Assembly (NCBI GenBank): GCA_014898425.1
Contig: RCSZ01000006.1
Location: forward strand, 62,001-126,000
Direction: 5' to 3'
Length of the DNA stretch: 64,000 nt
Source: Botryotinia globosa
Lineage: Eukaryota; Ascomycota; Leotiomycetes; Helotiales; Sclerotiniaceae
The notes beneath the pieces are model-generated. The model ran no database searches, was not told the DNA's origin, and was given only the letters and a program-made list of their open reading frames with translations. How positions within the stretch are numbered: position 1 is the stretch's first letter; each line of letters opens with the position of its first letter. Of the stretch, positions 1 through 64,000 are shown piece by piece. A program made the translations under genes and the position numbers.

Positions 1-2777
1 GTTGTGAGCGTTATCGGGGGGAGGGGGGGGGAGGGGGCGCTCGAGGGGCGATGGGTAGAATGACAATATTACTAAGTACTACTGTATGTAGCATAATGTA
101 GGTCTTAGGTACCGGTAGGTTAGATCAAATTTGGGGACAAGACGGCGCGGGGATTCGACCGGGAGGTGCGTGACCTACTTGAGTACCTACATTGCCAGGT
201 CTTATTAGTATCTTACTTGGTTTTGTAACGTTAGTAGGATTATCTCATTGTGGGTGAAGCTTGCGAGAAAACACAGAATATTAGCTGGGTATATTATACG
301 ATAGACAAAAATCTAGTCCAAAATGAATATCAGCACCGAGCGGATGTATAGCGGATCTTCGCATGTTGATTTTCAAATCGCGGAAGTTATGATGAAGAGA
401 ATGCCGATAGTATCAGGTTAATTAGCTAAGCCATCGAATCTGATAGGTAGGGAGTTGAACTTGGATGCTTTGGCAATTCCCCATATATTCGTACCAGACT
501 GCGAAGTACGTACCAGTACCTAAGTTCCGTTCATTCTGCAAAAGGTCAACTCACAGGTTTGCACTTTGTACATAGCGACTTTAAAATGTGGACGTAAATA
601 CTTATCAACTTGGTGAATCTATCTGTCTTTTGAGTCATGGTAGTATTCTCATCAAGGAAGAGTTGTTTCATTAGAGATCACTGATTTTGATAGGCTCGGA
701 AGGCGAAATAGGGGTATTTTGAGATGTGATACTGACGGCCGGGGGTAGGAGAAGATTATTGGAAAGAGATAACTTGATATGATGGAATGAAGTGCACTTG
801 AGGTGAATTGAAGTCAAGTGTGGTGAAGTGAATTATGGTGAAATCAAGCTGTCCTTACTCGACGGAATTTCAAGTTTCGATAATATGCCTGAGCCTACCT
901 ACCGACATATGAGCAAGTATTGTCGTCTCAACTTTCAAGTTGCGAAATTGATCAATTCATTTCAAAATTCAAAAGTTTAATTGGAAAAAAGGGTTTATGT
1001 GAGAATTGTGTTAATATCTAAGATAGGTATCTAATGTCGATTGATCAAAGCCTTATAAAGACTATTGGAGAATTCACCTAGGGGTACTTGGGAGGTATCA
1101 GATGATTAGCAGGAGGTAGTTGCGAGATTATGTTCTATGCTCTCGAGTCTCGTGAGTCTCATCTAATAATCATATACTATTATACCCTGCCCTATAGGGT
1201 ACATATCAAACTTCCTTGGCAGTTATTGACTCAGGAACAATGTACAACTGGCATCTGCTTGCTTGAAAGTTGACACCTGCTTGAAATCTCCATGTTTACA
1301 CTTTGGGATGGGAAGGGATTAAGGTGGACAATACTGTGCAAGCGAAAGAGATTTTGTTTGATAATCAGGGAATTCCTTTTGATTCTTGATCTTCAACCGT
1401 GTCAAAGTTTGAGATCATTTTGACACAGGGAAATCGGGGATAAAAGATTCAAGGCATGCCAAAGTCCATGAAATGTCATGAAATGTCATGAAATGTCGGA
1501 GAAGGCGAATGGATGAGGTAGTGCTCGGTGTAAGACATACGATGTGATGTATACTCCGTACATGTATACCTACCTAGTATTCATGATTTAAAAGCAGCAG
1601 TAAAAAACTAATCCTGAAATGGTCATGTAACTTACCTTAACCGAGGGATCGAAGTTTATTCATTTACGTCACGTCACTTCTCACAAAACTCATCAACTTT
1701 TTTTTGAATCCTCTCGTCACTCTCTTTGAAAACCGAGAAATCCCCCTCCCACCCCCATCCCCATCACCTGGGCATCTTTTGGCGATTCACGACCTCTTAA
1801 TGGGTGAACAGTTTATTGCGATTACATACTACCCGACCAAGTGGTGATTATAGATCAACAAATGACAAATAAGGTTTGGTGTATATTTAATCTTTGTTGA
1901 TGCTGCTTTTTACTTGCTCACATGTAAGTTTGTCGACTTTTCATTGGAGATCATCCAATCCATAAGATTCTTGTAAGTGAGAAAGAAGGCTTTAACAAAA
2001 ATCTCTTCATTTCCCAAGCTTCGCCCCACAAAGTTAACGAATCGGCAATGGCGTCCGAACTACTGGAATCTGGCTGTTCAAGGTCTTGCTATGTTCTGAA
2101 TGGTTGATTGGATTCCAAACTTGTTATTTTTGCCAATCTGCCAATAACGTTAAATCCCAAAGTCTTGATGTGGGAAATGCCGGGGTAAACGACCTCCTCG
2201 AACTACTAGCAAATGCCCATAAACGTGCGAGTGGGCACTTGGGAACCGGGAATCGGGAAAAGAGGATCTGTGTAGGTCATGATCACCTATACCTGACCTG
2301 TTGTCCAGACTTTTCGCAGCTCAACCCACATATCGAATCAACTTCGACATACATCTACACCGAAAATTATTCAACGATAGAACTAATCATTACTACTTGT
2401 CCTCCGACACACTCACAACGATTCTAGCGTAGGACCATTTGCGCTATATACGATCTCGAAAGCTGGTTGGCACGCACGAAAAGTAATCCCATCGAAAAAC
2501 GAAAACTCGACATTGACGAATACGAATCAGCGAGTTCAATTGAAGACAGAGATTGGATCGCAGGAGGGGGGGGGAATAAATCACAAATTGTGTTTGCTCG
2601 CCTCATTGGGAATACAATTGCGCGCCACTCACCGATCGGAAGAGTCGTACTTCAATATTGTTTTGGTACATCAGAGGATGGAAATACGGAAATTGTTACA
2701 TTCGACCTAGGAGTGGAAAATGACTCAGGAATCGAACTCGAGACGAACAAATTTGAGACGAAATATATAAACATACA
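1..2777. other. Intergenic/upstream region without a recognised gene
   Basis: I see no gene with family signals or a credible exon chain here. The first 50 bases are an almost pure G/A tract (runs of up to nine G). A perfect 10-bp motif TACTCCGTAC lies at 1552-1561 and recurs twice elsewhere in the window. The open frame at 2086-2427 has no start context, composition or homology signal and is probably leader/promoter of the downstream transporter gene. Confidence 0.6.
1468..1497 (+). repeat. Three perfect 10-bp direct repeats (ATGAAATGTC)
   Basis: The decamer ATGAAATGTC is present three times head to tail. It is a short tandem duplication in non-coding DNA with no associated gene feature. 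Confidence 0.9.
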
Positions 2778-5640
2778 ATGTCAACATCAACAGAGCCTGT
2801 ACAATCGCGCAGTGATCTGGTTTTTTGGGTCACTACCATTACCTTTATTATTACGAGCATATTTGTTGTAGCGAGACTGGTTTCTAGATTCGGAATTTTG
2901 AGAAAGAGAACTCAGGATGACTGGTTTATTATACTCTCTTGGGTAAGATAAGATCTCTTCCGAGGGAATAAGATGTTGAATGAATGGATTCACTAACACT
3001 CATGGTTCCCTATGACAGTTCTTTGCATTTGGGTTAACTTTTTCCATTGATTATGCAACAACTAAAGGCCTGGGAAAGCCCGATCTTGAAATCAAGAAAG
3101 AATGGGGCCCTCACCTCAAAAAGGCGGAATATGCATTTACAGTACTTTATGTGAGTCATGGTCGTTGGATCATGGACCGACTGCGCAGTTTCTGACTTCT
3201 ATTACAGAATCCATGTTTGATGGCGACAAAGACATCAATTCTCATTTTTTACTTACGTTTAAGCCGAAATACTCAAAAGCTCCTGAGGTGGGCTTCATAT
3301 ATCACCCTCCTCGTTACTGTTTTAGACGGCATCGTCCTTACTTTTGTCAATGCATTTCAGTGCAGCCCCGTTTCTGGTGCATGGAGGACCGATACGGATG
3401 CGAAATGTCTATCGATTATCACCATCTATCTCGCATCAGCTCCTGTGAATATCATTACAGATTTAGCCATATTAGTTCTACCGATTCCTGTTCTCACCGG
3501 AATGAACCTTCCCCAAAGGCAAAAGGCGATCTTGGTTTTCACTTTCTCCTTGGGGATTTTTGTTACAATTGTTGACGTTGTCAGAATCTATTATTTACAA
3601 CAAGCCTCGAATGATTTTCAAACATCCGTTTTAGCTCACTCGCAGCTCGGCGAAGGAGACGATTTTGCCTACAACGCCTCGCTTGCATTTATGTGGTCGG
3701 CTGTTGAGGTCAATGTCGGGATCGTATGTGCTTGCATTCCTACCTTAAAGCCACTTATGAAAGTGATATTACCAGCGATGCTTGCGGACCGAGTATCTGG
3801 AAGAACAGGATCGCACACCCGCACGGCAGATATCCTTGAGTCTGCGAGTCCACCCATTAGTAGTCATGGTCAATTAGCCACTGTCGATAATCATTTACCA
3901 CCAAGAAACACCGGATTGACAGACAGTCCTCTATCACCACTGTCAGATACTCACCCTGGAGGTTATCGAGAAGACATGGAGCAGCAAGAACTCAACATGG
4001 CAGAATTCTTAACAGCTCCTTCAGCTATTGCCTTGGAAACCTTACGACGAAATTCGACAGCGCGTACAGCCAACACCACTTACTTTGGATTTGTCAATAT
4101 GAGGGTACCAAAGTCAATGATGAAGACTCGTGGAAGGGAAGCTTTCAAATATTGCATCATGGTCACCATTCTATTTTTCCTTTGGGGTTTCTCGTACGGA
4201 TTACTCAATAGATTAAATCGCGAAATAGCAATACTAGCCAACTACTCTGATGGCCAAACCATAGGATTATCTGCCGCATATTTTGGAGGTTATGTCATTG
4301 GAGCCCTATCAATAGGACAATGGGTCTTGAGACATAGTGGTTTCAAAGCTACATTCATTACGGGACTTTGTATTTACGGGACTGGTACATTAATGTTTTG
4401 GCCCTCCGCAGTTCTGATATCATACACTGGATTCATACTGTCCAGTATTGTTGTTGGATTTGGGTTATCGATTCTAGAGACCGCCGCAAATCCATTCCTG
4501 GCTCTGTGTGGACCAATGCAATACGCTGAATTTAGATTGATGCTTGCGCAAAGTATACAAGCCGTCGCATCACTTGTGAGTCAAACTTTGGCAGAGAAAG
4601 TTTTTTTCAACGGTGTACAAATTGAGGGTGCGAAACACTTGACTTTAATCGATGTTCAATGGGCCTACCTCGCGATTGCCCTCTTTACCGTCATCCTCGC
4701 TCTGTTCTTCTATTATATGCCTCTACCCGAAGCTAGTGATGAGGACCTTCAAGCACAAGCGGAACTTTTCGAAATATACCCATCAAGAAAGTTACCCTGG
4801 ACAGGCACATCAATCATTTATACCACTCTCGCGATCGGTGTTATCGCTCAACTCTGTTACGTTGCAGCACAGGAGTGTATTTCAGAATTTTTCAAACCAT
4901 TATTGATTTCATTTGTCCCTAGAACGGGTAGTTTCAAATCGTTCTTCTCACTGAATGACGATGAAGATTACCTACTTTTAGGTCATGGACTCTTTGCTAT
5001 CGGTCGATTTGTTTTCGCACCTCTCTGTTTAGTGGTCCCACCACGAATTCTATTACTTGTTGCTTTGGTTTGCCTGACCATATTTTCAGCTTTTATCTTC
5101 GCCATCACCGGCATATCACAATCTTTTCTTGCTGCATCTTCTCTTTTGGTTTTTTTCTTTGAAGGTCCGATTTTCCCACTGGTGTTTTCTTTGACCATTC
5201 GCGGTATGGGAAAACATACAAAGTGGGCATCAGCGTGTGTAGTAGCATCCGCAACTGGAGGAAGTGTTTTTGTTTTTGTTCTTTTTGGTGTGCGGAAAAT
5301 CCATACCATACAATATTCTTTTGTAATTCCTTTTGTATTGTTTTTGATAGCACTTTTATATCCGGTATATTTGAATTTCGGAGGTGAAGGTGTGAGGCAC
5401 CAAGTTGACCCAAAACCTGTGGTTATGGGTGGAGTTTGGTCGGGCAGTGAAGAAATTAGAGAAGCTGGACAGGAGTCAAGATGCAATGGAGATGATAGAA
5501 CGGATACACCTCTTCGGAGGTTAAGTCGTAGAGTGTCTGTTTTAGTGCAGAAGATGAGTCTTACCGGGAGAAAGTGTAGCACAGAATTACCCATGGTAGA
5601 GCATCGGGAAACGAGAGGGAGGAAGAACAGCAGTGAATGA
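2778..5640 (+). CDS. Fungal rhodopsin-domain / FucP-type MFS transporter fusion protein
   Basis: Three exons join in frame (2778-2942, 3019-3150, 3208-5640; GT-AG introns 2943-3018 and 3151-3207) to give about 909 residues. Residues 1-285 are a fungal rhodopsin-like seven-TM domain: first TM about 16-35, then DDWFIILSW, FQCSPVSGAW (about 149-158), and the typical last helix with W..E...GIVCACIPTLKPL near 260-282. A polar linker of roughly 125 residues follows. Residues about 411-820 are an L-fucose/hexose permease (FucP) type MFS: FFLWGFSYGLLN, ETAANPFLALCG and AEFRLMLAQS are family signatures. A polar 90-residue cytosolic tail ends the protein. FucP proteins are sugar/H+ symporters; the role of fungal rhodopsin domains is mostly unknown, and the PTH11 group is receptor-like. 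The two parts share one long uninterrupted exon, so this is not an obvious annotation merger. The position where I expect an Asp in the first FucP helix (LLD.LN) reads Asn. I infer a plasma-membrane sensor-transporter. Confidence 0.85.
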
Positions 5641-7246
5641 TTGGCTTGGGAAATACAGGGCGTACTTGAGCTTGGTTTTTTTTCTTGAATCTGAAATTAG
5701 CGGGCGTTCAAGGTATCTGAGAGGATCTAGTCATAGGTATCCAGCTTTCTGGGTATGGGAGTCAATGAATGGAAAATTTGGGCACGGAAGGATCAAGATA
5801 CCCTCGATTATAATCGGAATAGCGCAGGCTAGGGGACTTACAATCCATACATTACAAACAGCATTTTTGGTCAAGAGATATTTCTCATTTGGTTTTGGGG
5901 TCATCTCCCATCATCACAGGAGTTACGAATTTATTCATGTATCAATAGTTATATGTATTATTATTAATGAAAGACGAACATTATTTAATGATTGATTGAT
6001 TTACCAGATGTTTTAAATATACTAGTCGGTTCTTGCATGCCTCACTTCACCCCGCAATAACGGAATTCAAGACTCACGAATCACGAAAGATTAACAAGCG
6101 TACTCTAAATCCTCTAGCCCGTCCTGAATCGAGAAAAGACGATCTAAAATAATCAATTACCCCATTCTTCTATTGATGTACTATAATCCTCCGTTCTAAC
6201 TTCTAATCACCTACCCCGCCCTGCCTCGCTTCTTTCTCCTCTCTCCCCTAAAATTGACCGGACTCGTTCGCCAAAACGTGAGCGTACAACATATGCATGA
6301 ATTAACTCCAGCCGGATTGGTCCCCTCCATGTTTCTCGATCTGAAAATTAACAATCTTTACTTCATCTTGGGTAACTTCATTTCTTTCGCACCTTCCGAA
6401 ATTTTGGATGGCACCCTGTACCTCCCATGCCATCCCATGCCATCCTATTCCATTCCATCCCATCTACTCTTACCTCTCCCTCCTTTCTCTCTTCGAAAAA
6501 TACCGCACCAATTCATCTCTATCCTATCCCATCTCGCGATCCCCCTCAATCATCTGCACGTCCCCCTCCCCCATCTCCTCTTCAAAAACCCCCACCCCAC
6601 CAAATGAATTCTCCAGAATCTACATTTCTCCAAAATTCTCCTATCCTCCCTCGCCACCTTGCCCTCGAGCTTTCAAACGAATATATGAATGAACACTTCG
6701 TTTTCCCGCTTTACCCTCTGCGATTTCACTCACTCACTAATCCATATGTTCAATGAACGCTTACGTTTTGATGGATAGGTCATTCCCCACCTCATGCATC
6801 ATACTCATAGCATCTTACACATAAATTAATCAAAATGATATATTTTTAAAAATCTCATTTGTTCATCCCATCCCATCCAATCCTTTCATTCTCATCATCG
6901 CTCCTTCGCCGCCGATTCATCCTCTGTGTGTACATCTCTTAGTAAAGCAATGTATGGGGTATATGCACGCAAAAACAATGCAATACAAGAATTCATAGCC
7001 AGTACTGTAACCACCAACTCAACATCTCATGTCATATCCATCCTTTCCCATCAATCACACCAACCCAGCAGTAGTTGTACGCTTAAACACCTTATCCCAT
7101 ATCCTTCCATATCCACGTAAAGAAAGAAAATAAACATTAATTCCCCGACTCCATTTCATAGTTTTTCCTCCCCCATTCTTATTCCGTTGTCCTCTCTCCT
7201 CTCCCCTATCCATCTCGCGACCCTCCACCTTCCTTTTCCTTCCAAT
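5641..7246. other. Intergenic region, convergent 3' flanks, C/T-rich
   Basis: This separates the 3' ends of the rhodopsin-FucP fusion (+) and the GH76 gene (-). It is pyrimidine-rich, with low-complexity CCATCCCATGCCAT-type sequence around 6420-6480 that creates overlapping long open frames without coding character. I see no gene. Confidence 0.6.
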
Positions 7247-8955
7247 TTACAAACTCATCCACCCAAACATTCCTGTCATTCCCACCAGAACTACAGTCGT
7301 AATTATTCCAGCTCCTACCCTATCCCCTGTAGATGGCGGTTTGACGGCATCCAAACTAGTCGTGCTCCCACTACCCGCCGCACTATTCCCCACACTAGTT
7401 CCACCTGTACTGTTCGTAACCGGGGCTAGTGTGTGTTGAACGAGATTTACAAAAATAGCACTCATGGCTGCCATTTGTTGTCCTACACCAGAGGTTCCAT
7501 CCCAATCCGTTCCTTTGCTCCAACTTAATCCACATGTTCTACCATCAAATGGACTCGGACCTGAACATTGTTTTGCTGCTGCGACTGCGGATGCTCTTAA
7601 ATATGGCATGATAAGATCATAAGTGTAAGGGGCCATTTTTGTGGTTCCGGCCAACCAACGAGTGAGGAATGCCTTGAAGGAAAACATATCAGTTGTGCAT
7701 GAAAGTTTTGCTTCGCATGCAATTTCGTAGGCGATATCACCGGTAGGGAAGAAGTTTTTAAATGTAGCATTGAGAATTCCATCGACCCGTTCTTTCCAAA
7801 TTGCGGAGCCATTTGTCTACTCCCATGTTAGTATAGAAATTTGAGGGTATCAAAGATCGGAAGGGAGAAAGAAAGAAACATACATGATTATACATGGTAG
7901 CTGCACCGAGTAGATAGACCCCCGAGTTGTAAGAGAATTGAACCTTGTTAATATCCGTACAATTCTCTTCAATGTGGGCACCATCATAAATGTTATAATC
8001 TTTGTCCATGTATCCAACACTTGTGACCCAATTCCATGTTTCCTCAGCATATCGGGCGTATGTTTCGTTATTGGTGTATCTTGCGAGTCGCGCACCAATA
8101 TTGAAGAAACATCCATTTGCGATGGAGTTCTTATAATTGTAACCGGTAAGATATGGATAAACTTGCCAGCGTAAACTATCAATCGTTAGTCCAATACCCT
8201 CTCCCAATCTCAAAATCATAGAAGCTTACCCTCCACCACAAGTAGCATTATCAATTCTCACTGCTTGAGTGTTAAAAACTGCTTGGGCCAAAGCCAACCA
8301 ACCTGGTCTGTCCGAAGGAGGATCCGGGAATTTCGTTTCCGCTGCAGTCATAGCTGTCATTCCCCAAAATCCTTGATCATCATTTCCCATAGATTGTGAC
8401 CAATTCGCAGGCATCATATCGTTATTTGCTCCAGTTTGCCATTGAATGCCCGCCATCGCATCATCGTTGTATGAGGAATCGCCAGTATAGTACCAATAAT
8501 CGATAAGAGACCCCCACATCGCACCGGATTCCCACCAATAGTCTAGACAACGGATATGAAAATCAGTTCCACATTCCTATTTTCATGTCGCATTTACATC
8601 TGCGCAAAGTCGCGAATGGAGAAAAAGGAAAGAATTCTAAACTCACAACCCCAAGAAGGGTTTGGTGGAGGTCCAGGTAAAACTCCAGGTATTCCTCCCG
8701 ATTGATTTCCCTTATAGTATGTCATCATATCGTATGCGATTGTCGCAGCCGCGTTCTTTATCGAAGCTATATTAAAAGACGAAAAATCCAGTTAGCCAGT
8801 CTGAGTCTGTAGGGTGAAAGACCGTGTTCGAATGCTCGAATGGAGATTGTAACCAACATACTATCGTCATCTAGATTTAATTCTATCTCAGCATTAACCC
8901 TTGAGGAACTGAGTAGGACTGCCGTCGCAGCCGATAAAGCGAAAGTAGGAAGCAT
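7247..8955 (-). CDS. GH76 GPI-anchored alpha-1,6-mannanase/transglycosidase (Dfg5/Dcw1 type)
   Basis: Five exons on the minus strand (8955-8862, 8766-8647, 8542-8230, 8175-7884, 7816-7247) join in frame with GT-AG introns to give 462 residues. It starts with a signal peptide ([20 protein letters not shown]). The GH76 signature follows: [20 protein letters not shown] near 74-93 and the catalytic Asp pair in GNDDQGFWG (about D126-D127). The C-terminus has a Ser/Thr/Gly-rich stretch and a final hydrophobic segment ([18 protein letters not shown]), which fits a GPI-attachment signal. Family knowledge: Dfg5/Dcw1 enzymes act at the cell surface on GPI-glycan mannose and are proposed to cross-link GPI proteins to wall glucan. 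Length and architecture are normal. The start is the first Met of the signal peptide; in-frame residues upstream are not signal-like. The next gene on the same strand is another GPI wall enzyme. Confidence 0.95.
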
Positions 8956-9235
8956 TTTGTCCACAGTTTTTCGATGGCGTGTAGAATGTAGTGCGTTGTG
9001 TGTGTTTGTAAATATGGAAGAGTCGATGCTGAAGTTGGCAATCCTTAAGAGGTTTGTAGGATTCACACAATCTTAGAAGTATCCTTCCAAAAAGGTTCAA
9101 ATCAATTTAAGAAACGAATGGACGTCAAATACTTCTTTTTTATGTTACAAATTTCCCTTATGGTGATGAACCGTCAATTTGAAAAGAGAGTCATTGAAAG
9201 AGTTGTAGAAGTAAGTGACAATGAGACGACGAGAT

Positions 9236-9240
<5 letters not shown>

Positions 9241-9270
<30 letters not shown>
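9241..9270 (+). repeat. (GA)15 microsatellite
   Basis: Fifteen GA dinucleotides lie about 290 bp upstream of the GH76 start codon, inside a longer purine-rich tract that continues to about 9300. In promoter position it could affect nucleosome occupancy; that is only inference. Confidence 0.95.
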
Positions 9271-9274
<4 letters not shown>

Positions 9275-10009
9275 AGAAGAGGGAAGAGGGAAGATGGAGG
9301 AAGAAGATTGGTTGTAATGAGTGAGAAGTTAGTAGTAGTGAGATAATCTCAGATGGATTCATTGGAGGATAATCCCAAAGCAGAGCAAGGTTCATGTAGC
9401 GCTTTCTCTTTTGATTCGCAGCTGAAGGGTTTTTTTATAGGATCCTTCCCTTCTCTTCCCTTCTTGCCTTCCTTATGTTATTTATGGCTTGTGGGCACAG
9501 CCTTTAATTCAAATTTTATATCACGAGAATTCAATATAATCATGCAAAAGTACTGGATATCTACTATGTCGACGATCCAATCAGAGAAATTATCCATATC
9601 AATTCTCTCAAAAACTACTCGAGGATATTCTTTTCTTCATGGGGGCAGACCCCCATAGCTCGCTGCGCTAGATTAGAGGTACCTTCCACAATAGTCATCC
9701 CTAGAGGGCTAGCGGAACGTTAAATATATAAAGCAGATAGAAAGGATTCCTACTTCTTCATCTAACGATATATTATACTGTAATATATATATACGACAAC
9801 CTCCAGCAGTTCAATAGTCATTCATTTATTTGCGGAAATTTGAGGAGGATATCCATCAAACATCAACAAAAGCTTTTCCAAGCCCTTTCTATCCTCTCCA
9901 AGCTTTTCTAGTCAAGCCTCAACACCATCAAGCCTTATATTGTTGCAAAGCCAAGAAACCCCCCCCCCCCCCAAAATTCTTCCTTTTCTCGTCCGTCTGT
10001 TCAGAAACC

Positions 10010-10058
10010 CCTTCAGTCCCTTCAGTCCCTTCAATCCCTTCAATCCCTTCAATCCCTT
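10010..10058 (+). repeat. 10-bp tandem repeat (CTTCARTCCC type), about five copies
   Basis: About five head-to-tail decamers, the first carrying G and the later ones A at one position (CAGTCCCTT then CAATCCCTT). It lies just after a poly-C run at 9959-9972. Confidence 0.9.
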
Positions 10059-10645
10059 CCTTTAGACCCTACCTAGGTTTTTCGGCGGGAACATTGAACG
10101 TGCAGCATGGATCCCCCAAATCCCCATCACATCGTCTCGTGTCGGATCGTATAGTGACATTCATGAGGAAATTACCAGTATCGGGGGATGAAAACAAGAT
10201 AAAGAGTGGCCCTGATAAAGAAGATCTTCCCAGATATATGCATACATATACATACATACAAGTACTAGATGTGTATGTGTATCACCCTATGTATCGACTA
10301 GCTATTTTCTTCGCAAAACCCAAATGTTCTTAAATGACGATCCGTCAGACTAACAACTAAACTCCCGAGACCATCCCCTTGGCGCCCGTCTTGCCCGTTC
10401 ATGCGCATTGTGTTCAGTGGATGCAGTGCCTATCGTTTCCTTAAAACACGATACCTAGTAAAAATATATCGTGAAATTATTTATTACCACTCGAGTAGGT
10501 GACATACAATCAGAAGCGTCCATAGAAAGGTCTCTGGAGATAGACATCATACATACTTGGAAGCTTCTATATAACCTCACACTTCCCCTTGTCATATTCA
10601 CTCATATCACATACGTAGGCTACATAGGTACATAGCCAGGTAGAT

Positions 10646-10763
10646 AGTAGATAATAAATAGTAAATAGTAGATAATAAATAGTAAATAGTAGATAATAAA
10701 TAGTAAATAGTAGATAATAGATAGTAAATAATAGATAATAAATAATAAATAATAAATAATAGG
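10646..10763 (+). repeat. 21-bp AT-rich minisatellite (AGTAGATAATAAATAGTAAAT), about four units plus decayed tail
   Basis: Three almost identical 21-bp units and a fourth with one substitution are followed by a simpler AATAAT tail. This is non-coding and AT-rich. Confidence 0.9.
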
Positions 10764-11508
10764 TCTAGAAATTCTGCTTTCCTTTATCACTTCCAGGGCC
10801 CAGCCCTAAATTAGACCCCATATTCTATCCCCCAAACCCTCATCGCAATCTTCCCCTCTCCCCTCGACGCCAAGCCCGCCTATCTATCCATTTATCAATC
10901 AATGCAAGTAACTACCCGCATTCCTATTCCCGCATTCCACTTTCACTTCCTACTCTACCTCTCCCACGTTTCACCATCGTGAGTGCAAGGAATGTGAACA
11001 TGTAGATTATGACGACACTTCATCTGCATCTATGAATGGGATTAAATACCGTGGCCTTCATCCTCAATGAAACGGTCGAGCTTTCAAGCGCTCTTTGAAT
11101 GAACGGGTAAAGGGTGATACAGAATGTAGACGACTATCATTGAACCTCTCGGCGTCAAGAATGTTTCTCAAAATTGTACAGATAGATAGGATAGCGTTGT
11201 CATCACAACATAAAAATCACTTCTCAAGTCACATCAACTGCCAAGAAAGTATAAGTTCAATACTTTTTCATTGTTTGTAAAAGAAGGAATGTCCCGTTGT
11301 CTATTGTGACAATGAATCCATCCACTATAGTTTATGCTTGTTTAATTTAAAAACTCCATCCATGAAGACCGGTCATCGTGGTATTAATTCACCACCAAAA
11401 AATGCCGCAAAAGAAAAAGCAAAAGCTATAATACCATAATACCCCAATTTTAATGCTACCCGTGTAATGCAAACCACGCGTTCTTCCCATAAACACAACC
11501 TATTTCAT

Positions 11509-12967
11509 TTACAAGGCAGCTGCAACGGCAAAGACGGCACCAAGGGCAAGGGCAACAGATCCGGTAAGGGATGCTGCACCACCGGTGGATTCAGATGGGG
11601 AAGAGGATGATGATCCAGAGGCAGATCCTGAAGATGAACCAGATGAACCGGATCCCGAGGTGGATGTTCCAGTCGCACTTGATCCAGCTGAGGATTTGAG
11701 GGTAGAGGCAGTGTAGGTACCGTTAGTTGATCCACCAGCTGGGGAACCACCGGCTGAGCCTGTACCACTTGGGGAAGCGGCACCTGAAACAGCAGAGATA
11801 CCAGCACCCATACCGGTAGGAGAAAGACCAGAGCCAGCAGAGGCGACAGATCCTCCAGTAGCAACAGCTGCAATACCACTGGTAGCTTTGGAAGAAGCAG
11901 TTGATGAGGAGCTTGATGTAGTGTTGGAACAGCTGAGATCGAACAATGGGGTGGTGCTCAAAGTGCTACCAACAATACCGAAGGATGGAGTAACGGATGA
12001 GGCAGCGTTTTGATCTTGAAGAGTGTACCAGTACATGTTGATCTTTCCGAAGTTAGGGCATCCAACATCATCCCAGTATGTCTTGGCGTTATCGGCACTT
12101 GGAACTCCATCACCAGCAGTAGCACCAGTAACAGGCCATCCGGTCTCAGTAACCCAAACGGTCTTTCCAGTAGCAGATTGTGTAGCGGCTAAAGCGGAGT
12201 TGAAGAGAGACTTTCCTTCACTGACTCCATTTGCCTCAGTATCTTGGAAGTATGGGTAACTAAACAATGTGTTAGTTGTGAAACAGGAGATGGACAGGCT
12301 GCTAAACTTACGCATCCATTCCAACCCAGTCAAGGGCTTCTGCGACAGCACTGTTGGATCCGTTGACCCAGGCGGTCCAGGTGTCAACATGTCCAATGGA
12401 AGCTCCACTCAAGCCAGTACCGGCAATTGCTTCTCTAACTTGTTTGATATAGTCGACAAGGTCGGCTGGGTTGGCACCATAACCAGACTTGGCAGCGATA
12501 CCAGTTGGGGAGTTTCTGTACAAATCTTCGGATCCTACAGAGATACCAACGACTCGGCTAGTGAAAGCGGTACCATATTTTGTGATGGCAGCCTTGAGAG
12601 CGTTGATCTCAGCAGTAACACCGGCAGCTCCACCAGAAGCCCATAAACCAAGGAGAAGAGTTGTGTCTGAGGCAATAGCAGCTGGGATAGCAGAAGTTGG
12701 TTCGGTAGTGTCACCTTGCTTTAAAGGTTGTTAACACGGGGGAAAATGTGAGGAATGTTTCCAACAACTTACGATCATAGTATATAATCTAGCAGAAGTG
12801 AAACCAGAGGTACCAACGAGAGAATTGGCAGTCTCGAAAGCATCTTGGAAATCAGATTGGACTCTGTAAGAACCGTCTGCGTTTGTTGCACCATAGTTGA
12901 AACCTTGGTGAACAGCACTTGCAGTGGAGAGCGAAGCCGCAACGGCGAAAAGAGTCTTGGAGAGCAT
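11509..12967 (-). CDS. GH17 GPI-anchored glucan endo-1,3-beta-glucosidase
   Basis: Three exons (12967-12773, 12718-12312, 12259-11509) join in frame to give 450 residues. A signal peptide ([19 protein letters not shown]) precedes the GH17 barrel beginning at GFNYGAT. The acid/base Glu is in VGSEDLYRN (about E129) and the nucleophile in WVTETGWP (about E239), at the spacing usual for GH17. The barrel ends near the YWYTLQDQ and FGIVGS motifs. About 130 residues of Ser/Gly/Ala-rich stalk and a hydrophobic C-terminus ([16 protein letters not shown]) then suggest GPI anchoring to membrane or wall. Family role: hydrolysis or transfer of wall beta-1,3-glucan (EglC/Bgl2-like). Expression is likely high: the flanks have long CT/GA tracts and the codons look well optimised, but that is impressionistic. 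Confidence 0.96.
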
Positions 12968-13394
12968 GATGAATTATTATGATATTGTTTGTTTGTTTTT
13001 GAAATGTTAATCGAGCGAGACGTATGATGTTGTTATAAACAGGATGATGAATTCCACAATTAAGAGAGTATAAGACGAAAAAGTGATTTGATTATGATGA
13101 GTGAGTGAGTGAGTGAGCGAGTGTCGAAGAAGTAAAAGTCGACGGAGGATAACGAGTGGTGTGGAATTGAGTTTGGAGGTGGGTGGTGAATTAAGAAGGA
13201 ATACCTAGCGACTATCAACCTTAAAGAGAGACTAGAGAGAGAGACTTGGAGTGATTGAGGAAAGATGTAGAGTCTAAAGAGTGTTTAAGGATCTTGATGA
13301 AGGAGGAATGAGAGAGAACTGGCATGGAATAGAAGGAAGAGAGAAAAGGCTTCAATTACATATTATTATTTAATGGGGAATCAACCTTTTCCTT

Positions 13395-13474
13395 GGGGGG
13401 GGAGGGAAGGAGGGAGGGAAGGAGGGAGGGAAGGAGGGAGGGGATTGGGGATTGAGGATTGAGGATTGAGGATT
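13395..13474 (+). repeat. G-rich polypurine block plus GAGGATT heptamers
   Basis: Repeated GGGAGGGAAGGA units (13395-13450) contain many closely spaced G3 runs, enough to permit G-quadruplex formation. They are followed by four near-identical GGATTGA heptamers (to about 13474). Confidence 0.85.
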
Positions 13475-13635
13475 GAACAAGCAGTAAGGGGAAAGAGCAG
13501 GGAAGGTGGTGGTCTCGACTCTCAAAGGAGTCTTTATTACCAAGGTTGGTTGGTTGGCTGGTTGGTTGGTGGCTTCCTTGTGTGGTTGGACGAACCATAA
13601 ACAATTCCATCGTACCTGAGTCCTGAGTCCTGACA

Positions 13636-13705
<70 letters not shown>
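13636..13705 (+). repeat. Perfect 7-bp minisatellite, GGTCCAC x10
   Basis: Exactly ten uninterrupted copies of GGTCCAC (70 bp). Because 7 is not a multiple of 3, all frames stay open and give spurious WTVDRGP-type peptides on the minus strand. The absence of any mismatch suggests recent expansion. Confidence 0.97.
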
Positions 13706-13706
<1 letters not shown>

Positions 13707-15795
13707 TAACCTCCACCACCTACTTTGTACTAAAGTGGCTCAGGCCAGGATAAGCAAGAGCCACTTCTGAGCCACTTCTGAGCCACTTCTTGCGATTTTG
13801 GTCCATCCATGATTTATTTCCCATCCTACTCGTATCCATAGTAAAGTTAGTAAACACGATCGATGCAAAGTGTGAAATTCTCCTGCCGCTTTCTTGGACA
13901 TCTGGGCCAAAGAAGAAACGAATCGTGCCAAGTTACATATGGCTCAAAAAGGAGAAACATTTCCATTCTTATTACACCCGTACCACGAAAAAAGATTCAA
14001 TTGTTCTCGAACCTTGAAATGTCTTGCTTGTTGTGTGTCCAATCTTTTTCTGGGGCACTTTCAAATCACGTTCATCTTGAGAAATCACAGTCTAGAATCA
14101 AATACCACGATATACAAAAAGCTATGAAACCCCTTCATTTCGTCTCTTCTATTCCCATCAATACTGGGAGAGTTAGGACTCGGAAGCGGTAATGGAATGG
14201 AGAATTTCTAGAATAGTCCAGACCTCCTTTACCACGTCTTCTAGATCCCCGTCCATGATTGATTGATGAATGAACCATTGTTTACACGGTATTATGGATA
14301 CATCATACATGTCTTTATTAGCTTACCCGCAATTCCACAGTTTTGACCTGGTTCTGGCCAGGGATTTCCAAAGGAAGCACCTACTACCTACAGAGTACTT
14401 CGTAGAGAACGGAGAACGACATGGAACTCCCCCTGAGAGCCATGTCAAGTGAAGAGTTAGACAATTATGATCTGCTACCACACATGGATGTGATTGAATT
14501 GGATTACGACGACATCAATAGGGACTGGTGTACCTACCTAGTTTGATGAGCTAATCTATCACATTCACGCATCCACAGCATAAAATGTTCAAAATGGGCT
14601 TCCTCGACACGTGCTCGATCACTCGGAGTACATACTCCGTACAATGAGATGAGATGATTTATTTTTGGATTGTTTGTTTACTACCAAATGATTAAGAAGC
14701 CTCTGCAGCAGAATGTGATTGACTCTCGTTCTTTCAGTCGAAAATTTGACTCGAGTATGGGAGGTGTGAAATATACCTGGTATATCGTACAGTCACTTGA
14801 TCTGACTAATAACTCAATACGGGTCACCTGGTGGGTCACGGGTGACCTTTTCGCGCAAAGATAGTCTTACGCCGAACAACCTTCCCTTGGCAACCCTAAC
14901 ATCAGACTTTTCGACCTCAAATGCTCCCTCGACACTCCTTTTCTTCTGCCATCGCCCAAGACATTCAAGTTATTAAAGGACCAAAACACATCTGCATACC
15001 TTCTTAGCTCTGTGCTTTATTGCCACTGCAATATGCGGATGATGAAGAGTTTTCATCTCATACATTAGTACACAGATTCAGATTTCGCCTTGATTCCAAG
15101 CCATCTGTGGAAGAATCGTCGCAACGCTACGTGCCGATCAATTGGCTAATTTCGTAATTCGGTATCACGAACGACATGTCCCGGCTCGAGACCGGTACCC
15201 CATTGTCAATCTATAATGTCAATGCCCCGCGTTCTTGGCCGATCTCTTTTCTTTTTGCTGGAGGGGTGCTGCTTTGATGGTTACAGATTCGAGAACCGAG
15301 ACAAAACCCAAGGTCCAGACAAACATTTTGGCTCAGGTTTTGATGAAGCTATTCACGCTTTCAATCAATGTTGCAAAATCTCGAGACGTCGAGTCATCTT
15401 ATCTTCGAAATATCGTCTTATTAAAGCGTGCGTTTCGGTGGCTCAAGTTCGGACGTGAATAGACAATGAGTAGTGCTCAAAATCCCTAGCCGTATGATAT
15501 GAATAGTACATGTTCACGTGATCTATGTCCACGAAAGTGGTTGATCGATCAGTGAGAACATTCGTTGAAGGGGCCTTCTATCCTCAGATGGCCGTGTCAT
15601 CTCTCTTGAAATGGACTATGACTTTTATTTTGCCCAGCATAATCTCTTCCTTCTGCTCTCTTTATATATACATTTATTGCATTGACGACCTAGCGGTAAT
15701 ATCCTCAAACTACCGGAACTCTCGGGAGATGGGATGGACAATAAATCTTCACCATATCATATCATACATACTTTTCTAATATTCTCTCTATGATG

Positions 15796-16520
15796 CCCGG
15801 GAAATCCGGAATGCGATATGCAACAAATGGCTTTGAAGGATTGAACATTCTTCAAAGCGACTGCAGCCGGAAGGCTCGGGGATGCGACATGCAACAAAAT
15901 ATCTATCAATTCCTCTAGTTGCTGTCCGGTGTTTACCCTTCCCATATACCAAGATTCTTTTCGGAAAATTCGGAAATAAGATGTAAAAGAGAAGCAGTTG
16001 TGGCTATTGACTTTCGTTCATAAACCGGATTTTTCGGATGAGATGTGCAACAAAGATTCCTTTGGTTGTGGTGATGAGAAGCGCTGGATACGATTGGGTA
16101 CGCTGATATTTAAACTCCTTGGAAAGAGTACTCGGTTAAGACAGACACAAGAAACACATACCCCTTTTCAATTTTATTCTGGCACTTCTCCGGAAATTTC
16201 GAAGGTAAGACGTGCAACAAATATCTCTTCGTGGTCGTAACATGATGCCCCGTATGAGTATGTATGTATCTACCTGCTCCCATCAATGAAGGTCTGGTAG
16301 GATAGATTTACCAAATACCTCAAGCGAAGGGAATCTAGAGGAGGTAAGATGTGCAAACGACTACCTCCTTGAATTTTCTAGAAGGGATTGCCTGTTCATT
16401 CATTCACATCAGAAGGAGATTCTGCGGAATTATATCCAGGTCCAGGAAGCATCATTCTAAGCAAACATTGGTTCAATATCATCGGGATATTTGAAGGTGA
16501 GACGTGCAACAAGACTCCAG
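15796..16520 (+). repeat. Decayed array of a ~75-bp repeat with core G(T/A)RAGAYGTGCAACAAA
   Basis: Seven copies of a degenerate core lie in the same orientation, with their cores at about 15813, 15884, 15977, 16040, 16206, 16345 and 16497. Each core is preceded by a CGGAAA- or TCGGA-like stretch. Several are followed by TATCTCTTCG/GATTCCTTTGG and GTGG. Spacings are about 71, 93, 63, 166, 139 and 152 bp, that is, close to one or two units. The copies differ by many substitutions, so the array is old. No gene explains it. A further similar copy is at 22881-22910. Confidence 0.75.
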
Positions 16521-16734
16521 GCGAACACCTGGGTTTCCATCGACTGCATGACTGGATGATGAGAATTGCCCCCCCCCCCCCCCCAAAAAAACTTGTGGGT
16601 GGAGGGATGGTTTGGGAAGGAGAAATAGGGAGGACTTGCAAGTTACCGGTGGTCTTTCGTTTGAGTTTTTATGAGGGATTGCTATTTGGGCATTCGGTGA
16701 GAAGGAGGGGAAGGGGTGGACGAAGGACGTTGAA

Positions 16735-16806
16735 GTTATGGATAAGTTATGGATAAGTTATGGATAAGTTATGGATAAGTTATGGATAAGTTATGGATAA
16801 GTTATG
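16735..16806 (+). repeat. Perfect 11-bp minisatellite, GTTATGGATAA x6.5
   Basis: Six full copies plus GTTATG, without mismatch, in non-coding DNA just right of the decayed 75-bp array. Confidence 0.97.
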
Positions 16807-17212
16807 TTCTTTGTTTTTTGAATTTTATTGCCGGGTGCTTCCGTGTATTGTAGTTCAATCTCACACTTCATTTTTGTGCACCGTCAAATTTCTTTGAGTT
16901 CAAATTTAAAGATGATGTATTGTTTCTTCCTTGTTACAAACTCATGCCAGAATTGTATGCCAAAACTGTAGAGCGGGGCTTTACAGAATACAGAATGATT
17001 ATTTTGAAATCCCTAGTCTGGAATTCCAAGAATATGGGATTTGATTTCTCAATTTATGTTATCCTATTCTAGATATTGTAAATTCACCATTTCTATAATG
17101 TCTTGATGCTCATGTGTGCATTTTTATCCAATCCATGGATATTCTGGAACCTGTCACCGGCTCTGGAGTTCCCTTTACCCCTCCTCAAATCCACCCCATC
17201 AACATCTATCCA

Positions 17213-19108
17213 TTAAAAGATATACCTAAAATTCTCATTCTCCCTATCTGTCAAATCTGCAAAAGCAGTATCATCCAAATCTCTCCTTCTCCTTTCCTCC
17301 TCATCCTCATTCGCAAATTCATCTCCCCGCCCCTCTCTCACACCACTCGCAACATCAATTCCCTGTTGCAAATCTCTCTTCTCATTTTCCCTCTTCAACA
17401 AAAATCTTAAAACAATAATCAACACGGCTTCCGCTAAATGCGCCACAATCATACTCCATATTCCCAATTGATATTTCGGAGCCTGAGAACTCTTGTAAAA
17501 GAACGGACCGGAAATATTCCCCACGCAAAGACCTACAAAAAGTGTCGCGTTCGTGAGGACTTTCTTTGTATGGCCCGCGGTATTCGCCGACAGTACCGAG
17601 AGTAACAATACGAAAGAGGCATTGTAGGGCCCGGTTAGGTAATACATTATGAGGCGGGGAACCTGGTGAGTCTGAGGCAGAAATTGAAGTCCGAATGCGC
17701 CTGTAATGTTGGGGAGAAGAAAGATGAGGATCATGATACAGCGGTTATTGGGAGGTAAGCGATCGTTGAGAAAGACGCAGAGGAGAATGCTGAGGGCGAT
17801 GAGAACACCATAGGGGATTTGCATGATGGTTGTTATCACTTTTATTTGTTAGTTGTGATTCATATATTCATTTCTGGTCTTGACAACAGTCACAAGGATC
17901 ACGAACAAAACAAAAGAGAAGGGAAAACTTACAGGTTGAATATCCAAACCCTTTGATGATCAAGGTACCAAAATTGCTAATTCCTCCATTCGGGATATTC
18001 GCCACAAGTCCAATCAAGAAGAACAAATAAGTTTTATAATCTCCCGCCCATTCTTTTACCTGTTGCCATTTGAAAGTTTTATTTTCTACTCCCGTTTGAT
18101 TTTCCCTCAATCTCTCCACCGCCATCCGCTTTTCATCAAGGCTCAACACCTTTGCCGTAACAGGACTATCGGGCAAGAAGAGCCACAAGACAATTCCCCA
18201 AATACAACAGCAAGCTCCGACGATCAAAAATTCATATTTCCACGACGCTAATGACCCGCGGATATTTCCGATCCCGTAACCGATGAGCCCTCCGAGTGCA
18301 ATTCCCACACCGTTGGCGGAATACCAGAGGCCGATTCGGATGGGTTGCTCACGTCGCGTGTACCACATGGATGTAATGATCATGAAGGAAGAATCACTAC
18401 AACCTTCTGCGGCACCGGAAAGGGCGCGAAGAACGGCGAGTTCGGTGAAGTTGCGTGCGGCGGCTGTTGAAGGTTAGTGATATGGATCGCGAGGGAGGGA
18501 GTTCCAGCCTCAAAGGTAGAAGGAGAAGGAAATCATACCCTGACACATAAGAAGAGCGCCCCACATGAAGATATTAAAAGCGAGGTATTTCGCGACCGGA
18601 AACTTCTGCATCAGATAATTGGTTGGGAAAGCCCAGGCAAGCCAGCCAAAATAGAAGATACTTGAAAGCCAGGAGTATTTTGTCCCTTCGAGATGAAGAT
18701 CATCTTTTATACCAAAGATGGCGGCGTATGAAAGGGTAGTTTTATCGATCTGATTCGTGTTAGAAGTTATTCTTATTCTTGGGGAAAAAAGTAGAAAAGC
18801 AGGGTTTGAGGGTGGACCAATAAACATACATAATAGAACATATAGCAGACAGCTAAGCAAGGTAAGATGACCATATCGATTTTCTTAATCAATTTCCTCT
18901 CTTCGACAGGATCAATCGCTTGATGCAATTGTTCTGTATCTTGGAATAAAGCAAGAGCTGTATCGCCCTCTGGCTGTTTCCTTTGCGATGGCTTCCATGG
19001 CGGTAATGAAGATTGCGGAGAAAGGGTGTCGAATTGGTGATTCCCTTGTTGAATTGGAAGACCCTCGAGATGAGTTACTTCCCCCTCTCCTTGTTTGTTT
19101 TGGTCCAT
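17213..19108 (-). CDS. MFS permease, anion:cation symporter (Dal5/allantoate) family
   Basis: Four exons (19108-18830, 18749-18539, 18463-17933, 17838-17213) join in frame to give 548 residues. A hydrophilic N-terminus of about 70 residues precedes TM1 (IDMVILPCLAVCYMFYY), and the ACS-family signature (DKTTLSYAAIFGI) directly follows the first splice. Other family features are WLSSIFYFGWLAWAFPTNYLMQKFP, RALSGAAEGCSDSSFM and WYTRREQPIRIGLWYS. The long central loop (LSLDEKRMAVERLRENQTG) and a charged C-terminal tail are usual. The family imports organic anions such as allantoate, nicotinate, biotin precursors, pantothenate or small peptides; the substrate cannot be told from sequence. It sits alone, with no catabolic gene next to it. 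Confidence 0.93.
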
Positions 19109-20534
19109 GGTTCTGCTACCCCTCTATCTCAATCTCCTGGAGAAGAAGAAGGAAAACGGTGAAAAGTGAGAAGTGAGAAGCCCTTCGATGTGTGACTTTT
19201 CGAGATAAATTGTGTAGTGGTACCGAGAATTAAGTAGAACCCAAAAGACGCGCGATGAATCAATCCTCGTCTCCACCTCATCGGCGTTGAAAACTCGACA
19301 ATGAGCGAGCGGTTAAACAAAGGCAATGTAGTCGGCAATTAGTATTGAAAATCATAAAAATTGAGTAATTCCCCATGTATTATGTGGAATACTTCGGGGT
19401 GATGAAGATACGAAACTAACATATGGAGCGTCCCCGCGGGGTATCCTGAAGTCCCGACTGGGGGAGAATCTCAAGACCCCAGATTTCCAACCCCGCCTTT
19501 TTCCGACAAACATTCTTGGTTGCTTGCATCATTATGCGTCGATTAGATAAATGTTTGTTTATCCGTCAATCAATTGAGGAAGGTTACGCGCGAACTTGGT
19601 AAAGATTGGCTAGATCGGCTAATTCTCTCGAGATAGGTACTGAGAGTCTGAGAGTCTGAGACGTTGCCAAAAATTGGGCGAGCGGTCGTCCTTAACGGGA
19701 GAACACTAGAGTGAGAGAGTGGGATGTGGGGGTACAAGTGTTGTTGAAATGTGGAGTAGCATTTATATTCCCTCGTGACCCTAAGCTGTATTCTGACATA
19801 GGCCCTACACATGCGCGCCGGCAATAGATGGGATAGAAACTTCCCCTAATTTCTTTGCTAGAGGAAGATGGATGAAGTAGCGGACAAGACTTGTATATTA
19901 TTCATGAGTCATGTGTTTACTTAGAACTCAAGATGGACATCGAAATAAGATCATCTCACACAATCCATGATTCGGAACAATCAAAAGGAAGGAGAATAAC
20001 TATTCAGTCTGTCACATTTCATAGAAAAGAAAGTAAATCAAGCTATTCCAAGCTTCAGGCGTCATGACGCCCCGCTGGCCCTCCTGGAGCCACTGCTGTG
20101 GAGACAGAATAATTGTGAACGATTTCTTATTTGATAGAACGCCATTGGTAGAAGACTCGAGAGAACTCATGAAAATCACGAGAAAAAGATGCGCGACGGT
20201 GTGTAAACACAAGTTAATTTGACCCCAAAAGATTTACATACAAAGATAAATGACAACGGCAATTTGGTCCATGGGATGATTGTGTATGCTGAAAGCAAGC
20301 AAAGAAGTTCCATTCATAGCATTCACTTTTGTCTATAGTTGTAACTCCATCAATCCATCCCAGGCAAGCGTAAAGAGATATCGAAAATCCGCCCATCAAT
20401 CATAACCAACATTAACAACTCCCATCATTTCATGCATCCGAAATCAGTCCTTCGTTCATGATTCATAAAAACACATCTTGTCCTCCGCCGTTGACCCAGT
20501 CTTCCAAACCCTATGCATATCCAGATAGAGGTGC
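19109..20534. other. Intergenic region, no supported gene
   Basis: Promoter of the ACS permease and 3' flank of the small secreted protein. Short minus-strand open frames (20012-20212, 20214-20399) have no start context, signal peptide or conserved feature. I see no repeats of note. Confidence 0.55.
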
Positions 20535-20963
20535 CTAGTTGCATCCACAACTCAAAAATCCACTAGCATGATAAAATCTCCCTCCATCCATAACCCCTGT
20601 TCCAACACAAGTTCCCACACTCTGCACACCCTGTTGCGCGACTCCCAAATCAAAAGTCTGAGTAACACCACCACTACAATCGGTGACTCCTTTCCAGATA
20701 CTATAGGTGCAGTCCGCATCAGCCGGAAAAAGCATGATGCCTTGAGTTAGGATATTGACGCAAACACCAGCGGTGATGTTGCCTGAGAAAACATTGATGC
20801 CGCATTGGGATGGGGATTGGTAGCCTTGGTAGTAATCGAGTTTGGTGGTGAGGGTGGAGCAGGTCGAGGTTGGGGAGGCAGAGGCAGGGACGGGTACTGG
20901 GGAAGCGAGGACGGCGGTGAGGAGAGTGAGAGGGAAAATGGTCTGAAGATTGTTAGTATGCAT
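20535..20963 (-). CDS. Small secreted cysteine-rich protein, function unknown
   Basis: A 142-residue protein encoded in one exon. It begins with a signal peptide (MHTNNLQTIFPLTLLTAVLASP) followed by a short Pro/Ala/Ser pro-like stretch. The mature part carries eight Cys, including a C-terminal CGC, spread over about 110 residues, with many Gly/Thr/Val. I chose Met at 20963 because the signal peptide starts there; the frame stays open for 69 further codons upstream, but these read as Ser/His-rich leader. Size, secretion and Cys content fit the broad class of fungal secreted effector or surface proteins, but I recognise no family and assign no activity. Three short promoter-side microtracts (poly-T/A) are unremarkable. 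Confidence 0.8.
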   Translation of the reverse strand: MHTNNLQTIFPLTLLTAVLASPVPVPASASPTSTCSTLTTKLDYYQGYQSPSQCGINVFSGNITAGVCVNILTQGIMLFPADADCTYSIWKGVTDCSGGVTQTFDLGVAQQGVQSVGTCVGTGVMDGGRFYHASGFLSCGCN

Positions 20964-23517
20964 GGATTGGAATGGGGAGGATGGCGACGAACTGTATAGA
21001 GCATTTTGATTGAACTTAGACAAAGATGTAGTATGAGATGATTGTTTGGATGATAGTGATATTAATGTTTGAGTCCGAATTGTTTTAGTGTAGCAGTTGT
21101 TGTGGTGATCGAATAAAACTGCAGTTGGATATAAGGTGTGATTGTATGATGAGGATATTCGAAAGCTCAAAGCATGGAGCCATCACCAATATATATAGTT
21201 CTCACATCTTATCTCACCCCATCTCACCTTTGCCCCTCAGCACCATTACCAAACCAAACCAAGATATCAAGTAACGTTGAATCAAGAATGAGCTTTCGTC
21301 CCACTCTTTGTGAGCGATACGACATAACATGATTATACAAGGACCTAGCCTTGTTCTTTACATACATTCTAGACGCCTCCTCCACGCAACACAGTAAGAT
21401 GCATGAATATGCAGTTCGTGTCTTCCCACTCTATACGATAGCCTGACAGGTGAAAGCACGGGCCGATTGGAACTCACGCTGTGAAGCACGAGAGCCTCGT
21501 ATCATTAAAATATTTCCTCAACGATATCAAGACCAGAGGGCGTTCAGAGGCGGGTTCCGAAATCGTGGTTAACTTGCACTAGCGATGACAGAATCAATTA
21601 TATGATCCTATTATCTTTTCACACTTGGACATGTGAAATTGAGAGGGGAAAAGAGCAGGATGACGTAGGTATGTTAGATCGAAGCCATACACATGTTGAC
21701 CTCAAATTCCAGCTCGCATACTGAACGTGGCGTGGAAGTTTCCAACCTACGATTATTCATGAAGTTTGATAAACGATAGCGAATCAATTCCGCGGGGTTT
21801 ATTCGCACTGGTAATCAAGTAAAGTAATTCTGCAAATCCACATAGCATGCTGAAGATTATTTTCGGCCCACGGACTCGGTTTTGCGTAGCTGTGTCTCAT
21901 TGGCCCCTAGTGATATATCTCGTATTGAGTAGGGTATTTGACGGCATGTAAAAGTGTTTCCACATTTGATTATCTCGGCATCGAAAAATATCCGATAGGT
22001 TATTCGGATGATATTGATGGACCTGCATATGTATAGTACTAGGAACTGAAAATGAAACGTAAGTGCATCTCAATCATACTCAATAAATGCTCTGCAAATC
22101 CTAAAATAAAATTGGTGTCCGACTATATCGTTCTAGAGCATAGCCTATCTACAATAATGATAATAATGAATGCATGGTAATGATGTGAAGATGTGAGGGG
22201 TGTAAACGTGGCTGATGATGACTGACTTAAGCGAATCTATCTTACTGGACTTTCAACACCGACCGACTTTGAGGTTACATCGTAAAACGTCCCGCGAAAC
22301 GTTCGGATTTACAAGCTCCAGGGTTCCCGTTCCGTAAGCATTGAAGAGATACAAATAAACATATAAATAGAAACAATCCGAAACGTCCCAGTATCTAAGA
22401 AGAAATTCTAAAGAATCGAGAGCATTAGAAATATTGTCGTAACGTTGCTCGCGAGAACAATTTGTAAAGATAGTCAGATAGTGGAGTAGGATGATAAAAA
22501 TTCCAATGAGTGATAAGACGATTGAACTTCCCCATGTTGCTCAAACATATCGTATATCTTTGTTGACATAATAGTAGATGGTGATAAGAATAGTTGATAG
22601 GACTATTCAACTTGTTGATTGATACAATGATCTGCGCCGAGACTTTAGCTGCAGGAAGTTTTCCTATCGCGGTACGGGCCGTGCATTGCATCACACAAGG
22701 AATTGTTGAATCAATTGATATGTAATGTATGGCAGACCACTCGGTCATATAAAACCGCCGAAGTCAATATTGAACATGAGAAATTCAGAAAGATATCGTG
22801 TTGTTGAGTTGTTATGAAGACGTGGGATGTTTGTTAAGCGACACCGACATCCAAGTGGGATATCTTGACCCCTCTTTAGCTTGGAAGTAAAGATTGCAAC
22901 AAAAATATTTCAGCTCGTATGGTTCGTTGACGGAAGCAGCTAGAAGAATGAAAGATCAGGGTGTTACTTGTGACGGTTGAACTGTACCGGAAGAGGCGCA
23001 GATCACTGTGTTACCATGGTATTTGGCATCAAGCCAGGAAGCCGTTACACCCTCCAAAACGCCACTCATAGCACTTGATAGAGATTGAACTTACTTCTAG
23101 AATCCTTTTCGTCCGTGCAAAATATGAAGAGTGAGACCAGACTTGCATAACATCATGTTGTGTGGGTGTCCAATAATCGAGATTAGCAGACTAGATGTGA
23201 GCTTTAAAGGAAGGTCCTTGAAAGTAATCCATTGTATTAAGTGAGTTCATTTGGATAATTCAGATGGTTGAATGTTGCAATGACTTGACTGCTTTGAAGA
23301 TCTCCGATGTTTGAATGGTCTTAAGATACCGGGCGATTGGAATTCAGGAAGAAATGATTGTCATTGTCAGAATATAATCCAGACTATGGGAAACCCTGCA
23401 TTATTCTGCATATTGTTGGACATTGAAAATGAATATATTGCATCGTGTCTCTGTAGTGATATCACTATGAACGCCAAATTCTTCGAAAAAATACATACTT
23501 CCAATCTTCGCGAACAA
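20964..23517. other. Intergenic region, no supported gene
   Basis: About 2.5 kb without a credible coding region. The minus-strand frame at 22425-22748 has no domain, signal or exon partner. A single copy related to the 15.8-16.5 kb repeat core (GAAGTAAAGATTGCAACAAA) is at 22881-22910. Confidence 0.55.
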
Positions 23518-25847
23518 TCATGCAGCTCTTCTAGCTGTTGTACTCATTAGTGTAATTTTCTTACCTTTTTTCTTCTTCCCTTGAGGTGCTGGTGGAGGTG
23601 TAGCACTTGAACTACTTTCTCCATTCAAGGACGCCGCCTGCATTTGAGCAATCAATGCGTCATTCTCTGCTTGAAGCTCTTGTTCCCAGCCCGGTAGCCA
23701 ACCATCATCCGCATTACTATTGTACTGAGGATGAAGATCAGGCGAAGCTGGTGTTACCAGTGTCGTTCCCCAAACAGTTCTTGGCGCAGGAGGGCTCGTA
23801 GATGGTGAAGCTAATGCTCCGAAAGAAGAGCCTTGACGTGAAGTCCAAGGAGGAGATGCATCGATCGAGTCAATAGATGCTGATGCGAGCTGGGTGTAAT
23901 CGATGTCGGAATAGTTTGCCGGGGCTATTTCGGGTTGCTTCTGTCTAGCCGTGGCCCAACGTGCATTTTCCTCTGCTTTTTCGGCACGCTGTCTATCTTT
24001 CTCCTCTCGGACCTCCTTGTCCCTATTACGTTTTCTTCGCCGCTCAATATCCTCTTTGAACTGATTCAAGATTTCTGGTTGAACAACATCAGTCCAATTG
24101 CATTCCAAAAATCCTACTTCGCAGCCAAATGGCAAATGTGCCAAATATTTGGTTCTTTTTCTCAATTCATCATCCATAACGTGAGTAGATACTCGTTCGA
24201 CGCGGGGAAGTAATGTTGAAGGAAATGATGCAAAATTTCCAAAAGCTGATTTGAGAATTCTGATATCGAGAGGAGCGAGATAATAATGAAGAAGAGCTTG
24301 ATAAAATAAATATGGGGCATCTGAATGTCTCTCGTTTGTTTGGGCATTCTTTGGACGTAATTGCCTGTCGTTTTGTTGGATGCTCCCTGAATGGGATTGT
24401 GAAGGATCTGAGATCGGAATAGGATTGGGCGAAGGTAGTGGTGGAGTCACTGTCGAATCCAATTGGAAAGGAACAGCCGATGGAGATAGCGTTGAGGTTT
24501 GCTGAACATAGTACATCTCTGGAGAATTTTCATCGACAGGATTGAACTGTATAGGTTGCCTTTTGGGCTTCTTCTCTGTTGGCTGACTTGGTGGAGGTGG
24601 CGGTCCACCAATGCCTTTTACTTTCTCCTTCGCATCGTTTACAGAATTGACCGCTTTCCGAGTCCACTCGGGTTCTTCTCCAAACATCAATTCATCCTCA
24701 TTCTCTTGTTGTTTCAATGCCTCAATTTCCAATCCAAATTGTTCCATCATATATTCCTCACTTCCTTTCATGATTCGAGCATAATCCGTAACCTCGGCAG
24801 CGAAATACCATGGAATATCTTCCGATTTATCGAGTACATCCGCACCATCTCTTGGCAGTGCCAAAGTGCTACCAGGTTGTCGCATAACCAATCGTAATAC
24901 AACATCTTCTCCTTCACGAGGGGCCGGCCCTTCTTGTCCAATATACCATCTGACGGGTCTCGTTTCTGAGCTATAGATAGTATCCCAACAGATTGGACAT
25001 GCCTTCCATCGAGCTTTTTTCTCCGGTAGAGGATTTGTGTCGTCGGTTGAGTGCATGTAGCGAATGAGACATGGTAGACAAAAAATGTGTCCGCATTTTG
25101 CCATTCGAGGAGCTACAGGATGCGAGAGACAGATTGGGCATGATGTGTCTTGTGATTCGGCAGATGCGAGAATTTGAAGAACATCATTCCAGTCTAACGG
25201 TTGATCTGCGAACAGAGCTTGCTGCTTGTAATCTCCATTTGGCCTGACTATAAACCGATAGTTTGCGTGAATGTACCTAGCTTTATCACTAGAATGATGA
25301 CCAGATCCAATTCCATATATATTTCCACGTCTTGTTCCTCTTGCGATTGTGTTTCGATAATCCTGTGGCCTAGGTGGAAGAGCGAAACTCATAAGATGTG
25401 TAATTGATGTTTGTCCTCTTCGACTATTGGCATTTCTCATAGCCGCCTGGCAGTATTAGCACCACTGATTGTCTGTAATCTGCTTATGAAAATGAAATAT
25501 CCTAATCATCTGCAATGAGCTGGTATTTTGTACTGTGCCAATTGCTTGCAATCTACCACTGGAACAGGGATGCAAATAATGGGGAGGTGAAGAAATATGC
25601 GACTTACGGATTCCGCCATAGCATCCTCATCCGCGAGCCTAGGTTTCTTGGAATTTCTATGTTGTTTTCGTTGACTTTGGTTGTTTCTAGCAGCCGCAGA
25701 TATACCACTTGATTGACTACCGGTGCGCCTTGTATTTGACTCGAAACTTGGAGATGTAATTTGACTCTGTTGTTGTTGAGTGGGATTATGTGCGGTACTG
25801 AGAGATTTTCCACCAGGCGATGACGCGCTTTGCTGAACGGGGTTCAT
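23518..25847 (-). CDS. RING-finger E3 ubiquitin ligase, RNF10/Mag2 family
   Basis: Two exons (25847-25608 and 25446-23518) join in phase 0 to give 722 residues. The first exon is a Ser/Gln-rich leader ending in a basic patch (KKPRLADEDAMAES). Exon 2 gives the conserved RNF10 segment (ITHLMSFALPPRP, YRFIV) and a RING at about 183-233: CPIC, then CGHIFCLPC and CPIC. Further on are a PWYF-containing segment, a C-terminal part with FYQALLHYYLAPLDIRILKSAFG (the RNF10/Mag2-specific region), a charged helix and a lysine-rich end with ITLMSTTARRA. Established knowledge: Mag2 and RNF10 mono-ubiquitylate 40S ribosomal proteins such as uS3 during ribosome quality control. A GTAAGA near the 3' end could be read as a splice donor, but reading through gives the expected family C-terminus. 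The gene is head to head with a Ubp3/USP10 homologue, separated by a dead transposon. Confidence 0.92.
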
Positions 25848-26568
25848 AGTTCAAAGCCTTTAGATATAGAGACTTCTCAATGTTCCAATCCAGGCTCGAC
25901 AATCAAATGGTCTCTCGGGCTGGGAATTCGATTGAACGTGTAAATAGAAAAGTATCAGATGATATGATATGGCTCTAAGTAGTGTATCTTCATCTGTCCT
26001 GGTGGTCCTATGGGGATGTCTGGTTGCTCGATAGATTTGTTGCACTTTTCAATGTTCTCGATCAGATCCGATCTGATAATCGTCGGTCCCTCGGATAAGA
26101 CAATCGGGTGTAAAGCTGTGGTCGAAAAGTATGAAATACAAAGCTGGAGTAGAACGATTGAACAAAAAGAATGAGATGGTTGGTTAAGGATGGGGCAAAC
26201 TGATAGGACGAAGTAACTCTAATATGAAAGGTAAAAAGATCCAGGTCCAGGTAGGTTGATTTTGGAGAAGATTTCAGGCGCCACAAGGACGTTGTTGATA
26301 GAGGACAGGAAGAGTCACTCCAGATTCCAAGGCTACCTACGAGTACCTAGGTATGTAGTACTTTTGATGAGGATGAGGGGCGATTTGAAAGTTCCAGTTC
26401 CCTCAATGTTATCGGTAATCTTGTAGGGAAACATTAGAGACATAAGACGCAATTAGATCGTTCGTCATACCATCCTGTCCTTATGTACTCAGATAGCTAG
26501 AGTAGGTATTATGGGTGGGTATGTTTGAGACCATGAAGAAGATTTAAATAAATGTATGAAGATATATA
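25848..26568. other. Upstream region of the RNF10/Mag2 gene
   Basis: Leader and promoter of the E3 gene, up to the transposon target site. It contains the palindrome TACCTAGGTA at 26344-26353. I see no other gene. Confidence 0.6.
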
Positions 26569-26591
26569 CAGTAAAACCTCTCTATAAGGAT
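26569..26591 (+). repeat. Left terminal inverted repeat of the transposon
   Basis: 23 bp starting CAGTAAAACC, immediately after a TA; it matches the reverse complement of 28606-28628 at 22 of 23 positions. Confidence 0.93.
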
Positions 26592-26697
26592 ACCGGTTTT
26601 TGTGGTCATTTTTAAGAATATATAAAAATATTCTTATATAAAGATTTATAAATGAAAATAATGATTAATAATTAAAATAAGAATTTAATGAATATTA

Positions 26698-27048
26698 TTA
26701 AATAATATAAAGCTTTTTATATAATATTTTCTTTCTAATCTTCTTCAAAAACCCTTTAAAATCAATATTATTATCATCCCCTTGAAATTCGAATAAATCT
26801 AACTTTTCTAATACTTCTACAACTTCTTTATATAATATATATATAGAAGGCTTTTAATCTTTAATATTATTTTCAATCTCCCTTTCAACTATATCATAAA
26901 TTACTATTAGCTTTTCAATAATATTATTCTTATTATAATCCTTAATACATTTCTTTTTAGAATAAATAAATTCATTTATAGGTATCAAATTATTATAAAA
27001 TTCGATATATTTTTGAAGAGATTATTATATTTCAATAACTTGATTTTC
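26698..27048 (-). pseudogene. C-terminal remnant of the transposon's transposase, stop-riddled
   Basis: On the minus strand one frame of 117 codons keeps coding character for about 350 bp and ends in a TAA at 26700-26698. It reads acidic and aromatic near the end (EVVEVLEKLDLFEFQGDD, then DFKGFLKKIRKK), which resembles the C-terminus of pogo/CENP-B-like fungal transposases. The only interruptions are TAA codons at places where CAA (Gln) would fit, the change RIP makes on the coding strand. Farther upstream toward the right TIR the frame dissolves into AT repeats and I cannot follow it, so the DDE residues were not located. Confidence 0.7.
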
Positions 27049-28605
27049 CTTTTTTTTCTATAAAGTTATATATTCAGAATTATTCTTTTTATTAATATCA
27101 TCATTTTTAGTATATTTTTTTATTAATATTGATTTAAACCAACATATTTATATTATACTAATTTTTATATTATTCCAAACCTTTTTAATTTATTATATAA
27201 CAAATAGAAGATTAACAGTTTTATTCAGAATCTTCTCTTTTTCAAATTATACAAATATATAATTTATTTAGAAATATTAATATTGAATCTTAAACTATAC
27301 AATAATATTTTAATCAAAAAATTACCATTTAGAAATAATATTTTTAAATAACCAACATATTTCAATATATATAAGTTGACCTAAAAATTAATAAACAATT
27401 GAAATATATATATTAAAATTATTTATTATAAATAGAATCTTATAATTTTTATATACAAATTTGATATTCAACTTTATTAAATAATTAGTTATAATTTAAA
27501 TAATTATTTATTTAATTATATTCAAATAATATTTGATTTTTAAATAATATTTATTAATATATTTAAAATATTAGGGATTATTGAATTTTGTAATTATTAA
27601 TAAAACTATCTTTTTATTTTTATTTATATTATATATAAAAACAATTATAATTCGATTTTTATACAACTTTTTATCAGATTGTTGTTTAATTGTAAATATA
27701 TATATAGAGAGTAGTTTTCATTATAAATCAGTTTTATTTATATTAAAGATATTCCTAGATTCGAACTTTTTACAATACATTCTACAATACTCCATTTGTA
27801 TAAAAGATTTAATAGAATTTATCTTTACATCTATTACCTCCCTATATCTAATATATTCAATAATATAATATTATCATTTAAAACTATTAAACCAATTATT
27901 GCTTCATTTAGAAAAAACAAAATCTTTATATTGAAAAAGCAATTTCTAGAATTCTTTTGTTTTTTTTTAAATATATCTTCTATAACTATAATATATAATT
28001 TCTATATATATTATTGCTATTCATATAAAATATAATTGTATACAAAATAATTAATAAGTATTTTATATTTAATAATAAAATATTAATTCTTATAAGAATC
28101 GAAATTAAGATATTTATATATAAAACTAAATATAATAAAGCATTACCCTTACATAAAAGATTATCCTGTTTTTTATTTGAAACAAATAATAAGATCTTTT
28201 TGATTTTCTCCTTTGATAATTTGTATTCGATATAATTGCTGATATTTTATATTATTTATTATAGATTTTTTTTAAGGGATTAATTGAGAAAGATTTATAA
28301 TAAATATTATATTCAAAATTATTTAAATAATTATAATATTAATATTAATATTAATAAATAAATAATAAATTGAAAAAAAAAGTTAATAAAATTAAATATA
28401 AATATCAAGAATATTGAAAAAAAATGAGAAAATGAGGTTAAAGCAAATTATCTAATTAATATATTTAGAATATATATAACTTTGGGATTAAGAAAAATAA
28501 GGATATTTTAATAAAGGGGTTTTAAGGATATAGATTATTTTTAGGTCTAAAAATTTTTGGGATCTAAAAAAAATAAGGATAATAGAGATTATCCTTATAG
28601 AGGGG

Positions 28606-28628
28606 ATCCTTATAGAGAGGTTTTACTA
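28606..28628 (-). repeat. Right terminal inverted repeat of the transposon
   Basis: Reverse complement of the left TIR with one mismatch at the outermost base (C to T in TIR orientation), followed by the TA target duplication at 28629-28630. Just inside, CCTTATAGAG is repeated once more. Confidence 0.93.
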
Positions 28629-29216
28629 TATATCTTATTAACTCACTTCAAAGCATTACCTAGGTACATTTTTTCCAGTTCGAAAGGCCATGTATTACAT
28701 TCCCACCTCATGTGTGATATGAAAGGATTCATTCATTTCTTATATCATTCTCGTCGGCGTAGAATGAGGGCCAGTCCAATTTAATTGTTCTAGGTACATA
28801 TAATAAATATATATAGGTCACTCCTCTATGGTTTGTTTGGGGGCAAAAATTCTTGGCAAGGCTTTCACGTTTTTGGCTCAGTCATCTTCTTTTTTGATCT
28901 CCATAATTTTGGAGGACTTCGGAAATCTATCTACCCCAAATCCAACAGGATAACACAAGATCATATATTTAAATAATAGTTATATCAATAGCTTTATTTA
29001 TGCAGGTTTATCTTTGAAGGTACTGCCATCGCGCGCTTTTTAAATATAGAGATCTCTTTTCTATTTAATGCGCTAGCACTTTGGAGAATATAGGTACTCA
29101 AAAGAGCTCCCCCCCATCTAACGAAGAGCCAATATCAGTTTCGCGCGACAGCTCCTGCCAATCCAAACCAACCTGGACGAGGTAGGTTTGGAAAGAACTA
29201 ACTTCAGCAAGCCGGC
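28629..29216. other. Upstream region of the Ubp3/USP10 gene
   Basis: Between the transposon and the deubiquitinase start codon. It has a second TACCTAGGTA palindrome at 28657-28666, only 29 bp from the element's end. It is moderately AT-rich on the left and normal on the right. I see no gene. Confidence 0.6.
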
Positions 29217-32026
29217 ATGATGAACGGTCGTCATCTGCCGGCAGGGCAAGGTATGCAACAAGACCTAGGAAGACGGAGACCTTATAGTCATCAAGCTCAA
29301 CCATATCCACCGGCGGCACCTCTGTACAATGGGTACATTCACCCGTACAACGCGAATTATTACCATCCACAACCATTGCCTCCTCAATATTATAATAATG
29401 GCTTGACTCAACAGTATAACCCATACCAACACTATGGTCGCTCGCCTCCGCCAATGATGACGCATTATACTCACCCACCACCACCTCCGCTTCAACCCCA
29501 AGCACCACCTTTCGTTCGACCTCAGCCATCTCCTGCTATTGCTGCCTCTCACCCGCCAGTAGTTGCGTCGTCTTACCAGCCAGCGCCCGCGCCTCCACTA
29601 CCTCAAACTCCCTCGAGCGTCTCAACACAATCGTCCAACACCCTTTCTGCAGGACCTCTCACGCCCCCAACCCCACAAATACAACCCGTTGCTCAGTCTC
29701 CACCACCAACTCCCAAACACTATATACCTTTTCAGGCACCTGTACGTCATACTCTCAAAAACGCATTACTCAATTGCTAACATCACAACTAGCTGCCTTG
29801 GATATCCCCCAACACTACTGCACCCTGGCCGACCAGACGGCGTCGGAAAAGAAAGCAGAGTCCAGAGTTATCTACGAATCTTGTGGAGCTTCCAAGTCTA
29901 GACAAGGAGATTGATACTGAGTCGAAGAAGGGCGTGGAGACGTCAGAATCATCGTCAGAACCAAAGCCGAGCATTGAAGAAGCTTCAGAGCCTACACCTG
30001 AAACACCTACTACTACCCAAGTTCCATCAGAAGACACTGAATCCACAGTGCCAACTACTCCATCTTCTACAAAAGCCTTGTCTCTCCCTGCAGGTGGAGA
30101 AGTAACTCTTGTGGCTACAAAATCCCAGCGAGCTACTACTGTCCCTGCTGTCCCTGCCGTCCCTGCCGTCCCTGCCATACGTGCCATTACAAAATCTCAC
30201 CCGAAAAGTACACCGTCGACGAATTCTCAAAATGCCAATGGCCAAGATGCAGCTGAGGTAGATGTGACCAAATCCGAAGTGACAAATGAGAATGATATCA
30301 ATGGCCCTACTACTGAAGAAGTCAAGGAAACACCTCCCCCTGTCAAAGCATGGGCTACACCACGAGCTTGGACTGGCCTTTTTGGTTCATCTGGCGCTCC
30401 TACAGCTCTAACCACTGTCAATGATGGACAGAATGGATCCTCCGAATTCGGCAAAAATAATTCGGAATCACTAGCTGAAGCATTGCGCTCATTCAAGGCC
30501 GAAGCCAAGGACTCCAAAATATCATTTCTTGAGCCTCGAGGTCTCGTGAACACCGGCAACATGTGCTATATGAACTCGGTCTTACAAGTTCTCGTTTTCT
30601 GTACCCCTTTCTATGACTTTCTAGATCAAGTTAGCAAGAAAGCAGCGCATAGCTTCAAGAGTCAAACACCTCTAATTGATGCCATGTAAGTGTACCAACA
30701 ATGGATTCTATGTGATTGTCACTAACAACGTACAAGGATCATGTTTATGCGGGAGTTTTCAGTTATTGATTCTGCAAAATCATCTGAGCAACTCAAAATG
30801 AGACTTAAGGAAGGAGAACTTGAGCAATATGGAGATTCTTTCACGCCAGATTTTGTCTACGATGTTATGCGACGTTTACCGAGATTTGTCACAATGCAGG
30901 TTAGTTTGAGTGTGTCCTTCAGGGTTGTTTTTACTAATATATGCCACAGAGGGGGCATCAACAAGACGCCGAAGAATTCCTTGGATTTTTACTTGAAGGG
31001 CTTCATGATGAATGTGTACATGTCATGAAGTCAAGTGACTCGAGCAAGAATTCGGCTGTCACCACACCCATGAACGTACCTTCGTCTCCTATCAGCGATA
31101 CTGCGAGTCGACGCGGATCTGTTGACGACGTATGGCAACAGGTTGGACCTAAACAAAAAGCTGCTATTACTAGATCTTCTGGAACTATACTTACTGGTTC
31201 GCCAGTCACTAAAATCTTTGGTGGTAGCTTGAGATCCGAATTGCGTGTACCAGGCTTGAAAGACTCCATTACTCTTGAGCCATATCAGCCACTACAACTG
31301 GATATTGGTTCCCCGGATATCCACAACATCGTTGATGCCTTGAAAGGTCTAACACATTCAGAGGTCCTTCATGGCGATTTCAAGTCTCCAAAGGGTCCCA
31401 ATGTAACCGCGACAAAGCAAGTATTCATTGAGACAGTACCCCCTGTACTCATCTTGCACTTGAAGCGTTTCCAATACGACAACACTGGCGGTACACAAAA
31501 GATTTGGAAGAAGGTTGGATATCCTTTGGAACTCGAATTACCAAAGGAAGTCTTCCCAAGAACTAAGCGTAGTGTTTTTGCTCATGATGGCTATCCAAAG
31601 TATCGTCTAATTGGCGTTGTCTATCACCACGGTAAGAATGCTAGCGGTGGACACTATACTGTAGACGTCAGAAGACAAGATGGGAAGGAGTGGATCAGAC
31701 TTGACGACACTGTCATCAAGCGTGTAAGGAGTGAAGATGTAGCTGAAGGAGGAAGCGAAGAAGATCCAAAGGTTTTGGCCGCTGCTTTGGAGGCTCACAA
31801 GAAGGATAATTCATCGTCAGGAAACATTTTTGCTTCAATTGGAGAAGAAAATGGAGAAACTGAAGAGGATGGATGGAAGCAAGCTAGTGGGTCTGGAAAG
31901 AAATGTTCAAGCGTATTAAATGGCGCTTCCACACCAAAGTCCAAATCTGTCACTGGATACGGGGCTGGTAAATCCTCACTCATGGATAACAAGGTCGCGT
32001 ATCTTTTGTTCTATCAGAAAGTATGA
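29217..32026 (+). CDS. Ubiquitin carboxyl-terminal hydrolase, Ubp3/USP10 family
   Basis: Four exons (29217-29741, 29793-30685, 30737-30899, 30950-32026) join in frame to give 885 residues. Residues 1-175 are Pro/Gln/Tyr-rich and low complexity; a Thr/Ser/Glu-rich linker follows, with a short VPA repeat from a 9-bp DNA repeat (30141-30178). The USP catalytic domain starts near PRGLVNTGNMCYMNSVLQ, with the catalytic Cys at about 433, RGHQQDAEEFLGFLLEGLHDE just after the third intron, and the His box GKNASGGHYTVDVRR with His at about 762. It ends with AYLLFYQKV. Ubp3/USP10 enzymes remove ubiquitin from 40S ribosomal proteins and take part in ribophagy and vesicle traffic, in yeast with the cofactor Bre5 (G3BP in animals). 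The first intron has a clear TTGCTAAC branch site. It is divergent from the RNF10/Mag2 E3 gene. Confidence 0.95.
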
Positions 32027-33281
32027 GGGTCTTATTGGTGTAATGATAGGGCTGGGCACGGTGGATAGAAGGTTGATGAGGACGGCGATGGTCGGTGGAG
32101 GAGGCCGGGCAGGTCTTTGAATGCGATGTCATGATTGATTCTCAAAATGATGAAAATTACGGGAAAATGAGATGAAATGACGAGAAGAGAGATGATTCGT
32201 GCTGAAGGCGCGGTCCCTTTCAAAAGTTAGGTATCCATGTTTCGCTATTCAGCAAGGAAATTTTGGATGGGCGTTTGACCTAGTCTTATATTAGGGTTAA
32301 CAAAAGATGCATTGCAACTTTCTTGTACATTACTTATTCGGATATTTTCCGAATTTTGGCATCATTTCTATGGCATGAGCGGTTGGCGCATGTTTAGGGA
32401 GGGAATTGGCGCGCAAAATACAGTATATGTTACGAGGAAGTTCTATGTATAATATCTAATGGTTATTCGCAACCGACCATGGCAATAAAAATTTAGCGAT
32501 GAATAAGGAGTCACATAATGTTAGATAATATTTTGTGTTGGACTCAGCTGGGATGCATCATCGAGTGAAACGCAAGTCCGATTATGTTGAGCTGCCTACC
32601 TACCTAGTTGGTATAAAGATTAACAAAGCATCATACATCCGGTTGGTGATACAATGTTTCGACTATTCCTTTTATGTTGGAATCGATGAGTTGGTTGAGG
32701 CAAAGAGCCCCGCAACTATTTGTTGTCACTACCTAGACAACACTTGATACACCCAAGATATCTAATACCGACATAATAATACACTTTAATACGTCTAATC
32801 AATACTCCCTGACTAAGCACTATTATCGATATCGTATTCGTAACTTAAGTTTAATAGGTCGTAGGTACACCCATCCGCACATTGTTATCCTTGCCCCTTT
32901 ATTAAACTCATGTCAAACGTAATTTGTCAATTAAGATCCCCATCTTTTACTAGGGTTACTCGATTCTCGAACGCTTTATTTGAAGGAGTCACAGGGGATG
33001 AAGGATGATCAATCCGACCCAATTGTATGGCTTCCGAGTGGCTCGACTGAAACGGGAAACGGGAAAGTAAACAAATATTAAATTTAAATAATTCCCAATG
33101 TAAAATGGAGACTGACTTGATTCTCATAATTTTGTTGACACTTTTCCTTGCACGCGTGTGAAATCATGATCTTTGAGCTTCTATTATAGCACTTTCCTTA
33201 CAAGCGCTTCATTTGAAATTACATGTGGTAAATTATTGGTTTATACTCGTCCCAACTATCGTTCCGTTCCGAAATTACACA
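32027..33281. other. Intergenic region, no supported gene
   Basis: 3' flank of the deubiquitinase and promoter of ERG4. It contains CTACCTACCTAG at about 32595 and otherwise nothing I can assign. Confidence 0.55.
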
Positions 33282-35161
33282 ATGTCTGAAGGACGCGAGA
33301 GATATTCTTTGCGGCAGACGCCAAAGTAAGTACTCACTGTTATCTCTCCTCTTCTATTTTCATTGGAGAGAGAAGTCTAATAATTTATGCAGAAAAACAG
33401 AACGTGCTGGTTTCGTCGAGACTCCACGAATCCGTCGCCAGAGAAAGTCACAATTCCCAGAAGACGCAGACGATTCTTCCTCCGCGACAGATAACCCGCC
33501 ATCCAGGATGAGATCTTCGAGTCGAAAAGTCAACATGGTCGAGACAGCAACAGCCAACGATCATATCAGTAATGGCGCAGCAATCAATGGCTTTACTTCC
33601 GCATTGAATGACTCTAATACGATCGAATCGTTGAAGAGTGGAAGCGTAAATGTCAAGAGCGGAACCGAGGAGAAGGCAGTCAACGGAAAATCTACAAAGG
33701 TTACAGACGATCCAAAGATTGATTCTTCTGGCCATTTCGATTTTGGTGGCTCTTTCGGCGTTAGTGCTATGATGATTGGCTTCCCTTGTCTCATGTGGTA
33801 TATGTGGATTGGAGCAACATACTATGATGGTAAATTCCCCACACCGGAACCAGGTCAAGAGTTCCTCGATTTTGTGAAACATCTGGGTGATCTCGTCTAC
33901 ACAGGGGCATACCCAAGTCTTCGTGCCTGGAAAATCTATTGGATTTTCTTCGTCTTTGAGGCTGTCTTGTATTGCCTCATGCCAGGAGTTTGGGGTTATG
34001 GTAAACCGCTTCCTCATGAGGGAGGTAAGCAATTGCCATACTATTGCTCTGGAATTTGGTCTTTTTATTTCACCATCATCACCGGGGCTGTTTTGCACCA
34101 CTTGGACATTTTCAAAATCTATACTCTCTTAGATGAGTTTGGACCAATAATGTCGGTAGCCATTTGCTCCGGATTTTTGGTCTCAATTGTTGCTTATTTG
34201 TCGGCTTTGGCACGTGGAGCTCAACACCGAATGACAGGCTATCCAATTTATGACTTCTTCATGGGTGCCGAGTTGAATCCAAGAATGTTCGGTATCTTGG
34301 ATTTCAAAATGTTCTTCGAAGTTCGTCTACCTTGGTTCATTCTCTTGGGTCTTTCCTGTGCCGCTGCTGCAAGACAATATGAACAATATGGCTATGTATC
34401 AGGTGAAGTCGGATTCTTGATCATGGCTCACTTTTTGTATGCAAATGCATGCGCTAAAGGAGAAGAATTGATCATAACAACCTGGTATGTAGATCTCTGT
34501 ACATACCTCACTAAATACAGTTTACTAACTCTTTTAGGGACATGTACTACGAGAAATGGGGATTCATGTTGATTTTCTGGAATCTCGCGGGAGTTCCTCT
34601 CAGTTACTGTCACTGCACCATTTATTTGGCCAACCACCCACCATCTGAGTACTCGTGGAACAAGTACTTCCTTTATTTCTTGTACACAACGTACTTATTC
34701 GTATACTGGGTCTGGGATACCACCAACAGTCAAAAGAACAGATTCAGATCCCGTGAACGCGGAACCGTCACAGATCGCAAAGCATTCCCTCAATTGCCAT
34801 GGAAGGAGGTTATGAACCCACGTGTCATCAAAACCAAAACCGGTGACTCAATTTTGGCTGATGGCTGGTACGGAAAGGCTCGCAAAATCCATTACACTTG
34901 CGATTTCTTCTTCGCTTTCTGCTGGGGACTTATTACTGGCTTCAAGAGTCCATTCCCTTGGTTTTATTGTGTCTTCTTTGCCGGCATGATCTCTCATCGT
35001 GCATATAGAGACATTCAAAAGTGCCGGGAGAGATATGGAGAGGCTTGGGACGAGTACGAAAGATTGGTTCCATATCTGTTCATTCCAGTAAGTTCCGCCT
35101 TATTTCCATCAATCTGATCGGCTCTAGTTCGTTGCTAATCCCATCAAAGGGCATCTTTTAA
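33282..35161 (+). CDS. ERG4: Delta(24(28))-sterol reductase (ergosterol biosynthesis, last step)
   Basis: Four exons (33282-33325, 33393-34484, 34538-35087, 35150-35161) join in frame to give 565 residues. It reduces the C-24(28) double bond of the ergosterol side chain with NADPH in the ER membrane. After about 110 hydrophilic residues comes the sterol reductase core: [85 protein letters not shown] and [13 protein letters not shown], which match ERG4 rather than the C-14 reductase ERG24. [10 protein letters not shown] and YGEAWDEYE lead to the end. The last exon codes only GIF and stop, giving a FIPGIF terminus equivalent to the FIP..F end of yeast Erg4; without that splice the protein would end VSSALFPSI. 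The N-terminal extension is longer than in yeast. Confidence 0.95.
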
Positions 35162-35884
35162 ATGTTTATATACCATTTATAACAATACCGAATGACTTCG
35201 GTCCCAGTCATCTAATTTAGATGGATGATTGGAAGTGCCCATGTTAGCACTAGACATTAAAATAAGAACATGGGTAGCTCGTATAGTAGGCGTAGTATTA
35301 AACTTCTCTTGTACATAGGTTATTGACATAAATTTTAATGCCCAATTGTACTCGAATCGTAGACCCAAGATTGATTTCATAAAGCTTGGTTGAATCATTA
35401 ATAAATGAGGAGATAAAATTCGTTTATCTTATTTTATATTGCTCGCGAAGCTAGTGACCCCATATGATTTTAGAAGACCTGAATAATCGACAGAAAGGTT
35501 GGAAGGAAGACTTGACTTCATAAACGAACACAAGATGTGATTATCACAATATGACAACAGTCAGTATAAATAAAGGATGCAAATCCATCATAACTATGCG
35601 CTACGGCTGCTAGCCTTTCATGGAGCCTTATGTATGGATGGTAAAGGTTAATGAGGCTGAAAAGGAGTTCGGCGTTAGATTTCGTCAACAATCCCTTATC
35701 GATGTAGCTATCGAAGCTCACTTAGACAACAATTCTATCAACCCTTAAAGACCACATACGCAATTTCTCAATTTCAATCAACGCGAGTTTTCGACTATCG
35801 CGTCGTCCTCTTTGATATCTTCTTCCTCTGTCTTCAACAAACTCGACTTCAATTCTATACCATCAACAAACATTCAGAATCATC
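35162..35884. other. Intergenic region between ERG4 and SPT16
   Basis: 3' flank of ERG4 and promoter/leader of SPT16, same strand. I see no gene and no distinct repeat. Confidence 0.6.
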
Positions 35885-38800
35885 ATGGTGGATATCAGAA
35901 TTGACAAAAATTTGTTTCAGGAACGATTATCACATTTTATATCATCATGGAAAGCTGATAAGAGAGGCGGCGACGCGATTTTCAATGGCGCAAATAGTAT
36001 CTTGGTGTTGATGGGAAAGACGGAAGATGTGGCAAGCTTTCAGAAAAATAATGCGATTCATGTGAGTTTAAATACCTGAGAAACGTTTCATGAGAAAGTA
36101 CATTGGAGGGACGGTCGAATGCTGATGAAGAAATAGTTTTGGTTATTAGGCTACGAGTTTCCTGCGACGCTCTTCCTTTTCACAGTCGATACTTTATACA
36201 TTGTGACAACGGCAAAGAAAGGTGCGTGAATCATCATTCTATATGCGCCACAGGTTGAAAGCTAATATTTGAATAGCGAAACATTTGGAACCTTTGAAAG
36301 GTGGAAAGATTCCTCTCGAGGTCTTGGTTAGAGGCAAAGATGCAGCAGCCAACGAGAAGCTTTTCACAAAAATTGCAGATGTCATTAAATCTTCAGGGGT
36401 GAGTCATGAACAATATTACTATGCGCAACAAGAACAGTCTAACAAATCTTCGTTTGTAGAAGAAAGTCGGAATTCTACCAAAAGATACATCAAGTGGTCC
36501 TTTTATCGATGAGTGGAAGAAAATCTATACCGAAATTAAGGATGTGGAAGAAGTAGATATTGCGCCAGCATTATCTGCTGCAGCTCTGGCAGTAAAAGAC
36601 GAGAATGAGTTGGTAAGACTCTAAATACGAGGTGGAAGAACTGGCTGATGCTAATACATTCTGCAGCGCGCTATGCGAAATTCCTCAAAAGCATGTACTG
36701 CACTCATGAACCCATATTTCGTCGAGGAAATGTCAGGTATTTTAGATGAAGAAAAAAAAGTCAAACATAGTGCCCTGGCCAACAAAGTGGATGGCAAATT
36801 GGACGACGCCAAGTTTTGGACTTCCGTGGAGCTTCCTAATAAACAGAGGATGCCAAATGACTTCGATTCATCACAATTGGATTGGACCCATGGACCTATC
36901 ATACAAAGTGGTGGAAAATACGATTTGAAGATGAGTGCTCAAGTCGATGATGAGTTGTTGCATGCTGGTGTCATCATATGTTCTATGGGTCTTCGATACA
37001 AGACCTACTGCTCCTTGATCGGCCGAACTTATCTCGTCGATCCAAATAAATCCCAAGAGAGCAACTACAGATTCTTATTGCAGGTTCACAATCTTGTTAT
37101 GAAGGAAATTCGCGACGGCGCGCATGTCAAGGATATTTACGCCAAAGCTTTAGCCCTCATCAGAACCAAAAAACCTGAGTTGGAGAAGCATTTCTTGAAG
37201 AATGTCGGAGCTGGAATCGGTATCGAAACAAGAGACCCTACTTTACTCCTGAATGCCAAGAGCACTCGAAGCTTAAAAGACGGAATGACTCTTTGTGTCA
37301 CTACAGGATTCAATGATATCGAGAACAAAGATCCTCAAGACAAGAAGAGCAAAATCTACTCTTTGGTATTATCGGATACTGTTCGTGTCACTCAAGCGGA
37401 GCCTGTTATTTTCACAGGCGATGCCCCCTCGGAACTTGATGCGACCTCATTCTTTTTCAAGGATGAAGAAGATGAGCCTGCACCAGAACCAAAAGCTACC
37501 AAGGCAAAGAAGGATTCGAGTGTTGGGGCTGTCGCAGCTAAAAATATCACCAAGACAAAACTCCGGGGTGAACGATCAACTCAGATTGACGAAGGTGCCG
37601 AAGCCAGGAGGCGTGAGCATCAAAAAGAGCTCGCAAAAAGAAAACAAGCCGAAGGTCTTGCAAGGTTTGCCGAAGCTACTGGTGATCAAAATGGTGTTGC
37701 TGTGAAGAAATTCAAGCGATTTGAATCTTACAAGCGTGAGAATCAATTCCCTCCAAAGATCAGAGATCTCGCTATTGTCATGGACGCAAAAAACTCAACT
37801 GTTGTTTTACCCATTATGGGCCGTCCAGTTCCTTTCCACATCCAAACTATCAAGAACGCCAGTAAGAGTGACGAGGGTGAATTCTCATACCTTCGAATCA
37901 ATTTCTTATCTCCTGGTCAGGGTGTTGGTAGAAAAGACGATCAGCCATTCGAAGATGTTTCAGCACACTTTGTCAGAAGTTTGACATTCAGATCTCATGA
38001 TGGAGATAGATTTCAAGACATTGCCAATCAAATCGGTAACATGAAAAAAGATGCTGTTAAGCGTGAACAAGAGAAGAAGGATATGGAGGATGTTGTTGAG
38101 CAAGACAAGTTGGTGGAAATTCGAAGTAAGTTTGCAATTTGTAGTCATTCTCTATTTTCTTCTATAGTTACTAACATAACCAGATCGTCGTCCAATTGTT
38201 ATGGACAACGTTTTCATTCGTCCAGCTATGGATGGTAAACGTGTACCCGGGAAGGTTGAAATTCATCAGAACGGTCTTCGATACCAATCTCCTCTAAATC
38301 TTCAACACCGAGTTGATATCCTTTTCAGTAACGTCAAGCATCTTTTCTTCCAGCCTTGTGACCATGAATTGATCGTCATCATTCATGTGCATCTAAAGGA
38401 TCCAATTTTGATTGGTAAAAAGAAGACCAAGGATGTTCAATTCTATCGCGAAGCTACTGATATTCAATTCGATGAAACTGGAAACAGAAAGCGAAAGTAT
38501 AGATATGGCGATGAGGAAGAATTCGAAGCAGAGCAGGAAGAACGAAGACGTCGTGCTGATCTCGATCGACAATTCAAAGCATTTGCCGAGAAGATTGCCG
38601 ACGCTGGTAAGAATGAGAACGTTGATGTTGACGTACCTTTCCGTGAACTTGGGTTCGGTGGTGTACCAAATAGGTCCAGTGTTTTCTGTCAACCTTCTAC
38701 AGATTGTTTGGTTCAACTTACTGAACCTCCTTTTATGGTCATCACTCTTGAGGATATCGAAATTGCTCATCTTGAGCGTGTTCAATTCGGACTCAAGAAC

Positions 38801-39283
38801 TTTGACATGGTATTTGTTTTCAAGGACTTCCACCGTGCTCCTTACCATATCAATACCATTCCTGTTGAATCACTTGAAAATGTCAAGGAATGGTTAGATT
38901 CCGTCAATATTCCATTTTCCGAAGGTCCACTCAATTTGAATTGGCCAACAATTATGAAGACTGTTACAGCCGATCCTCATGGATTCTTTGAGGATGGTGG
39001 ATGGGGCTTCTTGGCAACGGAATCAGATGATGAAGGTGGTGATGAGGAAGATGAGGAATCTGCTTTTGAAATAAGTGATGATGAAATGGCGGCTACGGAA
39101 GAAAGTTCGGATGAAGATAGTGATTTTGATAGTAATGCAAGCGAGGATGAAGGAGAAGAGGATAGTGATGAACAGAGTGAGGGAGAGGATTGGGATGAAT
39201 TGGAGAAGAAGGCCAAGAGGAAGGATATGGAGAGTGGATTGGAGGATGAAGAAGAAGCACCCAAGAAAAAGAGAAAGCATTAA
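35885..39283 (+). CDS. SPT16: FACT histone chaperone large subunit SPT16
   Basis: Six exons (35885-36061, 36137-36221, 36277-36398, 36460-36612, 36667-38125, 38184-39283) join in frame to give 1,031 residues, the usual Spt16 length. FACT destabilises and reassembles nucleosomes during transcription and replication. The N-terminal aminopeptidase-like domain (about 1-430) includes [13 protein letters not shown] and [13 protein letters not shown]; it is known to be catalytically dead. A charged linker ([22 protein letters not shown]) follows, then the dimerisation and middle PH-like domains ([36 protein letters not shown]). The C-terminus is strongly acidic (repeated DEE/SDED) and ends in a basic KKKRKH nuclear-type signal. 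The four 5' introns are short and close together. It is convergent with the kinesin gene. Confidence 0.97.
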
Positions 39284-39916
39284 GTGCATTACTCGATGCG
39301 TAGATTGAGTGGCAGTGGCAAAGAGGGAAATTGTGACAGCAGATAATGGCATGGTACTGGGAAATCTTTTTGAGGGATAGGATCAATTGAGATGAGATGA
39401 GAAATAGTATCTCGAATTCTTCACTTGTATTTTTTGAAACATCTTTTTTTTTTCTCGCTCTCTATAATTATTAGTCTTTGGTTGGCGTTGGGAATGAATG
39501 ATATGATGAGGGATGGGGAAGAGGTATACAACTAAATTAAAATATTTTGTGGAGATGGATAAACGTAGTAGGTGAAGAAGAAAACCCTTTCAAGGAATGG
39601 GTCAGGGAAAGGAGGAAGCGAGTGAGTGAAGTGAGAAGTGAGAATTGGGAAGCCAGTTCTCTGTAGTGGGTAGTTAGGGGAGGGGAACAAACAAAAAGTT
39701 CTTTTTTTTAGCCCTAATTTTTGAACCTGTGATCTTGCAGTGGCAGAATTGTGTTTACATCTATTTTATTCTACTTTTCCCCGGGAAGTGAGTGAGTGAG
39801 TGAGTTTCAATATAGGGGGTGGGACCTTCGCTTCCCGTGCATTCATTCATCTATCCAATCATTCATTGAGAAAACACTCAAATTTCATCAAATAGAGAGG
39901 TAACATTATATTACGA
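39284..39916. other. Convergent 3' flanks of SPT16 and kinesin-3
   Basis: 633 bp between two stop codons that face each other. Contains T-rich stretches and a GAGT tetranucleotide repeat near 39787-39803. No gene seen. Confidence 0.65.
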
Positions 39917-42900
39917 TTAATCCGCCAGATAATCCTCTCTATCCACATCCACATCCCCCTCTGCATCTACATCATCGCTATCTCCACTCCCATTATCTCT
40001 CCTCCCTCTACTATTATTCCCACTCCCATTCCCACCTCTACCCCCACCCCCAGAGAAATACCCCTGATCAATTTTCCAAATCCACTCTACCTTCTCCCTC
40101 TCGCTCCTCGCTCTAAACAACCACGTATTATTTGTTCCGTACACTGCAAATACCGTTTCTTCTATTTCTCTTCTGCTCTCCCCATTACCATTGCCATTAG
40201 CATTACCGTTGCCTCTCCCTCCATACCCCATAATTCCCATGCCCATTCCACTTCCGCTCCTTCCTCGGCCTCCATATCCATAAATGCCTCCTATGCCGCT
40301 ATTGCTCCAACTTTGCTGTGCACCCGCACCCGCATCAGCAGGACTACTATTCCGACTTGCATTTCTACTCGCATTCCCACTCCCACCCTGTCTTTCATTT
40401 CTCAACAATTTCGCAATCTCAGGACTATGGTCCACCCTTGCATTTCTCAATCCAACCACATTTACCTCTTCCCCGCTATTCGGGCCCGCAACCGCATGAA
40501 TATGGAGATACGGTCGTCTGAGCTCTACGAATCTGCGTATCCATTTCGTGCTATCCGCGGAAGGGACTAGAAGCATTCCTGCTTTAAGCACACTGGGATT
40601 CTTTTTGATTTGAGAAATAGTTGCGAGATGCTGAGGTATGGATGGGATAGGGTGGGCGTGTGGAATGGGCGAGGTTTGACGGGATCGAGATGTTTGGCGG
40701 GAGTTGGCGGTGGAAGGGTGAAGTGAATTTGAGAAATTTGATGGACGGGGTGAGTTTGAGCGGGAAGTATTGGATATGAAAGAGGCTGTGTGGAAGAGAG
40801 ATGGAGCGGGCGAACCATTGATGGGTGGTTCGATATTAGTTGGTGTAAGAATGGTTGTTGATAGATCGCGGCAGAGATGGAAGTATTTAGTAAACTTTTG
40901 AAGAAGAGCGGTTTGGTGTGGGTTGTATTCGGATTGATTCTGGGACTTGTCCTTTTCTTGACTTGGATCATGAGGAATAGATTCGGTGCTGATGGCAGAT
41001 TCCGACTTTTCCGTGATTTCCTTATTGAATTCACCATCCCCATGTATACCTAGAGCATTTCCATCAACAGATGATGGGAGTGCCTCATCTATTGATAATG
41101 ATGGAAAACTTTCCTTTGTAGCTGGCGGACTGACAGGGAGTGGTATGTCGGCTGGATCTCGATTGATCACCTGTGGAATCGAAGGAGCGGGTACTGATAT
41201 TGATATTGGTACTGGTGCTGGTGATGATGCGATACGTCTCAACAAAGGCTGAGCAGCATCGATTTCTGCCAGTCTCTGTCTCTTTCTCCTCGCCGAAATA
41301 AAATCTTTAACCAGACTAATACCTCTCGGTGTCCAATTCGTAAGAGCTTCTTCCCCTTTAACATAGTCTTCCAATGTATTCATTCTCCACAGATCACTCA
41401 CTCTTTTTACGGCCACTGGACGAACAGAGATAGAGTAAATACCAGTCATAGAATGAACAATTCGTACACTTTGAAATAATGATGCGAACATTGATGTAGA
41501 ACGAACGTAATTACGCGACATGATTTGAGAGCAAACATCCATATTGAAAGTCATTGGGCGAGACAACTTCTCGGATTTCACATCCCATGAAAGGGACATT
41601 TGAACTTTGTACTTATCTGCTGTTACCCGATCAAGGAGTAAAGATTCATGAGCACTCGAGTCCCATTTTCCAACAATGCACACATTGCTGGTGCCGTTTG
41701 CATTTGCTTTAACAATGGGCGTGGAAAGTAATCTGAGGTAGAGGGGAGGAGTCGAAGGGGAGCTGAGATCCGGACTTTTCCCAATGTGATCAACGAGTTG
41801 AATTCGCCCTACACGTAAACCGCTGACATCCGACCAAGGTAAAGCATCACCGGAATTATGCGTCAAGGTAACAGCGATTCTGCGTTGTAAGCCTTGATGA
41901 AGTTGGAATGTTCCTTGGTCAAGCTCACTCGTTTGAATCACCTCAACTGCTGGATAATCACCACTTTCGGCCAGCTCCAGTATTTGAACTTTAGCAAATA
42001 CATCATGTTTCTCTTCAGAATAGAACTGCGACTCTGATATACGAGCACCCTTGCGCTTCTTCTTGGGTTGGGGGATGTTGTCTCGCATATCGTCCCAACT
42101 TAAAAGTTTATCCAAATGCATTGATGAAACTTTGGCAAAGATAGCCACACGAAGAGAAACATCTTTAGGGCCGAACATTGGAACGCTCATACTATGAACG
42201 CTCTCGAATCGGATTGGACCTTCATCAAAATCTTTAATCATCTGAGTCGTTGTGACGCCGCCTTCATTTGAAGCAGGAGGTATGAACAGTTGACCATGAA
42301 CTTCTGTGCCTTCCCGCTCAGCGAATCCTATCATCTCATGCATAACAACATTAAACTTCAAAGTGTTTGAAGGGGCTTTTGCTGAAGATGGTTCCAGTGA
42401 AAGCTTGATGATGCCAATAGCATGCATTGTAAATGGCGAAAGAACATCAAGAGTAAAGTCCTGAACTCGACTCTCAAAAACTGCGGATAGAGAGACATCA
42501 ACATCTCCAACATGTGTATACTGTGGCATACAAGTTTCCATGAAAGGATTGTCGAGTCGAAAATGTTGAAGGTACTCCGGCCGATCAAGGTACTGATGCA
42601 TCTGCCTCATCTTCCGGATACGATCCTGAAGTTTATCGAGACTCCATAGATGAGCCACATTATTCCTGTAGTCTATTACCCGTACGCCAATGCAAGGTTT
42701 TGTTGCATCTTCGAGATGAAAATCATCCCCCTCTATATCATTAAGAACCATATCATAAGAAGAACATAAAGCGTGCCCTGTGTCAACAACAGCAAATTGG
42801 AAAACAACATTCTCATCCATTTCGTGACTCATTATTTGCGCTTCTTTCAGAATTGCTGCGTTTTGAAATACAGCTTCAGCCATTCGAACATATCTTCGTC

Positions 42901-45544
42901 CTTGCCAATGTTTTGCAACTTTCTCGGCAATCGCAATTTCTTTCTCTGATAGTGGAGGTGGTCCATCTGGTCCCGATTTTACCGGGGACAACTCTTGTAA
43001 TTTCTCTTCATATTCTTTTCGCTGAACCTCCAATTGTTTGAGCATCTCCTCTTTAACTTCTCTGAGTGTTTCTTCCATTCTCACTTTTTCTTTTTTGATT
43101 TCTTCAACCTCGACATTTGAGGTTTTGGCTGTCTCAAGTTGTTCCTGAAATTCTTCTCTTTGCTTTTCTAATTGGACTTGCATTTCTTCTCTAACTTCAC
43201 GCATTTTGTCTTCGACTTCTCCTTGTTTGGGCGTTGATGGCATGGTCAATGCCGTGTCCAAAGAGAAGTTATCCAAAGTGCCGTTTGAAAGATACTTTTC
43301 TCGCATAGGATACGAGGTTACAGAGTCTAGATCATCTTCCAAATTTGCAGTTGCACGTTCAGCCCTTGCTCTCTGAACGTCCTCGAATAAAACATTGAGC
43401 TCCTCATCGGACAAACCTGCAATCTTTTGATCGGTTCCTAAAATAGCTCCAGCTGCCTCACGTCTTGCTAGTGACCAATCAGAAAGACCTCGTCCAGGCA
43501 CTGGGGAATCTGCTCGACTACTACCATCAAAATCGAGATCGGAGATGGCTTTGCTGAATGTTCGATCATGGGTTGGCCGAGGGGTAGATGAAGGCGAGAA
43601 TTTGTCCCAATCTTTGAAATTTTCTAATTGGTTAGCAGTAACAGAATGCCGCAGGAGGCTCTGTTCTGCGCGTTCCGCTCGAGCCTCGGTTGGATTGTTG
43701 AACCTAAAGATGTGAAAGTCGCCAAGAATAACTCTGAAACCACTTCTCAACCGAGTTGGCTTTTCGACTCTCTGTCCATTGACCATCACTGCTGCTCCTT
43801 CATTTGGTATCAGAGTGACCACATTATCGACATTCTCAAAAGTGCAATGCTCATGTAATATACGAGTTCCATTCAGCCGAATTTCCGCCGCATGGGCTGC
43901 ATTCGTATCAACATTTCCAACTGAAGTTGACCCAGGTTTGAGGTTGTACACAAGACATTCTGCTAACAATGGATCATCGGACAAATTCACAAGATGAGGC
44001 ATCTTCTTTGGTGTATGTAATCCAACAAATCCCTTCTCGATGCTGATACCCAATTCTTCCAGGGCCGCTTCTCGCTCTTTGTGGATTTCTTCAGTCTTTT
44101 GCAATTTCTCTTCCCAAGTCTGATTAAGATCCGAGTAGAGTTTCTCGCTTTGATTGAGTTGTTCGGTGATTTCCGCTTTCGATACCTTCTTCACAGCACC
44201 ATCCGATGAAACAATTGTGACCATTTGCTTCTCTAGAGGTGTACCTTCGGCATAAATCTCATCTGCTGGGCCTCCCCCTCCTCCGCTCCCTCCACCCCCT
44301 GTCAATTTACCTCGCAATTGAGCCAATTCTTCTTTCAACTCACGGATCATACGAGCATTCGCGTCCTCGTTTACAACTGCGTGATTCTTGATTCTCTTCG
44401 CACTATCAGCATATCGCAAGGTACTTAAAGTTTCATCGAAATTTATATCTGCAGGACTAATAGCTGCAATCATAGCTGTCATACTATTTCCTCCCAGAGA
44501 ATCTTTTAGAAGCCAAGTCAACACACTGTCTCGGTAAGGGACTTGGTTCCCCTTTCCCACTTTCTTCTTCTTTCCTTCTGATAAGTCGGCCAGCGCAGCA
44601 ATAACTCTACCCAGTGTCGATAGAGATCTGTTAATCTCCGCACCTTCTTTCAATCGAGCTCCAGTTGCACCCGTAGAATTTGCTCGCTCGGAACCTGCCA
44701 AATCGACCAAACTAATCTTCGCAACCTTTTCCATTGCCATCTTTGTTTCAACGTCCAATCGTTTCTGAGTCAAAGTCAAAGTGAAGACCGCATGACTTCT
44801 ACTAGAAGTTTCGTTCATATTCGTAGCTGCAACGGTACGGGCTTTGTTTCCCTCATCCATCAAGTTTTCAATCTCTTGAAAGCTACTCACAACCAATTTC
44901 GCCAAGTCTTCCACATATGGTCCAGTCGAAGGATGTTCTCGAACTTTCAGGTTGCCTTTTGTCGACGGGTTTAGAAGATCTCGTACTCGTTCATTGTAAA
45001 TTTCCAGATAAGATACCTCGACCGTGCATTTCAAATTCTTGTCCTGTTGTAATTCCCCTATCCTCTCAAACATATCCTGACAAATCTTCGGAATGACACC
45101 AGCATCTTTTCCATATCCCATCATCGAGTAAGATTTCCCGGAACCCGTTTGACCATATGCGAAGATACAATTATTGTAACCCTGAAAAGCATTATCCAAG
45201 AGAGGTTTTCCCAGATCGGTGTGGAGGTTGTCTTGTCCTGCGTAACTCGGATCATTTTTGTCAAAGGACCAGTATGAACGATCGAATGCGAAAACCTTCT
45301 GGCCCGAATCTCCCTTTCCACCCTTTGCATCTCTTGATTTCGCCTCATGTCCTTCTGGTGGGGTAATGACCGTTTGCGCATCTTTCATTTGCACTATACA
45401 TTTTGCTCCGCGATCGATCTCTATCCCGAGGTATCAGTCCTGACACAAAAATGGGGTTTGACAACATATCCACCGCATACCTCTACTGTTGAACGGCCTA
45501 CACCGCACAACGACTTTAATATTTCCACCACCACCGGGCGGCAT
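39917..45544 (-). CDS. Kinesin-3 motor protein (UNC-104/KIF1 type)
   Basis: Two exons (45544-45481 and 45420-39917) join in phase 1 to give 1,855 residues. The short first exon gives NIKVVVRCRPFNSR. The motor domain has the P-loop GQTGSGKS (about 111-118), switch I in NETSSRSHAVFTL and switch II in LVDLAGSERANSTGATG. After the neck come an FHA domain (about 510-590), a charged coiled coil (about 750-825) and the KIF1-type domain. A C-terminal PH domain begins at about 1629 (MLLVPSADSTKWIRRFVELRRPYL) and ends at about 1805 (NNTWLFRARSEREKVEWIWKID). Kinesin-3 motors carry early endosomes and vesicles along microtubules; the PH domain binds phosphoinositide on cargo. The PH domain is interrupted by about 90-100 Gly/Asn/Ser-rich residues, and a Gly/Asp-rich tail follows. 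The second exon is a single 5.5-kb frame. Confidence 0.95.
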
Positions 45545-46685
45545 GTTTGCAGATGTTCAATAGTCCAAATTATCCTCTTTGTGAAGCTCTCCTTTCACAG
45601 CCGCTGATTCTGCGAGGGGTATTGTTTGGTTGAGGGGATCGTCGATTGTGGTCGAATAGACAGATGTCCAATGGAGAATGCGGCACAAGTTTTATGAATC
45701 ATCGAAAGAGAAAAGGAAGGACGTGAAATTGATCAGTGTATCGTGGTTATCATTGTTGTTATCGTTAGATGTCGTTAATAGGAATTGCGGAATTATTTGC
45801 TTTTTAGGTTTCTTATGGATGCTCGGCGTCAATATGGCCTTTGTATGCGCCTGGGAGAAGTTACCTGGGTAAAACTTCTTGAAATAACAATATGGGATAA
45901 TTCAGGTGTATTGGTGTATTAGTTTTGAAGTAAGACAATAGGTACGGTAGTATGTTATGGGATTCAAATGAATGTTGAACTGAAGCTTATCAGAACTTGG
46001 AGATTGTACTGTATTTCGTAACCTGGAAATACTTTAATATCAGATGATGTGGCACAAGTCTCAGGGTATCTGTCAGTAATATTTCAATGTAGACAGTCGC
46101 GTCGCCGGGGCAAACCTCGCGTCCCCTTGAATTTGTTTAAACTCGACAGGAAAACAAGATGAAGGGAGGGAGGAGGTTATCCTGGTTGTTGAGACAGTCA
46201 GATTCAAAAAATGAATAAATCAATAGAGAGATTGGTTTCGAGGGGTGAGTCAAGTAAAACATAACGTGATCTTAGTATGTATTCTATCTTCCATCGTTTG
46301 ATTGGTTCGGAAGATCGAATTAGAATTTCCATCTACCGGGCGGCGGTATGTTAGGTTTGTCACTACATACATCGTGCTATGACTCCCGAGGTCCTATGAG
46401 TTATTAAGAGGTGAAGTATAAACGTCAACTTACGAAGGTTGGAACTTGGAAGGGGTTTCGGCCAGCAATTAGACCTTGAACGGATGGACTACCAGAGGGA
46501 TATTCTTCCTTAAGGTCCATGACTTCCACGGTTGCTCAAGACTCCAAGTTCTCTAAGGTTACTAGCCAGATATCGATTTGATATTAAACATCTTTATATT
46601 CGCCAAATGCTCTCGGTGCACTATTCGAGTCAAGTATATCGATATATCAATACGGAAGAGAATAGGAATATCCATTGAGATAGTA

Positions 46686-46765
46686 TCTGTATGCACGCAG
46701 ACACGCACACATACATACACGCACACATACACACACACACACACACACATACACACACACATACA
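46686..46765 (+). repeat. (CA)n / CACATACA microsatellite
   Basis: About 80 bp of CA dinucleotides interrupted by TACA units. It produces a spurious Cys/Val-repeat open frame on the minus strand. Confidence 0.95.
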
Positions 46766-47760
46766 CTCTTCACGTATCGATATTTATCAAAACACATCTC
46801 AATACCGGCCTTGGGAGAACCCCTTTAACAAGTGGGTGCAGAGAGATACCGTATCATCGGAACACTCCCTTGTTACTCTTGTTGGTGAAAGGGGATACTA
46901 GGTAATACATCTGCCCCGCCATAACACTTGAGCACCGTTTTACGTCCAAATTCGAAGATTTAGGACAAAATATTGAATATCCCGTCAAATAATCTGCTGC
47001 TTACCTTTACACACATCTTTCGGGCGCCAATTCCGTGAAAATCTCCTGATGTGCAACGAGAAGACTGTCAACCACTTGCATCGTGTACTACCTTGGTATA
47101 TTCAATGTGTAACCCCCTCCATTGTCGTTATCAAGAATGGGATTACCGAAGTTTCGGGGAACCTATCAAAAGAATCCGGTTGTGTGAAAGATTACGATCT
47201 GTTGTAATTAATCCGTAACCCCAGATGTACCTACCCGTCATGATGATCAAGGGTCCTCTTCCATGTATGTGTATGTATATCTGTACCAAGGGAACAAGAG
47301 TGAATGATGGTGGGAAAGTTATTCCTATGGTAACATATGAGTAAGTACCTAGGTAATATGGAGAACTAATTCTTTGATTTTCTGTATTCGAGATATGTTG
47401 GGTTGTAGACATTAGATACCTGGTTGGACCAATAGACAATTTAGATGATAAGTTTCGGAGTAGCTGGAGTGATATGTTGCAGTACATCATATCAAGTTGA
47501 TTCAAGATCCAATTGATGAATCTCATTAGAATGTATTTTTTCAATATTGAATAACGGTGTAAGTTGTTGTTGTACTGTTGGTAAAGCACGTATCTGAATG
47601 GACTGGTATGAAGGCAGGCTCGGCAGGTACTAGATAGATACCGGTATCCAGGCTCGCTAGGTGCTTATCCGTACGGGAGGGAAAGTTTATCCTGAGAGCC
47701 CCGGCCCGAGATGAAAGGGACACTTGGATGATTGAGGTTAGAGGAGAAAGGAGCAACTGT

Positions 47761-47878
47761 TGAGGAGAAGAGAGGGGGGAGGGAAAGGGAAGGGGGAGGG
47801 GGAGGGAAAGGGAAAGGGGAGAGAAAGGGAAAAGGGAGAGAAAGGGAAGGGGGAGAGAAAGGGAAAAGGGAGAGAGAC
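47761..47878 (+). repeat. 118-bp G-rich polypurine tract
   Basis: Almost pure purine with many G3-G6 runs separated by AAA or GA, repeated in GGGAAAGGG and GAGAGAAAGGG units. Strand asymmetry and G-run spacing are compatible with triplex or G-quadruplex structure. Confidence 0.9.
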
Positions 47879-48190
47879 TGAAAAGAATGACATGGAGGAA
47901 ACTTCGTAGATGAGATGATTTACATATACATATAGGTAATCTTACATATTTAGGTATGTATCTAATAAGTACTACTAACATAACTAGTGCTGGATACGCA
48001 TCAATGCTCTGGATAAATCATGAAAAGTACTAGAGACCTCCAGCTATGATGTAAATAGCATTGACCGCTATTCTTATAATTAATACGTAGGTAAATACGT
48101 ATGTACATTGTAGAAATTTCATAAAACAAATCGGAAGCCCTATTCATGAATTCTATCTTTTATACATAGATAGGTGGTAGTAGGTAGGTG

Positions 48191-48423
48191 TTATATATTA
48201 TATATTGTATATTATATTTTTCATTATATATTATATATTACATATTATATTATATATTGCATATTATATATTGTATTATATATTGCATATTACATATTAT
48301 ATTATATATTACATATTGCATATTACATATTATATTATATATTATATTATATATTATATTATATATTATAGATTGCATATTACATATTACATTATATATT
48401 ATATATTACATATTACATACATA
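48191..48423 (+). repeat. AT-rich array of TATATTA / CATATTA / GCATATTA units
   Basis: About 230 bp of 7- to 8-bp-type units (TATATTA, TACATAT, TGCATAT) in irregular order. The Tyr/Ile-rich open frames over it are translations of this repeat, not genes. Confidence 0.95.
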
Positions 48424-48963
48424 ATAACCCCTCCCCGCCCTTGCCCCCCCTCTTTCTCTTCCCTCTTCCCCTCGATTCATTCTGATTTGTTGAATGTACC
48501 TATGTAGTTCAATCTATTTCTAAAGTTAAAACTCTGGGAATCTTGTCAGACCTGTGATTTGGTTACAATCTGCTACATTCCCCATTAAAAAATACATTAA
48601 CAGTACTGTACCTAGTCTATCCATACCTAGGCAATGAGTAACGCCACATCTGCGCACAATTAGAATGAAAACCCTCCAACCGAGAAAAAAATAGAAAAAT
48701 TTAATAAAAAAATTAAAAATTAAAAATTAGAAAATTAAACCAGACCAAGAGAGAATTAAGTAAAGAGCTTGGATAGAATTCGAATGCAGTACTTTCCCCA
48801 AACCCTTCAACATACAAAAGATTTCATCCTCTTTCAAGAAACATCTCAATCACAAGAAAATTCTCTTCAACCTACCAAGATATTTCAATAAGAGAGACTT
48901 TGTTAATTCAACTTCTCTATCATCTCTCTCCAGACAACCTCAATCAATTCTATCAACAAATCT

Positions 48964-49177
48964 GTAAGTTGTTCTTGCTCTTGCTCTCGCTCTTGCTCTC
49001 GCTCTTGCTCTTGCTCTTCCTCGTCGCATTGTTTTTTTTACCCTCCTCCTTAACCCCACTTCAACCCACTTCAAACTTGAAATCCCTTCAAAACTTTCTA
49101 CTCTATCAACCCATCAAAGCTTCACTTGTTTACCTTGACGGACTGAAAATACTAACCAGGTACTCAATTCATTACAG
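48964..49177 (+). other. Probable 5'-leader intron of the CNBP/Gis2 gene
   Basis: GTAAGT donor at 48964, branch-like ACTAAC at about 49151 and acceptor ATTACAG ending at 49177, 23 bp before the start codon. Just after the donor lie repeated CTTGCT/CTCGCT hexamers (about 48972-49017). An alternative acceptor is CCAG ending near 49159. Confidence 0.55.
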
Positions 49178-49200
49178 AAACCTCAAACTCTCCAATCACA

Positions 49201-50420
49201 ATGGATTCTTTCGGAGCTCAACAACAAGGCGGTGCCCCAAACCGTGGATGCTTTACCTGTGAGTTGGGATCAGATTCTTTACCTTTACCCTTCATTCCTT
49301 AAGACGCAACGTCCATTGTCCAACAAATTCGACCTTGCAATCCATCAACTTGTTGGAAGAACAAAAGGAAACTTCGTGGAGGATGAACCAATGTTCAAGA
49401 TACCATTTGGATTTCATCAGCTGCTGGGAAACTGGTGGTTGATATTTGGATATTGGATTGAAACATAATTCTTTCCAACGAAAACTCTGCAATAACACTT
49501 CTGCACAACCAATAATACATTCAACACGCTGCTTCGAATCAATCATCTTTTAGCATCTTTGGGACCTCATACGAATGCCGTTTAATTGCATTCTGGAATT
49601 CAAGCTGATTGCAAAATTATAGGCGGAACTGAAGGTCACCAAGCCCGTGAATGCCCAAGCCGTGGACCACCAAAGTGCTACAACTGCGACAGTAAGATAC
49701 ACCCTACCATCATTAATTTTACATCGTGTTAACATACTTTCAGACCCAGGTCATTTGAGCCGTGATTGCCCAGAGGGACCAAAGGAGAAGGTCTGCTACA
49801 GAGTAAGTCTCGAGTTTGTCAAAGATTGATTCGTTGAGTTTATTAACAATCTCTCCAGTGCGGTACTTCCGGACACATCTCCAAGGACTGCTCCAACCCA
49901 CCAACTGAGGGTGCTGGACGTGGTGGTGGATACGGTGGCGGATACGGAGGTGGTGGTGGACAACAGTGCTACAAGGTATGATTCATTACTCTCGCTACTT
50001 GATCTCTTTCTAACTAGGCTCATCTTACAGTGCTCCAAGATCGGCCACATCGCCCGTAACTGCCCAGAGGCTGGTGGCTATGGTGGAAACCAAGGTTACG
50101 GAGGTAACCAAGGTGGATACGGTGGTGGATTCGGTGGTGGTGCCCGTCAAGGAAGCCAAACCTGCTTCTCATGTGGCGGTTACGGACATCTTTCCCGTGA
50201 CTGCACCCAAGGTCAAAAGTGCTACAACTGTGGTGAAGTAAGTTTTCTTCCACATGCATCTCTCATTTAAACAATATACTAACAAAACCTCCAGGTTGGT
50301 CACTTGTCCCGTGACTGCAGCCAAGAGACCTCTGAGGCTCGTCGATGCTACGAGTGCAAGCAAGAGGGTCACGAGAAGCTTGACTGCCCTTTGAGAAAGA
50401 AGGCTTTCGGCCAAGAATAA
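49201..50420 (+). CDS. CNBP/Gis2-type protein with seven CCHC zinc knuckles
   Basis: Six exons (49201-49258, 49623-49691, 49744-49802, 49859-49975, 50031-50237, 50295-50420) join in frame to give 211 residues. It consists of seven CX2CX4HX4C knuckles: CFTCGGTEGHQAREC, CYNCDNPGHLSRDC, CYRCGTSGHISKDC, CYKCSKIGHIARNC, CFSCGGYGHLSRDC, CYNCGEVGHLSRDC and CYECKQEGHEKLDC. Gly/Tyr-rich spacers flank knuckle 4. The family (human CNBP, yeast Gis2, fission yeast Byr3) binds single-stranded nucleic acid, mRNA and ribosomes and promotes translation. Seven knuckles is the usual number. All five introns fall inside knuckles rather than between them: after the second Cys region in knuckles 2 and 6, and at or next to the second Cys in 1, 3 and 4. 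The leader probably has a further intron. Confidence 0.96.
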
Positions 50421-51923
50421 ATTTAAGTGCTTGATGCATGGCACATGACTACCTCGAGGTCGACTATTTCACGCATTCACGGTTAGGAATTATGACGAAA
50501 CGACAAAACCTTAGGGATTTTTTCGAAGACTAGTAATTTCGTTCAAGGATTACGGGAACAGATAACCTCTTTGTATAATTGTACCGACTTTTTGCGACAT
50601 GGGAAAAATTTGTCGCCTCTCATTTTCTATTTCCTTTTGAAAAGTAAAATACCTATTCCTCTTTTGGAGTCTTATGCTGCGTTGCTTCCATATCTGAGTT
50701 TAGAGTTTGGCCCTTGCTTTTCCAATTTTCTATCGGCACGGATGGATTCAAAAAAGTCACATCACTCAAGATTTTGCGTTTTTTCTTATTTAATTTATTT
50801 TGCGAAGGATGAAGTTTCGACGATGATCGATGCTAGATTCCCCATGAAATTTCCATGATGTAAAGGAAAGAAAGGAGATTTATGGATTGCTGGAGCATAT
50901 GATTCAGGAGGCTACGACTTGAGTTATGGAGATTGGTATCGATGGATAAAGATATCTGGTGGGCACTGTCAAGGGACACTGGAGAAGAATGCATGCGAGC
51001 GGTCGGATATAGTAAAGTGAAGTGCTTGAGATCAAGATCAAGAACAAGAATAAGTTTAAGAAATGAAGTCAAGATATTTGAAGGGCGTATTTGATTGATT
51101 TAGTGATGTTGTGATGACAAGGTGAAGGATGTTTGGTGAAGATTATCAATCAATCTGAGTGCGAAGGAACATCGAAAGCTAAAGAATCATGAGGATAGGG
51201 GGCTACTTGATGGAGAGGAGAAGGATGGAAGAGAGAAGAGACGGAATATTTCTTTTCGCTGTCTTCTGAAATTTGCGATATTGATGGAAGAGTGATGTCG
51301 GATTTGGGCTCTAGAGTATGTGTGTGAAGAATGCTACTTCTGGATTGATCTGTTGAGACGGGTAGGTCTCGATCGGATATCTTTGTATTTGGATACTGGT
51401 TATCATAAAGGGCGGGAGGAAGGGTTGGGGGGAACTGGAGTCTGGATTTGAGGATGAGGAAGATGGATTTAATTTGGTTGGGGATGCTGCATTGTGTGTA
51501 AAAACATCCCATTGTATTTTCTCTAATTTTTATCTCACTATCTACTCTCCGAACTTGCAATACACATCTCTCCCGCTATCTACTGTATTGTGTCGTATCG
51601 TCGTATCTATAATTAGTATAATGCCTTTTTTTATGATTCGTCTCTCCGTCAGTTTCTTTCGTCGTATCATTTGTTCCGCAGTTCGCGTTATCCCAATCCC
51701 GTATTTGCGCCCTTTCGTTCGTTGCTTCATTCCATGTACACCGTAAGCGAAGATGTTGATGCAATAGGCAATTGTCGGAAGCAAGCAGGGGAGCAAACAA
51801 GCAAAAAGCAAGTAAGCATCCAGCTCCAAACCGCAAAACTCCATACGCAGAATCAAATTGGGTATCCCCGCATCATGCAACCGTCCCATCATCATCCATC
51901 ATGAACAACCCGCAAACAACTCA
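50421..51923. other. Convergent 3' flanks of CNBP/Gis2 and the drug MFS
   Basis: About 1.5 kb without a supported gene. The minus-strand open frame at 51150-51560 has no signal or domain. The first 400 bp are probably CNBP 3' UTR. Confidence 0.55.
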
Positions 51924-54289
51924 CTAGACAGTAAATCTCCTCTCATCCTTAATTTCCATCTCCATGGCTCTCGTACCCTTACCTCTTCCGCCCTCCTTAA
52001 CACAATCCTTACCCGCCTCATCAATCTCCTGCCACGCACCCTCTTCGTCCTTGATCTTTCTCTCTTCCTTACACTTCTTGCAAATCTCAAAGATATCTCC
52101 GCTGCTACTCTCCCAGTGACATTGACTACCTCTACGACTTCTCCAAAACCCCGCGCGTGGTCTATTTTCCCAGCTCCATCGAGGAAGACGAAGAAGACCT
52201 TGAGCGATATCGTTCATCGTCATAGATCTTGGAAGTGCGGGGTCGTAGCGTTGAGCATTATTGAATTCGGTACGATGTCCACGATAAACTTGTTCGTCAA
52301 TGCCGAGGGGGTTTTCACGATGGAGATTGAGTTGGCGAAGCAAGGTGTCATAATGTAATTGAGATGAAGGATAGTTGACAGCCATACTATCGTTGTTTTC
52401 TGCTCCCAAAGTTGTTGGGCGCGGATGTGTAGATGCGTTGTCTTTGGTACGAGTTTGGATTCGCATGAATGGAATGCATGCGAGTCCGATGCTGGCAAAT
52501 ATGATGGAGCAGATATAGACACGTCGATAAGGGGTAGTTGGGTCTTCGATACTTGCTTCTTTTGAAGTGGCGGTGTTGAAGACGGCGGATGTAATGGCTA
52601 GACCGATGGTTATGGAAAGTCTGTAGGCTGTTTGAATAACTCCGACACCAAGGGATGCTTGGGTTGGCATTTGTTTATTTGCGTAGAGCTATTTTTTGTC
52701 AGAGACCAATAGGTAGATACCAGGAGAAAAGAATAACAAAAGTGATGGGAAGGGAAGGAAAGTTAGAAGAGAAAACTTACATTCGCGACGATGAATTGAA
52801 AATCCGCACCGATGACTGTGATGACAAGCGCTGGGAACAAAAATAACCAATATGATGTATCTTCCTTGATGAATAGCAATAAAGTTGCCCCCGCGAGATA
52901 CATCAAGGATCCAATACCCATCACAATGGTCCCATGCACTTTTTGAATAAGCCATTGGCCCAAGAAACTCCAAAATACTCCTGCCACTGCTTGAGGCAAC
53001 ATACGAGCAGCAATTTGTAATGGTGTGTAATGTTGAACATCCTGCATGTACAATGTAATCCAGAATTCGTTTGTGATGAATGACATGTATCCGAATCCCA
53101 TACAGATTACACAAAGACTAAAGTTGCCGTTGCGCCAAACCGAAAGATCGAGAAGGGGGTTTTCGTAAAAGTATTCCCAGGCAATAAAACCGAGGATGAA
53201 GAAAACACCAAATATAAGCAAAAGAACGACGTGTACTGATAGCCAACCACTTTGAGGTCCTTCTCTGTGAAGTCATCAGGATAAGTGTAGAACAGGAAAT
53301 GATTGATAACTTACGTCAATCCTGCTGACAACAAAGCGACAGCCAAGACAATGAATATAGAGCCAGCATAATCGAATCTTCGAATCGCATCTGATCTATT
53401 GCCCACTCTTGTAATCACCGGTACCGTCCAAAAAGCAAGTATAACCAAAAAGAAGAAGAAGATAGCCATGACGACAAAACTTGCTCTCCATCCATAATAT
53501 TTGACCGCGAGACCGGATGAAATACTTCCTAAAATGAAGCCGACCGGATTGCCAGTTCCAAGAGCACCACATGCCATATTTCTTCGATGGCCTTCTGGAT
53601 AAGCAGTGAAGAGGATACCGAGAGCTGGTGGAGCAATTACTGCTGTACAAATTCCAAGAAGACCACAGATGACGATTAGTTCGTATGGACCGGGACTCCA
53701 AGCGGCGACGAGAGCAAAGGCACTCATGAATAGTAGCCCGATAAGTAATTGAATCTTTCGACCCATTTCATCCGCTACTTTGCCGAAGAAAAGCATGAAA
53801 GAACCACTGCCAAGTCTAATTAATTGTTAGCATCCTACTGCTTGATCCACGTTTGTGAGAGTGGACATCATGGAAGAATTACCCAACTGCGGCTGCGATC
53901 CAGGTTACTTGAGAAGCAGAAGCTTTTAATCCTTGGCCAATCGTATTGGTCATGATGAGTATAACGCCCTGAATAATAGTCGTGGAAGACGAAGCAAGCA
54001 TAACCGTGAATACGAAAGCCCATTCTTGAGCCCAGTTTGAGAAGCATGCGGGTCGGGAGTTTGTGTCGTGGTCGGTCATAATTTGCAATCCACTTGGCTC
54101 GAGATTGCATTCTTTGATTGTAGGGTCGCAGATTGAAGAGGTCGAGTTGGGACAACAGGCGTTGGCAGCAATTAGTTCTTGGGCTCCACGACAGATACGT
54201 CCCGGAGGAAGATAGATTGTGGGCGGAAGAACATCAACGTGAGCAGGAAGCTCCGCGACACTCTTTTCAATACCAAGGGAGCCTGCCAT
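51924..54289 (-). CDS. MFS drug/H+ antiporter-type transporter (DHA2-like, 14 TM)
   Basis: Four exons (54289-53883, 53815-53315, 53264-52781, 52688-51924) join in frame to give 718 residues. The cytosolic N-terminus leads to a Cys-rich segment (ACCPNSTSSICDPTIKEC) before TM1, which is unusual for a short N-terminus. Motif A is GKVADEMGRK, and motif C-like Gly/Pro-rich helices follow (GALGTGNPVGFILGSISSG). About 14 hydrophobic helices end near VYICSIIFASIGLACIPFM. A hydrophilic tail of some 170 residues has many charged residues near its end (KCKEERKIKDEEGAWQEID). The family exports toxic compounds or metabolites; the substrate is unknown and there is no biosynthetic cluster nearby. I start at MAGSLGIEK; an in-frame upstream Met at 54616 would add a leader-like stretch with no conservation signal. 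Confidence 0.88.
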
Positions 54290-56394
54290 CTTTATGAGTA
54301 TGCGCAGGTGTCGTACTTGCCTCTCAGTATGATCGAACTCTATGCGACGAAGCGGAAAGGTTAAATTAAGATAGCCAAGAAGTTCTTGCCTGTATGTTGT
54401 TTGTATCGGCGTGTATTGACGATTGCAGAAAGACAGATTTGTAGAAATCGAATTAGTGGAAGAAATCGGATACCTAAATAGTGAAATCCGCGAGAATTTG
54501 ATAAAGTGATTGTTGAGGATCTTGATCCACTCCTGGATGGTAAAGCAAGTTAGTTTTGTGTCTCGGGACCAAGGAAGAGACCGAAATCGGCAAATGATTT
54601 TATTCGAGGGGGTCATATGAGACGAGAAATTCCCGATAAAACTTTCGAATGCGAAAGCACGATGTCAACACGGAGAATGATTTTGTTGATGTACTGGCAA
54701 TGATTATAAGGTGGGCCTACGTTAATTGGGCGTTTAAGATATTCGAAGATTATGACTTATGACGAGGAATCCGGGAGAAGCCTTGCTACAATTCCTATTC
54801 TGCTTGTCACTGAATAGCACTGGGAATATCTCGTCCTGAACACTTGGAGCATGAAATGCTTGGTAAAAATTGCAAATTGGTTCACAAGCAACCCCCTCTC
54901 TATCCAATCCCAAATGTACCTGGCAGGTGACTTGAAGGAGCGCTGTTGATGGATTTAACAATGGTAATTCACTCTATCCTCCGACGTCGCTGCACGTGTT
55001 CCATAAGTTTCATATGATAAGTTGAAGCCTGAAACAGGTCGGAATATCTCGAACGTGGAATTCACTCGGAGGAAGAGTAGTAGATCAGAGATGGCAAGAG
55101 CACTCTAAGTTCACTGATGTAGAGTTTGCGAGTTATTCTTTTGTTGAAGGAAAGTTCTACCCCTCAATTAATGTGAAACTCTGACAGTTCGATAAGAGGG
55201 CTTCAGAAGGGAAATCATGTATGGTTAAACTCAGTGACGGAATGTCGCAAGCCGCCAACCACAATTATGAACGGTGTAGGTAAGTCGATGTCACCTTTCA
55301 GTATTTCTGATACCAGATCGAGATGATTCAAATAAGATCTACGACCTCCCTCTATAAAAATAGGAGTGCACATGCGCGATTGTGATTTAATGTAGTGATT
55401 CACCACAGTCATTGCTTTTTATCATAATGACTTGGACAACGACGAGAGAAAAGGATTTCAATGACAGCAAGCGCCGGAAAGAAGTTTTACTCCACATTGT
55501 CAGAAAACCAAGGGCAATTGCTTCGAATTGAATATCACTTGAGATTCTGGTCGTTTCTTGAAAGTAAGATGTTGTCCTACATAGATACCGATATCACTTG
55601 GTTCCAACAGAAGAGAATCATTCCATTCTCCAGCTTCGAGTTATTTTAGTACAAATTCTTTGATACAACAATTTCCGAGCCGTGCCTTTCCCCAGGAATG
55701 ATTATATGAGGCTGAACTCTCAATGTTTGGTCCTTCAACTCGAGGGACTTGCCATTGGTATGTGCCATCATTTGTGTACGGAATCAAGGACTAGTGAACA
55801 CTGGTTCTAGCTCTCGAATCATCAATTGCATACCATAGGACATATTTTCATGAGGCAATAAAAGACAGGATGTATTTCTAAAGTGCGTCACGATACATGG
55901 TGGTTTCTGAAGTGAAATGGAGTTACAATGCTTTTGTTATGCTGACTCTGTCTAAAGTTGTTCAATTGTCGGTGATTCTTCGGATCGGAATGTGAAAAAG
56001 GGCTCTCCGACGCTAGCAACGACGCTAGCAAACATGGCCTGACGTCTCTGAAAACAAACCAATTGAGACCCCTTCCTCTCATTTATTCAACAGTCCGGTG
56101 GTCCATTGTTCAAGATTCTCCAAGGAAAACTTCACCATCATGTTGTGAGCAAAGTCCAATCCCATACTTCCTGTGTTCAGATGGATTTTTCCTCCGTTTA
56201 ACCATGGTACGCATGTTGAGCTCCAGTTTACTATGTCCATTTTCACTGGTATCAAGCTTTTAATAGATCACTAAGGTTACGGCCTGTGAAAATAATCAAA
56301 GAAAGCTTGATTATTCCTCAACCCTGTGACACTTCTATAAACTTCCCTCTGACCCTAGCTACAATGTTGCCACACAAGAATTTTCTCCTTGAAT
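54290..56394. other. Intergenic region, no supported gene
   Basis: About 2.1 kb. Short open frames (for example 55461-55649) lack any supporting signal. No notable repeats. Confidence 0.55.
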
Positions 56395-57405
56395 TCAGAC
56401 AGTGGGAACAATCTCCTCGACAATTGTGTCTTCTCTGATATCCAGATTCGCCAACATGTAGTCATGATCCTCCTCATCCTCATCTTCATCTTCGTCGCCA
56501 TGGAACTCTCTCATTTGGTTAGGGTTTCCAAATTGAGCTTGCTCTTCCCACATCGTCGCACTGCGTGGCAAGACAACAAAAGCCCGCTGTCCTATCACAG
56601 CACCGCCGGGGATATCCAGCTCTAAACCTGAGCTTGTCCGATATACAGGCGCACCAGGAAGTCTCTTGCCGAGGCCATTACGCCTTTTGATCTTCTTCTT
56701 CTTCTTCTGGCCTGCATCTGGATCGTTATCCGTCCCATCTTCAGCCGAGTCGCCATCATTTGCTGTACCACCAGGACCAATGACCTCATTATCGTCATCG
56801 GCGTCACATTCTTCTGAGTTACAGTACCCAATATCTCCCGAATTAGAAAATTTGGCTGTGAATGTACACTTTCCACCATTGTTACCCGTGCAGTAACTGC
56901 TCTTGTAAAAAGCGCTAATGATTCCGCCTTGCTTACGATTTTGAGCGGCCGGTACACAACGGTTGAGGCGTGTTGTAGCACCATTGCTAGGAATTGATGA
57001 CGCGAATGGATATTCATCGCATTGAAACCCGGAAGCGTGGCCCTTTTTGACTGAACAGCGGTTACCACCTGAAGCGATGCAACCGGCAGCTTTACGGCGG
57101 TTGCGCTTTGTGGACGAGTCAGGGTTGTCGTATTGCAAACTTTCGCCTATTCCGGCGCAGAAAGCTCCTGTGATTAACAGTGTCAACTAGGGAATTTATG
57201 GAAAGGAGAGGGGTAAAGAAGAAGAAAAGGGCGTATGGTTACCATAACACATGTTGGTACATATCTCGTCCAAGCCGTCATTGCACACAAAAATCATAAG
57301 ATCATCGGGGTCCGCGCGAACTTTGAGATCTGTATCAGGAGCGCCAAGGGCAGATGTTGCCGCAGCAAGGACGAGGAATGAAACAATTAGGCTGATATTC
57401 TTCAT
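56395..57405 (-). CDS. Secreted NucA/NucB-like (deoxyribonuclease fold) protein
   Basis: Two exons (57405-57243 and 57167-56395) join in phase 1 to give 311 residues. A signal peptide (MKNISLIVSFLVLAAATSALG) precedes about 30 residues, then a Cys-rich domain with 12 Cys in residues about 40-175. The NucA/NucB signature CDEYPFASS lies at about 104-112 and NRKQGGIISAFY at about 131-142. NucA/NucB are secreted DNases in bacteria, and related domains occur in fungi. The region I expect to read EGG and EN reads SNG and QN, so loss of catalysis is possible. A Lys-rich stretch (QKKKKKIKRR) and a very acidic tail (GDEDEDEDEEDHD) end the protein. Placement in the family rests on the CDEYPFAS motif and general layout; activity is not shown. 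Confidence 0.75.
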
Positions 57406-58746
57406 GATGATGGATAAATCTCAGAGAAAGATAAGTGCGGATAACAAGCTATTGTGTTCGTTGTATCTGAGTATTTGCTGGGTGAAGTTGTAGGATAATG
57501 TTTTCGGATTGGACTCGACAGAAGCGACGAAAGCACATCTTTATACACTTGCTGTGCCAGTATCTGAGTCTTGCCTAAGCCCAGCTTCTATATTGAAATT
57601 TGGGCAATCGTCGCTACATTCATCGCCTCCACATCATTCGTCATACTTCTGTGCCTTGCTGCCGTGAGATGATTCAATCCTTCGTACCCAGACCGAAAAC
57701 TGCAGCTTCAAAAAATCTCAAGCGATGCGAATTGAACGAATGATCACCAATTTCTTAACACGACTTACGCGAGTGTGAGGTTTTAGCTAAAATGGAGCCG
57801 TGGTGAGTATGGCACAAATTTCCTGGCAAGTTGTTGACCAGATCGAGTAGAATCTTGGGTGAGTAACAACAAGCGTTATTGAAAAGAAGACAAATTTATT
57901 TGCCGACAAAACAGACAATCCAAGCTATGCTTACCACAGGCGTCGTCGTTAATGTCTCTGCTATTGTTGAACTTACCTGTGCCTGGACTTCCCGGATGCA
58001 GTCATAGGAGGTGATGGTTGAGGTATGCATGTATTACCATCACCTTCAATACCGGGAGAAGCTGTAGTGTGTAATATCTGGGGTACGTCAGACATGCTAT
58101 AATGCTGTAGCTATCAAAGATCTTTACCGTTGATGTGAAACAGCCATCTCATGCTTCTGAAAACGGTGCGCGAGTAATTGAGATCACATTTACTTGCAGA
58201 GCCCCAAAGATCGCCATCATTATTATGCACTCCAGCGGGCTATACATATCTGAAGCTAAAAGTCATCACGCAAGCGACTGCTGAAGGTATGAATCCTAAT
58301 ACCCTTGCGGAGAAGTGGAATAAGTGGTAAATGACGACGACATGATCTTACATCTTGATAACTCATATCATACAAATTTATCACAATATGTTTTAGAAAC
58401 TACCTGGTGTACTGGTCGCAAAGGATTCGAAACGTTACGCTGACTGGTTCAATTGACGTCAGTGGTTGCACAGTTAAAGCGATCGCTTATGTAATTGGAA
58501 TATTTACCTGTTTAGGTAGGGCGACCACATACTCTGTCTGACCTGAGTTGCAGTACATCGAAGATAAACAAACCTTTAAGCAGTTTTAACTTTAACTTTG
58601 CACCATTGCCTCCTTAGATTTTTCCAAGCTATCAAGCTATCAAGCCAAGTCTAACTAACTGTTTATTTAACGATTCACCGTAGCAAATACTACTCCAAAC
58701 CTCCAACAATTACCCTTGGCGCCATTCAATCAAAACTTAAATCGCC
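57406..58746. other. Divergent upstream region, no supported gene
   Basis: 1.34 kb shared by the divergent NucA/NucB-like and 512-residue genes. I see no further gene or clear repeat. Confidence 0.6.
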
Positions 58747-60285
58747 ATGTCCAATGAGCCAGATCTTTCGCTACCATTAACGGCGCCGTCAATGGCACGT
58801 TATCGTGAGCACACACTTAACTTACCCCCAACGGTCTTGTACACTCTCGTTGATTTGACCGATGCAGAACTTGAGGAGTGTCAACGCGAGTGCGAAAGTA
58901 AGTGCGTCGAATGCGGGAGGGATCGGGGTACTTCTGTTGGTCTCGCTCCGCAATCGCGATTTGTCGGCCAACCGTTGCGTGCTGTATTTGATTATCACAT
59001 TGATTTGGCAGCACAAGATATTTTTGAGCCTTTTTACTTTATCGCCGTTGTCGAAAAAGACTGGAGAAGCAAAGGTGTCATACTAGTCACACTGGACAAG
59101 ATGGATGCCGAGGACTCTAATTGTAATGTTGATTCCTTTCGCACCAAAGCTGCTGATTCCGGCTTAAATATCGCAAACCTACAAATTGCGAATATGGGTT
59201 GGGACGAATTGAAAGATTTCACTGGGCTACATTCCGACGAAGAAGATGATGAAGACGATAAAACCGACAAAAATAAGAACGACGATGATGTGAAAAATGA
59301 TGATGGCCCACCAGCACCAATAAAAAATATCCCTCTAGGTTACTACATTCCCATTTATATCCACTCAAGTTTACTCGAAGAAAGTGTTGTTGCCAAGCTG
59401 GAGCCAGGGTTCAAATATAAGTCGTCAGAGGACTTGGCCTGTCGCGTTCAAGCCAAACTCACGCCACCATTTCCTACCTCTAGCCCAACATATACTCGAG
59501 ACCTCATCCAACAGGCCACTATTCTTCATCCCAAGCGCTGTTCGAAGAACAAATGGCTGCACAAAACTCACATCCTGGTCATCGACACGGCAAACCCTGA
59601 TGAGAACGGCATGCTGATGGTTAAATTACCATCGTGGGACGGAAGTCACTCGGAAACGACAGGAAGCACAAATTTGCGCGGCATCGGTAAAGGAACATAC
59701 ACTACCCCTCCACATATCCGCATTCCGTATTCTTGCAACGATGGTCTTCAGACACGTTACCTAATCCTGGCTAACGGTGATGCTGATTGGCCATTGGAGA
59801 GTGTGCGCGAGCAGCCAGTCTTCATTGTCTTCCAGTACGACACGCATGGCAAAGAGCTTGGATTTTGTGCTGACTCAATTGATTCCGAAGCTGCCAAACG
59901 GAGCCCTGGAGAGGAGAGATTGGTTTATGCGCCTCAAGTAATCAAGCGGCCAGGTCATGGTCTGGAGCAGATTAAATGGAGTTATGATGAGGCTGTGAAA
60001 CGATTTCCTTGGTTCTGCCGTGAAAAGCGTTTCATTGAGGGTCTTGACAAGATTTTTTTCATCTGTGTAGATGGTGATGATGTGGATAAGACGGGGTTGT
60101 TACTTGCTCGTAGAAAATGGGATGGCAACTTGTGGGACCGAACTCGAGATGAACTACTCGATTTGCCTATCGATGATGTCAAGACTGTGAGAGTTCCAGT
60201 CAAAGAGGCACTTGCCATACTGGAGAAAGGGAGGAAGGGCGAAACAGATGAGATGAGTGACAGCTTGAAGAATTTCTTCTTGTAA
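58747..60285 (+). CDS. Unrecognised 512-residue protein with internal repeats
   Basis: One uninterrupted exon, with a start codon in good context (GCCATGTCC). I do not recognise the family. There is no signal peptide or membrane helix, so it is probably cytosolic or nuclear. A Cys cluster (CQRECESKCVECGRD) lies near residue 45-60, and an acidic segment (DEEDDEDDKTDKNKNDDD) near 160-180. Two segments are alike: ILVIDTANPDENGMLMVKLPSWDG (about 276-300) and FFICVDGDDVDKTGLLLARRKWDG (about 437-460). Weaker relatives are YFIAVVEKDWRSKGVILVTLDKMD (about 96-119) and YLILANGDADWPLESV (about 338-353). This suggests a repeated beta-rich unit. Composition and codon use look like a normal expressed gene. 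Confidence 0.85.
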   Translation: MSNEPDLSLPLTAPSMARYREHTLNLPPTVLYTLVDLTDAELEECQRECESKCVECGRDRGTSVGLAPQSRFVGQPLRAVFDYHIDLAAQDIFEPFYFIAVVEKDWRSKGVILVTLDKMDAEDSNCNVDSFRTKAADSGLNIANLQIANMGWDELKDFTGLHSDEEDDEDDKTDKNKNDDDVKNDDGPPAPIKNIPLGYYIPIYIHSSLLEESVVAKLEPGFKYKSSEDLACRVQAKLTPPFPTSSPTYTRDLIQQATILHPKRCSKNKWLHKTHILVIDTANPDENGMLMVKLPSWDGSHSETTGSTNLRGIGKGTYTTPPHIRIPYSCNDGLQTRYLILANGDADWPLESVREQPVFIVFQYDTHGKELGFCADSIDSEAAKRSPGEERLVYAPQVIKRPGHGLEQIKWSYDEAVKRFPWFCREKRFIEGLDKIFFICVDGDDVDKTGLLLARRKWDGNLWDRTRDELLDLPIDDVKTVRVPVKEALAILEKGRKGETDEMSDSLKNFFL

Positions 60286-61280
60286 ATGCCCCCAAGTGAG
60301 CGCCGTTACACTTGATATGATACTAGATAGGTAACTTGATAAGGAAATGGGAATGAAGTGATAAAAACGCTCGTTCATCGTGCTAGTGATTGCCACCCAG
60401 TTTACTTTTCACTTGGACCTTCATCGTGTACTAGACAGTCATCCTCGGCACAGTTGGTGTATGTGGGGTTGGTAGCACAGCCAACGATCTTGCATCACAA
60501 CAAGTTACAACTGCTCCCTCGGAAGTAATCTGATTAATTATTCTCATGTTAATATATTTAGTATCTTAATACAGATGTAACCATCAACCATTAGAGTAGT
60601 TCAGGCCTCGGCTCTTGCCGTTTTAACCCTAACCCAGAGGCCCGAACCTCAAACGGTGAAATTCTGACAGTATCCCAACATCATGCCTTATATGCGTTCT
60701 TTTCTTACTCCGAACGCTTTTCATTACATTATTAAGCCCCATCAACCATGTTCTTTCTCTCTTCAACCTATTGCATTTACACCATCTTCCATCCCAACCC
60801 GTAAAGGCCATGTCCATTGTGCAGGATCGATTTGTCAGTTTGATTGTATTGTCTTTCAAACCGAAATGACGCAAGAATATCGGTGTGCTCTTGTAAGATT
60901 TTGCGAATGGTAAATCAGAATATGACCATGAAATCCACAGATAGTGATTGGCGTGCTGCAGAAAGGGTCTCCCATTGATTCATCTGCGTTGTGTGAAAGA
61001 CGGAATCCTGCTCTTGTGCCTCTCTTGCATTCTCACCTTTGATTCTCAATTTGAATTTACCATCCTTATTGTGTCTCTAAGGATTAGAGGGATCACAAGC
61101 CTGCGTTTGGTACCTCGTCGGAGTGTCTTTCGATTGATTTGGGACCCGTCTGATGTTTCATCTCATCTCCTATACCCAGACATCGCTCCTAGATCACACT
61201 GGTCGGTGTATCATTGAGTGCAACAATTTACTCACACCCCGCTTTTATGTTTCTGATTGTGTAGATATTTCGAAATAGCT
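60286..61280. other. Convergent 3' flanks, no supported gene
   Basis: About 1 kb between the 512-residue gene and the rhodopsin-domain gene. TTTTAACCCTAACCC at about 60621 is a single telomere-like hit and not a telomeric tract. No gene seen. Confidence 0.6.
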
Positions 61281-62814
61281 TCAAAGAGGCGAAGATGGTA
61301 TGACCACCTTCGAATTCCTATTGTACTGACTGTCCCTCATACACGACGCGACATGTGAAGGTGAAAGTGTTGATGGCGAAGGAATCGTGAGCGAGAGACA
61401 TGTTGGAGAGAAAACTAATGGTGCGAGACGTAGAGATGCTCGCCGAAAATTATGCGACAATTCCATCATTTCATCATCACTCCCCTGTGATCTCGAATCA
61501 TGACTCCCCTCTAAACTCGAATCAAGACCTGGAGACTCCTCGTGAATTTCCATTGATTTACTCGTACTTCTACCGACCTCAATCCGGTTATCCAAATGAA
61601 TTTGTATAGTCTCCAGGCTTTCTTCTGCAGTCTGTCCAGGTCTTGGCTCGCTGTAGCATGCCGTGTTAATTCCCATCTCGACATCATCTGACGGTTCTAC
61701 TTTCCTCGCCAGATTTGTGGGAATTCTCAATGATGGTAGTGATGAAATTGCCGCGTTTCGGAAATGATTGGGGACGATTCTTCGAAGTAGTGGTCGGAGA
61801 GTAGCGAGAGATGCGGCGAATATAGCTATTCCAGGTTCAACAGTTGACCAAACGGCTAGGGGGATGCTTTTGAAGAGGAAATCATCATGATCCAATATAG
61901 TTGAAACGGTGGGAATGCGAATGATGGTTGCTGTGCTAGCACTGTGCGGCATATGGCATTAGCTCTTTGTTCACAAGGTAAGATTAAAGGAAGGAGAGAA
62001 GGCAAGATGAAGAAGGATTAACGCACACAATACCACACGCGACGATTCCCCCGACAATAAGTTTTATACTAGTTGGAATCTGCACATTCCACAACATGAC
62101 AACTGGCAGTAAAGCTAATGCCCAATCACTTCCAGCACTTATAATGCTATGCAAGTACGTTCCACCCAAAACAATTCCTCTAGGTAAACAATTTCCCGTA
62201 CTTCTGTCAAGAGTCGTGGCGTATCGTTCCCAAATGTAAGGTATAGGCCAGCACTGTATAACCACGCACCAGAAATATACAAAGCCGAAGAGTATCACAA
62301 TCCACATGATGACTTTTACAGCGACTCGATGCCAGGGAATAACCACAATCCGGAGGTAGAAAAGGGCAATGGCAGTTTTTATTATAGTCATCGCCATGAC
62401 ATAGGACCATTCACCGAAATACCAGTACTTTTTATGAAGTTAGTAAAATTTCGAGTTGGATGATGGTTCATATTTCAGATGGGGAAGGAACTTACCCTAA
62501 TTGCCCATAGAAAATCACTTTCCTCCAGATACACCTGATGTCGTCCGGTTCCATAGTGTAATCCTGTTAAAACAAAACTCGTGTACATGGTATAAACGGC
62601 CTATTATTCCATATTCAATTAGCTATCAATTCTTCTATTCAATTGAAACAACGGTACATCTACACACCAAGCTGACTATCATCAACCAATCATCCCATCC
62701 CATAACTTTCTGCATAAAGGACCTGACATAAGTTCTTAATGACACCCCGATAAATGCCAAAGGGTAACAGACACACACAGCTACATATAGCTGCCATGCA
62801 TTGCTTTCCGCCAT
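61281..62814 (-). CDS. Fungal rhodopsin-domain integral membrane protein (PTH11-like class)
   Basis: Four exons (62814-62668, 62600-62496, 62427-62027, 61941-61281) join in frame to give 437 residues. The first seven-TM signature is WDDWLMIVSLAVYTMYTSF after a first helix (WQLYVAVCVCYPLAFIGV). GLHYGTGRH, YWYFGEWSYV, KTAIALFYLRI and FGFVYFWCVVIQCWPIPYIW follow in the family order. The final helix is AVWSTVEPGIAIFAASLATLRPLLRR, where the fungal consensus has W..E...GI.A...ATLRPL. The last about 175 residues are a polar cytosolic tail rich in Ser, Glu and Arg. The family function is mostly unknown; some members are receptor-like plasma-membrane proteins involved in sensing surfaces or nutrients. 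It has the same domain as the N-terminal half of the fusion at the left end of the window, but here stands alone. Confidence 0.9.
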
Positions 62815-63105
62815 GCCGAAAGAAATTCTGATTATCTGCTATCTTACATGTTATTATCGATACTGAATGTAAGATCTTCATATGCACTCCAACATTAAAG
62901 CAAAGCGGCAGGGGAACACGCGATGCACAGAGAAAGATTTATGGGCATCCGGGCTTTAAGACATTTCTTTTCAACCCTATTCTTGGAACGGCCATTCCAT
63001 CATTGGCCTGGAAATTCTCTGTTACATTTCGTTTACACGGTCCCGGAATTCCAAATGTATTGCCATGCATCAAGAAGTTAAGGAGAGGTTCGTGCGTGTG
63101 TATCT

Positions 63106-63132
63106 GTTAGTTGTTAGTTGTTAGTTGTTAGT
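63106..63132 (+). repeat. 7-bp repeat GTTAGTT, about four copies
   Basis: Three full units and a partial one, head to tail, directly followed by GTACGGAGTA. Confidence 0.9.
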
Positions 63133-63345
63133 ACGGAGTACTGATTGATGAACCTGTCCGCGGATCATCGACCCATCGCCCCCCTGCATACATTCAAAGC
63201 ACGGATGATCTCCACATCGTAAAGTTTTCCCTGCGCAAACCACAGTATTCTTGGAGTGGGGGAAAAGCCCGGTGCGCGTGGTTTATCGAAAAATGTGGAT
63301 ATCGATACCAGTGTGTACCTCGCTCACCTCGGTGTCATACCAAGT

Positions 63346-63428
63346 TGTAGCAGTGGAAGAGGTAGAAGGGGTGTAAGAGGTGGAAGAGGTTGTAGCAGTG
63401 GAAGAGGTGGAAGAGGTGGAGGAGGTGT
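63346..63428 (+). repeat. 9-bp-type purine minisatellite (GTGGAAGAG)
   Basis: About nine imperfect units of GTGGAAGAG/GTAGCAGTG. A larger duplication (GTAGCAGTGGAAGAGGT) occurs at 63346 and again near 63392. Confidence 0.88.
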
Positions 63429-64000
63429 CGAATTAATAATGCCCTGAGTTGAAGCTGTACACTGGTCGGCAAGTCCCGCCTTCCATAAGGTTATCTATGC
63501 CTAGAAACGGTAAAGTCCGAGTGTGAATTCAGCATCTCCGGTCTGAGAAAGGGTTTCGTTATATGTAGGTTTTATCAGTTTAATCTTAATCTTACCTAGT
63601 TGCTTGAAAATACGAGTTTTAGTAAACTCATTATGGCATTACTATGGCCATTGACTGAAAAGATCAAAAGCTGACAAAGCTATCACTGGCTAGGTAAGAT
63701 TTATTTCTTGGCGAGGGTTAGTTTTTTGCCGATGGATTATTTATTTCTCTTTTGGAAATAAAACATAATTAGGCACACCTGAGCAACTCTGGACTTTTGC
63801 AAAATTCATTTAGACAGTTCGTATATTTTTTGTTGGCTGGAGTTCAGTGGGTGAGTGGATTTTGGTTTCTTATTTATTTCCATTTTTATAATACTTCTTA
63901 CCGGCGAAGAGTTTTCCAAGATCCTACCAATGCAACATTTCAAGGCGAAGCATAAAATTATTCAATGTACTCTGTAGAATAATCAATGTAGTCATTAATT

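What the first reader, a model, noticed from the sequence alone, without database searches (positions are those of the whole stretch)
23518..32026. Head-to-head pair of an RNF10/Mag2-type E3 and a Ubp3/USP10-type deubiquitinase
The two divergent genes belong to families that work against each other on 40S ribosomal proteins: RNF10/Mag2 adds mono-ubiquitin to uS3 and partners, USP10 (Ubp3 in yeast) removes it. Finding them as neighbours sharing one upstream region suggests co-regulation of a ribosome quality-control switch. Removing the transposon (2,060 bp plus one TA) leaves about 1.3 kb between the start codons, a normal bidirectional promoter. Sequence shows family membership and orientation; the functional link is inference.
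Basis: partly seen in the sequence, partly recalled or inferred. Interest (0 to 1): 0.8.

Follow-up and report, generated by a model that had tools for sequence, protein, structure and literature searches.

The report
Linked ubiquitin writer and eraser genes
In this Botrytis-like fungus, two genes whose relatives add and remove the same ubiquitin mark on ribosomes sit side by side, and they are also neighbours in a range of distantly related fungi, which suggests that being together may matter but does not yet prove that they are regulated together.

Summary
A 722-aa RNF10/Mag2-type RING E3 (minus strand) and an 885-aa Ubp3/USP10-type deubiquitinase (plus strand) lie head to head in a Botrytis-like genome, each found once. 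A 2,060-bp AT-rich TA-flanked transposon lies between their start codons; without it 1,307 bp remain.

New result: the neighbourhood is old. Names and contig lengths in capped protein lists served as positional tags. In 21 of 21 species in both lists the genes share the same longest-contig length; of 12 with comparable locus tags, 11 pairs are consecutive and one is two apart (six classes among those looked up). In fission yeast the genes are numbered P8B7.21 and P8B7.23.

Limits: orientation elsewhere was not testable, and the RNF10 list did not reach Sordariomycetes or Eurotiomycetes. Neighbouring ERG4 is also linked (7 of 7 tagged species within three genes) and SPT16 belongs to the block in fission yeast, so slow decay of ancestral gene order is a serious rival. 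ERG4 lies on opposite sides of the pair in different species, which favours the pair as the conserved unit. Co-regulation of a 40S ubiquitin switch remains inference; the transposon weakens a shared promoter here.

The parts
23518..25847 (-). RNF10/Mag2-type RING E3 gene, 2 exons (25847-25608, 25446-23518), 722 aa
   Evidence: RING cysteine/histidine pattern in 21 of 21 aligned sequences, its own included
29217..32026 (+). Ubp3/USP10-type ubiquitin-specific protease gene, 4 exons (29217-29741, 29793-30685, 30737-30899, 30950-32026), 885 aa
   Evidence: Cys and His boxes in 24 of 24 aligned sequences, its own included
25848..29216 (.). Shared upstream region as assembled (3,369 bp; 1,307 bp without the transposon and one TA)
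26569..28628 (.). TA-flanked transposon with terminal inverted repeats, 2,060 bp, 15% GC, longest open frame 102 codons
   Evidence: 86 matching rows in the own genome with only 40 of 226 candidates scored
33232..35117 (+). ERG4/ERG24-family sterol reductase, next recognised gene after the Ubp3-type gene (open frames 33232-34572 and 34515-35117)
36655..39283 (+). SPT16 (FACT subunit), open frames 36655-38238 and 38180-39283 (5' exons not modelled); spt16 also lies near ubp3 in fission yeast

Best explanation
The locus is an old, linked pair of single-copy housekeeping genes: an RNF10/Mag2-type E3 that puts mono-ubiquitin on 40S proteins (uS3 first) and a Ubp3/USP10-type protease that removes it. 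Shown here: family features, orientation in this window, each found once, linkage in species of several Pezizomycotina classes, and near-linkage in fission yeast by gene number. Inferred: linkage is kept because it helps to keep the dose or timing of the opposing enzymes matched, through divergent promoters close together or a shared chromatin state, so that the ubiquitin state of stalled 40S subunits stays balanced. In this genome the transposon has split the upstream region, so any coupling here would have to act over 3.4 kb or not at all.
For: RNF10-UBP3 linkage in 21 of 21 testable species by identical longest-contig length; in 12 with comparable tags, 11 consecutive and 1 at distance two. 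The consecutive pairs include Leotiomycetes, Sareomycetes, Candelariomycetes, Coniocybomycetes, Lecanoromycetes and Xylobotryomycetes. ERG4 is next to UBP3 in the window and in Coleophoma cylindrospora, but next to RNF10, with UBP3 beyond, in Sarea and Candelaria, and next to RNF10 in Hymenoscyphus, so breakpoints seem to have fallen outside the pair. Fission-yeast ubp3 is SPBP8B7.21 (PMC3032702, passage) and the RNF10 type is named P8B7.23. Gene-order loss reaches 0.796 between Pezizomycotina species (PMC5937819, passages). In fungi only conserved divergent pairs tend to be functionally related (PMC2871058, section 8 part 1). Human RNF10 and yeast Mag2 mono-ubiquitinate uS3, and USP10 rescues ubiquitinated 40S subunits (PMC11604940, passages). 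Possible partners exist in this genome: uS3 with a tail reading IIEPK, and an NTF2-domain protein that may be of Bre5/G3BP type.
Against: ERG4, with no link to ribosomes that I recall, lies within three tags of RNF10 or UBP3 in 7 of 7 tagged species, so the neighbourhood as a whole is slow to change. About 20% of neighbourhoods survive even in the most diverged Pezizomycotina comparison. In fission yeast the names of both genes lack the 'c' of the reverse strand (rule recalled), so the head-to-head layout is not universal; in budding yeast they are unlinked. Ubp3 has other substrates. The transposon separates the upstream regions here. For 9 of the 21 species only the contig length is shared, which does not show adjacency. 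No expression data.
Confidence: 0.5

Rival explanations
1. Neutral remnant: the pair, ERG4 and SPT16 are pieces of an ancestral ascomycete gene block that has decayed slowly; adjacency has no function.
For: ERG4 is co-linked in 7 of 7 tagged species; SPT16 lies nearby in both this genome and fission yeast, SPBP8B7.19 against ubp3 .21; [quoted passage not shown] about 20% of neighbourhoods persist even in the most diverged Pezizomycotina comparison.
Against: 11 consecutive and 1 near-consecutive of 12 tagged species in at least six classes is more than a 20% background gives, although the species share ancestry and no formal test was made; ERG4 changes sides while the pair stays together in Sarea and Candelaria; families assigned from recall to other genes of the fission-yeast block (erd2, nop2), and HECT for mug30 (SPBP8B7.27), are not near the window.
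Confidence: 0.4
2. Conserved spacing for transcription reasons unrelated to the shared pathway: both are housekeeping genes and a common open-chromatin region cannot easily be broken without harming one of them.
For: Conserved pairs in PMC2871058 Table 1 include many with no obvious functional link (section 8 part 1).
Against: The insertion shows that the interval tolerates 2 kb of AT-rich DNA in this genome; in that paper conserved divergent pairs in fungi lean towards shared function.
Confidence: 0.3
3. Misassigned families: one gene is another RING E3 or another ubiquitin-specific protease.
For: Two of 13 ncbi names that carry a USP number give 21 and 2; some RNF10-type rows are named 'related to human transcription regulator Staf-5'; no direct comparison with human or yeast sequences was run.
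Against: Eleven of those 13 names give USP10 or Ubp3 (generic uniref names set aside); three RNF10-type rows are named P8B7.23; MAG2 = YLR427W = RNF10 is tabulated in PMC2198940 (passage); the USPs with solved structures that matched, such as USP2, 7, 8, 12, 15 and 46, score at most 84 bits.
Confidence: 0.04

Closest known systems
RNF10 (human), Mag2 (S. cerevisiae), P8B7.23 (S. pombe)
   Same: RING E3 with a complete C3HC4 RING and a conserved region before it (GQTSITHLM in 21 of 21 aligned sequences); found once in the genome
   Different: Substrate not tested here; gene adjacent to the Ubp3 type, unlike budding yeast
USP10 (human), Ubp3 (S. cerevisiae and S. pombe)
   Same: UCH protease with intact Cys and His boxes after a long, low-complexity N-terminal part; W-x-x-V-G-[PK] insert in 19 of 24 aligned sequences (that this insert marks USP10/Ubp3 is recalled)
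   Different: No FGDF motif (G3BP-binding motif of USP10, recalled) in any of the 24 aligned fungal sequences
Conserved divergent gene pairs in fungi, e.g. RAD16/RAD7 (PMC2871058 Table 1)
   Same: Adjacent and divergent here, adjacent in several Pezizomycotina classes, plausible shared pathway
   Different: The two products oppose each other; the pair is not in that table (section 8 part 1 read); orientation elsewhere unknown

Membership tests
RNF10/Mag2 | C3HC4 RING with all eight zinc ligands | tested here: met
   21 of 21 aligned sequences, own included; PF00097 above cut-off
RNF10/Mag2 | Closest named relatives belong to the RNF10/P8B7.23 family | tested here: met
   Three rows named P8B7.23 (Botrytis cinerea, Lachnellula suecica, Alternaria sp. 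MG1); most rows are unnamed or generic and a few say 'Staf-5'; MAG2-RNF10 equivalence from PMC2198940 (passage). That P8B7.23 is the fission-yeast RNF10 is recalled.
RNF10/Mag2 | Mono-ubiquitinates uS3 at the K212/K214 equivalent | not testable with these tools
   The uS3 tail here carries IIEPK; that this lysine is the K212/K214 site rests on recalled yeast and human tails
Ubp3/USP10 | UCH domain with catalytic Cys and His boxes | tested here: met
   24 of 24 aligned sequences, own included; PF00443 above cut-off in both exon parts
Ubp3/USP10 | Closest to Ubp3/USP10 rather than to other USPs | tested here: inconclusive
   11 of 13 numbered ncbi names say USP10 or Ubp3; matching solved USPs are distant; no tree with reference sequences
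Ubp3/USP10 | Works with a Bre5/G3BP cofactor | not testable with these tools
   An NTF2-domain protein exists on contig C7; an RRM-like stretch seen by eye was not reported by Pfam; binding not tested
Conserved divergent gene pair | Adjacency kept across classes | tested here: met
Conserved divergent gene pair | Head-to-head orientation kept | not testable with these tools
   Only protein records were available for other species
Conserved divergent gene pair | Co-expression | not testable with these tools
   No expression data

The most novel reading that the evidence does not exclude
A writer-eraser pair of the 40S ubiquitin mark has been held together as one genetic unit since early ascomycetes, inverting as a unit while neighbours changed, because matched supply of the opposing enzymes is under selection; the transposon insertion in this genome is a natural test of what happens when their upstream regions are pushed apart.
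Probability: 0.35. Interest if true: 0.7.

Novelty: new member of a known kind. Interest (0 to 1): 0.5.

Why it matters
If the linkage reflects selection, it ties the enzyme that marks stalled 40S subunits to the one that clears the mark at the level of gene order, and gives a simple genetic test, separating the two genes, of whether their relative dose sets ribosome quality control. It would also be an example of an antagonist pair among conserved divergent genes.

Tried and rejected
Searching viral contigs and genome contigs for stray fungal contigs, to read orientation in other species, found no relative. No paper held all four of RNF10, USP10, Mag2 and Ubp3, and a combined query needing five of six terms on E3, deubiquitinase, head-to-head pairs and synteny found none. 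A paralogue of the Ubp3 type was considered because a contig C17 place has a similarly split UCH match; the whole-protein search did not list it. Solved structures include no close relative of either family. ERD2, HECT and NOP2-type families, which might have widened the fission-yeast block, are not near the window. ERG4 was searched as a control for general gene-order retention and turned out to be linked as well; this lowers confidence in a pair-specific explanation. No structure prediction was run. A reading of the C7 NTF2 protein as NTF2 plus RRM was cut back to NTF2 only after Pfam reported no RRM.

The table was transcribed by eye: only species seen in at least two lists were entered (28, 31 and 25 species), each list shows only its best 120 rows, and species in one list alone were dropped. 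Different formae of Drepanopeziza brunnea and different species of one genus were not counted as the same species. Different contig lengths were found only in comparisons with ERG4: UBP3-ERG4 in 4 of 18 (Diplocarpon coronariae, Hypoxylon crocopeplum, Biscogniauxia mediterranea, Aspergillus udagawae) and RNF10-ERG4 in 3 of 15 (Sclerophora amabilis, Diplocarpon rosae, Cryomyces antarcticus); some of these rows may come from different assemblies. The chance figures printed treat species as independent and are not used.
Full report
What is there. The window lies in a 45.7-Mb genome of 27 contigs whose proteins are closest to Botrytis. On the minus strand, 25847-23518, is a two-exon gene for a 722-aa RING protein; on the plus strand, 29217-32026, a four-exon gene for an 885-aa ubiquitin-specific protease. 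Their start codons face each other. Between them is a 2,060-bp element, 26569-28628, with terminal inverted repeats, TA on both sides, 15% GC and no open frame longer than 102 codons. The own genome holds at least 86 matching rows (40 of 226 candidates scored): two further copies over nearly the whole length, one long copy split in two, and many short places that match only the two ends. Without the element and one TA 1,307 bp remain.

Family membership. The RING protein has all eight zinc ligands, as do all 21 aligned sequences, its own included. Three database names tie it to P8B7.23, which I recall as the fission-yeast RNF10; some rows say 'Staf-5'. PMC2198940 tabulates MAG2 = YLR427W = RNF10 (passage seen). 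The protease has the Cys and His boxes in 24 of 24 aligned sequences, its own included; of 13 ncbi names that carry a USP number, 11 are USP10 or Ubp3, the other two 21 and 2. Solved USPs match weakly, 84 bits at most. A reference tree was not made, so the Ubp3/USP10 assignment is strong but not formally tested. Each gene was found once in the own genome.

Conservation of adjacency. No other fungal genome was available as DNA, and scans of two contig collections found no relative. Names and contig lengths in the protein lists were used instead. Twelve of these have comparable tags: eleven pairs are consecutive (Sclerotinia borealis, Candelina submexicana, Sarea resinae, Xylographa soralifera, Candelaria pacifica, Chaenotheca gracillima, Thelocarpon impressellum, Caeruleum heppii, Cirrosporium novae-zelandiae, Diplocarpon mali, Lambiella insularis) and Mollisiaceae sp. 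is at distance two. Six of the eleven were looked up and fall in six classes: Leotiomycetes, Sareomycetes, Lecanoromycetes, Candelariomycetes, Coniocybomycetes and Xylobotryomycetes. For the other nine species, among them the dothideomycete Zopfia rhizophila, a shared contig length is weaker evidence, more so on megabase contigs. The lists hold the 120 best rows each; the RNF10 list shows no Sordariomycetes or Eurotiomycetes that I recognise, so those classes are untested.

Control. The next gene, ERG4, was searched as a yardstick. It shares the contig length with UBP3 in 14 of 18 species and with RNF10 in 12 of 15; in seven tagged species it is within three tags of one or the other in all seven. 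So the neighbourhood as a whole is conserved, which counts against a pair-specific cause. ERG4 changes sides, however. It is next to UBP3 in the window and in Coleophoma cylindrospora (RNF10 not seen there). In Sarea and Candelaria the tag order is ERG4, RNF10, UBP3. In Hymenoscyphus ERG4 is next to RNF10 (UBP3 not seen). In Rhynchosporium graminicola and Sarcosagium one number lies between ERG4 and RNF10, where UBP3 would fit but was not seen. The simplest reading is an inversion of the pair as a unit; a move of ERG4 across the pair is not excluded.

Deeper. Fission-yeast ubp3 is SPBP8B7.21 (PMC3032702, passage), spt16 is SPBP8B7.19 (PMC3034197, passage) and the RNF10 type is P8B7.23 (names). 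The window has RNF10, UBP3, ERG4, SPT16 in the same relative order. The neighbourhood therefore seems older than the split of these subphyla. By the naming rule for strands (recalled) ubp3 and the RNF10 gene are on the same strand in fission yeast, with one number between them, so the head-to-head layout is not universal. In budding yeast MAG2 is on chromosome XII (PMC9860037, passage) and UBP3 is YER151C, chromosome V by its name.

Mechanism. RNF10 and Mag2 mono-ubiquitinate uS3, and USP10 rescues ubiquitinated 40S subunits (PMC11604940, passages). Ubp3, called USP10 in mammals, also acts in 60S ribophagy and other pathways (PMC8122580, passages; PMC7037965, passages), so the opposition of the two enzymes is only part of its work. 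The genome has uS3 with an IIEPK tail and an NTF2-domain protein that could be the Bre5/G3BP partner; Pfam reported no RRM in its open frame. Co-regulation is inference: no expression data were available, and the transposon separates the two upstream regions in this genome.

Background and novelty. Gene-order loss between Pezizomycotina species ranges from 0.03 to 0.796, and the authors call conservation between the most distant species of a subphylum close to nonexistent (PMC5937819, passages); by their figure about a fifth of neighbourhoods survive even there. Twelve linked of 12 tagged is above that, but the species share ancestry and no formal test was made. PMC3219968 (passages) describes filamentous ascomycete chromosomes as shuffled by frequent inversions, and PMC3500266 (passages) reports that adjacent co-regulated ribosome-related pairs are retained more often; UBP3 and MAG2 do not occur in its main text. 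The pair is not in Table 1 of PMC2871058 (section 8 part 1 read), which lists only the most conserved pairs. The listings show no paper on this linkage; most listed papers were not opened and supplementary tables were not searched. I rate it a new member of a known kind.

Noticed in passing
window 33232-35117: The ERG4-type reductase has no Sclerotiniaceae row that I recognise among its 120 best hits (best 72% in the top row), although Sclerotiniaceae head the RNF10 and UBP3 lists. Annotation artefact or something particular to this copy.
   Followed up: no
window 26569-28628 and own genome: The transposon family has a few long AT-rich copies and many short places matching only both ends (about 75 bp left, about 130-180 bp right), as expected of a MITE-like derivative.
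   Followed up: partly
window 29217-29850: The Ubp3-type N-terminal part holds an LPW stretch (residues 176-178) that is invariant in the 24-sequence alignment and may be a partner-binding site.
   Followed up: no
window 39917-45433: A long minus-strand open frame for a KIF1-type kinesin lies tail to tail with SPT16.
   Followed up: no
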